Assembly: GCA_016946835.1 (NCBI GenBank)
Contig: JACVTC010000094.1
Coordinates: 232,001-296,000 of the forward strand
DNA: 64,000 nt
Origin: Neocallimastix lanati (nom. inval.)
Lineage: Eukaryota; Neocallimastigomycota; Neocallimastigomycetes; Neocallimastigales; Neocallimastigaceae
Reading direction: 5' to 3'
Below are positions 1-64,000 of this stretch, piece by piece (positions within the stretch are counted from its first letter, which is position 1; the number at the start of each line of letters is the position of its first letter). Under the pieces are notes generated by a model. That model did no database searches. It was not told the DNA's origin and worked only from the letters and a program-made list of their open reading frames with translations. The position numbers and the translations under genes are program-made.

Positions 1-780
1 CAGTAATCTTAAGACTAAATCTAGAGGAGACTTAATATATAGTGATGTACTAGAATTTAATAAAAGGAAAAAAGGTGTTGAAGGGGTAAATGGTGAAAAT
101 TATTCGGTAATTTTTGTGGATGATTTTTCAAGAAAATTATGGATCCATAATATTACAAGTAAAAGAGAAATGGGGAATGTAGTTATAAAATTTTTTAACT
201 ACTTGAAAACACACTTCGATATTAATATTAAGTATTTTAAAACAGATTGTGCTCCAGAATATAGTACACAGTTAGTAAATGAATTATGATAATTATGGAA
301 CAATTCATCTAACCTCCGCTCCTAGAAATCCTGAAGAAATCAGAAGATCTGAACGAAATAACAGATCCTTGGAAAATTGTTTTAAAACTATTCTTAAATA
401 TTCAAATTTAAATTTAAAATATTGGCCGTATGCTATAAAGTCAGCTATTGATGTCAAAAACATCATACCTCATAAGGGTATAAATAATAACATCCCTGAT
501 CCGGTATGGTTTGGTCCAGAACATACCATTAGGTATGACAAATTAAGAGCTTTCGGCTGTTTTGTAACATATGATAGACAAGAAAATTTAAATAAGTTAC
601 ATATGTTTAAAAAATTCGATACAAACTTAGGCAGAGCAGAAAATGCAAATGATTACAAAATTTTAGATATACAAAGTGGCACAATATACTTGCGTAGAAA
701 TGTAGAATTCTATGAGACCAAATTTATTAAGTCAAAAGATATTGATATATTCCATATAAGTAAAGAAATTTTTAGTAAAA
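1..780 (+). pseudogene. Copia A integrase region
   Basis: Retroelement integrase region that would have inserted the element cDNA. The reading at 1-285 contains a typical core start (SDVLEF..., IFVDDFSRKLW) and a KTDCAPEYST segment, which corresponds to the second catalytic Asp region of Copia integrases. The stretch 300-780 carries the C-terminal part (RSERNNRSLENCFKTIL, HKGINNNIPDPVWFG, KLRAFGCFVTYD). These match Copia integrase in order and spacing. It is a fossil with a few breaks. Confidence 0.85.
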
Positions 781-1340
781 ATATTGAAGATCTAAATAAT
801 ATTGAATTTTATCAAGAATTAATTCTTGAAGATATAATTGATCACCTTGAAAATAAATCAATAAATTTGAACGTAGATAATAATACCAACGACAATATCT
901 AATACACAAAGAAACAAAAATACAAGCATAAATAATGAAAAGTAAAATAACGGAGTTACAAAAGGTAACCAAGAAAATACAGAATCTAACATTTCATCGA
1001 ATAATGAGGTTGAAAAACAAAATATAAGGAAGAACAATATAAAAGAAAATAATAATAAAGTTGATAATATAGAAGAAAGTGACTCACTAAGTGGCGCGGT
1101 AGATAATGTAAACAACAATAATTATAATTACGTAAGTGGATCGGAAAGTGATATTGAAAGTAGTTATGATTCATCAAGTGAAATTGTACCACTTACTGTA
1201 AGAAAAATTAATATCAAAAGAAAATTAAATAGTACTGATTCTTCTTCAAATAATGAATATGACTATAAAAAGAAGAGATTTGAAAGTAATGAAAATAACG
1301 AAAATGGAGAAATACATTTTACTGAAATTTGGGATAATTT
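781..1340 (+). other. Copia A Asn/Lys-rich linker
   Basis: Low-complexity coding-like stretch between integrase and reverse transcriptase, rich in Asn, Lys, Glu and Ser codons. Copia polyproteins of AT-rich genomes usually have such an unstructured linker here. Comparable linkers occur in this window at 16660-16940 and 62200-62850. Confidence 0.6.
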
Positions 1341-2883
1341 ACCTATTATCGATGCTGATGATTTATTTATTCCTAAGACTATTCAGGAAGCATTAAATAG
1401 CAAATATAAAAATTATTGCACACTCGCATTCAATGAAGAATTAGAAAATTATGACATTCATAAAACCACAACCAAGATCAATTTAAATCAAGTAAACAAA
1501 AACAGAAAATTATTTAAATTAAAATGGATATTTTCTGTAAAAACAAATGAAAATAATAAAGTAAAAGATTAGTAGCAAAAGACTAAACACAAAAGAAAAA
1601 CGTTGATTACTTTACAACATACTCTCCTACACTTGCCTATGAATCTTTGAGATATTTAATAGCTTATACAGCAAGACATAGCTACAATTGCTATCAATTA
1701 GATATTAAAGAAGCTTACCTCAATTCAAAAATTGATATAAATCTATATACAGAAATTCCTATGTTGCATCCGGATTATGAAGAAGGCTACTGCTGGAAAT
1801 TAAACAAAGCTTTATATGGACTTAAACAAGCCGGAAAACTATGGTATGAAGAAATCAATAATTCCTTAATCAATAAATTAGGATTTACAAGAACATACGC
1901 CGATACTAATATATACTATAAAACCATTGGCAACAACGATATGTTAATCATAGGATTATACATTGATGACATGGTTATCATAGGCACAGACGAAAGTATA
2001 CAAGACATAATCAGTAAAATTAAGGAATTATACACTATCTCCAAAGTTGAAGAAATTGATAGCATATTGGGAATAAATATTACAAGAACAAATGAAGACG
2101 AATATATTATAGATCAATCCAAATATATACAAAATAAATTAAACGAAATCAATATTACGGATGAAAAGAATAATCCTTATTGGGAGATATCAAATAGCGA
2201 AAAGAATAAAATTGATATAAATCCAACTAAGTATAGATCAGCCATAGGTTCTCTAATATATTTGGCAAGATGCACAAGACCAAATATTAGTGAAACTGTC
2301 AGTAAATTATCAACTAAAAGAAACAATCCGACTATGAAAGATTGGAAAATGCTTCTAAACGTTTTAAAATACTTAAAGAAAACAAAACTATTTTTTAAAA
2401 TTCAACAGTAAAGGGGATATTCTTGGATATTCTGATGCAAGCGTTGGACCAAAGGATGAAAATGATGACGCTAAATCAACTACCGGATACATTATATATT
2501 TTGGAAGTGCTCCAATCTGTTGGAAATCAAAGAAGCAAAAGTTTACTGCTAGGAGTACAACCGAATCCGAATTTAATGCAACAGCGGATCTTATCGAAAA
2601 GGTCATCTGGTTAAATAATTTAAATAAAGAAATAGAAGGTAGAGTTCTATTATTTCACATCTATTCTGATAACACTAGTAATATAAAAATACATACTAAT
2701 GAAAAAAGAAAAAATTCCTTTAGACACTTTGATATTGATTATTTGTTAGTCATGGACTATATAAAAGAGGACTTTATTAATATTTCCTATGTTAACTCTA
2801 ATAATATGCTTGCTGATATTTTTACTAAAAAAATTACAAAGGACTCTTTTAATTATTTTATTGACAATACCTTTTATTATTAA
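1341..2883 (+). pseudogene. Copia A reverse transcriptase and RNase H
   Basis: The RT part shows QLDIKEAYLNSKID, WKLNKALYGLKQAGKLWYEEINN, the catalytic YIDDMVIIG, and the SAIGSLIYLARCTRPNIS segment at the RT/RNase H border. The RNase H part (about 2415-2880) shows a DAS segment, a Gly-Tyr/Lys-rich middle, STTESEF, and a C-terminal NMLADIFTKKITKDSF signature. The order and all motifs fit Copia. It is broken in several places. Confidence 0.9.
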
Positions 2884-2927
2884 TTATTTTTTTTATATTT
2901 TGCTTAAAGAAATTTTACTTTGAGAGG

Positions 2928-3240
2928 TGTTAGATTTTCAAACTAAAATTCCTTTCATCAAAATTAATTTTACTTATGAAATATAAAAATTTCTATTACA
3001 TATCTCTGAATCTTATTTTATATTATTATATTTTAATTAAATATTTACAAAAGGTGTTTTAAATAAATAAAAAGTATACAAAAGAAAAATTTTTCATTTT
3101 AGCGCAAATCAATTTATTATTTTAATAAATAATAAATTTTATAATAAACAAGGTTTATTTTAAATAAGTATTCAAAATGATTAAATTTTGGACAGTTATA
3201 TTTTTTATAGCCTTCTTCGTTACAAAGATAGCACATTTAT
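2928..3240 (+). repeat. Presumed 3' LTR of Copia A (right end uncertain)
   Basis: It begins TGTTAGATTTTC directly after the purine-rich TTTGAGAGG stretch that follows the RNase H end, as a Copia 3' LTR should. The partner LTR is outside the window, so the right boundary (somewhere before 3290) cannot be fixed. Confidence 0.5.
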
Positions 3241-3289
3241 ACTATACATTTACATTTATTCACATCATTAAAATTATTATTTTTGAAAG

Positions 3290-3675
3290 TGATATAAAAC
3301 AAATATGTGTAGTTACATATTTGTATATTTAATATTAATTATTAAATATTAAATTTATATCCTTTTGATAATAGTTATTTTATTTTATTTTATTTCAATA
3401 TATAATATTATAATTATAATAATTATAATACTTTAATTCATATAAAAATAATATAGTTCTATATATTAGAATATATAATTAATATATTACCTATTTCTTA
3501 TAAATATATTAGATTATTTATATTAGAAAAAGAACTCTCTTGTAAAATTTTAAGAATTAGAATTATAATTTTAATTGTACGAATATTATAATATTATTAA
3601 TAAATTTTACTAAACAACCATTATTTTAAAAACCCACTGCTTATAAACTATTACACATAAAAGTCCCGCACATCA
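3290..3675 (+). repeat. Solo LTR, shorter variant of the Gypsy-1 LTR family
   Basis: It starts TGATATAAAACAAATATG and ends AAAGTCCCGCACATCA. Both ends closely match the LTRs of the Gypsy element at 37853-45984, but the middle is shorter and different. A related solo copy lies in opposite orientation at 33961-34286. No clear flanking direct repeat was seen (AAAG on the left, AAAA on the right). Confidence 0.75.
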
Positions 3676-3708
3676 AAAATATTAAAACGTGATTCATAAA
3701 TGACTAGA

Positions 3709-3790
3709 TGTAAAGATGTGATTATTCCAATCACATTTTAAATTAAAAATTTTTCTTGTGTAATTCATAAATGTAAATTATAGATAAAGA
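3709..3790 (+). repeat. Fragment of the LTR-C family (5' tip)
   Basis: About 80 bases starting TGTAAAGATGTGATTA nearly match the first 80 bases of the solo LTR at 39228-39935. They include the small palindrome TGTGATT...AATCACA. Similarity fades after about 3790, so this is a truncated or strongly diverged copy. Confidence 0.65.
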
Positions 3791-4226
3791 ATTTTAAACA
3801 TTAGAATATTATAAAAAATTATATAATATCAAAAAATTTATATACATGAAATACTTAATCATCATAAAAATTAATCATGAAACAAAAAAACAACTATATC
3901 TCAATCGATAACGATAATTATATTATTAATTTAATGAAAAACACATAATCATCATAATCACCAACTTTAACAACATAAATCAAATGATGGTTAAATTTCT
4001 CAAAATTAATTATTTACAATTTATATATTAAATCTATTTATAATAAATCACGAATATTAAGAAAAAAATTTCAAACAAATCAAAATCTTATAATGTATAT
4101 ACGTTTGACTCCTATCTCACCGTATAATATTAAACTTGTTTTCATTTTTTTTGTTTACAATTAATCAAATTTAAACAAATTTATTTTCAATACAGTATAT
4201 TGGACTAAAAATTAACAATTAAAATG
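3791..4226. other. Gene-free A+T-rich stretch
   Basis: No open reading frame of note and no recognisable repeat. It may include the decayed remainder of the LTR-C fragment to its left. Confidence 0.5.
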
Positions 4227-4743
4227 TGATAAAGTACGCCTGGTTCAGTATCTCTTACTGGGAGAAGTTATATAATTTATTTATGAAATTTATTAATATA
4301 ATATAATTTTTTTTATTTATTTATAAAAATAATTTATTTTATAATTTAAATTTATTTAATTAACTACTAATTTTTATAAATTCATATTGAATATTACTAA
4401 ACTAATTTTATTAATAAAAATATATTTAATTTGATATTATAATTTTAATTGAATGAATGGCAATTTGCAAAATTGCAAAATTACAAAGAATAAATATAAA
4501 GAAAAAGGTATTCTTTATATAATACTCTTTTATTATAAACTATTTTAAAATAATAAGAATTAAATATTTAGTTGAATATTATAAAAAGTATATTATAAAT
4601 AATAAAATATTTATAATAATTAGAACATATAAAAATATAATAAAAATATAATAAAAATAATTAAAATGAAATAAAATAAAACTTAATTAATTTATAAATT
4701 ATTTATATAACATAAAATTTATGATATAAATTTTATTTTAAAT

Positions 4744-4779
4744 GGGAGTATTGCATTTCGACATAATTTATGTTTAATC
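4744..4779 (+). repeat. MULE1 left terminal inverted repeat
   Basis: Core GCATTTCGACATA. Over 36 bases about 28 match the reverse complement of 6865-6900. A weaker match (ACAATGTG) continues further inward. Confidence 0.85.
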
Positions 4780-4835
4780 ATTTATTCATGTATTACAATG
4801 TGGCTTATAAAAATAAATGAATAGGATAGGGTTAA

Positions 4836-5205
4836 ATTTTTTTTTTTTTTATAATTTTAATAACATTTACAGTAAAAAAAAAAAAAATAAGTAATAAAGT
4901 AATAAAATAAAAAATAAAAAAAATAAATAATAAAGTAAAATATAAAACATAAAAAAATAAATAATAAGGTGAAATAAAAAATAAAAAATAAAAATAAAAA
5001 TAAATAAAAAATAAAAAAAAATAAAAAAAAAATAAAAAAAATAAATAAAAAATAAAAAAAATAAATAATAAATTAAAATAAATAAATAATAAAGTAAAAT
5101 AATAAATAAAAAAAAAAGAATAAAGTAAAATATAAGATTAAAAAAATAGATTAAAACAAAAAAAATTAAAAAATAAAAAATAAAACTTTTAATTTAAAAT
5201 ATTTA
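4836..5205. repeat. Low-complexity A/AAT tract inside MULE1
   Basis: Runs of T then A, and repeated AAATAAAAAATAA-like blocks, with no reading frame. It forms the 5' leader of the transposase gene. Confidence 0.85.
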
Positions 5206-5211
5206 TAATAA

Positions 5212-6609
5212 ATGGACGATAAATTAGAAATAAGTGAAACTAATAAAGAAAAAAACCAAATCATTGTAAACAGAAAATATAAATTTAATTTATGGTATAT
5301 AACGAATAATACAAAAGTATTCAAATGTACTGAATATAAAACAGTTAAAATATGTAAATCTTACATTATTCTAAATGATAATAATAAAGTAATAAAATAT
5401 GAAAACAAACATACTCATCCAGGAAAATAATATGATGCATCTGTATCAATAGTAAAACATAAAATGAAAAATGAAATTAGAAAAACCTCAATCCCATTTG
5501 ATATAAATTCAAAACATATATATAATGAAATATCTGAAGAAATTGGATTGATATGCCCTGAATATAGTTCAATTAAATCCCAAATATCAAGATATATAAA
5601 AAAACAACTACCTCCTGATATATCAAAATTTAATGAAATTCCAGATGAATCTGATTATTACATAAACGAAAGAGATGAAAATTTTATGATATTCAAAAAT
5701 TCTAATATTATAATTTTTCAATCACCATTCCAAACAGAATTGTTCATTAAATACAACGAAAATATGTTTGCTGATGGTACATTTTATATTGCACCAATAT
5801 TTGGTTATCAAGTGTTTATAATAAGAGTATATGCTCCAGAAATAAATAGTTTTTACACTACATCATTATCTATATTAAATAATAAAGAACAAGCAACCTA
5901 TGACTTGTTATTTGAAGAATTAAAAAAGAATGCAAGCAAATATAATAATAATATTATAGTTATACCAAAAATTTTGCATTGTGATTTTGAAAAAGGTATA
6001 TCCAATGCTGCCATTAAAATATTTTCTAATATTACTATTAAATATTGTGTATGGCATTATAAAAGATCGTTAGAAGTTATGTTATAATGAAGTTGAAAAT
6101 AATAATAAAATTTATTTGTTTTATAATGCTATTACAAATTTTCCTTTTATAAATCCTGAATATATATTTGATTTTTATAAATATAATAAAATTATATGTC
6201 AAATATATAATTATTTCAATTTTTTAAATTTTTTGGAATATTTTAATAAGACTTATTTATATAAATATGATATTCAATATTGGAATTATTATAACGATAT
6301 AAACCACATAACAAATAATGCTTCAGAATCTTTTAACAATTACTTAAAAAATTTGTTTTGCAAAAAACCTTCTTTCTATGAATTGATTAATCATTTAAAA
6401 AGAAAAGAAACTTTATCTTACAATAATTACAAAAGGAAATTTGAAGGGTTTGGAAAAAAAAAAGAAGAATAGTAACAAAAACTGATGAAATCAATGATTT
6501 AATTAAAAAATACAAAAAAAAGGAATTCGAATTGATTGATAAAAAATGTAATAAAAATGATATCATTGATTTATGGTATAAATGTTTATTAGAATTAAAC
6601 ACTCTCTAA
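5212..6609 (+). pseudogene. MULE1 transposase (FLYWCH zinc finger plus MULE DDE domain)
   Basis: The N-terminal 5212-5430 is a FLYWCH zinc finger (NRKYKFNLW, FKCTEYKTVKICKS, HTH...), probably binding the terminal repeats. After one in-frame TAA at 5428-5430 the same frame continues at 5464-6087 with the MULE catalytic core: FADGTFYIAP (first Asp), LHCDFEKGISNA (second Asp) and CVWHYKRSLE. A frameshift near 6070 leads to 6116-6472, with NNASESFNNYLKN, the presumed third acidic residue. A second shift in the A-run near 6455-6464 leads to a Lys-rich tail ending at about 6609. Family membership is firm, and the gene is inactive as read. Confidence 0.85.
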
Positions 6610-6864
6610 ATTTATAAATAATAATTAACTAGAATATATAAAGTTTAAATTATATTAATATCAACATCAATATATTTTATTAATATCAATATCAATATAT
6701 TTTATTAATATCAATATCAAAATATGTTATTAATATCAATATCAATATTTTAATTTTATTAATAATAAAATTATTTTTTAATGTTAAAATACAATAAATA
6801 AAAATATACGTTGAAAATAGTGGCGTATTACATATATTATACACATTGTACAAAAATTTATGAT

Positions 6865-6900
6865 GATTATACATAAACTATGTCGAAATGCCTCACATTC
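6865..6900 (-). repeat. MULE1 right terminal inverted repeat
   Basis: Contains TATGTCGAAATGC, the reverse complement of the left-end core. The sequence just inside holds GTGGCGTA at about 6821-6828, an 8-mer also seen in several LTRs in this window. Confidence 0.85.
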
Positions 6901-7092
6901 ATTTTAAATTGATTTTATGTATTTAATAGAATTTATGATGATACATAAATTTATCTTATATCACGTTATTTCTGGATCATTTTATAAATCATATGATAAT
7001 TAATCAAGTGATTAATTGATGTATTTTTATGTAATTATTAATAAAATAATTTATTAATAATTAAGGTTTTTATTTTCATTTCATATCAAATG

Positions 7093-7319
7093 TCACACTA
7101 AATTTTTTAATGATAAAATATATTAATATAAAATTATAAATAGTATATAATGAGATATCGTAATATTAAAAAAATTTTAATAATATAATTGGCTTTTTTT
7201 TATTTTTTTTTTAATTATCTAAAATCATTTTAAACTTTTTAAACTCAATATTAATTTTATTATATTATTTAAAAAACTTTTTTAAATTATTTATAAATTA
7301 GAATCAATGAAAAACAAAT
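7093..7319. other. Gene-free A+T-rich spacer
   Basis: Only A/T-rich sequence with no reading frame and no repeat that I recognise. Confidence 0.5.
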
Positions 7320-8660
7320 TCAGTAAACTCAACCAATTGATTTATATATAAATTAAAATAACAATGCATTCAAAGGAATTTCATTTAACTATTCAGAGAA
7401 TTTCAAAAAAATTACAGAATTATTAAAATCTTTACAGGTTGGAAACTAATATTTTATACCTACTTTACATAAATAATTTAGACCATAAATTATTCAGAAA
7501 ATAATCAAAAAATTGAGAAAAAAGACGTAATAAAAATTGTATCTTAATACAAAATAGACAAATTCGATAATTCATTTGTATATGATAAAAATACTAGTGA
7601 TTCAGAAATAAGAAATAGTATCCTCGTAAAATTGATTATCACAAATAACCTTGGAGAAAATACAAAGAAAATAATAGTCTAATCAAGACTGTTTTCCAAA
7701 TTTGGGAAACTTTATGGAAGTCATTCTCCAAAGACATAGCGTACATAAAAATGGACTTCCAAGAAAATATAAAATATATAAATATAAAACAATGAAAGAC
7801 ATAAATTATTGTACTAATACATCAACACAATTAAACTCTACTGAGATTAATTTCTCAGCAAATTTACCCAGTAAAACTAGTAACCCAATAAAATACAATA
7901 ATATTTCCTATCTGATTTTGGATTCAAGGGTTATTATCTATGTTACAATCAATTGAATTTACTTACTAATACAATACCCATTAATGAGAATATCTCTAGC
8001 AAATGAAAAATTAATAATATCAAATTTCATTGGTAAATACAATGATTATATAGATAATTGTGAATTTATTTTAAATAATACTTATTATTTACCACAAGTT
8101 AAATCAAAATTAATTTCAATTAGTAAACTTATCTCAAAATTATGAAATTATTTTAAATTATCACATTAACTAAACCAAAGACTATAATATATAATAATAT
8201 CTGTAAGAGACTTTCTATAATTACAGAATCTAATAACGATATATTTAAAATGTGGCTTTCAAATAAAGTAATTAAACTACATAGTAATAATAAAATTATA
8301 AATCTCAATTATGAAATTAATTCTTGCTTCAATAATGATAAACACAAATTAGAGATATATCACAAGAGGTTAGGTATTTCAAAATTTTTTCAAACTTAAA
8401 ATTAAAAAATAAACCACTTAGATCATCTAAAAATAAATCCTACTATATTTTTGACCTAATCCATATTAATTTTATAGGGCCAATTGAGCCATCTGTCAAT
8501 GATATGAATTATTTCTTTACAATTTTATATTATTTCTTGGTAATCTTCTTAAAAAAAAAAAAAAGGGAAACTTTCAGAAATTTTCTAATAAAAATAAAAA
8601 TATGTTTATAATATTCCTTGAATATACCAATATCCGTTTTTACTAAAGTATTGATGATTT
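7320..8660 (+). mobile_element. Copia relic (gag to integrase start)
   Basis: Decayed plus-strand Copia fragment. A gag-like region lies at about 7330-7700. The protease segment (SYLILDSR..., then ISLANEKLIISNFIGKYNDYI and YLPQVKSKLISISKL) lies at about 7900-8140. A GAG-pre-integrase segment lies near 8340-8400, and the start of integrase (YYIFDLIHINFIGPIEPSVNDMNYFFTILYYF) at about 8440-8560. It is heavily broken and has no identifiable LTRs. It ends where unrelated, more GC-rich sequence begins. Confidence 0.75.
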
Positions 8661-9330
8661 GGACATTTTAATTCCGTTCTTTCTTCTACGTCTTCCGTCA
8701 TATACATCTGGTTCTGGCGAGGTCATCATTCGCCTACGATGATCGATTTTTTTTTTTGTATTTTTCATAAGAATTTTCCGTGTTGTGGGAACTTTCTGGA
8801 AGTCACATCTTTTCCATCAAGAAGCCAGTCAACAATTTTGGCCTCCGTTTCATACACTTTGAATTAAATGCTTCCCAATAATCATTTTTAATCTTCCACT
8901 ACTCAGTCCACAAAAACACCTCAAGATTTATTTAAAACAGTTTTGGCTACCATGGCGGTCTTTTAATAGGAGTTACATAGATAGTAACCGAAAATATATT
9001 AATTTAAAATAACCAAAAGTTGGTATTGCTTTTTCAAATATTGATATGTCTATCTTTTTTTTCTGTCCTTTCAATTCTACCATTTCTATTTGATAGACAA
9101 TCAACTCTGGTTGTTTACTTTCTCATTGACACAGGCGATTCCTGAGTTCCAATAAATCTCGACTAATGATTGGTTTTACATCAATTTGAATATAATCATC
9201 TATAGTGCTAGGTATATCCAGTCTACATTTTAATAGCACTCCTTTGAATTTACAGTCATAGAGCCCATATTGTCAACCATTTCCCCAATTGGATCTAACA
9301 TGAATATTATAATTGGTAAAAAAGCATCAT
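8660..9330 (-). pseudogene. Unrecognised decayed coding block, minus strand
   Basis: This block is clearly richer in G+C than its surroundings and looks formerly coding on the minus strand. One frame over about 9300-9040 reads YGLYDCKFKGVLLKCRLDIP followed by DVKPIISRDLLELRNRLC, with two in-frame stops in roughly 75 codons. Further on (8900-8680), pieces in different frames read KVYETEAKIVDWLLDGKDV and MMTSPEPDVYDGRRRRKN. I do not recognise the family. It could be a decayed host gene or part of a DNA transposon. Stops and frame changes show that it is dead. Confidence 0.45.
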
Positions 9331-11052
9331 TATGTTTATGTACTTTACAATAACTTTCTTCCATCCCTAATACAGCAGTTAACACAAAAAATAGGGAAAC
9401 AAATTTTTTTATTTCTCTATTTTTCTTATTATTATTTTTTTAATAAAATAAAAAAAAATATATATTTACTTTATCTTTTATCTTTAAATTATATTTATTC
9501 TAGATAAAAAAAAAATGAAAAATTATTAAAACCAAATTTTGGTTAATAAAAAATTTATAATATTTTTCTATTTGAATATAAATATATTTTAAAAATAAAA
9601 TATAAAACAAGCAATAATTTTAGTATTAAATAAATAATAAGATATTCGCTTTTTAAGTGTTCTTCCTCTATATAAATGTATAGTAATAAAATAAAATAAT
9701 AAAATAATTAAAGTACAAAATACAATATATAAAATAATATTTATGTATATTCAAAAAATAAAATCAAATTAAAATAATTGTAGATATGATCAATATCTTT
9801 AGTACATTAATTTATTTTGTACATTAAATTATTTAATGTAATTCACGTTTACAAAATAATGCTAATGCATTAAATTATGAAAAAAATATTAATATATAAA
9901 ATTAATTGATTTATGAAAATTAATAATAAATTTATATTTTTTATAATATATAAATTTAAAAATATAAGATTAATTTCTAAATAACTTTAAATTTAGTAAT
10001 AAAATATGTTAATAATTTTAGTTTAGTTTAATTTTAGTTTAGTTTAATAATCATAAAAATTAGATAGTAATATATAATTTATAGTATCAATAATGAAAGA
10101 ATAATAAATAAATTATAAATAAGAACTTATTCAATTTGAGTCAAAACAAATTGAATATAAAGCATATTGAATTAGTTTTAGTTTTTTATAACTTTATTTA
10201 ATTTTAGATTAGTTTTTATTTATTATATATATAATATATATTTAAATAAATAGAAATAGTATATTATAATATAATTAAGAAAAAATTTAAATACATGTAA
10301 AATTATTATTAACTGCAAAATAGTTAACAACTACATTTTTTTAATAAAATAACTAATAAAAAAGAATTTTTTAATAAAGAGATTAAGAAAATAATTTTTT
10401 TAATAAAACGAATTTTATTTTTGAATTATTATTGATAGTGTTTTGTTTTTTTGGTGTAATTGTAATCTGCCCCATAAGAACACTTTACAATAATATAGAA
10501 TAATATAAAGAAATAAATAAATGAATATAAAAATAATTTATTATTAAGTCAAAGATTTTCTTTTAATAATGTTAATTCTGAAAATTTAAAAAATACAAAT
10601 TTAGCAATAATACATAAAATATAGAAAATTTAAATAATAATAATAATAATATAAATTTAGAAGAAATAGAAAATAATAGTAATAGTATTGCAAAGATTCT
10701 TATGAAACAAATAATTAGAGTGAAATTTCCATTACAATTAAAAATTTAGTAGTTAAATAACCTTTAGAAAATTTTAATTCCAAAAATAATAAAATATATT
10801 GGGTGGCTTAGGATTTTTTCAAAATTTTTAATGGTATACATTATACTAGTATATGTTTAAAGCAAAGAAAATTTTGGGAATATAATTGGAAAGTTATATT
10901 TTTCCAAAATTGATAGGAAAATCTGGAAGTGGGGCATTTTGCCAAATTGCATTTCCCCAATTTTTTTGAAAGCATGTGGCATTTCTCCAAATTGACAAAT
11001 TGAGAATTACTAAATAAATAAATAAATAAGTAAAATTAAATATTATTAATAC
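9331..11052. other. Gene-free A+T-rich region with an old LTR-like tract
   Basis: No convincing gene. The part at about 10150-10480 resembles 55560-55790 (AATATAATTAAGAAAAAAT followed by TTTTTAATAAAA runs and an AATCTG end). It also vaguely resembles the end of the LTR-C solo LTR at 39228-39935, which suggests decayed LTRs of one broad family. Part 10800-11000 has mixed sequence (GGGGCATTTTGCC, CATTTCCCCAA) without a frame. Confidence 0.4.
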
Positions 11053-11304
11053 TGTTATGTATTAGCTACATTATAATTATACATTATACATTATAATATT
11101 AATACGCCACAATACACCATATTATAAATACATTAGTTATTAGATAGTTATTAAATAGTTACTATAATTCTTATTTATTAAGTTTTTTTAAACTGTAATA
11201 TTCTTTATTATGTAATATTCATATAATTAAATATAAATAAATAAAAGCCATATTAACTGAAAATAATCAATTGAGATTGTGAGATTTTAGTTAAATTCTT
11301 AACA
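11053..11304 (+). repeat. 5' LTR of the 11-kb Copia element
   Basis: TGTTATGTATTAGC...TTCTTAACA. It carries TACGCCAC (the complement of GTGGCGTA) at 11103-11110 and several AATAAA-like signals near its end. Confidence 0.9.
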
Positions 11305-11318
11305 GATTAAGAGCCTCA
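11305..11318 (+). promoter_or_regulatory. Primer-binding site, half tRNA-Lys(CUU) type
   Basis: GATTAAGAGCCTCA follows the 5' LTR without a gap. It differs by one base from the complement of the tRNA-Lys(CUU) anticodon arm (TGAGACTCTTAATC in the tRNA). Confidence 0.7.
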
Positions 11319-11425
11319 CTTACCTAATGAGCTATAAGCTATAAAAATACTAAAACTAAATTAAACAAGCTTGTTATAATTAAAATATTAAATAAATAAT
11401 TTAAAACTTACAAATTCAAAAATTA

Positions 11426-11785
11426 TTGAAATTAGATTTCAAAATTAAATTTTCAAATTTAAAAACTTTTTTAAAATTAAATAATATTAAAAATTCTAAA
11501 TTCCAAACTGGAAATAATAAATCTAGAAATTCAGGAAAATTTGAAGAACCATCAACTTCACAAAACAATAATTATGAAAGTGAAGAACAAGAAATTCAAG
11601 ATTACGAAAATGATTTCAATTTTTTGAAAGATTTTGAAGAAAATGTAAACAAACAAAATAATATTCCAAAGTCGAAAAGAAAACATATTGAAGAAAATTT
11701 AAATGACTTAGAAGAAAATGTCAACAAGCAATTCTCAATCTTAGAAACACAAAGAATTTTATTAAAAGATTGTTTAATCTTTTAA
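11426..11785 (+). CDS. Small Asn/Glu-rich ORF ahead of gag in the 11-kb Copia element
   Basis: A 119-residue frame with a basic start and an acidic, coiled-coil-prone second half that repeats DLEENVNKQ-like units (EENVNKQNNIPKSKRK, LEENVNKQFSILETQR). It overlaps nothing and ends 43 bases before the gag frame. It may be the N-terminal part of the gag region or merely leader sequence. No function is assigned. Confidence 0.4.
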   Translation: MKLDFKIKFSNLKTFLKLNNIKNSKFQTGNNKSRNSGKFEEPSTSQNNNYESEEQEIQDYENDFNFLKDFEENVNKQNNIPKSKRKHIEENLNDLEENVNKQFSILETQRILLKDCLIF

Positions 11786-11828
11786 TAACAGAGCCAACAA
11801 AAAGCTCATAAGAAGAAGGAAGTCAGAT

Positions 11829-12287
11829 ATGACAAATAAATCGGTTTTTAATTATCAAAATTTTAAATTAACTACAGAAAACTTTCCAAGATGGTATAGA
11901 GCTCTTAAACGTCACATAACGGAATTAAATCTTATTGACTACATCAAAAACGACCTAGATATTACAGAAATGGATGATGATGAACTTAAGGAAGACCGTG
12001 CGACCCAAACCATCATCGAAAGCAGTTTAGATTCAATTACGGCGGAACTTATTGAAGGATGTGAAACCGCCTATGAAATGATTATAAGATTAAAAAGTTA
12101 CTTCTTGCAGGTTGGACCTTCAAAATTATATCAAATTGAATACCAAATCAAGAAACTAGAGGTCGAAAATGACGATATAAAACTATATATAGACAAATTA
12201 AATTACTTATTTCAACTTCACGATAAAGAATCAAAAAGATGTGAAAAAACAAAATTAGACGAAGAAACTAATTTTACTTTCAGCTGA
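11829..12287 (+). CDS. Copia gag-like protein (UBN2 type)
   Basis: A 152-residue frame. It starts NYQNFKLTTENFPRWYRALKRHI, the usual Copia gag start, in which an Asn-Phe/Trp segment precedes a helical region. It continues through a region with YEMIIRLKSYF and PSKLYQIEYQIKKLEVENDDIKLYIDKLNYL, as in UBN2-type gag proteins. Such a protein would form the particle that packages the RNA. The rest of the usual gag (zinc knuckle) and all of pol are absent from this element. Confidence 0.75.
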   Translation: MTNKSVFNYQNFKLTTENFPRWYRALKRHITELNLIDYIKNDLDITEMDDDELKEDRATQTIIESSLDSITAELIEGCETAYEMIIRLKSYFLQVGPSKLYQIEYQIKKLEVENDDIKLYIDKLNYLFQLHDKESKRCEKTKLDEETNFTFS

Positions 12288-12391
12288 AGAAATTGTTAAA
12301 TTTGGAGTTCCTCTAGTATTTTTAGTCGAATATAAAACCTTTAAAAAAACGGATAGCCTTGACTATTACCAATTGCATAATGTAGGGGGAA

Positions 12392-12646
12392 TGTTAAGTA
12401 TTAGCTACATTATAATTATACATTATACATTGTAATATTAATACGCCACAATACGCCACATTATAAATGCATTAGTTATTAGATAGTTATTAAGTAGTTA
12501 CTATAAATTTTATTTATTATATTTTGTTAAACTGTAATATTCTTTATTATGTAATATTCATATAATTAAATATAAATAAATAAAAGCCATATTAATTATA
12601 AATAATCATAATTAAGATTGTGAGATTTTATTTACATTCTTAACAA
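12392..12646 (+). repeat. 3' LTR of the 11-kb Copia element
   Basis: It pairs with 11053-11304. It has two adjacent copies of TACGCCAC (12442-12449 and 12452-12459), whereas the 5' LTR keeps only one perfect copy. Confidence 0.9.
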
Positions 12647-12651
12647 ATACT

Positions 12652-13311
12652 GATTTATTTATATTTTTGAAGTAAATATTTAAATATTAAAAAATTTTTT
12701 TTCATATATAAATATATTTACAAATATTTGTTTAAATAAATAAATAATAAAAAATTGATTAATAATGAATAAAAAAATAATAAAGTAAATTATTTAATAA
12801 TAATTATAAAAGGATTGTCATTAATAATAATGACTATTAAAAAATTAATAATTATTATTATCTACAAATATATATATATAAATGAATAAATAAAAATAAT
12901 ATCTACCTACTTTAGAAAAATGTAAAATGTTTTTCTTATAATATTTTATAAATTAATAATAAATAAATATAATTAATAATAAATTAATAATATAAACTGT
13001 AATAATAATTACAGAAACTTCAATAATAATATTTTTATAATAACGATGAAAATAATAATAGTTATTATATATAAAAATAAATATAAAATTATAATATAAA
13101 AATTTTTATACTTTATATAATAAAAAATATAATAAACTCATAAATACTTTATATTTATCAGTTACACTAAAAAAAGGGAATTATTTAAAATATAGAAGAA
13201 TTAAAAAAAAAGATTTGGATAATTAATCTTCATTTAAAGTATATATAAATAAAAATATATATTAATAAAATTATTCATTAAAATATTTAATTAGAAATTT
13301 TTATTAAAAAA
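12652..13311. other. Gene-free A+T-rich stretch
   Basis: A/T-rich sequence without frames. It probably includes the undetected left end of the MULE3 relic that follows. Confidence 0.5.
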
Positions 13312-13612
13312 AATGGAGAATAATCTAGAAATTAAAATAAGCAAAACTAATAGAGGAAAAGAATAAATTATTTTAAACAGAAAATATAAGTTTAATCTTC
13401 ATCCAAAAGGAAAGACAATTCAAATAAATATAAATGTACAGAATATAAAACATTAAATCAATGTCCATCTTTCATTATTTTAAATAATGAGAATCTTAGA
13501 ATATGATAATTCACATAATCATCTTGAAAATAAATCTGGAGCAGCTAAATCAATTGTAAAAAAAAAATTAAAGATGAAATTTCAAATAGTTCAATTCCTT
13601 TTAATGTAAATA

Positions 13613-14262
13613 TGTTATGAAATTTGAACTTTTGCAATTATCATTTATTATATTTTGTTAATTTATAAATATAAATATATAAGATAAATATTATTATAAA
13701 CTAAATAATTATAAATAATATATTATATATTTTGTATTTTACATTTTACATATATTATTGCTCATTGAAATAGTAGTAAGGTCATATGTTTACCAATTAT
13801 TTTAATGCTCATATATTATATAATAATTCAAGAATATAATTGTTAGATTTTAGTTCTTACTTATATAAATAAAATATTGTAATAATTAATATAAATGAAT
13901 ATATCAATAAATATATAGTATTAACTATATTTATTAATTTGAACTTTTGCAATTATCATTTATTATATTTTGTTAATTTATAAATATAAATATATAAGAT
14001 AAATATTATTATAAACTAAATAATTATAAATAATATATTATATATTTTGTATTTTACATTTTACATATATTATTGCTCATTGAAATAGTAGTAAGGTCAT
14101 ATGTTTACCAATTATTTTAATGCTCATATATTATATAATAATTCAAGAATATAATTGTTAGATTTTAGTTCTTACTTATATAAATAAAATATTGTAATAA
14201 TTAATATAAATGAATATATCAATAAATATATAGTATTAACTATATTTATTATTTTTCTAACA
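13613..14262 (+). repeat. 5' LTR of Copia D with a 315-bp tandem duplication
   Basis: The 3' LTR is 332 bp but this one is 650 bp. The segment starting GAACTTTTGCAATTATC occurs at 13626 and again at 13941, period 315 bp, and the two copies look identical by eye. Identity shows a very recent duplication, or an assembly artefact. Confidence 0.85.
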
Positions 14263-14393
14263 GTGTGTCAGACATCTAAGAAAAATAACATAACCCTATA
14301 TGAAAAACTTAATAAATAAATATAACTTAATAATTAAATAAATTTATTAATAAAAATAAATAAATAAAAATAAATAAATAAATAATAAAAAAA

Positions 14394-15240
14394 ATGGATA
14401 AAAGTAATAGTACAAGTGAGAATATAACACTACCAACACAGGAAAACCAGTCTCCAACCTCACCATCTTCATCCTCAACTACACAAACAATTCAAAATAA
14501 TAATAATTCAAATTTTCCAAATGGTGAAGAATTTATGAATTTATTTTTTAATTTCTTAAAAAATAGTAAACAATTAAATGAACCAAAGCCACTTAATATT
14601 AATTACAATAAAAAATAAATCATCTTGAGTTTAGAAAAAAACAATTTCAAAGAATGGAAAAAAAACATTAAAAGTATAATTAACCTTCCTTATCAAAATT
14701 ATTTTGAAGAAGAATCAGTAAAGTTACCAAACAATAATGAAGAAGATTTATTCAAATTCATGTACAACACTTTGGATGAAGAAACTAAATATAGTCTATT
14801 AGACTATAATTTTGAAAATAAACCAAGGAAATTATGGAATAAAATTACTGAAATTATAAACGAATGAATGGAAGAAGATATTAGAATCAATAAAAGAAAA
14901 TTAACAGAGATGAAATTCAATTACAATGATAAAATCGAAAACTACTTAAGTAAAATTGGTATTATTATTAGTAAATTAGAAGAATATGGCGTAAAATACA
15001 AGGATTACGAACAGACAAGAAATATAATTAATACCTTACCAAAGGATATAAAAAATGATATTAGAAATGATATTTATAAAAATAAAAGAAAATTATTAGA
15101 TAGTAGAATGTTAATTATTAGAATTATTAAAGAAAAACAAAAAGAATATTATGAAAATAAAAATAAAGATAATGTATTTTTATTAGATAATAATGTAAAT
15201 GTAACTAATAAACCTAATAATAAATTTAATAAAGATATCC
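14394..15240 (+). pseudogene. Copia D gag region
   Basis: The N-terminus is Ser/Thr/Gln/Asn-rich (14394-14618). Next comes a gag-type segment NNFKEWKKNIKSIINLPYQN, and then a helical UBN2-like region (EDIRINKRKLTEMKFNYNDKIENYLSKI, YEQTRNIINTLPKDIKNDIRND). A short Lys/Asn-rich stretch leads to protease. No classical zinc knuckle was noticed. It belongs to a fossil retroelement with a few breaks. Confidence 0.8.
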
Positions 15241-15349
15241 TTGAAAACTATGATGATTATATAAATGTATATTTAAATTATAATTTGTGTCTATTTTTAA
15301 ATAAAAATGAAATAAGAGAAATTGAGATTGAAAATATAAATTTGAGTAA

Positions 15350-16640
15350 TAATAATACTTTATGGATAGTTGATTCTGGAGCTACAAAATCAATTGTGAA
15401 TAACATAAATATACTATCTAATATTAGAAAAGGTTTTTATAAAATTAATTTAGCAGATAATACAAAAATAACTACAGAATTAATTGGTGATTATATTGGA
15501 TATATCTATAATATGAAAATCATTTTCAAAGATGTTATATTCTGTCCAAGTATTTCTTATAATGTTATGTCAGTTAATGATATAATTAATAACGATCTGA
15601 ACGTTAACTTCAGTAAAAATGAGTTAAATAATAATATATTAAGTATATTTAATAATGATACTAAAAATCTTATAATGGAATCAAGAGAAAAGGGGAATTT
15701 GTTTTTTATTAAAACTGAAAATAATAATTTAAATTTGGAAGCCAATAATTATAATAAAGAATTAGTAAACATTGTTTAAAATGATAATGAAAATGAAATT
15801 AATCATATTCATAGTGATTTAGAAAAGAAAATTATTCATTATAGATTTGGACATCCTGGGAGTTAAAAACAAAAACCGTTGGAAAAGATTATAAAACCAA
15901 TTAAAGGAATATGTATTCATTGTCTTGAAGATAAAGCAATAAAAATCCCAAATTTCAAGAACATTAATAGAGCAAAAAAACCTTTTCAATTAATTCATAC
16001 GGACTTAATGGGACCAATAAATGTTGATTCAAGAAATGGCAATCAATATATTCTTATAATTGTTGATGACTTTTCTTGATACTTAAATGGACTTTTTATT
16101 TAAAAAACAAGAGTGAAACATGGAAAAAATATAGAGAGTTTATTATAAATATTAAGAAATATTATAATGAAGAAATTTATAATGTCCATTCAGATAATGG
16201 AACTGAATTTACAAACAAAAACATTGAAATTATTAATAAAATAGAAGGAATTAATCACTTTTATTCTATTCCATATACTCCACAGATGAATGGCAGAGTC
16301 GAAAGAGTAAATAGATGGTTAATGCAAATTACTAGATGTTTATTATTTTCAAGCAAATTGAATCTTCATTTCTGGGAAGATGCGATAATATATGCAACAC
16401 TTTTAAGTAATATACAAGTACATACTACAACTAAAGAAATACCATACAATTTAATAAATAATAAAGAATATGATATTAATAAAATTAGGATATGGGGATG
16501 CAAAACAAAACTTTTAAAATTAAATAATACTATATTAAATAAATTAGATAGTAGAACTACAAAAGGTTACTTCATTGGTATGGATAAAAATAACTTTGGA
16601 TATAAAATAATTACAAAAGATGGATATGTTACTGTTTGGA
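15350..16640 (+). pseudogene. Copia D protease and integrase
   Basis: The aspartic protease motif LWIVDSGATKSIV is at about 15361, followed by INLADNTKITTELIGDYIGY and SYNVMSVNDII. The integrase N-terminal zinc region (HYRFGHPGS, CIHCLEDKAIKIP) spans about 15840-15950. The core reads QLIHTDLMGPINVDSRNGNQYILIIVDDFS and then HSDNGTEFTNKNIEIINKIEGI, with GRVERVNRWLMQITR giving the third acidic residue. The C-terminal segment IRIWGCKTKLLKL lies near 16480. All are in Copia order. Confidence 0.9.
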
Positions 16641-16934
16641 AAGATACTTATTTTCAAGAGGAAGATATTATTAATAATAACAACGAATCTCTAAATAATA
16701 TACCATTTTGGGATGATAATGAAATTGAAAATAATAATAAAGAAAAAAATTATGATATAAATGAAGATTCAAATAGAAATAATTTAAAGATTATAGATGA
16801 AAATATTAATGATGTAAATAATATGGAAGAATTTAATAATGATACTAACAGTACTGAATATGACAAAAAAGAGATAAATAATTATAACTTAGATAATGAC
16901 TTATCAAATGAATTAGATATTAATCTTTTTAAAA

Positions 16935-18620
16935 TTGAAAACCTATATAATATTGATATACAAAATTTCAATGAACACAAAATTCCAAAAACACTTAAGG
17001 AAGCTTTACGATCTAATGAGTCCAAAAAATTGGGTTAATGCTATTATGGAAGAATTAAATTCATTTAAAGAAAAAGAAGTTTATGAAGTAGTAGACAAAC
17101 CATTAAATAAAAATTTAGTTGAATTTAGATGGGTATTTGACTTAAAAAGAAATGTTGAAGGAAAAATAATGAAATATAAAGCAAGGTTAGTCGCAAAGGG
17201 ATATATCCAAATCGAAGGCATGGATTATTACCTTACTTATTCACCTATTTTAAAAGCAGATACAAAGAGATTATTTTAAAAATAACTTCAATTAATAATT
17301 GAGATTTTATCAATTAGATGTTAATTGCACATATTTAAATGTTAAATTGAATGAAGAAGTGTACTTAAAGATTCCTATGTATGATGAAGGGGAAGGAAAA
17401 GGTAAGGTATGGAGACTAAAAAAATCTTTATATGGACTAAAATAAAGCGCTTATGAATAGAATAAAGAAATAAACAACACACCAATAAATATGGGTTTAA
17501 TTAAAAGTAATAATGATCAATGTTTATATTTTATAGAAATTAATGGGAGTATTTCAGGAGCATTATTATTATATGTTGATGATATATTAATTATTGGAGA
17601 TAAATCCTTTATATATGAAACCAGACAAAATTTGATGAATAAATATAAATGTAAAGACATCGGACCAGCAAAATACATTCTTGGAATAGAAATTTTAAAA
17701 GACAAATATAATAATTATGGAATTACACAAAGAAATTATAATAAAAATTTGGTAGAGAAATATCTTATTATATTATCATCAAGAACTTTCGAAGTATTAA
17801 CACTTGGAATTAACAAATTAGAAGAAAATGAAGAATTAGAGAATAAAACCTTGTATAGATCAGTTGTAGGTGCTTTAATACATCTATATAGATTTACTAG
17901 ACCAGGTATTACATTTGCTACAAATCTAGCAGCAAGGTTTTCAAATAATCCAAAGAAATCTCATACAAAATTAATTATAAAAATCTTAAGATATTTAAAA
18001 GGTACAGTAAATTGGGGAATAACATTTAACAAAGAAAGAGACTTTAAATTTTATACTGATGCAGATTATAATACTTTAATTAATGATTTTAAGTCAAACT
18101 CTGGGTATATTTTGACAATAGGAAAAAACCTATTTCATGGTATTCTAAAAAACAAACTTTAACATCATGTAGTACAATACATGTGGAAATCAATGTATGT
18201 TAAGTTGCCATTAAAAATGTAATTTGGATAATAAACTTTATAAATGAATTAAACATATTACATGATAATATAATAAATTTACATTTCTATATTGATAACA
18301 AATATAGTCTGAGAACAATTAAAAATAGAATTATAAATGATCAAAATAAATTTTATTCAAGAAAAGTAATGTTTATTGCTGATTATCTAGAGGAATATAA
18401 TATAAAATTAGAATATATAAAAACAGAGAATAACATAGCTGATATTTTTACAAAGAATCTGAGTCCATCAAAACATTATGAATTTTGTGGAAAAATAATT
18501 AGTTATATAACAGAAATCAATAATAAACCAGAGTTTATTGAAATTAAAAGAAAAGATTACAAAATAAATAAAAATGATATGGAAGTTGAAGAATTTAATT
18601 TTAATAAAAAAGATAATGAA
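16935..18620 (+). pseudogene. Copia D reverse transcriptase and RNase H
   Basis: RT begins with WVNAIMEELNSFKEKEVYEVVDKP and FRWVFDLKRNVEGKIMKYKARLVAKGY. It continues with QLDVNCTYLNVKLNEEVYLKIP, a KSLYGLK segment and catalytic LLLYVDDILIIG (about 17560). SVVGALIHLYRFTRPGITFA precedes RNase H, whose FYTDADYN and ending IADIFTKNLSPSKHYEF are clear. The element is broken in several places but close to a full Copia pol. Confidence 0.9.
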
Positions 18621-18722
18621 ATTAATAAATCAAACAATGATATGGAATTTTAAAATTTATTTTATGCTTTTATTTTTAATTGTTAATAATAATAAATGAA
18701 ATTGCAAGTTCAGGGGGACCAT

Positions 18723-19054
18723 TGTTATGAATTTTGAACTTTTGCAATTATCATTTATTATATTTTGTTAATTTATAAATATAAATATATAAAATAATTA
18801 TTATAAATTAAATAATTAAAAATAATATATTATATATTTTGTATTTTACATTTTACATATATTATTGCTCATTGAAATAGTAGTAAGGTCATATGTTTAC
18901 CAATTATTTTAATGCTCATATATTATATAATAATTCAAGAATATAATTATTAGATTTAAGTTCTTACTTATATAAATAAAAAATTGTAATAATTAATATA
19001 ATTGAATATATCAATAAATATATATTATTAACTATAATTGTTATTTTTCTAACA
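18723..19054 (+). repeat. 3' LTR of Copia D
   Basis: TGTTATGAATTTTG...TTTTTCTAACA, 332 bp. It matches the 5' LTR with some differences (by eye roughly 97 % identical). Confidence 0.9.
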
Positions 19055-19790
19055 AAATATAAAACGTAAATATGATTAAATTTATCAATGTATGGGTCTT
19101 ATATGTCAAGGATATAATTCAATTAAATCCCAAGTAACAAGAAGTAGAAGAAACAGCTACCTCCTAATATAACAACATTTGATGAAATTCCCAATAATCA
19201 AAATATTATATAACAAAAATTGATGAAAACTTTATGAAATTCAAAATAATGATTTAATTGTTTCTAAACTCCATTCCAAGCAGAATTATTTTCTTAAAAT
19301 AGATATATTTTTGCGTATGGAACATTTTATATTGCACCTATATTTAGTTATCAAGTATTCATAACTAGAACCTATGCTACAGAATTAAATTGTTTTTACA
19401 CTACTTCCTTTTCTATATTAAAAAATAAAAAGCAAACAACTAATGAAATATTATTATTTGAAGAAATAAAAAAGAATTCTAGTAAATAAAATAGTATTGA
19501 AATTATGCCAAAAATATTTCATTATGAAAAAGCTACATCTAATGCTGCATAAAAAGTTTTTTAATGCAAATATTAAATATTGTATATGGCATTTTAAAAG
19601 AGCATTAGAAATTAAAAAAAAAAAGAATTATGTGGCTATTAAGTTGAAAAAATAAAAGATTTATATATTTATTTTAATAATATTTCGAACTTTCCTTTTA
19701 TTAATCCTAAATATAAATAAAAGAAAAGTGTTAGAAATGATATCATTGAATTATGGTTGAAATACTTAAATGTTTTAAATATAAAAATTA

Positions 19791-20166
19791 AATAATAATT
19801 TATTAAGAAATGATAGAAAATTGACCAAATGAATTCTGTCATATATAGTAATAATTTTTTAATAGTAAAAACTTAAAAAGAGAATAAATGAATAAATACA
19901 ATGATTAAAGTATTTTTAATTTTTATTAAATTAGGTTAAGAACATTAAAATATATTTTTATAATAAAATATTATAATTTTAAGAATATATTTTTATAATT
20001 AAAATATTTTTGCTAAAGGCCAACAGGATACTTCATGCGTGTAAAACTCTATTGAATATTGTAAAAAGCATCATATGGTTTAAAGTTGTCTGGAAAAATA
20101 TGAAATAATATGATCAATAAAATTACTAACGCAATTCTAAAGTAATATTAAACTTTAGGGGGAATG
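19791..20166 (+). mobile_element. Copia scrap (RT fragment) ahead of an LTR
   Basis: About 20050-20135 reads like the RT segment around LYGLK-SGKIWN-MINKIT in decayed form. It is followed by the purine tract TTTAGGGGGA. The rest of the element is missing to the left. Confidence 0.5.
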
Positions 20167-20500
20167 TTAGAATATTAAAGTTTAATATATTTTTATGTTA
20201 TTTATAATAGTTTTAAATTATTAAATAATTAATATATTTTATGTTATTTATAATTGTTTTATATTATTAAGAATTTTAGGTTTAATATGATTAGTATATT
20301 TTTGAAATAATGTAATATATTTAAACGAGCCTTATTTATGTATAATATGTAATATGAATCATATTTGAGCAATTGTTATATACATATAAAATTTTTTAAT
20401 TATAAATAAATCATAAATAAAATTAAATAATATAAGTACTTCTAAGAATAAAACATATTTCATTTTATTGCTTATTAAAATTATATTAATAATACTTAAT
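20167..20500 (+). repeat. Probable 3' LTR of a decayed Copia (right end uncertain)
   Basis: TGTTAGAATATTAAAG starts directly after a GGGGGA purine tract, as at other Copia 3' LTRs here. No partner LTR was found. Confidence 0.4.
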
Positions 20501-21129
20501 AATATTTACAAATTTCAATTTTATATGCTTATAAATTTTAAGTATTATTAATATGCATTTTTATAATATAATATATTTTTATTATTATAAAGTATTATTA
20601 ATGTAATTTTAATAATATAAATAGTTAAATTCATATAATAAATTGGTATAATTGATATTAATTATGTTAATTTAAAAAAATAATAATAAATGAAATAATA
20701 TATTAAATAATAATTATTTTTGAAATTTTAGTGTTTATTGTTATTGTGTGTAATATATTTTGATATCAACACTTTACATTTTGTAATTTTTAAAATAATT
20801 AATATTAGTTAATTTCTAATATTAAATTTTATTATTACAAGTTTTGTATAATATCTTTCAAACTAAAATATATTAAGAAAAAATAATAATTTAAATATAT
20901 TAAAATTATATTAATGTTTATTAAAGTAAAAAGAAACTAAAACAACCAAAATACAGAAACTTTTAAATAATATAATAAACTAAAATGAAATAAAGAAAAC
21001 ATTAATTCTTACTACAAGACAATATCAAGAAGAAGCTACTACAACCAGGAATAAACCTTCATTATACAATCTCTAAATCTTTAAATTTAATTTTTGTAGT
21101 TTAATTTATATATTTTTATTTAATAATAA
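20501..21129. other. Gene-free A+T-rich stretch
   Basis: No frame or recognisable repeat. A short, less biased tract (21003-21055) without coding sense. Confidence 0.5.
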
Positions 21130-21740
21130 AAATAATGATTAAGAGATATCATTTTTCAAACAATAAGTTTTTAATTACTAAATGTATTGATACATTTATT
21201 AAAAATATAAACAATTAGGAATTCATAAATGAGCAGGCATATTAATCACCAAACATAAATAAAAATTTTTTTCTACTGGACAACTCACTAAATAAAATTA
21301 TAAAATAATTTTTGATAATCAATCATGTACAACTTATTAAACTGTTTATAATGAGTAACAAAATTCAAAATATAATGCATTTATAATATGAATTTCCACC
21401 AAACAATTAAGTTTTAATAGCGAATGCGAAAGGAACATAAATAATGAAATTAATTAGACAATCATTAAACATCATATAAAATTAATCAATGGAATTAAAT
21501 ATGGCTTGATACATACATTCAAAATATAGAAACAAGTCTTTTTATCCATAATCAACAACAAATTCATACCATATTTTTGAATAAAATTAATTTAATTAGA
21601 CCATTTAAAGAATCTATATATGTATTTTTTTTTCGATTTTCTATGACTATTCCAAATAATGGATGGGTGTTATTCAAAAATAAATCAGAATCATTTTCAA
21701 TATTTTCAACTTGTTTAACATTAAATTAATATTACACATT
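21130..21740 (+). mobile_element. Copia relic scrap (protease-integrase)
   Basis: Very decayed. A protease-like IIDNQSCTTY segment and an LIANAKGT-like segment lie near 21310-21440. An integrase-core-like segment (KESIYVFFFRFSMTIPNNGWVLFKNKSESFSIF) lies at about 21600-21720. The order is plus strand. No LTRs are visible. Confidence 0.55.
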
Positions 21741-22019
21741 ATATATTAAATATAATATTTTAGTAAAGCGACATTTCTAATGCATAAATTTAAAGAATAA
21801 TTTAATAATGTGTTATTTATTATTAAATTTAATTAATAATAAAAAAATAAATAATATTAAACTATATTTAATATGATGGTTTTAAATGATTCATTAATTT
21901 TTCATTCAAAAATTATGTAAACTGTGGGCTAAATAATTTCTAGTATTTATATATTTAATCTTTTTTATATTACATTAAATATGTTTTTGTATTTAGTGAT
22001 ATCTATATTTATGTACTTT

Positions 22020-23330
22020 GAATGAAGCTATTATGTAAAATTAGAAGAATAATATTCTAATTGTACATAACATCTTGGTTATCAAAGTTCATTATCATTT
22101 TTTTATTTTTTATTCCTAATTCACTAAATACATTTTTCAACTATAAGCATTCTTTATTACTTCAATTATGACACAATATTTACTTTCAGCTGTTGACAAG
22201 GCAATACAATTTTGTAATTTTGGAATACTAAATTATAAGTCCATATCTGTAATTAACTAAAAACTGGTGGTAGATTTTCTTGTTTCTTCATCACTTGCAT
22301 AATTAGCATCAACATATATATCTATGTTTTAATTTTTAGTTAATTTTTACTTTGATTAGGATTACCTTTTAATTAAAATAAAATTCTCAGATATTTATCT
22401 GAGAATTTTCTTTTAATTTTCCCTGTAGTATAAAGTTGGTTTATTAGCATTTTTTGATGAATAAATAATATTTGATCTAGTTACAAATAGCTAAGAATAA
22501 TAAAATTCTAATTAATTGTTAATATTTCTTTGTATTAAACGGTTAATTACTTAATTCATAATTTTAAGATGGATAGATATTTGAATTACGTTTATCATTG
22601 TTTTTATCAACTTATTTAAAACGTAAGATATTTCTTATGGTGTAATAACTATCTTTTTATCTTTTTGAATTGTATTTCAATTATATATTATATTTTCATC
22701 TAAATCAGTTATTTTAAAATATTTTATCACTTTCATTGAATATATTGTGATGGACTCGAGGTTTATTCAAATTCTTTGTAGAAATAAATTTGAACATTCT
22801 ATTAAATCTTAATAAATATATTTTGTTATATCTAAAATCATTGTTACAATAAAAAATTAATATTGATTTTAGTATTTTGACCGGTAGAGGACTTTATCTA
22901 ATTTTTCTTTTACAAGTAATTCATCTTCAAATATTACATCAAGAATAGTGGATTTATAATTTCATTTAGTATATTTTATATTTCTAATTTATTTAGAAAT
23001 TTCTTATTTTTTGAATCAGTGTTTGAATTGGGTTCAATATTAAAAATATAAATACTAGGTATTTTTGAATTAGAATTTTAATTTTTAATAGTTTCTTTAT
23101 CATCAATATTCATTCCTTTATTTTCATTTTTATCAATAATATTTTATGAATTTTTAGCTTTATTTCTTATATTTTTGTTTACATTTTCTTAATATTTAAA
23201 TTTAAATTATCTTTAAAACTGCAACTAAAATTACAATTTAGTTTAATATTGTTAATATTTTTAGTTCGATTTATTTCGTTATTTGAATTTTCATTAGTAT
23301 AGAAAATAATATAGAAAACTCCTAAAATAA
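22020..23330 (-). mobile_element. Copia relic, minus strand (linker, RT, RNase H)
   Basis: On the minus strand, RNase H is recognisable at about 22320-22140 (VNADYASDEETRKSTTSF, then IALSTAESKYCVI). Upstream on that strand lie RT-like remnants, and at about 23300-23050 an Asn/Lys/Glu-rich linker (NENKGMNIDDKETIKN). It is heavily broken. A gag-like remnant on the same strand at 24880-25270 may be its far 5' part. Confidence 0.55.
22380..22409. other. Perfect 13-bp stem-loop
   Basis: AAAATTCTCAGAT and its exact complement are separated by ATTT. It lies within the minus-strand Copia relic. No function is assigned. Confidence 0.8.
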
Positions 23331-23339
23331 CTATTATCA

Positions 23340-23789
23340 AAATAAATATATAAAACAAGATAAAAGTGAAAATGAATGATGGAACTACAGTAAAAAAAGC
23401 ACTTTAAAGATGAATATAAATTTAATAAAGTAAAAAATAGTACTTTTGTTTTTATTTTTGTAATTAAAATTTTTAAAAACTAAAACAGAGGCCTAGTGAA
23501 TAATATAGAAATATTAATGATATGCTTGAAGATAAATATATGGTTATGAAAGATTTATTGAATATAAAGAAAATTCATCATTACTTCCTTATAATAATAC
23601 TATAATACTAAATAGTAATTAATACAGAAGATATAATATTATAGATAAGAATATAAATATAATTCAAAATTACTCTACAGACTTCAGATTTTGGAATTTC
23701 TTAAAATATAAATAATGACTTAAATTTCTTATGTGATAAATAACCTTATCAAAAGAAGATTTATTTTGTAAATGTAGTCTATTTTTATA
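23340..23789. other. Gene-free stretch between relics
   Basis: A/T-rich with short broken frames only. Nothing recognisable. Confidence 0.45.
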
Positions 23790-24760
23790 ATTTAGATAGT
23801 ATAATATCACCCTTCAAGAGAAAGGGTTTAATCGTTATAAACGGTATGAAGCATATAATTTTTAAAAGATTGACATAAATTCACCTAATATCAATTTATT
23901 ATACTAAAATTTAAATAACTAGTTTTACCTCTCTTGGGTTTTACATTGCTTATAAAATAAATTTATTGTAAATTCTTAATATAATTTTATGTATATTAAA
24001 CTTTTGGAATTTGAAATATTACAATTATTTTAATATTTATACTTATTATTTTGCTTAATTTATGAAATACCAAATTAACATAAATTATTCTATATTTTAT
24101 TAAGTAGAATTCAGATTTTCTTTATAATATAAATTTAATATTATACTCTAATATTTCCATTCAAATTTTTTAATTTAGAATTTTTCTTCAAGGCATTATT
24201 AAGATTTTTTTAATTTCATTCCCATTTTATGATTCTAGTTTCCATATTTTAGTTTAATATTTCAATTTCAAATATATATATTATTATTGACTTATTTTAT
24301 TTATTTCAAAAATAAAATTAGTGTATATTTCAAGTACATTAGTAATTTCTAACAAAATCTTTTGAATTAATTTATAAATCAATAGGATTTAATTTCATTA
24401 TTATATTTCAAATAAATAATAAATTGATTAAATTAATCTTTGTTAATATTTCAATAACTCCAATTACACCAAAAATCCAAATGTCTTAATTTAAATATTT
24501 TATTTTCTTATCAATAACAAAATTATGGAAATTAATGGTAAATAAATAATAGAATACTCAATAATTATAGAGTATAATTAATTAATAAATAAAATTATAT
24601 ATATGTCATAATTAGACATATATATAATTCAAAGTATTAAAACCTTCTAAAAGGAGAAGGTCTGATAAAATGATATAAATCTAATTATTATATAAACCTA
24701 TTACACTAGTAAATATTTAGAATTCACTCATTATATCCTAGGAATTACCATTTTATTATA
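23790..24760 (+). repeat. Diverged kin of the hairpin region of the 28.8-33.7 kb element
   Basis: Positions 23800-23825 are identical over 26 bases to 32999-33024, and the following AGATTGACATAAATTCACC resembles 33077-33095. The sequence GGGTTTTACAT at about 23937 is the complement of the core of the 37-bp minisatellite unit (32642-32974). At 24638-24656 ACCTTCT/AGAAGGT forms another stem. This looks like an old, decayed relative of the internal non-coding region of that element. Confidence 0.55.
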
Positions 24761-24879
24761 TATTTTCACTCAAGTAAAGAGAATAATTTAATAAATTATA
24801 CGTTATATTGTATATGAGATCCTAATAAGTAGTTAGTTGAAATTTTAGCACACTTATTTCTCAAAATTTTGTCTTCATG

Positions 24880-25270
24880 GTTGAAATGAAAATATGAAAA
24901 TAGATAGGAACGTCCTTTCTTGTCCTTTCCTTGTATATATTTTTTATTTTCTAAAGAATTTTTAATTTATTCAATTAAATCTTTATCATCATTCATGTTC
25001 ATACTTGTTATCTCAATGGAATACAAAGTTATAAAATCAAAATTTTCAGCTAACTCCTTTGGTATATTGTTAATAAGATATTCTTTAGTGAGGGCATCTT
25101 ATTGAATAATATCTTCGTAATAAGTGTCTATAGTATACCATCAACTAAAAATAATTTTTCCTTTTGTTCGTTGTTTGGCTTGATTTATGAAATTTCTTTA
25201 ATATTTTCCCTTAATATATTATCTTGTAATTTTTTCCTTTAAGCAAAAGGTAGAACTCATGATTCCATGA
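24880..25270 (-). pseudogene. Copia gag relic, minus strand
   Basis: The minus strand carries gag-like pieces in changing frames (an NNIPKELAENFDFIT-like segment and SITSMNMNDDKDLIE-like residues), as in UBN2 gag proteins. It is weak and decayed, and may belong to the relic at 22020-23330. Confidence 0.4.
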
Positions 25271-25689
25271 TTTGAAGTTTGTATTGTTTAGAATATTTTT
25301 AATAGCATTTTTCTCATTGTTCATTTTAGTTTTATTGATTTGTTTATTATCTTTATTTTTATTTTATAAAATAATATTCTTCTTTTATTTATATTTAATT
25401 AAATATGAAGTATTCATATTAGAAATAAGAAATTACATTATAATAAAGGACTAATGAATTGCTAACAATTTTTTAAATATTATATTTAAAGAAAACTATA
25501 TTAACATGAAGGGGTTAACCCCCTAATTATAATATATTTTATTAATATTTAATATTAAATATATTTTTTTCAATCCCTGCCAAAGTTTAACTTTAAGAGC
25601 CAAAATTAAAACTCCAGCATGATGATTAATGATTAATACTATGCGTCTGAGATCAATTAAAGACTCTTAAAATTCACTGAAAAAGTTAA
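25271..25689. other. Mostly gene-free stretch with a GGGGTTAACCCC palindrome
   Basis: The frame at 25272-25454 codes a Phe/Ile/Leu-rich peptide typical of chance frames in A/T sequence. The perfect palindrome GGGGTTAACCCC at 25511-25522 stands out in this composition but has no assigned role. Confidence 0.45.
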
Positions 25690-27518
25690 AAAGTGATGCT
25701 GTATATCAAGTTGATAACATTGGTAACCTATTCACCGGAAATGAAAACTAATCTAGAAGTGTTAACACATCCAAATTGTTCTAGGAATAATAATAACTAT
25801 ATCGAATCAAATTTAATAATTCACTTCCAAATAATAAATATAAATATAAAAGAAGAAATTTCAGAAATAAAAATTATCAGAAAAAATTCAAAAAACAGAA
25901 TAGAAATAAATTAGAAAGCTGGAATTGTGGGAAGAAAGGCAACTATTCATCAAAATGTAGATATAAAAATACCAATGTAAGATAATCACAGGAAATATAA
26001 CAATAAAATGAAAATAAAGAGAAACTTTTCTTTAAACATAAAAACTGAAGTAAAATATATAATTAAATACATAGAATATTTTTTTGAAGACTATAATGAT
26101 TCCTATATTGAATTTAACAATATTTCATTTAAATGATAATAAAAATAATAAAGAGAAGGTTAAACATAATAAAAATATTAGGCAAGAGGAAACAACACTT
26201 CAAAATAACATTAATAATAATAATAATAATAATCAACAAAATGGTTTTAATAAAAATAATGAAGTAGAAAATGAAAAAATAAATTATTTTATAGACAACA
26301 ATAAGGATAATGGAACAAATAATAATTTAAATATAACAATGTCACTAATAATAATCAAAACAATAACATTAGAAATACAAATAATTTAAATAATTCAAAT
26401 AATAAATATGATGATGCTAATCTATACAATAAACAACCAAATGATACAAAATATATTATTAATAACAATAATAATAATAATAGTGATAATTCAAAATTAA
26501 ATATGAACGAAAAAATTAGTTTAATTAAACAAAAAATTTATAGATGAAACAGAAAAGTTATATAAAAAATTTAGAATAACAAAAAATTTGAATCTAAGTA
26601 AATTCGAAGAAGTTCAAGAAATGATCCATCAAATAGCTTTAAGGATATTTTCTGTAGACCGGATGAAAAAATATAGCTAAAAGCTGTTGAAAGAGAATTA
26701 TACAATATGAAAATCAAAAATATTTATTCAGTGGTAAAAAATATTCCTGATGATAAAAATTTAATTTCTAGTAAATGGGTTTTAGTAACAAAAGAGATAA
26801 TAAGGAAAGAATAATTAGGTATTAAGCAAGATTTGTATCTCGTGAAATTTCTCAAATATATGTTTACGAAGAAACTTTCTCACCCACTTTAATACAAGAT
26901 TCATTTAGGATTATCACTAATTTATCAACATATTATAATTTTGGCATGTATTAACTTGATATTAAAGCAGCATATTTTAATGCCGAAATAGATGAAGAAT
27001 TATACATGAAAGTTCCTGATAGCTTTGAAAATTCCATTGAATATTGGAAATTAAATAAAGCAATATATGAATTGAAGCAAGAAGGAAGAATTGGAATTAT
27101 AAAATAAATAATTCATTATTAAAATTGAACTTTATCAGATCAAAAAGTGAACCATGTATATACTATAAAAAGATATTAAAGATAATATTTTATTCATATT
27201 ATCAATATAAGTTGATAACATAATCTGGAAAAGAGAATAAAATAAATTATATTAAAACGGAAATCAAAAAAGTATTTGATCAAAGTGATACTGGTCCAAT
27301 AAACTTCAAAATCTGAATAAAATTTTTAAAATAAAGAATGGATATCAAATTCATAAATTACAATATTTAAATAAAATATTATTAAATTAGAAATTTCATA
27401 ATATTTATTTATCTCAAATTATAATATATATTAAAAATGAAGAGTTGTGAAAAAAGAAATTTAATTTAACATAGTATATGTAAGCAGTTGGTAGTTAAGT
27501 CTGTTTAGCAATGTCCAG
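25690..27518 (+). mobile_element. Copia relic (zinc knuckle, linker, RT)
   Basis: A zinc-knuckle-like WNCGKKGNYSSKC lies at about 25920-25960. An Asn-rich linker spans about 26080-26540. Decayed RT at about 26560-27518 includes AVERELYNMKIKNIYSVVKNIPDD, a KAAYFNAEIDEELYMKVP-like segment and the final AVGSLVCLAMSR. Many breaks. It ends abruptly against integrase sequence that should lie upstream of RT in one Copia element. Confidence 0.65.
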
Positions 27519-28400
27519 AAATAATAAAATAAAATCTTTTAAAACCGACAAAGGAAAAGAATATGTAATAAAAAGGTCAGTAATTTTTTTGAGAAAAATA
27601 GTATAGAAAAGATATTTTCTCCTCTATATAATCCAGAAAATAATGGTTTAGCAGAAAGACTAAACCAAACAATATTATGCACCAAAACTATTTTATTTTG
27701 GAGCGGTCTTATGATAATTTTGGGATTCTGCTGTTCATTATGTTAATTATATTTAAAAAAAAACTCCACATTAAGGTAACTATAATATAATACCTGATGA
27801 AGCCTTTTATAACTATAAAATCAAAATTAACCATATAAAAGTGTTTGGTTGTGTAACTTATTATAAAAACCTTCATTCAAAAAGAAAAAAGTTTACTCCA
27901 AACACCAAAAAAGGCATTTTTCTCGGGTATAGAAAAAATTTTAGTAGTTATATAATGATGGATTATCACAATTACAAAAATACACTATGTTTGTGACATC
28001 CATTGTTTGGAAAATGTCCCAGCTAATCTCAAATTTCAAAATAATATTAAAAATAACAAAGAAGATACAGATTTTTTATTTTTTAGTTTTAATTTTTCAA
28101 ATTATAGTCCGGTTGACAATGTAAATATTGAATTAGATAAAAACGAAAACAATCAAAATTTAATAAATGAAAATTCTAAAAACTCATTTTAAAACAATAA
28201 TATTTCATCTAATATAGGTGAAAAATCTAATCAACAATTAATCGGAAATGACATTAACAAATCCAATATTATTTCTACAAATTCAAAAACTACAGACAAA
28301 ATAGATTCATATAATAATAATTCCAATAATTATAATAATGAATTTCATGATAAAATTTTAGTTTATAACTAAAACTCAATGAAATATTAAAAAATTAGAA
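27519..28400 (+). mobile_element. Copia relic (integrase C-terminal half and linker)
   Basis: It starts within the integrase core (FKTDKGKEYV), then an ERLNQTI-like segment and HIKVFGCVTYYKNLHSKRKKFTPNTKKGIFLGYRKNF (about 27830-27950), then an Asn/Lys-rich linker (28007-28380). Because integrase here follows RT, this is either a second relic abutting the first or a rearranged single element. Many breaks. Confidence 0.65.
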
Positions 28401-28801
28401 TAATATATAACATAAATTTAATTTATTAAAATTTATATACATATAAATTTATTCTAACATATGATCTAAAACAAATATGTTTAGTAACATATTTGTATAT
28501 TTAATAATAATTATTAAATATTAAATTTATATCTTTTGATAATAATTTTTATAATATATTATAAATTATTCATTATTATATTATAATTACTATTATAATA
28601 TATATTAAATTACATATTATTTTATAATATATTAAATTATATATTTATTTTATAATTATATATTATTATATTAAAATATAATAATATTCTTATATTTAAC
28701 TTTAATAGGATTTTTATTATATTATATAATATATTATTATGTATTATTTTATATTTATTTTATATTTTACATATAATATACATTTATTATTTAAATATAG
28801 A

Positions 28802-29029
28802 TGTTAACTTACGTGAATTATTAGTTATATATATTTATATTATGTGTCATGTTACACTAATGTGTCATGTGGTCTAAGCCACATTTATATGTCTATAAAT
28901 GTGGTGTAAAGAGATTTTATTGTACATCAGTTCTTTAAAGCACTTTGTGCCTTAAGTGCTCACTATCTATCTAAATATAATAAATAAAAGTTGATATAAA
29001 AACTAAATCCAAAATAACCAAAGTTATCA
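28802..29029 (+). repeat. 5' LTR of the non-autonomous element
   Basis: TGTTAACTTACG...AAGTTATCA. It contains a hairpin CATGTGG/CCACAT and a TATA-like TATAAAT at 28894-28900, a reasonable promoter position, with the presumed transcript start downstream. Confidence 0.9.
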
Positions 29030-29043
29030 GATTAAGAGTCTCA
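29030..29043 (+). promoter_or_regulatory. Primer-binding site, half tRNA-Lys(CUU) type
   Basis: GATTAAGAGTCTCA abuts the 5' LTR and matches the complement of the tRNA-Lys(CUU) anticodon arm over all 14 bases. This is the perfect version of the four sites in this window. Confidence 0.75.
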
Positions 29044-29555
29044 ATGACTCTAAACAAGAAAACAAAATAATGTTTTTATTATTTTGTTAACTACCGAATT
29101 ACGCTACTCAGCCGGACACGATACAACGTCTTTCTATCAGCCAGATATAAACAATGTCAAGAAAATTTTTTTTAAGATCTCGAAATTCAAAATTTTGAAA
29201 TTTGAGAAGTATGAGCTATCTCCATTAAAGAAGAAAAATAATGCTATTTCGAACTAAGATATAATTAATTTTAAACTTTAATAAGCAGTTTAAATATATA
29301 ATTTCAAAGTATGAATTTAAAATTTAAAATTTAAGATTTTAAAATTTTAAATGTAAACAAACAAATAATTTAAATTTAAAATTTATTTAATAAAATTTGA
29401 ATTTTATTATTCAAAATAAATAAATAACTTAAATTTAAATAATAATTTAAAAGGAATTTTAAATTAAAATAAGAAATTGTAATATTCATTCTATTTAAGG
29501 AAATAAATAAAATACATAGTCTTTGAAATAAACACAGTTAAAATTTTGGATTCAC
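29044..29555 (+). other. Leader of the non-autonomous element
   Basis: A/T-rich apart from 29095-29160, which is more balanced (ACGCTACTCAGCCGGACACG). No frame. It may hold packaging signals, but nothing shows this directly. Confidence 0.4.
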
Positions 29556-30725
29556 TTGAAAATATGGATTATGAAGAAAGTCTATATAGATATAATGGTC
29601 AACGCGAAAGGTTTTCTAAAACTATCCTTAAATCATCTCAATAGAAGAGAAGACACATATTATAGAGATTATTTTTTACACTTTATTACGGTGATCGTAT
29701 TGAAAAATGTATACTATATATTGGCACTGAAAACACAATTATAGACCATACACACAATACAGGATAAAATTTTATGAATACGCTAAGGCAAACATTGGAA
29801 GCTTTGCCTGGAACAAATCTGGTGAGAGACAAGCATATAGAAATCAAAATGTAAAATTTACCTATTATGAATACAAATGTAATCTTTTTGTATATGAAAT
29901 GATTCCAAACGTTGGTTATGATATAGGTACTCCTTGTAATTCGGGAAGAAGAGATGAACTTCTCAATCCAAATAAACCCAACAGACCACCAACCGCTTTT
30001 ATGTGGTATAACAATAAAGATACTCATAGTATTCCTGGATTTAAATTTATCGGTCAAGGTGATGAAGGTAAATCAGAATGTATACCAGGTGATATTATTA
30101 CTGATAGTAAACATATGGGTATTGTTGCTGAAGAAAAAACATCAATTAGTGCTAGTTCTGGAGTTTGGGATCTTCTTAAAGTTGTTCATAATAATTGGGG
30201 TTTTAGAGGCAATGAAAAAAAAAAAAAACCCATTAGAATTTATAGATTTGATCCTAACTATCTTGAAGCTGTCAGTATTTCTAACGATATAACTGCGGAA
30301 TACAACGAAATTAATTATTGTAACTCTTGCTTATGCTACTATGATGACACATACACAGATATTGAATATCTTGACTATCCTACAGATTACTTAGACGATG
30401 ATTATTTTAATTACGATGAAACCACAGAATATTTATGGGATGATGAACCTAATCAAGAACAAACAACTACAACTAAAATATCCTCAACTGCAAAAAATAC
30501 TTCAACTACCACTATAAAAATTACTACTACTATATTCTTATGAAACTGATACTGATGACCCCTCAGATACAAAATTTAATGATGATCAACATTATAATTA
30601 CGATGAAGAAAATGATGATGAGGAACAAAATAACAATAAAAAAATTTTTGGTTATTAGTTGGTTTAGGCGCCATATGGTGCGCAATTACTTATATATTTT
30701 GTTGCCACTGTTGTCATTAACAACA
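29556..30725 (+). pseudogene. Captured papain-fold cysteine hydrolase-like gene (NlpC/P60 or CHAP type)
   Basis: The longest frame is 29899-30543, and coding-like sequence continues on both sides. Just upstream and in frame, KCNLFVYEM gives a likely catalytic Cys (codon 29878-29880). GDIITDSKHMGIV gives the His (30112-30114), and VHNNWGFRG a possible third polar residue near 30190. A Cys segment, a Gly-Asp turn and then HxGIV is the NlpC/P60 and CHAP pattern. Enzymes of these families cleave peptide or amide bonds, often in bacterial cell walls. After the domain come Asp/Tyr-rich and Thr-rich stretches, and a short hydrophobic Cys-rich end is readable near 30660-30720, suggesting a membrane-anchored or secreted protein. 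The frame changes a few times (breaks or unseen introns), so it is probably non-functional here. The family assignment is by motif only. Confidence 0.55.
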
Positions 30726-31400
30726 ATTATCAATCATCAACACTTAATTTTTAACAATACTTATAGTCAATCATCAACAATTTACAATACTTTAATCATT
30801 CAATTCAATCAACAAACATTATATTACAATAGCAAGAATTTATTAATCAATTAACTTGTACATATATATATTCAGTAAAATATATCAACTTATGAAAAAT
30901 AAGCATTAAATACTTAATATATGAGAAAAACATTTATTTAGATAGAAAATTATTCACTATATCAACTATTTACATTCAAACATTTTATAAGAAATTATTT
31001 ATATTTAAAATAAACATAATTTAAATCTAAACAATTATGAGATTTACAATTATTTAAAGATTTAAATAAAAGATTAATTCTACACATTAACTTTTATTCG
31101 TGGCGTAAAACTTTATAATAATCTTATATTTTCACAATTCATAGAAATAAATAAATGTTTATCAACAATATAAATGAGAAGAAAAGAGAAAATTTATTAT
31201 TTTAGATGCTCTGAACATTCAACATTCATTATATAATTTTAAATTAACTTAAATCACATATGAAAAAATATAAAACCCTCTAATTACAACAATTTACTCA
31301 ATAAATAATTCAATCAATTATTTTCAATTATCCTACCCCTTACTTATTACTTCATAATTAATTTTTTCACACATATACATATATTCAAAACATTCCTGAA
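30726..31400 (+). other. Non-coding A+T-rich part of the non-autonomous element
   Basis: No frame. It includes the 8-mer GTGGCGTA at 31100-31107 and otherwise has no clear structure. Confidence 0.5.
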
Positions 31401-31410
31401 TAATGGTTGT

Positions 31411-31543
31411 TGCTCAACCACAAAGCATCTACATGAAGTATACAATTTAAACGCATATTTTTAACTCAAAAGCGTATTTATACATATTACTATTTATTCG
31501 AATATATTTAATATTAGTTACTGCTAACTCCAAAGCTGATATT
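31411..31543 (+). repeat. Short hairpins with Ala-rich 'AACYMCAA'-type loops, first cluster
   Basis: TGCT-CAACCACAA-AGCA at 31411-31427 and GCT-AACTCCAA-AGC at 31523-31536 are shown directly. A related ACGC...GCGT structure lies at about 31451-31475. An outer stem CGAATAT/ATATTCG encloses the 31523 hairpin. The loops resemble each other and the cluster at 32521-32641, while the stems differ. Confidence 0.6.
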
Positions 31544-31568
31544 CGAAAGAGGAAGTCATAATTATGAT

Positions 31569-31701
31569 AGAAATGCTTAGCGTGAAATGAGCATATTCTA
31601 CAATATTATTTTAATAATTGAATACCTAGCGTGAAATGGGTATATTCAATAATATTTATATCATGGTATAACTTAGCGTGAAATGAGTTTTTACCATAGA
31701 T
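31569..31701 (+). repeat. Three hairpins with an identical 12-nt loop TAGCGTGAAATG
   Basis: The loop TAGCGTGAAATG occurs at 31578-31589, 31627-31638 and 31674-31685. Each copy is enclosed by a different self-complementary stem: AGAAATGCT/AGCATATTCT, ATTGAATACC/GGTATATTCAAT and ATGGTA...ACT/AGT...TACCAT. The first two have a small bulge on the 3' side. Constant loop with compensating stems is the signature of a selected or duplicated RNA (or single-stranded DNA) structure. Confidence 0.8.
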
Positions 31702-31756
31702 ACTACTGATTTAAGAGATGGCGTAATACCTTTATATACTTGTAAGGATTCCATCC

Positions 31757-31817
31757 ACAATGGTATAACACTTTCATAGAAAAGGTTCCATTGTTATAAT
31801 GATGACATTGATTCATC
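31757..31817 (+). repeat. Hairpin pair module, copy 1
   Basis: ACAATGG/CCATTGT encloses a 24-nt loop (31764-31787). It is followed by GATGA-CATTGAT-TCATC at 31801-31817. The same two-hairpin module recurs at 32994-33095 with other stem bases. Confidence 0.7.
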
Positions 31818-32520
31818 CTTTATATATTTTACTCAACATTCTATTACGAAATGTTATAACTCCGACTTATACAAGCGGATGATAGACTCCTCATATTAAT
31901 TTACTTATATTATTAATGTATATTAGCCGATCTATTGGTATGATATCCAAATTAACATAGATCTAAGATTATAATACATTTAATCATAACAATACTTCAA
32001 TTTATCACTCAAATAGTTTTGAATATTCACAAATTACATTATGTTTAAACGCTACTTTCAAATCCAAATATTAAATTCTTTAAACATTTAGATTTGAGGG
32101 GGGAATTGGATAATAATATTGGATAATTATACAATAGTATTGTAATAGAACATAGGTTTAGAACAGGAATCATTAATACCTATTGGAAAGAAAATCCAAA
32201 TATTGAAATATTTTATAACAATTGGATTTTAGGGGGGACATAGTATAAAGATAGGAAAACAAATGTTAATTTAAAATTGAAATTTAACTAAATTAATTAC
32301 TTTGAAAATTAATTAACTTGAAATGAAAGAAAATCTAGTAAAAACAAAATAGTAAAAATGAAATTTAGAAATTACTTAATGAAATATAAAATATAAAATA
32401 ATTTAATAATTCAATATTATGATTTTAAATGTAAAATAACATAATTAAATATTAAATTAATTTAATTTTAATACCCCAAACAAAATTTACTTAAAACACC
32501 TAATTTACATAATAGTTAAG

Positions 32521-32641
32521 GTTTATCTACAAAACGAAGATATTTTAATAGTTAATGCTAATCTATAAAGCAATATTTAATAGTTATCGCTAAAACTACA
32601 AAGCGAAATATATATAAAAGTTAGCGCTAATCTACAAAGCG
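32521..32641 (+). repeat. Short hairpins with AATCTACAA-type loops, second cluster
   Basis: Four hairpins follow each other: GTTT-ATCTACA-AAAC (32521-32535), TGCT-AATCTATAA-AGCA (32556-32572), CGCT-AAAACTACAA-AGCG (32588-32605) and CGCT-AATCTACAA-AGCG (32625-32641). The loop sequence is held while the 4-bp stem changes on both sides. Confidence 0.7.
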
Positions 32642-32974
32642 GATTATAATTAATAGTGATGTAAAACCCAATATAACAGATTATAATTAATAGTGATGTA
32701 AAACCCAATATAACAGATTATAATTAATAGTGATGTAAAACCCAATATAACAGATTATAATTAATAGTGATGTAAAACCCAATATAACAGATTATAATTA
32801 ATAGTGATGTAAAACCCAATATAACAGATTATAATTAATAGTGATGTAAAACCCAATATAACAGATTATAATTAATAGTGATGTAAAACCCAATATAACA
32901 GATTATAATTAATAGTGATGTAAAACCCAATATAACAGATTATAATTAATAGTGATGTAAAACCCAATATAACA
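32642..32974 (+). repeat. 37-bp minisatellite, nine near-identical copies
   Basis: The unit starts GATTATAATTAATAGTGATG and continues with TAAAACCCAATATAACA. Unit starts are 32642, 32679, 32716 and so on to 32938. The copies appear identical by eye, so the array expanded recently. Confidence 0.95.
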
Positions 32975-32993
32975 GAGGTATTCACATATTTTA

Positions 32994-33095
32994 GATGGTA
33001 TAATATCACCCTTCAAGAGAAAGGTTTCCATCATATATAAATGGTAAATTTAAACCATATAATTATTTTATATTAAAGATGACATAGATTCATCT
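32994..33095 (+). repeat. Hairpin pair module, copy 2
   Basis: GATGG/CCATC encloses a 29-nt loop (32999-33027) related to that of copy 1. It is followed by AGATGA-CATAGAT-TCATCT at 33077-33095. A diverged third copy lies at 23800-23900. Confidence 0.7.
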
Positions 33096-33476
33096 AATAA
33101 TTATTAAAGGTGTAATAACACTAAATACTTAGTTTAGGGGGAAATCATTAAATTAAATTATATTTAAGAAAATTATTTTAACTACTAGATAATTAATATT
33201 ACATTAGAAAATTATTTTAATTATATAAAAAAATTGTAAAATTACTATAGTTCATGTAAAATTAAAAGATAATTTTATTTCATGTAAAATTGAGAAAATA
33301 TTTTAAATTCATGTAAAACATGTAAAACTAAGAATTAATTTAGAACAGTTAAAATTTATAGTTTATAGATATTAGGAAAAACATTAGAAAAATTTAATAT
33401 TAGAAAATTAACATAATTCACACGTACTCTTGCAAACCAAATTATATTCTTTGAAATAATTAGGTTTGAGGGGGAA

Positions 33477-33704
33477 TGTTAACTTACGTGAATTATTAGT
33501 TATATATATTTATATTATGTGTCATGTTACACTAATGTGTCATGTGGTCTAAGCCACATTTATATGTCTATAAATATGGTGTAAAGAAATTTTATTGTAC
33601 ATCAGTTCTTTAAAGCACTTTGTGCCTTAAGTGCTCACTATCTATCTAAATATAATAAATAAAAGTTGATATAAAAACTAAATCCAAAATAACCAAAGTT
33701 ATCA
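33477..33704 (+). repeat. 3' LTR of the non-autonomous element
   Basis: 228 bp, two differences from the 5' LTR by eye. The TATA-like element is at 33569-33575. Confidence 0.9.
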
Positions 33705-33960
33705 ATAGATATTGTATTCTTATATATATATAATTTATATTATATGTTTAAAATATATTTCATATTATTAAATTTTATAATTTTAAAATGTAATTTCTTA
33801 ATAATAACCAATTTCTAATAAAATTAATTTAGAAAGGGGGTTTTTAGTTTTTAGGAAAAGTAATAATAAATTAAATAAAGATATAACTATATTATTATAA
33901 TTAAAATATAGCACAAAAAAGTCCCGTATATCACATATGACGTCACATGTATTTATTCAT

Positions 33961-34286
33961 TGATATGCTGGACTTTTATGTGCAATAATTTATAAGCAGT
34001 GGGTTTTAAATAATGGTAGTTTAGTAAATTTTATTATTAAAATTATAATATTGGTACAATTAAAATAATAATTCTAATTCCTAAAAATTTACAAGAGAGT
34101 TTTCTATTTCTAATATAAATAATTTAATCTATTTATAAGAAATAGGTAATATATTAATTATATATTCTAATATATAGAACTATATAAATTTTATATGAAA
34201 TAAAGTATTATAATTATTATAATTATAATAATATATATTGAAATAAAATAAAATAAAATAAAATAATTATTATCAAAAAGATATCA
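33961..34286 (-). repeat. Solo LTR, reverse copy of the 3290-3675 variant
   Basis: TGATATGCTGGACTTTTATG...AAAAGATATCA is the reverse complement of the 3290-3675 LTR with its far end shortened. The 5-bp repeat TTCAT flanks it (33956-33960 and 34287-34291). It appears to sit in sequence just upstream of Copia E. A palindromic TGACGTCA lies nearby at about 33939. Confidence 0.7.
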
Positions 34287-34464
34287 TTCATAATTTAATT
34301 TTATTCATATATTTATGTAAACAATTGTTATACTTTAAAACTATACTCTCTCTCTTTTTATAAAAACTTAAATAAAAGAAGTGTTAATAATAATTTTTAA
34401 TACAAAACAATATTAAAGGTATTATTTTATCTTTGTGTCTTTTTCTACCGATAGTCGGTTAATA

Positions 34465-34478
34465 GATTAAGAGTCTCA
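34465..34478 (+). promoter_or_regulatory. Primer-binding site, half tRNA-Lys(CUU) type
   Basis: GATTAAGAGTCTCA, all 14 bases as at 29030. It marks the right end of the Copia E 5' LTR at 34464. Confidence 0.7.
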
Positions 34479-34552
34479 AAGAAGACCAGAAACTAAAATA
34501 TCATAAATAAAATTTTTAATATATTAATAAATTAAAAATTTATTATTTTCCC

Positions 34553-34987
34553 ATGAGCGAGATTAATAATTATAAAATATTAAAAAGTACAGATAATTAT
34601 GCGCTATGGTTTAATTATCTGTGCAATGAACTAAGAAAGAAAGGTTTATTACACTACATTAAAGAAAATGTATTGAATAACATGGATATTGATAATCCAC
34701 CAAATAATAAGAAAGAACAAATTAAAAAGGATGCAAAAGTTGTATCTAAAATTCCAAACACAATAAATATAAATATCCATAGAGAAATAGTAGGACTAAA
34801 TACTTCCTATGAAATTATATCAAAATTAAAGAAGAAATATGGTAGTTCAACTACTGATTCATCATACTGGTTGAAGAAATTAAACTCAATAAAAATAACT
34901 AATAAACAAGGAATTCTAGACGTGATGGATCAGTTAAAAGATATATTAAATGGAAGCTCGCAAAAGATAATTTCAACAAAATTGTAA
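34553..34987 (+). pseudogene. Copia E gag
   Basis: It reads from an ATG soon after the primer site. NNYKILKSTDNYALWFNYLCNELRKKGLLHYI is a typical Copia gag start, followed by a UBN2-like region (INIHREIVGLNTSYEIISKLKKKYG, SYWLKKLNSIKI, GILDVMDQLKDIL). It is shorter than a full gag because the element is internally deleted. Confidence 0.8.
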
Positions 34988-35039
34988 ACAAAAAGTCCCT
35001 TTTTATATCTAAAAGTAGTGTTAAAACTTTAATTATTGA

Positions 35040-36320
35040 TAATAACTCACCTCCATCTTTCTCCAACCTTGGTATTGATTATGAACTTATCTTTTGACCC
35101 ACTTTAAATATTGATTGTCTAAAATTACTTTTTGGTATTTTCGCTAAATTTAATTGATTTATTGAACAACTTGGTATCAAAGCTGCATATCTCAATGCGC
35201 GACTTGACAAAGATATTTATATCAAGATTCCTCCTGGAGATACCAACTTTGGGTGGGGATATTGGAAACTTAACAAGCCTCTGGTTTAAAATATTCAGGT
35301 CGACAAAGAATCTTACCATTTCTAATTTTCTTATTAAACAAGGTTTTTCTCAATCAATTTCTGAAAAATGCGTTTTCTTCAAGAAAAATAACAATTTATT
35401 AATATGTATTATTGGTTTAGATGTTGATGATATGAAATTACTGGTTATAAAAACGAAATTTGTAATATAGTAAAAAAATTACAAATAAATTTAAAATTTC
35501 TAAATCAGGACCAGTTGACTATATTTTAGGCATTAAAGTAGAAAATAATAATAACATATATTCCATATCACAAATTAATTTTATAAATATTATATTGGAA
35601 AGAATTAATATTAAAGAAAATATGAAAAGAAATACACCATGTGTAGGCGATTATTTAAAATATGAAAATACAAATCCATTTGATATGTCAACTTATATTT
35701 TTATCAAGATGAACAAAACCCGACATAGCATTTTCTGTAGATAAAGCAGCAAGAAAAGCAGAAGAACCAGCCATTTCTGATTGGAACAAAATATTAAATA
35801 TTTTAAAATATCTTAATTAAACTAAATATTATAAAATTACATATGACGGACAGGGAGAGATAATTGGTTATGTTGATTCAGATCATGCTAGAGATTTAGA
35901 AGAAAGAAAATCTACTTCTGGTTATATCATTCATATGGGTAAGAATCAAATATGTTGGAATTCTAAAAAACAATCAGTAGTAGCTCTATCATCAACCGAA
36001 GCAGAATATATTGGTGCTTCAATATGTATCCGAAAAATATTATGGATAAGAAATATCTTATCTGAATTATTAAACTTTAGAAAACCAATTTTGATATACA
36101 CTGATAATTTACTAAATTTATAATTAAAGAAAAATGGAGTTTTAAATCCAAAAATGAAACATATAGTAATAAAATATTATTTCAATAGAGACAATATAGA
36201 AAAGAAATTATTTTAAAATACATTGAATCAAAGAAAATGTTAATTGACATTTTAACAAAATATTCTGATAATTATATATACTACTTAGCAAATAATATTT
36301 TTAGTATTCATAAAAATAGA
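35040..36320 (+). pseudogene. Copia E reverse transcriptase and RNase H
   Basis: RT pieces include QLGIKAAYLNARLDKDIYIKIPPGDTNFGWGYWKLNK, a GLDVDDMKLL catalytic region near 35410, and DYILGIKVENN. RNase H shows GYVDSDHARDLEERKSTSGYIIHMG, WNSKKQSVVALSSTEAEYIGASI and a decayed LIDILTKYS end. Fossil with several breaks. Confidence 0.85.
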
Positions 36321-36331
36321 TATGAGGGGAG

Positions 36332-36664
36332 TGTTAATATATAAACAAATAAAATAAATAAATCGACAAAATATATTATATATTTTACATTTATAAAATT
36401 AAAATTCTATATTAAATTAACATTAATTATGTTAATATCATAAATTTATGTAAGCATTTTTAAAATCATGTACATATATTAAATTCTTCATAAAAATATG
36501 TAAATCATATGTATCATATGATAATTATATATGTAATTTCATTTCATATATGTTTTTTTAATTCGGAGTTCTTTAATTAAATTAATTGATACGTGTATTC
36601 ATAATCTAACAATCTTCATTAATAAATGTATCATATCCCTCTATTTCATAATACGGAGTAAATT
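36332..36664 (+). repeat. Presumed 3' LTR of Copia E (right end uncertain)
   Basis: TGTTAATATATAAAC follows the purine tract directly. No good match to the sequence before 34465 was seen, so the pairing and the right boundary are open. Confidence 0.45.
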
Positions 36665-37035
36665 TTATAAATTAAGGAGGAAATTTAGAAGCACAATTAC
36701 CAGAAATATTTTCAAAGAGTACAACAGGAGGAAGAATAATTTTATAGTTGTAAACATCATAAACCCAATAAGCAGAAGGATTAGAATCATATCCAAGAAA
36801 AATACCAGAGAGAGCGGATTTTAAAAGTTTTTTACGAAATTGTAAATACATAGAAGAAAACTTTACAACCAAAAATATAAAATTTTGAAAATCAACTTTT
36901 TTACCATATAACAATTCATAAGGAATAGAATGTTAATACCACTGTGAGGAATACGATTATAGATATTATTAATAATATCTACGGCATCTTCCTAGAAGAC
37001 ATGATTTAGTTTAGCTTCTTCTAGAATATAAAATT
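36665..37035 (-). pseudogene. Copia integrase C-terminal scrap, minus strand
   Basis: The minus-strand frame 36914-36672 reads KVDFQNF...FRKKLLKSALSGIFLGYDSNPSAYWVYDVYNYKIIL...LFENISGNC, the integrase C-terminal region of Copia. Upstream on that strand NHVF-EDAVDIINNIYNRIP continues to about 37030. It resembles the nested Copia at 61830-62150. The rest is missing. Confidence 0.8.
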
Positions 37036-37852
37036 ATAATAATTTAACTATTATTTATTTAAATTTTAAATATTAATTTTACACATTACCTTAATTTGTT
37101 TAAATTTAAAAATATTTTTATTTTTTTTCTTTTAATTAAAAAAAATGAAAAAAAAAAAGAATTATATAAATTAAATATATATAATTGGAAAACCAATCAT
37201 TATAAAATAAATTTTATTACATATATGACTAATATTTAATATATATTTTATTTATTATTTGAATAATATTTTATTATATTGATAAAGTACACCTATAGGT
37301 TCAAGTTCTCTTGTTGGGAGAAATTTTATTTAAGTAGTTATTTAATTATAAAATTTATTTATTTATTATTTAAAAATAATTATAAAATTAATTAATACAT
37401 GTATTTAATATTTATCTTGAAAATATAAAGAATTATAATATAAATTTGGCATAAAACTGTGCAGCAAAGAATAATTATAAAGAATTATTCTTGTTTTTAT
37501 ATTTGAAATTCAGAATAAACTATTTAATTAATTCTTTTAGAATAACTATTAAGTATTTAAAGTATTTAATATAAAAGTATAAAATAAAATATAAAATATT
37601 AAAATAAAATATTCATAAAAATAATAATAAAAATATAAATTTATTATAATTAATAAAATATAAAATATTAATATAAAATAATAATTATTAAAAATAATTA
37701 AAAATATAATAAAATAAAATATTTAAAATGAAATAAAATAAAACTTAATTCATTTATAAATTATTTATATAACATAAAATTTATGTTATAAATTTTATGT
37801 TTACATTAATTTTATGTATTTTATAGAATTTATGTTGTTACATAAATTTATC

Positions 37853-38505
37853 TGATATAAAACAAATATGTGTAGTAACATATTTGTATATTTAATAATA
37901 ATTATTAAATATTAAATTTATATCTTTTCTTAATAATAATTTTTATAATATATTATTAATTATTTATTTTTATATTATAATTACTATTATAATATATATT
38001 AAATTATATATTATTATATAATATGTTGAATTATTTATTTATTTTATAATATATTAAATTATATATTTATTTCATATTTATATATTTTATATTAGAATAT
38101 AATAATATCCTTATATTTAACTTTAATAGAACTTAAATAATCTTATTTTATATTATATTACATAATATATTATTATATATATTATTTTATATTTATTTTA
38201 TATTACACATTATTTTATTTTATATTATTATATTATATATTATATTTCAATATATAGTATACATTTATTTTTAAATATTTATATTATATTCTTATATATG
38301 TAATTTCATATTATATATTTAAATGTATTTTATATTATTTAATTTAATAATTTTAAAATGTAATTTCCTAATAATAATTAATTTCTAAGATGATAATTTT
38401 TAGAAGGGGTTTTTTTTTAATTATTTTAGGAATAAGTAATAATAAAATCAATAAAATATAACTATACTACTAAAAATTAATAGCACATAAAAGTCCCGTA
38501 TATCA
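37853..38505 (+). repeat. 5' LTR of Gypsy-1
   Basis: TGATATAAAACAAATATG...AAGTCCCGTATATCA. The tips form the 6-bp inverted pair TGATAT/ATATCA. Confidence 0.95.
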
Positions 38506-38510
38506 AAAAT

Positions 38511-38525
38511 TGGTGGAGATATCGG
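38511..38525 (+). promoter_or_regulatory. Gypsy-1 primer-binding site
   Basis: TGGTGGAGATATCGG lies five bases after the LTR. The TGG start fits pairing with a tRNA 3' CCA end. The same 15 bases occur at the Gypsy-B primer sites (47422-47436 complement, and 57672). I could not name the tRNA. Confidence 0.75.
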
Positions 38526-38876
38526 GGATGTGCAGTAATATAGTTGTATTATTTTTATAAGTGTTTTATTAAGAGATATATTTTTATTATAATTATTTTC
38601 GTGTGTTAATTAAGTTTAAATAAAATATTAGTTGAAAATTAATAATTACGCGTCAAAAAAAAAAAAAATTATATATATAATAATAATAAATAATAATTAT
38701 AATAATATTAATATTGATAATAATACTTAGTAACAAAAATAAATAGTAAAAATTTTAATAGTGATAAAATATATACTTAATTTTTATAAATTATTGAACG
38801 CGTTTTATTAGTTAATAGGACTATATATTATTGTATTTATATATATATACTACTCATTATTTGGAATTTTCTTAAA

Positions 38877-39227
38877 ATGTCCAGTTCACCTACTACTTCG
38901 ACAACTCTAGTGGATAACGATGATGTCGATACTAGAACTCTACCAAGGATTGGAGGTGTTCATAAAGATGCAGAAATTTGGAAGTTTCGTATTACTGACT
39001 GGTTTAGAAGGGAACGTATTGTAACGGATGCAGGAAAATTCAGTTATACCATTGCATCCTGTGAGGATGATATAGTTCGTGTACTTCATACGGAACAAGT
39101 CAAGTTGAATCGGATTCTAACACTAGACGAATGTGTATACCTAATTAAAAAGAAATATTGGAGAGAAAATCTGAAAGAAGACAAATTAAGACAAATTAAG
39201 AAAATTATGATCAATCCAAATGAAAGT
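38877..39227 (+). pseudogene. Gypsy-1 gag, N-terminal part
   Basis: Starts MSSSPTTSTTLVDNDD and continues with WKFRITDWFRRERIV and LDECVYLIKKKYW, helical gag-like sequence. It runs up to the inserted solo LTR. Gag forms the particle shell. The codons are less A/T-biased than the surroundings, consistent with young coding sequence. Confidence 0.8.
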
Positions 39228-39935
39228 TGTAAAGATGTGATTATCCCAATCACATTTTAAATTAAAAATTTTTCTTGTGTAATTCAAAAATGTAAATTAT
39301 TCTTTGATTTATAAAATAATAAGCAAAGTAAATAAATCATATGAACTAAATTTTTGAATTATATTCTTTAAGCCACAAGATAAATCTTTAATGTAATAAT
39401 TTTTATAAAATTTAATTCTGAGAAAATTATTGTTGTAAAATAATTTAAATAAATTAATTAAAGTTTAAAACAAAATAAATTAATAATTTATTTTGTGAAA
39501 ATTAAGTTTCAAAATTAAATCATGACTCCTTTAACATTGTTTTTAAATCGAAAATAAATAAAGACTTTACTTATAATATTAAAATAATAAATAGATAATA
39601 AATGTACTTAATTTTAATTATTTAGTATTTAGTTTAATTAATAATTATATTTTTCTAAATTTAGCTATAGTTTATAAACTTATTATTTAATAAAATTCAT
39701 TAGGATAGTTTTATATTAAAATATATGTAATTTAAATAAAATAATATATTATCAATGTATTTAGGAAAAGTATAAATAGAAGATACTTTTCACATTTTTT
39801 CTCGATGTAATTGTTATTTTTAACAAACAACTATTAAATATTAATTAAATATATTTTTAATAAAAATATTTTTTTTAAAATAAAATTTTATTATATTCCT
39901 TTGTTATTGTAATCTATTTTAGTATTTTCTTTACA
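39228..39935 (+). repeat. Solo LTR (LTR-C family) inside Gypsy-1 gag
   Basis: 708 bp, starting TGTAAAG and ending CTTTACA (7-bp inverted tips), flanked by the exact 5-bp repeat AAAGT (39223-39227 and 39936-39940). A TATA box TATAAATAG at 39771 fits an LTR promoter. Its tip matches the fragment at 3709-3790. It shows that Gypsy-1 itself served as a target after it had inserted. Confidence 0.9.
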
Positions 39936-39940
39936 AAAGT

Positions 39941-40900
39941 ATTTACGACTTTAATACTAGATTCTTAGAGTTATATGATCAATTAGATTCCGCAGACCAA
40001 TCTTCCTTCTCAGTGATCGACTATGAAAATGCCTTGAGACCTCGTAGTAGAATTTATGAAAGAATCGCTATGGCTGAAGCTCCTGACCTTGAAACTGCCT
40101 GTAACTTAGCTGAGAAATATGAAAATATATTAAATCAATCTCAAGGAAACCAAGAAATGTGGGGTCCTTATGGTAATATCAATAATTATAATAGAAGAAA
40201 TAATTTTTCCAAATCTGGTAGATCAAATCTTAATAATGTTTTCATTGATTAATATAATAATAATTCAAATTTCACTCCATTTAATAATAATTTTAATACA
40301 TTTAACAATTCAGGAAATTTTAATAGAATGAAGATTTAATAATGTATCATTAAATTCATCATCTAGAATGAATTCTAGCGGTTTGAGAAATTTTAGAAAC
40401 CAAAATTCTAATAGTTTTAATAATAACAATAATCTTGGTAACAATAATTTTAATAATAATTATAACAATGGTAATAATTATAATAGTAATAACAATAATC
40501 GTAATATAAATCACAATACAAATAATTATAATAATAATTCTGATGTTATAGACGATTTAACTAATCAAATGAGAAATTTAAAAATTAAAACCTGTTATTT
40601 CTGTCATCAACCGGATCATGTTTTAAAAATTGCGTTGCTTTTGCTAGATTCCAAAATGATCCAAATTATGAAAATTATATTAATTCCTTATATTCTCAAA
40701 AAAACTAGATAATGGAAGAAGGCTAACTTCCTTTAATCAAAATGCCAACCCTAGTATAATTGCAGCTACCTCATGGAATGATAATTACAAAAATATTATT
40801 GCTGCTGCAAAACGTAGTAGAGATGAAAAATATTCATCCTTACTACCAAAAACAAAAAGAAAAATTAATAATGAAAAATTAAGCGAAAATGATTATACTA
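39941..40900 (+). pseudogene. Gypsy-1 gag, C-terminal part with Asn-rich tail and zinc knuckle
   Basis: Begins in gag sequence (RFLELYDQLDSADQSSFSVIDYENALRPR), then KYENILNQSQGNQE, then a long Asn-rich tract with repeated NNNFNNN units. A CCHC-type start CYFCHQPDH lies near 40590, normally the RNA-binding zinc knuckle. Then a Lys/Arg-rich stretch leads to pol. Fossil with a few breaks. Confidence 0.8.
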
Positions 40901-40905
40901 ATAAA

Positions 40906-43900
40906 ATGTATTATAATACAATAAATAATTCACCTAAAATAAAATATAATTTAAGAAATAGAAATATTGTAGAGTTACCCTTTAAGAATAAACCAAAAAT
41001 TAATTACATTATTAATAATACTAAAAATTTTAATCATGATATAACTAATAAACATGACAACGAAAATGTGGATAATAATACATTGGAAAGTATTAATGAT
41101 GGAAATTTAGATAAACTAAATATTAACAAAACGAATGTATTGAACAATAATGATTTTGAAAGTATAGGTAAGAAAATAAGGAATAATAGTTTGGATATTG
41201 TGGATAAAGCAGATTTGGATATTATGGATAAAGTTGACTTGGATGTAGAGAACAATAATAAAAATAATAAAATGGATAACTTGAACACTCAAAATGAAGA
41301 AATTGGTAAAAGTAGTAAAGTTAACAATCTAAATAAAATTGGAATTGGAAATAGAATGAACCCTACCAATGATAAAGAAAGAGATAAAACGAAGGACAAA
41401 GCTACCAGAGTTGGTCAAATAATTCAATTGTTAGAGGGTGTTGAACCATACGATATTGTGGAAGAATTGAGAAATACCCCAGCTAATATTAATTTGGCTC
41501 AGTTATTAGGAATTAGTAGTGCCTTGCGTGCCGATGTTAACAGAAGTTTCAAAAAATTGAAAACAGAAGAGGAAACAATCATAGGCTATGTGGAATGTTA
41601 CGATGACATCGAAAATTTTGAGATTGTCAACAATCCGACACATTGCTACTGTACCAGGGAAGTCCAGGAACACGATATTGCTGTGGTCAGTGGTTCCGTT
41701 GATGGTTATCCTGCCGCTATTTTAATTGATGGTGGTAGTAACGAGAATTTAGTAACTAGGAAATTCCTCACAAAATTCATCAAAAATTATACTGTTGTAA
41801 GAACTACCTCTGGCAGAGTACATCAAGCTTTATCTGATGTTGAAGAAAAGGTTTATGAAATAGTTCAACTTGAAGTACAAATTGGAACATTAAAAATTAA
41901 TACTGAATTTAGAGTCGTGGATAACGGTGATCCTATTTTTGATATAATTATTAATTTAAAAACACAAGCGGATTATAAGTTGCTAGTAGATGCTAATAGT
42001 AAATATTTATATGTGAGAAATAAAATTAATAATATCAATGTTATTTTCAGTTTTAACGTTGTACCCTTAGTACCATTAGAGGACGTTCAAATTTTTCAAT
42101 CTCAAGCTATGTTTTGTTATATAATAGAAAATCCACCTTCTACAATAATTAATAATATTAATAGTATTAATGAGAAAGTTGATAAAAATAAAATTCTTGA
42201 AGTATTAATTGATAATATGGATATCAAAGATTTGGATTTTAAGGTAGAATTCAAAAAAATATTAAATTCTTATACAGATGTTATAGCCGTTTCCAGTGAT
42301 GATTTGGAACTTTCAGAATTACTACCTTACCATATTGAACTAATTGCAGGTAGTAAACCTACTAAACGAAAAGCTTACAGAATTTCTCAAATTCAATTAG
42401 AAGCTTTAAAAATAGAATTAAAGAAATTAATAGATAAAGGACTCATTGTACCATCTCATTCACCATGGTCGTCACCTATTGTATTAGTACCTAAGAAAAA
42501 TGGTCGTTGGAGATTATGTATAGATTATAGATTATTAAATAATATCACTAAAAAGGATGCCTATGCAATTCCGATAATACAAGAAATTTTTGATGCTCTA
42601 AAAGATGCTTATATTTTTTCAACTTTGGATCTGTTTAGTGGGTATCACCAGATACCTATGTTTAAGGATGATCAAGAACTTACTTCATTTACTACTAAGT
42701 TTGGAAATTATTACTTTAAGGTAATGCCTTTTGGTTTGACCAACGCTCCTGCTACCTTCCAGAGAGAAATGAATCGTATATTCTTTGACTTAATAAATAA
42801 ATGTGTTCAAATATATTTGGATGATATTATTGTATATTCGCCATCCATTGAACAACATCTAATAGATTTAACAAATGTTTTTGAAATTCTCAGAAATAAT
42901 AAATTAAAAATGAATATTGAAAAGTGTCATTTCTGTGTTTACGAAGTTGAAGCGTTGGGACACAAGATTTCAAATAAGGGGTTATTACCCATAGAAAGAA
43001 AAGTAGATGCAATCAAGAATTTAGATATTCCTACCAATATTTCTGAATTACGTTCTTTTCTTGGAATGGTTGGATATTATAGAAATTTTATTGAAAACTA
43101 TGCTTCTATTTCTGAACCTCTACGTAAACTTTTAAGGAAAAACTCACCTTTTATTTGGACTAAAGAACAAACTATTAGTTTTGATAATATGAAGAATTCT
43201 CTTTGTAACGCACCTATCTTATGTTATCCACGTTTTGATAAACCCTTTATTATTCGTACAGATGCTAGCTATCTAGGGATAGGTGGAGTATTATTACAAC
43301 TATATGAAGATAAAATAGAATACCCAGTATTTTATATTAGTCGTTCTTTAAGTAAATCTGAACATAATTACCCTATTACTGAATTGGAAGGAACTGCAGC
43401 TTACTACTGCATTAATAAGTTTAAACCCTATATTCTTGGAAACCCTTTTCGGACTATTCTTTATACAGATCATCAACCTTTAGTTTCTATAATTAAAAAC
43501 AATGAACCAAATACAAGTAAACATGCTCGTTGGTGTCTTTTATTTAGTCAGTTACAAGTTGACGTTGTTTATCAACCCGGGAGAGCAAATATATTAGCTG
43601 ATGCACTTTCTCGTATAAAAAGGAAAGATATTATTACTACTAATGCTTTGGTAAACGATAATAATAGTAATACTGAAGGTAACGTAAAAGAAAACAATGA
43701 AAATAATATTGATGATGAAGGTAATAGAAGAGAAAATGGTGGAAATGGTATAGTTGATATTAATAATATAATAATTAATAATAATAACGAAGAGGATACT
43801 CCCAGAGAATTTATTGATGAAATTGAAAATGAAAAATATATTTCAGAATTTATGAAAAAGTTTTTGACAGAGAGGATTATCACTATTAATGATAAAACAT

Positions 43901-44340
43901 ATATTAAAGATAGAGGTAAACTTAGACTAGTAATAGATGATTATTTGGAAAAAATAAAAATTATCGGAATGGCCCATAGGATCGGCCATGAAGGCCTACA
44001 AAAGACATATGATAGAATAAAACAAAATTTTTATTGGAAAAATATGATTTTGGATATAAAGAAGTATATTTCAATTTGTAAAATATGCCAATTAAACAGA
44101 TCGGAACCTTCTCCCAATTTAGTTGAACAATTTAGAACTCCTGTAGAGGCTCCTTTTGTCAGATTAGGATTGGTTATTATTGGACCTTTAAAAACTACAT
44201 CCAAAGGTAATAAGTATATTCTAGTTTGTGTAGATTATTTTACTTTATGGGTTGAAGCTGAAGCCTCTAAAACAATTACTTCTCAAGATGTTACCACCTT
44301 TTTAATTAATGTTTTTAGTAGACATGGTTACCACAAATAA
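40906..44340 (+). CDS. Gypsy-1 pol: protease, reverse transcriptase, RNase H, integrase N-part
   Basis: A 1144-residue frame. Residues 1-170 are an Asn/Asp/Lys-rich spacer. PYDIVEELRNTPANINLAQLLGIS (about 186-210) is a segment also present at the window end (63790-63880). Aspartic protease has ILIDGGSNENLV near 274. RT has SPIVLVPKKNGRWRLCIDYR (about 523-543), TLDLFSGYHQIPM, PFGLTNAPATFQ and catalytic YLDDIIVYS (about 636). RNase H has IIRTDASYLGIGGVLLQ (about 782), a TDHQPL segment and LADALSRIKRKD (about 894). The integrase zinc-binding HRIGHEG...CKICQLNRSEPS lies at about 1023-1068, followed by the start of the core (KYILVCVDYFTLWVEAE). The order is typical Ty3/Gypsy. Confidence 0.95.
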   Translation: MYYNTINNSPKIKYNLRNRNIVELPFKNKPKINYIINNTKNFNHDITNKHDNENVDNNTLESINDGNLDKLNINKTNVLNNNDFESIGKKIRNNSLDIVDKADLDIMDKVDLDVENNNKNNKMDNLNTQNEEIGKSSKVNNLNKIGIGNRMNPTNDKERDKTKDKATRVGQIIQLLEGVEPYDIVEELRNTPANINLAQLLGISSALRADVNRSFKKLKTEEETIIGYVECYDDIENFEIVNNPTHCYCTREVQEHDIAVVSGSVDGYPAAILIDGGSNENLVTRKFLTKFIKNYTVVRTTSGRVHQALSDVEEKVYEIVQLEVQIGTLKINTEFRVVDNGDPIFDIIINLKTQADYKLLVDANSKYLYVRNKINNINVIFSFNVVPLVPLEDVQIFQSQAMFCYIIENPPSTIINNINSINEKVDKNKILEVLIDNMDIKDLDFKVEFKKILNSYTDVIAVSSDDLELSELLPYHIELIAGSKPTKRKAYRISQIQLEALKIELKKLIDKGLIVPSHSPWSSPIVLVPKKNGRWRLCIDYRLLNNITKKDAYAIPIIQEIFDALKDAYIFSTLDLFSGYHQIPMFKDDQELTSFTTKFGNYYFKVMPFGLTNAPATFQREMNRIFFDLINKCVQIYLDDIIVYSPSIEQHLIDLTNVFEILRNNKLKMNIEKCHFCVYEVEALGHKISNKGLLPIERKVDAIKNLDIPTNISELRSFLGMVGYYRNFIENYASISEPLRKLLRKNSPFIWTKEQTISFDNMKNSLCNAPILCYPRFDKPFIIRTDASYLGIGGVLLQLYEDKIEYPVFYISRSLSKSEHNYPITELEGTAAYYCINKFKPYILGNPFRTILYTDHQPLVSIIKNNEPNTSKHARWCLLFSQLQVDVVYQPGRANILADALSRIKRKDIITTNALVNDNNSNTEGNVKENNENNIDDEGNRRENGGNGIVDINNIIINNNNEEDTPREFIDEIENEKYISEFMKKFLTERIITINDKTYIKDRGKLRLVIDDYLEKIKIIGMAHRIGHEGLQKTYDRIKQNFYWKNMILDIKKYISICKICQLNRSEPSPNLVEQFRTPVEAPFVRLGLVIIGPLKTTSKGNKYILVCVDYFTLWVEAEASKTITSQDVTTFLINVFSRHGYHK

Positions 44341-44345
44341 TTAAT

Positions 44346-44990
44346 ATGGATAATGGAACCCAGTTGAATAGTGATTTCACCAAAATATTCTTAGATCTTT
44401 ATGGTGTATATATTCATTTTGTTGTTCGTTACCATCCTGCTTCTAATGGCTTGGTCGAAAATAGAAATAGAGAGATTGGAAAACAACTTAGGAATTTTGC
44501 TGGTAAAAATAATGATTGGGATACCTTACTACCTTTAGCTTTATGGGCTATCAGGACTTCAAAATCTTCTGTTAGTGGATATTCAAGTTTTGAATTATTA
44601 TATGGACGTGAAAATATACTCCCAAATGAAATCAATATACTTTGTTCATTAGGAGAATCCATCGAGCAACCAATTGAAGAATTATTATTAGAAAGATTAA
44701 TAGAACATACAAAATGGATTATGTACGCAGCCAATAAAAAGTTTGGGACAATTAACTATTGGAAGACAAGAAGAGAAGAAAAGAAAAGTATGGAAAAGAT
44801 TCATGAATACAAAATCGGTGATAAAGTAAAAATAAGAATGTTTCAAAGACATAAATTGGACCCTTATTATATTGGACCCTATACAACCAAAGAAATCACT
44901 TGGAATACTGTTAAATTACAAGAAGATAAAACTGGAATTATATTAAAGAGGAATGTACACATCAAAAATATTCTACCTTATAGAGAATAA
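44346..44990 (+). CDS. Gypsy-1 integrase, core end and C-terminal domain
   Basis: A 214-residue frame with MDNGTQLNSDFTKIFLDLYGVYIHF (second Asp region) and YHPASNGLVENRNREIGKQLRNF (Glu region). Then WAIRTSKSSVSGYSSFELLYGRENILP and a small basic C-terminal domain (YKIGDKVKIRMFQRHKLDPYYIGPYTTKEI...RNVHIKNILPY). It is part of the same integrase region as the preceding frame. A 3' untranslated stretch (44991-45329) leads to the 3' LTR. Confidence 0.9.
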   Translation: MDNGTQLNSDFTKIFLDLYGVYIHFVVRYHPASNGLVENRNREIGKQLRNFAGKNNDWDTLLPLALWAIRTSKSSVSGYSSFELLYGRENILPNEINILCSLGESIEQPIEELLLERLIEHTKWIMYAANKKFGTINYWKTRREEKKSMEKIHEYKIGDKVKIRMFQRHKLDPYYIGPYTTKEITWNTVKLQEDKTGIILKRNVHIKNILPYRE

Positions 44991-45329
44991 TAATAATATT
45001 AAAAAAAAAAAAAAATTATTAACAAAAATTTAATAACAAATTTTTTTTTTTTTTTTCAAAAATTGAATCAAAATTTAAATTATAAATTTATCATAATTTT
45101 TATAAATTTTGTATTTGAGATATTCAAATTATATTAATGAATATTTTAATAACTAACATAGTAAATATAAAATTTTCTTTAAAAATGAAATAATATTCTA
45201 CAATATAATTATCTTATAAAAATTATTATTTTGTTAATAGTCAATTTTATCTTCAATTAAGAATTCTTCTTGTATAGAAAAAAAATACTTAATCTCATAT
45301 ATAAATTGCTATCTTAGCGAGGGCAATTT

Positions 45330-45984
45330 TGATATAAAACAAATATGTGTAGTAACATATTTGTATATTTAATAATAATTATTAAATATTAAATTTATAT
45401 CTTTTCTTAATAATAATTTTTATAATATATTATTAATTATTTATTTTTATATTATAATTACTATTATAATATATATTAAATTATATATTATTATATAATA
45501 TATTGAATTATTTATTTATTTTATAATATATTAAATTATATATTTATTTCATATTTATATATTATTATATTAGAATATAATAATATCCTTATATTTAACT
45601 CTTTAATAGAACTTAAATAATCTTATTTTATATTATATTACATAATATATTATTATATATATTATTTTATATTTATTTTATATTACACATTATTTTATTT
45701 TATATTATTATATAATATATTATATTTCAATATATAGTATACATTTATTTTTAAATATTTATATTATATTCTTATATATGTAATTTCATATTATATATTT
45801 AAATGTATTTTATATTATTTAATTTAATAATTTTAAAATGTAATTTCCTAATAATAACCAATTTCTAAGATGATAATGTTTAGAAGGGGTTTTTTTTAAT
45901 TATTTTAGGAATAAGTAATAATAAAATCAATAAAATATAACTATACTACTAAAAATTAATAGCACATAAAAGTCCCGTATATCA
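45330..45984 (+). repeat. 3' LTR of Gypsy-1
   Basis: Pairs with 37853-38505, with about ten small differences by eye. It is preceded by the purine-rich GCGAGGGCAATTT. Confidence 0.95.
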
Positions 45985-46350
45985 TATCTTATATCACGTT
46001 ATTTTTAGATCATTTTATAAATCCTATGATAATTAATCAAGTGATTAATTAATTTATTTTATGTAATTATTAATAAAATAATTTATTAATAATTAAGGTT
46101 TTTATTTCCATTTCATATCATTCGTCCCTTCTTTAGTTACAACTATGGTATAGTTGTATAGTTGAATTTTATTATATTTTTAAGTATTTTTTTTTATTTA
46201 CTGAGTTAAATATTTAAATTTGAATATATTAAAAATTAATTACATATTAAAAATTAATTACTGAATATAAAAATTTTTTTTTTTTTTTTTAATTAAATGA
46301 CAATAATAATTTTTTTTTATATATTTTAATAATTCTTTTGCTTATAACAA

Positions 46351-46740
46351 TTATAATTTTTTTTTTCGATATTTATAATTTCTTATTATCCATATTGTTT
46401 TTAATTTAGTGTTTAGATTTTTAATATCAATAATTTTAAGGTTAAAAATATTATTGTCATTAATATTGGCTTTATTGTTTTTCATAAATTGCTTTTTATT
46501 ATTGTTATTTTCAAAATTATTTCTGCCACAAATTTTAATAATTTTATTCTTATTATTAATTTTATTGTTTGTCAAATTAGGCTTTTTATTGTCTTTATTA
46601 ATTTTAATTTTAATATTTTTAATTTCATTGTTATTAAATTTTTCATTATTACATTTATTAACTTTATCAACTCCGATATTATGCTTTTCGTTGTTCTTTT
46701 CGTTATTCTTTGAAATATTATGGTGAGTATTATTAAAATT
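46351..46740 (-). pseudogene. Gypsy-B gag, Asn/Lys-rich C-terminal region
   Basis: The minus strand codes NNTHHNISKNNEKNNEKHN...NKINNKNKIIK, very rich in Asn and Lys, like the gag tails of the other Gypsy elements here. The plus-strand frames across it are shadows. Confidence 0.5.
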
Positions 46741-47068
46741 ATCCATAAAGAAAATTTTTACTTTCCTCTGGAATGAATGAGGAAATTGTAGTACATATAT
46801 CAGATAATGATATATTTTGTAATTCTGATTCATAGAACTTAATTAGCATTTCTAAGGAATTCTCATCCTCGAAGCCTTTTATTTCCATTATTCCTTTTTT
46901 TCTAATTAATCTTAGAATATTAACCAATTCTTTAACTTCAAAGTCTTCCTTATTTGGATAAATCTCAGCTATAATTTTCTTCAAATATTTTTGAAATATT
47001 TTTTCTTCATTATAATAAGTGTTGATTTGGTTATAGGGAGTTATCCTTCTCCCTGAATTATTATTCAT
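46739..47068 (-). pseudogene. Gypsy-B gag-like N-terminal ORF
   Basis: The 109-residue minus-strand frame starts MNNNSGRRITPYNQINTYYN soon after the primer site. It continues with a helical, charged region (KYLKKIIAEIYPNKEDFEVKELVNILRLIRKKG). Its position suggests a gag start, but I could not match it by motif to Gypsy-1 gag. No pol follows, in keeping with a non-autonomous copy. Confidence 0.5.
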
Positions 47069-47421
47069 ATTATATATATATAATTATATATATATATATA
47101 TATTTTTTTTTATTTTTAATTCAAATATAAAAATAACATAATTATTAATTTATAAAATTACTATTATTATTGGAAAATAAAATAGTAATTAATAAAAAAA
47201 TAATTTTTTTTTAATAAATATAAATATATATTAAAATATATTTATATATATAATACTATTTAATTTAGTAAAAAAAATTTTTATTTTTTATAAAATTAAT
47301 TTTTAAATTTTGAAATATTAAGAAAATTAGAAATCATATTTTTATTATAAAATTTTTATTATAAATTTTTTTTTAAAATAATTATTAGAAATAATTATAT
47401 TCTTCTCCTCCTCTAAGAGAA
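47069..47421 (-). other. Gypsy-B leader
   Basis: A/T-rich leader between primer site and gag. It is closely similar to 57690-58050 of the plus-strand Gypsy-B copy, including the GAGGAGGAGAAGAATATAAT stretch. Confidence 0.7.
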
Positions 47422-47436
47422 CCGATATCTCCACCA
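47422..47436 (-). promoter_or_regulatory. Gypsy-B primer-binding site (minus strand)
   Basis: On the minus strand TGGTGGAGATATCGG follows the 5' LTR after three bases. It is identical to the Gypsy-1 site over 15 bases. Confidence 0.75.
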
Positions 47437-47439
47437 AAA

Positions 47440-48145
47440 TGATAAAGTACGCCTATAGGTTCAAGTTCTCTTGTTGGGAAAAGTTTTATTTAAATAGTTA
47501 TTTAATTATAAAATATATTTATTTATTATTTAAAAATTATTATAAAATTAATTGATACATGAATTTAATTATTATTCGAAAATATAAAATAATAATAAAA
47601 TAAAATTGGCATAAAACTTTACTGCAAAGAATAATTATAAAGAATTATTCTTGTTTTTATATTTGAAATTTATAATAAACTATTTAATTAATTCTTTTAG
47701 AATAACTATTAAGTATTTAAAGTATTTAATATAAAAGTATAAAATAAAATATAAAATATTAAAATAAAATATTCATAAAAATAATAATAAAAATATAAAT
47801 TTATTATAATTAATAAAATATAAAATATTAATATAAAATAATAATTATTAAAAATAATTAAAAATATAATAAAATAAAATATTTAAAATGAAATAAAATA
47901 AAATTTAATTCATTTATAAATTATTTATATAACATAAAATTTAAGTCATAAATTTTATGTTTACATTAATTTTATGTATTTTATAGAATTTATGTTGTTA
48001 CATAAATTTATCTTATATCACGTTATTTTTTAGATCATTTTATAAATCCTATGATAATTAATCAAGTGATTAATTAATTTATTTTATGTAATTATTAATA
48101 AAATAATTTATTAATAATTAAGGTTTTTATTTCCATTTAATATCA
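47440..48145 (-). repeat. 5' LTR of the minus-strand Gypsy-B element
   Basis: On the plus strand TGATAAAGTACGCC...TTTAATATCA, 706 bp. Used as the reference for the family (4227-7088, 48259-48820 and 56968-57668). Confidence 0.9.
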
Positions 48146-48258
48146 ATATTTTATGAAAAAAAATGTATCAACTATATATTTTATTATATATTATTTAATT
48201 ATAATAATATAATATTTTCAAAAGTAATAATTTTTAAATTAAAAATTAAACATTCTAT

Positions 48259-48820
48259 TGATATACAACTCAAATGTTCGATGTACTTTTGTTGGGATTT
48301 ATTTATTAAATTTATTAATTTATTATTTATTTATTTATTTAATTTTATATAAAAACTACATATAATTATAAAGAATATTTAACAACTTTCTTATACTTTT
48401 AATTACAAACTAACTTAACATAATATAACTTTTAATCTTAACTTTTACTTAACAACGACGACTACAGCTCAGCTATTCTCTTAATTCAGAGAAATGCTTT
48501 ATTTTTATGTTATTTAGTTATAATTAACTATTTAATTAATTGTTCCTGTGATTAGAATAAACTATTAATAATTATTATTTAAGGAAATATTTAATAACTA
48601 TATAAATATAAATATAAAATGATAAGAATATAATTAAAACATTGATTTATGCTATAAAATTTATTATTAAATAAATATATAATTAATATATAAAATCAAG
48701 CCACATATTGAAATTGTTGTAAAATCATTAGATTTAAATTTGATTTATGACATTAATTTATGTTTGAATAATAAAACTAATTTTATATTAATTAAGGTTT
48801 GAATATTTCATTTTATATCA
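48259..48820 (-). repeat. Diverged solo LTR of Gypsy-B type
   Basis: Starts TGATATACAACTC, includes TTTGTTGGGA like the family, and ends AATTAAGGTTTG...TTTTATATCA. It is flanked by the exact 4-bp repeat CTAT (48255-48258 and 48821-48824). Clearly older than the other copies. Confidence 0.75.
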
Positions 48821-48824
48821 CTAT

Positions 48825-49757
48825 TTAATATATTTTATAAGCTTATATATATAATTTTAATAAATACCTTAGAAACTTCAATAAAATTTGTTTCAAAATT
48901 GAAATTCAAATTAATGTACCAAAAATTAAAAAACCATATTTAAATTTAAGTAAATAAAATAATTAAATAAACAAATTAAAAAATTAAGGGTTATGGTTTA
49001 TTTATTTTATATAAAATTACATTTAAGGGAATTTTAAATATCCATCTTGGTCCAGTTGGTTAGGTTTTCACATGTTTTTGAGCATGATGAGGTAAATGAA
49101 TTGGCTCACGAATATAATTTCTGATAAATTATATTCTATAAATAGAAATAAATAATATACAATTAATATATTTTATTTGTTTATGTTTATCTTATGTAAA
49201 AACATATTATTGGCGAAATCATTAAAATAAATTAAAATCAAAAATTTAAATAACATTATGATATATTATTAGAAATAATGTGTAATATAATTAATAAATA
49301 TTTAATAAATTATAAATAAATATAAAATAAATTTAAGAGTAAATAAATCTTGTTATAAAAAATAAATTTATGTATATTGTGGCGTATCTCATTTAATGAT
49401 ATACATCATATGAATCGATTTATAATTATTATAGATAAAAATATAAATTTATAATTGTAAATAACATAGGAGAATTCTTTAAAATAAATTTAATAAATAA
49501 AGAGCATTTAATAATATAAAAAGAAAATAAAAATTTTAATTTTTAATAAATTATTATTATATTTAAATTTTTTTTTATATAAATAAATAATTAAAATTAA
49601 AAATATTTTATTTTATAATATCATGATTTAATATATATATTTGATAATAGAAAATAAAAAATAAAAAAAAAAAAATAAAAAAATAAAATAAATTATTTTC
49701 ATATTCATTTATATTTATTACTGTAATTTTTTATTATATTAATATTTATATTGAAAA
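48825..49757. other. Gene-free A+T-rich stretch
   Basis: No frame. Contains GTGGCGTA at 49379-49386 and a short tRNA-A-box-like stretch near 49050. The left end of the MULE2 relic should lie here but was not identified. Confidence 0.45.
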
Positions 49758-51214
49758 TTTGGATGGAGGGAAATCCAAAAATTGATAAGTGAAACAAATC
49801 GAGGAAAAGAGCAAATAATTATAGACAGAAAGTTTAAATATAATTTTTCAAAATTAAAAAATGATAACACGAAAATATATAGATGTACTGAATATAAAGC
49901 ATTAAATAAATGTTAAGTTTTTATTATTTTAAATGATAATAAAGAGGTTTTAAATTATGAATCTTCACATAATCATCTTGGTAATGAAATTAATAAATCA
50001 AACATAAAATTAAAGATGAAATAAAAAGTTTGATTCCTGATAAAAAATCGAAACGTATATTTGATAAAATTTCTCAAGAAATAGGATATTTATGTCCAAT
50101 TAAAACCCAAATAACAAGATATAAAAATATACAATTATTTCCTAATATAAAAACATGAGGTTTTTAATGAATCTGAATATTATAAAACAGTAAGAGGTGA
50201 ATGCTTTATGATATTCAAAAATTCTAATATAATAATTTTTCAATCACCATTCCAAGCAAAATTATTTATGGAGAATAAACATATATTTGATGATGGTACA
50301 TTTTTAATAGCTCCAACTAATAGTTATCAAGTATTCATTACCAGAACTTGTTACAGAATTATTGTTTTTATACTACTTCCATGTCAATATTAAAAAACAA
50401 AGAACAAATAACAAGATATAAAAATTATTTCAATTATTTCCTAATATAAAAACATTTGAAGTTCCTAATGAATCTATTATAAAACAATAAGAGGTGAAAC
50501 TTATGAAATATTATTTAATGAAATATAATGCAAATATTAATTTCTCAGAAAAAATTTTCATTGTAATTTTGAAAAAGGAATATCTAATGCAGTGGAAAAT
50601 ATTTTTCCCAATATAAATATTAAATATTCTATTTGGCATTATAAAAGAATATTAATGACAAAAAAAAAATAAATTATGTTACAAGTGAAAGATCATAATA
50701 TTGTAAATACTTATTATAAAGCCATTTCTAATTTATGTTTTATTAATAATACATACCTGATATTTTTAATAAAATTAAAATTACATACGAGATATGAATC
50801 TACCTGTTCCTAATTTTTGAATTTTTTTAGATTATTTTGAGAAAACATTTCTAAATATCTATAATATATAATATTGGAATTATTACAATATTGACCACAT
50901 AGCAAATAATGCTTCAGAATCTTAACAGTTATTTAAAAAATTTATTTGTAAAAAAACCTTCATTTTATAAATTAATATATACAATATAATTTGAAGAATC
51001 CATATCTCACTATGAATACCAAATAAAAATTAGAGGAATTTGGAGAAAAAAGAGAAGAATATCAGAAAGGGTTGATGAAATTAATATTTTAGTTGAATAT
51101 TATAAAAATATAGAAGCAGAATTAAAAAATATTGGATGTTGTAAAAATGATATCATCGAAAATTGGTTTAATTGTTTAGTTAGATTAAATAATAAAATCA
51201 TTAATTTTAATTAA
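49758..51214 (+). mobile_element. MULE2 relic (FLYWCH/MULE transposase)
   Basis: The FLYWCH finger is readable at about 49790-49980 (RGKEQIIIDRKFKYNF, YRCTEYKALNKC, SSHNHLG). Core pieces follow: FMIFKNSNIIIFQSPFQAKLFM and FDDGTFLIAPTNSYQVFITR (50208-50350), FEKGISNA and IWHYKRIL near 50570-50650, NNASES near 50905, and a Lys-rich tail ending about 51214. An internal segment (about 50100-50160) is partly repeated at about 50410-50470. Several stops, frameshifts and small deletions are present. No terminal repeats or target duplication were found. Confidence 0.85.
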
Positions 51215-52140
51215 ACCAAATAAAAATAATTATTAAAATCCTTTCAAAATCATAATTACAATTAATTGATAATTAGATTTTTTTATTTAATAAGAAATTC
51301 AATATTGAAATTTTTTTAATATTTATTGATAGGGTTAGCTTAAAAAATTTAAAAAAAATTTATTTATAAATTTATTTTAAATATTTTTGCTATTTATTAA
51401 ATATTATTAAATAAAAATATAATAAAAGATATCTTTATTATTATATATTAGTATTATAAAATATTAAAAATATGAATGTATTGCATTTCGCCTTATTTTT
51501 ATTTTATATAGTAGTGAATAAATAAATAAATAAAAAATTTTTATAAAATAAACCAACTATTAAATTATTATATGTTTTAAAAATATATTTATTTTATATT
51601 TCATATTTTAATAAATATTTCAAATATATTTTTTAAATATTTATGATATTTATGTATTATGATAAAAATACAATACTTATAAAGGGAAATAATTAATATT
51701 TTAAATTATTTCTATCAGGCACTCTAAAAAAAACTTTACTATTTGTAAAAATAGTGAATTCTTTATGTTAGTTTATTTATTTGTAAAAGTATAAAATAAA
51801 TATCTAAAATAATTTATTTAGTATTTAATAGAAATTTATGTTTAAAAATGCTATTGTTAATATTAGTATTACTTAAAAAAAAGGTTTAATTTAATATTTA
51901 TAATTAAATTTGCGAATAATCTTTCCATATCAAGTTAAATATAATGCTCCTGAGTAAAAAAGATTTTTGTATAATATAAATTTTAATTAAATATTACATA
52001 AAAGAATATTAAATAGGAAATAATAATTTTAAAATGTATATTTAAAAATAAAATAAAAAAATATAGAATGTAATAATATAGAAGTACAAGTATATAAAAT
52101 AAAATAAAATATAATAAAATAAATTAATAAATATGGGAAT
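51215..52140. other. Gene-free A+T-rich stretch
   Basis: TATTGCATTTCGCC at about 51478 resembles the MULE1 terminal core but in left-end orientation, with no matching right end seen. Otherwise nothing. Confidence 0.45.
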
Positions 52141-52149
52141 GATAATAAA

Positions 52150-53880
52150 AGTACAAGTATTAATATAAATAAAATTTTAGTTTTGTTTATTTCACTATCT
52201 ATACCTGTTAAAAGTATATCATCAACGTATACACCTATTATACAGACAATATTATTATTTGTGTCCCTTTTAATATATATATAGGGATCACTTACTAATC
52301 TTTTAAAATTTATTTTCAATAATTTATTATTTAATTCATCGTTTCAAGTATTACCAGATTGTTTAAGTCTGTAAAATGTTTTATTCAATTTCCATATGTA
52401 TTTATTATGTCTTTATGACCTTCTGGTGGATATATATTTTCTCTTTTAATTTCACATTTAAGTATACTGTTTTTATGTCCAATTGGTGTATTTTAAAATT
52501 ATTCTGGACGCCAAGTGCTGTGAGAAACATTAACGATTTTTGTCTTAATGTGGGAGAGAAGGTTTTATTGAAGTCTATTCCTTCCTTTTGTGTATAACCT
52601 CAAGCGACAACTCTTGCTTTTCTTTTTTCAATAGTGCCGTCGAGTTTAAGATTATATTTGAATATTATTCTAGGGGTGATTATATTTATCCCCTCTTTAA
52701 TATTCTATATTTTATTTATTCATAAGCATTTAACTTTTCTAAACTATTAAATTCATTATTAAGAGCTTCCAACCATAGCTCTTTATCTTTTTTAATATAT
52801 ACATCTTTATAATCTTTGGATTCATTTAATTCTAATATACTCTTAAATGCGAAATTTTATCATAATTTAATTTGTATTCATTTGAACTATTCTTTTCATT
52901 TACTTCTAGTTTACCTTTTAATTTTCTTTTTCATTTTACTGTTTAATATTTTATAGTTTTGTTTTGGTTTATTACCATGTTTCTCTTCTATTTCAATGTC
53001 CGATATTCCATTTTCTTCATTAGTATTTTTATTATATTATTTTCCTTGTTTTTCTTTTAAATTTTTGAATTATTTTTGTTAATAATTGAATTGTTTGAAT
53101 TATCATTTGTGTTTATATTTAAATTTGAATTTATGTTTTTTATGTTTGAACGAAATTTATCATTTTGTTTATTTTCTATATTTCATCTTAATTTTTATAA
53201 TAATATTTTATATTGTAATTGATAATTTGACTTGGTAAATTATTTATGGATTGTTTATTTACGATTTTATTATTTAAATTTATATTATTATTTAATTTTT
53301 CATTATCATTATTTGCTTGAATAATTTTATTTTTACCTATTAATTTTTCTTTATTAATATATTTCCTTTCTTTGTTGTTCTGAATATTTATATTTTGGTC
53401 AATTACTTTTATTTAATTGTTTATCTTTTTATTTATTTGATTGTTTACATTCTTAGAATTAAAATTTGAAATGTAATCATTAAATTTATTATTTACATTT
53501 AGTTCATTTATTGTAGTCAGTTCTTCTTCTTCCTGTTTATTATTTTGACTTCCGTTGTTTTCTTCCGTTTTGTTTTTAATTCCTATTTTAAATCCCGAGA
53601 TTTCCTTTTGTTTATTTGTTGATTCTTTATCTTTAGCTATATTATTTACATTTAAGTTATTTAAAATCATACTTTCTTTTTTATCTACATTCATCTTGTT
53701 TTGTTTACTTACGGCTTCGTCTTGTATTACCTTACTTCCTGTTTTCTTATTTATATATTCTTCCTCTTTATTGTTATTTAAATCGTCTTCCTTTTTATTT
53801 TCATTTTCAGTAATTGTAAGGAGTTCTAATAGAAACAGATTACAAAATATGACACTTAAATCAAAAAATAACACGTAATA
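52150..53880 (-). mobile_element. Copia relic, minus strand (linker and RT)
   Basis: On the minus strand, a Lys/Asn/Glu-rich linker (53874-53413 open, continuing to about 52900) is followed by RT. RT pieces include DKELWLEALNNEFNSLEKLNAYE, KYNLKLDGTIEKRKARVVA, SLMFLTALGVQNNFKIHQLDIKTVYLNVKLKEKIYI and VCIIGVYVDDILLTG (52250-52190). RNase H is missing at the downstream end. Several breaks. Confidence 0.8.
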
Positions 53881-55779
53881 AAAAATTCTCTTTTTTAATA
53901 AAATAATATTTATTAATTAAAAAAATAAATCTCTTATTGTTATTAACTATTTTATAGTCAATAACTAATACATTAATTTAAATAATGAAATTTACATGTA
54001 TATACATTTTTTCATGATTACATTATAATATATCATTCCTATTTGATTTACATATATTACTATTTATTAATAAACAAAATATTTATTAATAATTTTATTA
54101 AATTAACTAAAACTAAACAATAATTAATTCAATAAACCTTCAACTTATTTACAATAATAATTGAATTCAAAAAGAACTTATTTATTATTTATTTATTATT
54201 TAAATATTATTAATACTAATGTTTATATATTTACAATTCAAAACTATTTTTATAAACTATTTAAACTAATTTTAACTATTTAAAACTATTCCAAAATTAA
54301 TTTTGAGGTATTTTAAACTAACTAAACTGAATTAACTTACTTAAATTATTTAAATTAAATTTATTATCCAAAATTATTTAAATAATAATTTATCCTTTAT
54401 TAAAAGTTTACATAAATTTATAATTATTTTCATATATGTAAATCATAAATTTATGTAATTTTATTACATTAATTATTTTATAATTAATTATTAAAGATTT
54501 TATTAAATCTTTACGATAAATTGTTATTTAAAATTAAATAATTACATTCATTTGGAAAATAATTATTATTTTTTTTTTAATATAATTATGATGATCAAAA
54601 TTTCTGAAATTCCTCATGTGGGAATTTAATGTAAGGATTTAAAATAAAAGGATTATAATAATAAAGTGGGTTTGAATTATTGTATTGGTTATTATAATCG
54701 AAAAAATTTTTATTGTGATCATATAAAATTTTATTGGGATCATATATTAATTTATTTGAATCAAAATTTTATAAATTATTTGGATACAAATTATAATAAT
54801 TAAAGTTGTTATTATCATTTTCATTTGAAATAGCATTTGAGGGAACTTCAAAAGGAACCTTTATAATTTTATTATTATTATGATCATCATAATTATTATA
54901 ATGATAATATAAATAATATTTATATTATCATTATTATTATTGTTGTTATTGTCATCATTGTTATCACCATTACTATTGTTATAGGGATAATAATGACAAT
55001 TATTATAATAATAATAAGAGTAATTATGAAAATCTATTCTATTATTATCGTTATCTGTAAAGATATCTTTATATCTTTAACAAATTTATGTAATACATTA
55101 TTACATTTATTTATGTATGATATTTTTGCCACGATAATAAAATTATGTAATTTACATTAATTTATGAATTAAAACATATTTTAATAAATTTATGTAAACG
55201 AAAAATCATACATCAAATTTACGTACATGAATTAAATACTTTAAATAATTACTTCTCCTTAAATTAATAATTGAAATTTAAAATTATAAATTAAAACTTA
55301 AATTATTTAAATTTATATTTATTAAATATGAAATTAAATAATTTAGTCACAAAAAATTCGCCAAATCTGTTATTGTTAAATTTTTTATTTATTTAAATAG
55401 TATAGTTTAATATTATTAATAGTTGTTAGTTTAATTTTAAATTAGTTAAAATATTTAAATAGTTATAATAAAAAATAGTTAATTAAAAAATTATACTATA
55501 ATTAGTTTAGTTTAAATATTTTATTATTTTATAAAATTAATTATTATTAATATTTAAATTGAATATATGTAATTTAAATTAATTTAATATATTAAAATAT
55601 AATTAAGAAAAAATATAAATATTGTAAATTTTCTTTAATTGAAAGAACGTAATTGCTATTTTAATGATTTAATAGTTCATAACATAATAAGAACTATTTA
55701 ATAAAAGATTTTTTATAAAACAATTATTTTTAATAAAAGAATTTATTTTATAATTGAGTGTTTTGTATTATTATAATCT
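53881..55779 (-). other. Probable insertion inside the minus-strand Copia relic
   Basis: It separates linker/RT (52150-53880) from integrase (55780-56460), which would be adjacent in one Copia element. It includes an Asn/Tyr-rich minus-strand gag-like stretch (about 54560-55080) and an old LTR-like tract (about 55380-55779, similar to 10150-10480). Boundaries and target repeats were not resolved. Confidence 0.4.
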
Positions 55780-56460
55780 GTTTTGATATAAAACTCTATA
55801 TATTATCGTTGTCATTGGTAAGGTCTTCAATTTCTGGAATAGAAGAAGTGGCCTTTGTACATTCAGGGATTTCTTCAAAAAATTCAACAGCTTTAGCTAA
55901 TATTAATTTATTGTTTATTTTGTCGTATATTCAAAATGCCGTTGGGTTAATTCCATACCTTATGAAAATCCAATGATGTGTAGAATTTTCAAAATTTTTT
56001 CTATATTGTTAGTTACATAAAAGAATACTTGACAACCAAAAACTTTTAATTTGTTGTAATCAATCTTTTTTCTTTCATATAAAATTTCATAAAGTATTTT
56101 ATTATTAATACCTCTATGTGGAAGTCTGTTATGAATACAATTTTCCGTTTTTATGGCATCTTCCCAGAATCTGTAATTTAAAAGAGTGTCACGTAAAAGT
56201 GCCCTTGCAGAATGAATAAGTATTTGTTGAAAATTTTCTGCCTTTCCATTTTGTTGTGGGCTTTTTGGGATATTAAATAATTGTATAATTCCATTCTTTA
56301 CTCAAAAGTCATCAAATTGGTAGTTATAAAATTCGGTTCCTCTGTCTGATTTTATATATTATATTTTTTTATTAAATATACTTTTAACTTTATTGTACCA
56401 TTTTAAAAAGGTACAAAAGACCTACCCATATCTGGAATAGTCATTGATTATACTGAAGAA
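55780..56460 (-). pseudogene. Copia integrase relic, minus strand
   Basis: The minus strand reads IKSDRGTEFYNYQFDDF, then IPKSPQQNGKAENFQQILIHSARALL (acidic third position), NRLPHRGINNKILYEILYERKKIDYNKLKVFGCQVFFYV, and the C-terminal INNKLILAKAVEFFEEIPE. It covers the core end and C-terminal region. Broken. It probably belongs with 52150-53880. Confidence 0.8.
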
Positions 56461-56967
56461 ATATTTACTACCATATAATGATTCATCAGAATATTAAACT
56501 TTTAAAATAATTAATCAATATAAAGTTTTATCTAAAACCATTTAGTTTTTTCTTTTTATTATTAATTATTTAATAATTTTATTTATATATAGTGTTTTTC
56601 AAATAAATAAATAACCCCTTCTGGATTATAAATATTTCTTTTATTAAAAAATTATTATTAATTTAAGATTTTATAAAATACTGCTCAAGTACTTAAAAGG
56701 TGTAAAATAATCAATTTAATTAATTGATTATTTTACAATTATATGGATATTATTTTTTATTTTCTTTAATAATTATATTTTAATTTTAATTATTATATTT
56801 TAAATTATTAATACTTATTTTTATATATATAAATATAAAATTATTAATTATATGTATTTTAAAAAATTATAAAACGTTTGGAACGTATGATAAAAATATT
56901 TTATTTTTTTAAAGCTTTAATTCCAATGAGTATTTATTATTATATAATGTATTTAAAAATAATGTAT
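56461..56967. other. A+T-rich stretch with a 15-bp inverted repeat
   Basis: GTAAAATAATCAATT at 56702 meets its complement ending at 56736 with about five bases between. A few decayed minus-strand integrase codons may extend to about 56660. No gene. Confidence 0.5.
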
Positions 56968-57668
56968 TGATATAAAACGCAAATAAAAACTTTAATTATT
57001 AATAAATTATTTTATTAATAATTACATAAAAATAAATTAATAAGTCATTTGCAAATTCGTGACATAAATAAAACGTAATCGAAAATAACGTGATAAAATT
57101 AAAATTAAATAAAGACATAAAATTATGCAAGAGCATAAAAATTAATGTAAACATAAAATTTATGACATAAATTTTATGTTTACACTAATTTTTATGTTAA
57201 AATTGAAATAATTTATAAATTTCTTTTTATTATTTCTATAATTTTTATATCGATATTTTATTTTATTATATTTTTAATTATTTTTAATAATTATTATTTT
57301 TTTATTAATATTCTATTATTATTATTATTTCATGAATATTTTATTTTAATATTTTATATTTTATTTTATACTTTATATTAAATACTTTAAATACTTAATA
57401 GTTATTCTAAAAGAATTAATTAATTAAATAGTTTATTATGAATTACAAAATATAAAAGCAAGAATAATTCTTTATAATTATTCTTTGCACAGTTTTATGT
57501 CAAATATTTTTTATAATTCTTTTATATTTTCGAGATAATAATTAAATATATGTATTAATTAATTTTACAATTATTTTTAAATAATAAATAAATAAAATTT
57601 ATAATTAAATAACAACTTATATAAAACTTCTCTCTACAAGTGAACTTGAACCTAGGCGTACTTTATCA
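56968..57668 (+). repeat. 5' LTR of the plus-strand Gypsy-B element
   Basis: TGATATAAAACGCAAAT...GGCGTACTTTATCA, 701 bp. It is the reverse complement of the 47440-48145 LTR with moderate divergence. Confidence 0.9.
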
Positions 57669-57671
57669 TTT

Positions 57672-57686
57672 TGGTGGAGATATCGG
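57672..57686 (+). promoter_or_regulatory. Gypsy-B primer-binding site
   Basis: TGGTGGAGATATCGG, three bases after the LTR, identical to the other two sites. Confidence 0.75.
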
Positions 57687-58054
57687 TTCTCTTAGAGGAG
57701 GAGAAGAATATAATTATTTTCAATAATTATTTTAAAAAAAAATTATAATAAGAATTTTATAATAAAAATATAATTCTAATTTTCTTAAAAACACATATTT
57801 CAAAAATTTAAAAATTAATTTTAAAAATTAATTTTATAAAATTTTTTTTATTTCATTAAATAGTATTTTATATATAAATATATTTTTATATATCTTTATA
57901 TAATTTTATAACAAAATTGATTAAATCGTATTATATATATAAATATATTGTAATATATATTTATATAATTTTATTAAAAGAGTTGATTATATCTTATTAT
58001 ATATATAAATATATTTTAATATATATTTATATTTATTAAAAAAAAATTTTTTTT

Positions 58055-58302
58055 ATTGTGGCGTTGCTAATAGAAATATACTTTTCTTATTAGTAACTAA
58101 TTAACAAGGTATCTCAGCATAGACAAGCCGTATTGATTCTCACCAGGGGTATATTAGGCAGTAATAACAAGATCCCGAAGCACGTGACGGAACATAGATC
58201 GTGTGAATAAGGTGACGTTATTATTGTGTGAAAGACCCTAATCAATACGTCTATTATAGTTACCTTGGTCGGAATTGGTGCTAATAATAACAACACCACA
58301 AT
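58055..58302. repeat. 248-bp foldback with nested inverted repeats, comparatively GC-rich
   Basis: The ends ATTGTGGCGTTG (58055-58066) and CAACACCACAAT (58291-58302) are complementary except for one G-T position. Inside, in nested order, lie CAAGGTA/TACCTTG (58105-58111 and 58261-58267), GTATTGATT/AATCAATAC (58130-58138 and 58240-58248) and TAATAAC/GTTATTA (58162-58168 and 58217-58223). The whole segment can fold into one long imperfect stem. It could be a foldback or MITE-like DNA element, or a structured RNA gene. No frame of interest. Confidence 0.7.
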
Positions 58303-58559
58303 AATTACCATTAAATATATTATAATATAGTGAAAATATTGAATTTTAAAAATAGAAATATTATTCTAAATTTAAGATATAATAAAATTTACATAAAGTA
58401 TTATTAAATCACCTGACTACATATAATTTTTACTGAATTATATTGAATTATTATTAAATAAATAAAAAAAAATTTTTTTTAAACCTTAATAGTAGAAACA
58501 ATGGTTATAGGAACAAAAATAAACATAATAAATTTAATGGCTTTACCTATTTAATAACC

Positions 58560-59362
58560 AAAATTTTAATAATAATCAGCCATTCTATAACCAAAATTAT
58601 AATAATAATCAAAAATTTAATAACCAGCCATTTTATAACTATAATTTTAATTATCAGTCACTGAATAATCAAAACTTTAATAATAATCAAAATTTTAATA
58701 ATATCCAAAATTTTAATGAAAACTTTAATTCTTATAATTCTAATTTTAATAATCCTGGTTTTAATAATTTCTATAATAGGAATATTAATGAGGAAAACTC
58801 CGACGAAACTAGTTCTTTTAAACTAGTAATGGGGAGTAAGTGCTCTTCCCTAAATCAAAACACTAAAAATATGAACAATTATTACGTGGACGCCCTTAAA
58901 AGAAAAAGTTTAGAATTACCTTCAGGTACACCTATTTGGAAGTCCAAGTCCAATTCGGCTCAGAAAAATACTATTAAAATAAAGGAAAAACAGCCGGAAA
59001 TGGATGACCAAAAGGATTTAGAATTAGATGTACCTAATCGAAAAGTAATTAATCCTCATTTACGTAAGCGTTCTACTGACAAAAATTTTAATAATTTTAT
59101 TAATATTAATAATGATAATACTTTCATTAATAATTCTAATATTAATTCAAATAATTCAAATAATAATAATTCAAATTTAAATATTTTTGATTCTAATAAG
59201 TTAAATAATAATTTTTTAATAATAATTCTAATAAAAATAATAAAAATAATATTTCTAATAATAATTCTGAATTTAATTCTATTAATACTAATAAAAATTC
59301 TAATATTTTAATTAATAATAATTCTAATAAATTAAACTATAATTAAAATACTAATATAATTA
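58560..59362 (+). pseudogene. Gypsy-B gag tail with FNNNQ repeats
   Basis: The frame reads repeated FNNNQ/NQNFNNN units (about 58560-58800), then ENSDETSSFKLVMGSKCSSLNQNTKN, a Lys-rich segment (DALKRKSLELPSGTPIWKSKS) and another Asn-rich stretch. The composition matches the gag tail and pre-protease spacer of Gypsy-1 (40013-41400). Interrupted by Copia F. Confidence 0.65.
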
Positions 59363-59367
59363 ATGAT

Positions 59368-59656
59368 TGTTAGAAATTAAGTTTAATATTACAAAATGCA
59401 ATAAATATTAAATAATATAAATTAAAGTTATGCAACTATAAATAAATAAATATTATATTTTTGTATATATAGATAGAATAAATATATGAACTAGTGTATG
59501 TAGTAGTGGCGTATAATTTGTCATATGCTGTTCATAAAATATATATGTAAAATTATTTTAGATGTAATAATATAAAATAATTTATCATGTAATAATTTAA
59601 TAAAAAAATCTTCTAAATATAATAAAGTATTAATTAACGCTACTACATTTTCAAGA
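59368..59656 (+). repeat. 5' LTR of Copia F
   Basis: TGTTAGAAATTAAG...CATTTTCAAGA. It carries GTGGCGTA at 59506-59513. The right limit is set by the adjoining primer site and by the target repeat at the 3' copy. Confidence 0.9.
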
Positions 59657-59670
59657 GATTAAGACTCTCA
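59657..59670 (+). promoter_or_regulatory. Primer-binding site, half tRNA-Lys(CUU) type
   Basis: GATTAAGACTCTCA abuts the LTR, one base different from the site at 29030. Confidence 0.7.
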
Positions 59671-59767
59671 GTGACTCATAAAATAATAAAATATAAAAAG
59701 GAAATTTAAAAAGAAATTTCTAACATTTAAAGAAATTTATAATATTATTTTAAAGTAATAATTTTAA

Positions 59768-60670
59768 ATGTCTGATAAAGAAATTACAAAAACCAAAGAC
59801 CAACTAACCAGAGATAACTTTAAAGTTTGGAAACAAGAATTGCATCTAATTTAAAACGTATTGGTCTGGAAAAATTCATCTATCAAGAAGTTTTAACAAA
59901 GGAAGATGGTTCTACACTAAATAAAAAAGAAAAAAGTAATTTAATCTTGGTAGATGACACCGTAAATACCTATTTCCAAAAGGGAACCAAAAAGGATGGC
60001 ATTGCCAAGGATACAAAAACCAAAGAAATTTTATTAAATAGCATTGGTTATGACTTGACGGAGAATATTGACTTCATATCCTACAGTATATGAAGTATAT
60101 AATATAATAAAAGGTATAAATTTAAGTGATGATAAAGATAGAATGGAAGAAATTAAAGATTCGTTATCCAACATGAAATAATACAGAAAATTCAATATCT
60201 TTGTCAATTTTCATTTCAAAAATGAATTTAAAATTTAAAGAATTAGAAAACTTAAAGGCCGGTTTAGAATTCAAAGAAAAATTTGATTATTTATATAATG
60301 CAATTCTGGAAGAATTGGCAATTAAAACAAATTTAATAAGCCATCAAGATAACTGGGATGATAATACAAAATATTTAATAAATACATCACAACAACTTAA
60401 AAGATTAAAAGAAAAAAGAAAAAAGAGAAAAAAATAAAACAAAAGAACCTGAAATTGATACAAATTTAAATGTGGAGAGTAATAATAATGAGAGCAATAA
60501 TAAAATTAATGATTATAAAGGAAATTTTAATAAAAATACTATAAAAAAATTTCCAAAATTCAAAAAAATCCATAAAATGCAGAAATTGTGGTAAGATTGG
60601 TCACTATGCAAGTGAATGCTGGAAAAAATCCAGGACAAACAAAAATAATTATAACAAAAATAAAAATTAA
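59768..60670 (+). pseudogene. Copia F gag with zinc knuckle
   Basis: Begins MSDKEITKTKDQLTRDNFKVWKQEL, a Copia gag start. It continues with a helical region (IGLEKFIYQEVLTKEDGS, KTKEILLNSIGYDLTENIDFIS, FKELENLKAGLEFKEKFDYLYNAILEEL). A zinc knuckle CRNCGKIGHYASECWKK is readable at about 60575-60630. Fossil with several breaks. Confidence 0.8.
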
Positions 60671-60859
60671 TGAGGGAGGTATAACAAAATGCCTCAGCAA
60701 CGAGAGTAAAAAACCTAAGAAAGATTGGCACCAAAAGTACTTCTTTAATGACTACAATAACGCATATAATATAGAATCTAGTAGTGCATCAAGAAGTATT
60801 TTACTATTAAAAAATTTAAATTATTTTAAAAATAAAACTAAAAATTCAAATAAATTAAA

Positions 60860-62160
60860 AATTAAAGAAAATAAAGAAATTACATCCTGGACTCTAGATT
60901 CTGGTACAACATACCATATGACTGGCATGAAAGAAAATCTATCAGAATTTAAAAAATGCACTAAAAGGATATTTTTTGCAAATGGAAGATATATACTTTT
61001 AGAAGGAATAGGAACTTTTTCAGGATACATAAACAATTATAAAATAATTTTAAAAAATGTATTATATGTCCCTTCATTTAAAAAGAATTTAATATCAGTG
61101 GATGCATTGTCTGATCAGCACTATAAAAGTACGATAATAATATTGCATCAATATATAGTAGTAAAAATAAAAAATTATGTTCAACAAAATCAACAAATCC
61201 AAAAACATATATCATTTGGATTTCTAAATCAAAATTAATATTTAATAATAATAATAATCAAAAAACAACTTGTAATAATTTATCAATAAATGATAATAAT
61301 CCACTACAAATTTAGCATAGAAGACTGGGTCATTATCATTTAGGAAATATAAGAAATAGACTAAAAAATATCGATGTAAAATTCAGTTGTAAAGTATGTG
61401 CGAAATCCAAATTAAAAAATTTTCCCCATCCACAATCATCAAAAATGGCTTAGGAAACTTTTGAGCTAACACTGTAACAATATCTGATGAATCTTTATAT
61501 GGAAATAAATATTTTTTATCTATCTTAGATGATTATTCAAGAATTGGTTGGGTTATTTTTATCAAATCTAAAAGTGAAGTTTTTTCTGCATTTATAAAAT
61601 GGTATAAAATGATTAAAAATATATTTGAAAAAAATATGAAGTATATTAGAACTGATAATGGTACAGAATTTACCAATCAAAAATTCTCTGAATTTTGTAC
61701 CAATAATGGAATAATTCATCAATATTCAATTCCTTATGAATCCCAACAAAATGGTAGAATTCATGGTTCTTTACTACCAAATGCCGGAGTAATGTTAGAA
61801 GATGCACAACTTAACCATATTTTTTAGGAGGATGCTATCAGTACTGCAAATTATATTTACAATAGAATGCCTCATAGGAGCATCAATTATAAAGTTCCCT
61901 ACGAAATTTTATATAATTCTGAAGTAGATTATAATAGATTTAAAATTTTTGGTTGTAAAGTTTTTTTCCATATTCCCAAACAATTTCGAAAAAAATATGA
62001 AAATTCTACTCTTCCTGGTATTTTTATAGGTTATGCTGATAATCCGACTGCATATAAAATTTATGACATTAATAATAATAAAATTGTTTACTCTCGCTCC
62101 ATTATTTTTTTTGAAGACTCTCCAGGTAATGCTTCTGCTCCTCCTTCACCTTCAGAATTT
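60860..62160 (+). pseudogene. Copia F protease and integrase
   Basis: Protease TSWTLDSGTTYHMTGMKENL lies near 60885, with IFFANGRYILLEGIGTFSGYI and FKKNLISVDALSDQ after it. The zinc region (RLGHYHLGNIRNRL, CKVCAKSKLKNF) lies at about 61320-61430. The integrase core has ILDDYSRIGWVIFIKSKSEVF and IRTDNGTEFTNQKFSEFC, and the C-terminal part has PHRSINYKVPYEILYNSEVDYNRFKIFGCKVFF and LPGIFIGYADNPTAYKIYDINNNKIVYSRSIIFFEDSPGN. Broken. Confidence 0.9.
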
Positions 62161-62850
62161 ATAAATTTAATTCCCTATTCTGAATCCGGGGGAAGTGATA
62201 GTGATAATTCATTTGAATTCAATGATAATAATAATAATAATAATATTGATAACATTAACAACAATAATTTAAACAATAATATTAATAATTATAATAATTT
62301 CAGCAACAGCAATTCAACTAATAATTTGAATTATGATTCCAATAATAATTTTAAATATACAAATTTAATTGATAATTTTAATAATAATTTTAACAGTAAT
62401 AATACTAATTTAAGTGACGAAAGAAATAATCATATTATAAAAATAATTCAAATAATTTTAATAATATTCCTTATTACTATAATTATAACAATATTCCAAA
62501 TTTTAATAATATTCCATATTATAATAATGTTAATAATTCCAGTAATAATAATTTGAACAGTCCATATTATTTATATATTCCAAGTAATAATAATAGTCCA
62601 TGCTATTATTATCAACCTAATAATTTATTATATAATATTTCACAAAATTACAATAATTCAACCATGAATAATATAAATTTAAATGATAAAATAAACAATA
62701 ATTCTAATTATCAAGAAAAAATAAATTATTTGAATATAAATAATTTAAATCAATTAAATAATAATTTAAAAAATAATAAATTTGAAAATAAAAAATCAAA
62801 TAATAATAATAATAATAATAATGATATTTTAAAAGAGAATTTAAAATAAA
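62161..62850 (+). pseudogene. Copia F Asn-rich linker
   Basis: Coding-like sequence dominated by Asn with Ser, Tyr and Asp, between integrase and the missing RT. It contains AAT/AATAATA microsatellite-like runs that lengthen easily by slippage. Confidence 0.7.
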
Positions 62851-62869
62851 TGAAAATAAATCTGAATAT

Positions 62870-63020
62870 GATTTAAAAAAGAATTAATAAAAGATGGAAA
62901 AATAGATTTAAAATGTATTAAATTACAATTTAATTTAGCAGATGGATTTACTAAATATTTAAATAGACCTTTAACAAAAAAATTCAAAAATGCTTTACTA
63001 AGTAAAATAGAAAAATATTA
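62870..63020 (+). pseudogene. Copia F RNase H end
   Basis: ELIKDGKIDLKCIKLQFNLADGFTKYLNRPLTKKFKNALLSKIEKY is the usual last segment of Copia RNase H (NLADxFTK). RT and most of RNase H are absent. Confidence 0.85.
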
Positions 63021-63034
63021 AACTTACGGGAGAA

Positions 63035-63323
63035 TGTTAGAAATTAAGTTTAATATTACAAAATGCAATAAATATTAAATAATATAAATTAAAGTTATAT
63101 AACTATAAATAAATAAATATTATATTTTTGTATATATAGATAGAATAAATATATGAGCTAGTGTATGTAGTAGTGGCGTATAATTTGTCATATGCTGTTC
63201 ATAAAATATATATGTAATATTATTTTAGATGTCTTAATATAAAATAATTTATCATGTAATAATTTAATAAAAAAATCTTCTAAATATAATAAAGTATTAA
63301 TTAATACTACTACATTTTCAAGA
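63035..63323 (+). repeat. 3' LTR of Copia F
   Basis: Pairs with 59368-59656. GTGGCGTA at 63173-63180. Confidence 0.9.
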
Positions 63324-63328
63324 ATGAT

Positions 63329-64000
63329 TCTAACAAAATTTCCGATAATAATTCTATAAAAATGAATACTAATGAAGAAAGTTTATTAATTAATTCTAAT
63401 AATAATGAAAATTCTTTTAATAATAATTCTAATGATTTTAATAATAAAATTTTAATTAATAATAAATTTAATAATCTTAAAAATTTTAATAATGATACTT
63501 TAAATAATTATTCTAATTCTAATCAAAAGTTAAATAACTTAAATTCTTCTACTAAATTTTTATTAAAATTATTAAGATCATTAGAGTTAAAATCCCTAAT
63601 GATCTTAATAGTTTTAATAAAAATTTAATTAATCCAAAAGAATTAAAAGTTGGGACCAATAAAAAGAAAGTCCAATTTAATATTAAAGATCTTTCTGATA
63701 TACGTGACCATGATGACTATACAAATAATAATAAAAATGAAAAGATAGAAAAACATATAATATTAGCTAATAAATATTCCATTGAACCTTATAATTTGTC
63801 TAAAGATTTAGCAAATACTAAATGTAATATTACATATTCTCAGTTATTAGATATTTCTCCCAAAGCACGATCTGAATTAATTAAAAATTTAAAATTAGAA
63901 AAATTAAAAATTTCTAGTACTATGAATATAGATGATAATTTTGTTTATAATTATGAATACGATGTAATTAAAAATAATAATAATTTTAAAGAAGACGACT
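63329..64000 (+). pseudogene. Gypsy-B gag-pol spacer and start of pol, running off the window
   Basis: After an Asn/Ser-rich part (63362 to about 63560) the sequence reads PKELKVGTNKKKVQFNIKDLSDIRDHDD, a Lys/Asn stretch, then EPYNLSKDLANTKCNITYSQLLDISPKARSELIKNLKLEKLKIS. This aligns with the Gypsy-1 pol region before protease (EPYDIVEELRNTPANINLAQLLGISSALRADVNRSFKKLK). Protease would follow beyond 64000. Broken in a few places. Confidence 0.8.

Follow-up and report, generated by a model that had tools for sequence, protein, structure and literature searches.

Structured cis-acting elements of LTR retrotransposons are already known, and the array described here differs from them in the loop, in the array form and in being shared among families. 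Hairpins in which a constant loop is carried by interchangeable stems, with a bulge on a fixed side, bear the usual signature of structures read by a protein. Iron-responsive elements in the 3'UTR of the transferrin receptor are tandem hairpins in which a constant loop, CAGUGN, tops variable stems, and a bulge is found at a fixed distance on the 5' side. Among retroelements, CTE and RTE are located near the 3' LTR, which they precede as the array does, and non-autonomous LTR elements include classes called TRIM, LARD and TR-GAG. According to the available text of PMC1363727, CTE and RTE act in posttranscriptional transport by way of conserved export machinery, and RTE resides in mouse IAP. According to the available text of PMC5454406, structured cis-acting RNA is required when mini-Ty1 RNA is mobilised by a helper, its activity is regained completely (S1) or in part (S2) upon compensatory changes, and the packaging region of Ty1 is placed close to the 5' end rather than in the 3' noncoding part.

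The sequence analysed, hereafter the window, is a stretch of 64,000 nucleotides from the anaerobic gut fungus Neocallimastix lanati. It hosts, at positions 31566-31701, three consecutive hairpins with the same loop, which resemble the TIPIRT of mini-Ty1 in being plausibly structured RNA of a copia-type element; TIPIRT lets RNAs lacking pol serve in trans. TIPIRT lies on the 5' side and comprises a pseudoknot and kissing loops (available text of PMC5454406), whereas the array lies on the 3' side, and the longest self-complementary stretch within its loop, in which kissing loops were looked for, is 2 nt. CTE and RTE, found in type D retroviruses and in mouse IAP, are structured posttranscriptional elements of retroelements, as the array may be. 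Compared to iron-responsive elements, the array has the loop GCGUGAAA and a bulge on the 3' side. TRIM, LARD and TR-GAG elements share with the hairpin-bearing elements LTRs, PBS and PPT, the absence of a detectable pol and, in some cases, host-like genes; what sets the hairpin-bearing elements apart is the array of structured hairpins that their 3' modules share. The earlier note knew of no family with this loop. Rfam gave no match to the window at the gathering threshold, and none to the element at E values of up to 5; an IRE-like, CTE-like or other Rfam RNA was discarded on this basis. The literature covered, in which subscription papers and preprints are represented to a limited extent, yielded no account of hairpins of this kind or of gut-fungal LTR elements with a comparable module.

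The hairpin array and the element hosting it

The array sits inside an LTR retrotransposon extending from 28802 to 33704, the + strand being the sense strand, and comparison with ten neighbourhoods similarly placed it within a repeat bearing direct terminal repeats. The 228-bp LTRs (TGTTAACTTACG...AAAGTTATCA; 28802-29029 and 33477-33704) are direct, begin with TG and end with CA (TGTTA...ATCA), and the element is flanked on both sides by the 5-bp target-site duplication ATAGA (28797-28801 and 33705-33709). The primer-binding site (PBS) GATTAAGAGTC, which presumably reads as the complement of the anticodon arm of tRNA-Lys(CUU), lies directly 3' of the 5' LTR (29030-29040), and the polypurine tract (PPT) GGGGGAA (GAGGGGGAA) just 5' of the 3' LTR (33470-33476), both on the + strand. 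The insertion appears to be young, since the LTRs are identical at 226 of 228 positions. Both this retrotransposon context and a second structured motif adjoining the array go beyond the earlier note.

In the 3' noncoding module a 37-bp unit occurs in nine perfect copies (32642-32976, + strand). Degenerate 36-bp units (32510-32640) adjoin them, and resemble a block located 5' of the hairpins (31516). The 3' module also hosts four PPT-like runs of G5-6 (at 32098, 32232, 33137 and 33470), and multiple purine tracts are likewise present at loci L001, L002, L015 and L017. The GC content of the window is 19.5%, and no tRNAs were found within it; a GC content of 18.2% is given for Neocallimastix californiae in the available text of PMC11003543. 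The fungal dockerin CBM_10, arrays of which mark the phylum of anaerobic gut fungi, has 1440 first-look candidates in the genome, and all 150 that were scored exceed the cut-off, against 0 of 14 control genomes. Additional mobile DNA resides in the window, including an LTR element (37853-45984) with ~655 bp repeats (98.6%) and a 1144-aa RT/RNase H/integrase-zinc frame, more copia pieces at 13.9-19.0 kb and 59.4-63.3 kb, and a MULE transposase fragment (5464-6087).

Hairpins 1, 2 and 3 span positions 31566-31605, 31615-31654 and 31662-31701, and score 56.0, 57.9 and 50.5 bits, respectively. As claimed earlier, they carry an identical sequence at the tip, the exact 12-mer TAGCGTGAAATG (31578-31589, 31627-31638 and 31674-31685), always on the + strand, and each of them folds. 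Predicted energies of the sense RNA are -11.3, -9.9 and -13.4 kcal/mol (z = -3.5, -2.4 and -4.1), and 1, 4 and 0 shuffles, each out of 200, fold as well. What had been described as a 12-nt loop is in part stem, as the 12-mer is organised as UA-GCGUGAAA-U(G/A). Its two outermost bases at either end are paired with each other, as U-G or U-A and as A-U, and the unpaired loop proper is restricted to eight bases. Arms had been estimated at 9-14 nt; with the two inner pairs counted, the stems measure 14, 12 and 16 bp. They are interrupted by a 1-2 nt bulge on the 3' side, which had been noticed in two of the hairpins, or, in the case of hairpin 3, by a bulge of 1 nt together with a 1x2 internal loop. 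The flanks, thought to be entirely different and yet self-complementary, do pair, but include two nearly constant bases. In the 56 distinct 54-nt hairpins extracted from the loci fetched, the second base 5' of the 12-mer is a pyrimidine (C or T) in 55 copies, and the second base 3' of it is G in 51.

RNA is favoured over single-stranded DNA, because it is the sense RNA that has the loop-closing U-G or U-A pair and that is predicted to be more stable, with weaker energies predicted both for the antisense RNA and for DNA. The hairpins could alternatively work as single-stranded DNA or cDNA, for example as a pause or a strand-transfer point in reverse transcription, and DNA hairpins are predicted to form on both strands too. 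Yet, predicted folds are about twice as stable in the sense RNA, which is also the only molecule in which the closing U-G pair exists, and a DNA structure is accordingly given very little credit. In the common variant TAGCGTGAAATA the closing pair shifts from U-G to U-A. Wobble in the outer stem (14 G-U and 13 A-C cells over the four pairs adjoining the 12-mer) does not separate the strands.

Hairpins of a second type are found immediately downstream (31717-31755 and 31759-31792), and once more at 32994-33032, all on the + strand. The first copy is organised as GATGG, internal loop, CCTT...AAGG and CCATC; the second reads AATGG...CCATT, and its outer pair covaries. The consensus is (G/A)ATGG, an internal loop with U(G/A)UAA, CCUU...AAGG and CCAU(C/T). 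In a set of 23 rows, chosen by hand among 44 regex matches (ten of the others are hairpin 3 or chance, 11 are near-duplicates), 87.8% of the cells are paired, against 82.6 +/- 1.1 in shuffles. Covariation is 0.225 versus 0.136 +/- 0.017 in shuffles, with a register slid by +3 (9 pairs) reaching 0.236, and four of the six outer pairs never vary. We take the 3' noncoding part of the element as one structured RNA module.

Stem covariation and loop copies in the genome

The loop is far more abundant in the genome than expected by chance. Exact TAGCGTGAAATG has 150 copies in 199 Mb (762 contigs), and the variant TAGCGTGAAATA, ending in A, has 123, against one copy for either reversed pattern. Directly 3' of the loop, 73 of the 150 copies have G and 76 have A. 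Of the 123 places of the variant 100 are listed, and its counts on contigs after C654 are to be read as at least the values given. On contigs C1-C643 the listed loops form 138 arrays, of which 97 consist of a single loop and 41 of several. When all listed places are considered, loops are most often spaced by 45-50 or 53-54 nt, and in no case do neighbouring loops lie on opposite strands within 300 nt. Locus L021 (C60), the stem score of which is 0, was taken as a chance match to the loop. Viral contigs were similarly rejected as carriers: two 16-mers gave 0 and 5 matches, and the latter, which score on the inner 16-18 bases only, at 56-61% GC, were taken as chance. Loci were fetched by the exact loop, and loop identity within them is partly by construction; searches keyed on LTRs and on flanks are free of this selection.

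According to the earlier note, pairing would be coincidental if the stems changed without compensation in other copies. Over all 43 distinct 40-mers, copies with broken stems included, 77.7% of the cells are paired, against 65.6 +/- 1.4 in column-preserving shuffles and 33-45% in slid controls, and the covariation score is 0.396 versus 0.206 +/- 0.018 (0 of 500 shuffles), the shuffles ignoring the relatedness of the copies. The 26 rows selected for the alignment and for model R1, from which 17 near-duplicate, chimeric or poorly paired 40-mers were left out, reach 79.5% and 0.458. In neither set do the measures based on counting variable pairs, or types of pair, rise above the shuffles, and the evidence for covariation is therefore provided by matched cells and score. 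Exchanging the 3' arms provides additional information. For the three hairpins of the window the true assignment is the best of six (55 versus 40 at most). For eight classes, hand-picked with one representative each, 3 of 40,320 permutations, including the true one, reach the observed total, and for six classes 1 of 720, which is the true assignment itself. Support is weaker with 12 automatic clusters that include chimeras, as 272 of 20,000 permutations reach the observed total.

Arrays expand. Seven loops are found on C66 (L033/L034) and eight at C747:549516-549859. On C66 the unit, 47 bp long, extends from one loop to the next, producing chimeric stems, which suggests recombination or template switching at the loop. 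Many hairpin copies are decayed; stems are broken both in some of these and in recombinants in which the junction is the loop itself, and arrays recombine loop to loop, with stems broken, without evident loss of the element. The expansions, the chimeras and the decayed copies fit the notion that the hairpins have no present function, and that an old structured repeat hitchhikes in a 3' module descended from a single ancestral element, the identity of its loops being explained by gene conversion and loop-to-loop recombination. The short stretches that LTR families share, which make common descent likely, point in the same direction. Conversion, however, would spread stems together with loops, while stems differ and covary, and the loop has been kept although LTRs have diverged to short matching stretches. 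We regard the absence of function as improbable.

LTR families, cargo genes and polymerases

Hairpins recur in three LTR families. Each of three LTR queries was scored on its 40 best matches, out of 61, 369 and 866 first-look candidates, and yielded 11, 13 and 6 pairs of LTRs lying on the same strand, 1-8 kb apart. In this sample of 30 pairs, 24 host loops (8 of 11, 11 of 13 and 5 of 6), all in the sense of the LTRs and none in antisense. Hairpins are 0.9-2.2 kb away from the 3' end of the element, and 0.7-5 kb from the start of the 5' LTR. Among unpaired LTRs, 3 of 18, 3 of 15 and 8 of 28 have a loop within 3.5 kb. A query keyed on the right flank of the array gave 27 rows, two of which are one place on C755, and 18 of them have a listed loop within 250 nt. 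Listed loops are missing from the other nine, as from six of the 30 LTR pairs.

Similarity among the query LTRs is limited to short stretches (42 nt between F1 and F2, 22-nt ends between F2 and F3), and global scores are slightly above those of 100 shuffles for both these comparisons, but not for F1 and F3. The three families were at one time considered unrelated, a view abandoned upon direct comparison, which revealed the short common stretches. These, along with the similar 3' modules, suggest a distant common descent, and the module may come from one ancestor. Elements of the third family, in which five of six pairs have loops, are ~2.0 kb long and keep one hairpin. Stem covariation, recurrence across diverged LTR families and strict sense orientation support the view that the array is a conserved structure under selection. 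Of the claim that it is a selected RNA or single-stranded DNA structure, selection thus stands, and RNA is preferred. We estimate at about 80% the probability that the array is a selected cis-acting RNA module.

Cargos vary. The window element carries a decayed gene (29731-30854, + strand), which comprises the ORFs 29899-30543 and 30540-30854 and has a relative on C752, in a hairpin element with an ORF of 644 aa. This 644-aa ORF matches the contig of the window at C757:262268-262717 and 262527-262658, corresponding to window positions 30268-30717 and 30527-30658. Neither the longer ORF of the window element nor the 644-aa ORF, which ends in a hydrophobic, TM-like C-terminus (by eye), has a Pfam match. 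At L071 (C752:71600-73900), a frame 5' of the 644-aa ORF, again lacking a Pfam match, includes DTHGS and ASC motifs, which we take to recall a caspase-like peptidase. Relatives carry an LRR ORF on C66 (LRR_8, E 9.6e-10; C87 is similar) and a 101-aa ORF on C390, and in the hairpin element of C446 no frame reaches 90 aa. A short, secreted-looking ORF (by eye) lies near the hairpin at L009, where a PPT and an LTR-like start are found 1.4 kb downstream. A GH25 ORF (E 8.5e-23) lies near the hairpin at L012, and is a candidate cargo only, the locus being known from hairpin and ORF. Of the 29 matches to the 644-aa protein, 21 are followed by a loop at a distance of less than 4 kb, and the gene thus looks like a resident of the element family, not a new capture. 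Recent capture from a host gene found no support; the eight matches with no listed loop are 33-67% identical.

The hairpins might have been a regulatory element in the 3'UTR of a family of host genes for surface proteins, and have come along when such a gene was captured. Acidic stalks and TM-like C-termini, noticed by eye in ORFs of some elements, and the GH25 ORF at a hairpin locus would be in line with such an origin, but hairpins stay while cargos differ, and the 644-aa gene looks resident in the element. Moreover, the ~2.0-kb elements leave little room for a gene and retain the hairpin, as would not be expected if it simply belonged to the 3'UTR of a single captured gene. An origin from a host 3'UTR is very unlikely.

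Among the ORFs searched in hairpin elements (the window, C490, C115, C66, C390 and part of C752), neither a reverse transcriptase nor the gag-pol with integrase, RT and RNase H of an autonomous Ty1/copia element was found. An apparently intact copia (L033:681-6845, on C66), with one 1760-aa gag-pol frame and end repeats 99.7% identical, has the same PBS as the hairpin elements and no hairpins. Of 150 polymerase matches, the scored part of 1504 candidates, three are followed by a listed loop at up to 8 kb (chance alone would give 0.75), one being the place of the query itself, and no autonomous hairpin-bearing element was found among them. On C56, copia RNase-H remains lie ~0.9 kb upstream of a hairpin, but an LTR end and a PBS between pol and hairpin suggest a neighbouring element, and C56 was rejected as autonomous carrier. 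No second C56 place was found among the best 40 of 866 candidates for the C56 LTR.

Possible roles of the module

A function needed by the RNA of the element is suggested by the sense orientation and 3' anchoring of the hairpins, which occur regardless of cargo and survive in ~2-kb elements. Our preferred reading, tentative and held at slightly less than even odds, is that the array is a protein-binding RNA module which may allow transcripts lacking pol to be handled, and probably packaged, by copia machinery. Each unit of the sense transcript would fold, and any compatible stem would present the eight-base loop and the 3'-side bulge. A trans-acting protein would read loop and bulge, repeated units raising avidity, and the array would mark the transcript for a copia-type helper, ensuring packaging into particles and reverse transcription from the shared PBS. 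That the module serves specifically packaging or selection by a helper is somewhat more doubtful. Recognition by a copia helper is favoured because the PBS of the hairpin elements is that of the intact copia neighbour on C66, and helper-mobilised mini-Ty1 offers a precedent. It is weakened because this neighbour lacks hairpins and few polymerase matches lie near a loop, and also because the packaging region of Ty1, in the text available, is 5', while the array is 3'. The LTR pairs and flank rows that have no listed loop, and the broken stems in elements that show no evident loss, speak against the preferred reading too.

Nuclear export is the main rival to helper packaging. A host RNA-binding protein could read the hairpins as an export, stability or translation element, in a CTE/RTE-like manner, and long AU-rich unspliced RNA would consequently exit the nucleus or persist. 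Repeated structural units lie 3' of the coding part and ahead of the 3' LTR, as this reading would have it, and occur with different cargos; CTE and RTE, posttranscriptional transport elements in the available text of PMC1363727, provide a precedent. The intact copia of the same genome, in turn, manages without hairpins, and we consider a role in export unlikely, though less so than the absence of any function.

How LTR elements lacking a polymerase are recognised by helpers is poorly known. Under the preferred reading of a module handled by copia machinery, an RNA signal with a fixed loop, repeated across diverged LTRs and cargos, would make helper recognition directly testable, and an RNA-protein handle would result for a fungal phylum with few genetic tools. 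The array may even belong to a gene-shuttling system of anaerobic gut fungi, in which several LTR families share an RNA address made of both hairpin types, a dedicated protein reads it, and borrowed machinery moves any transcript so marked. This is a long shot, but, if true, genes for surface or secreted proteins lying 5' of the 3' module would be moved too.
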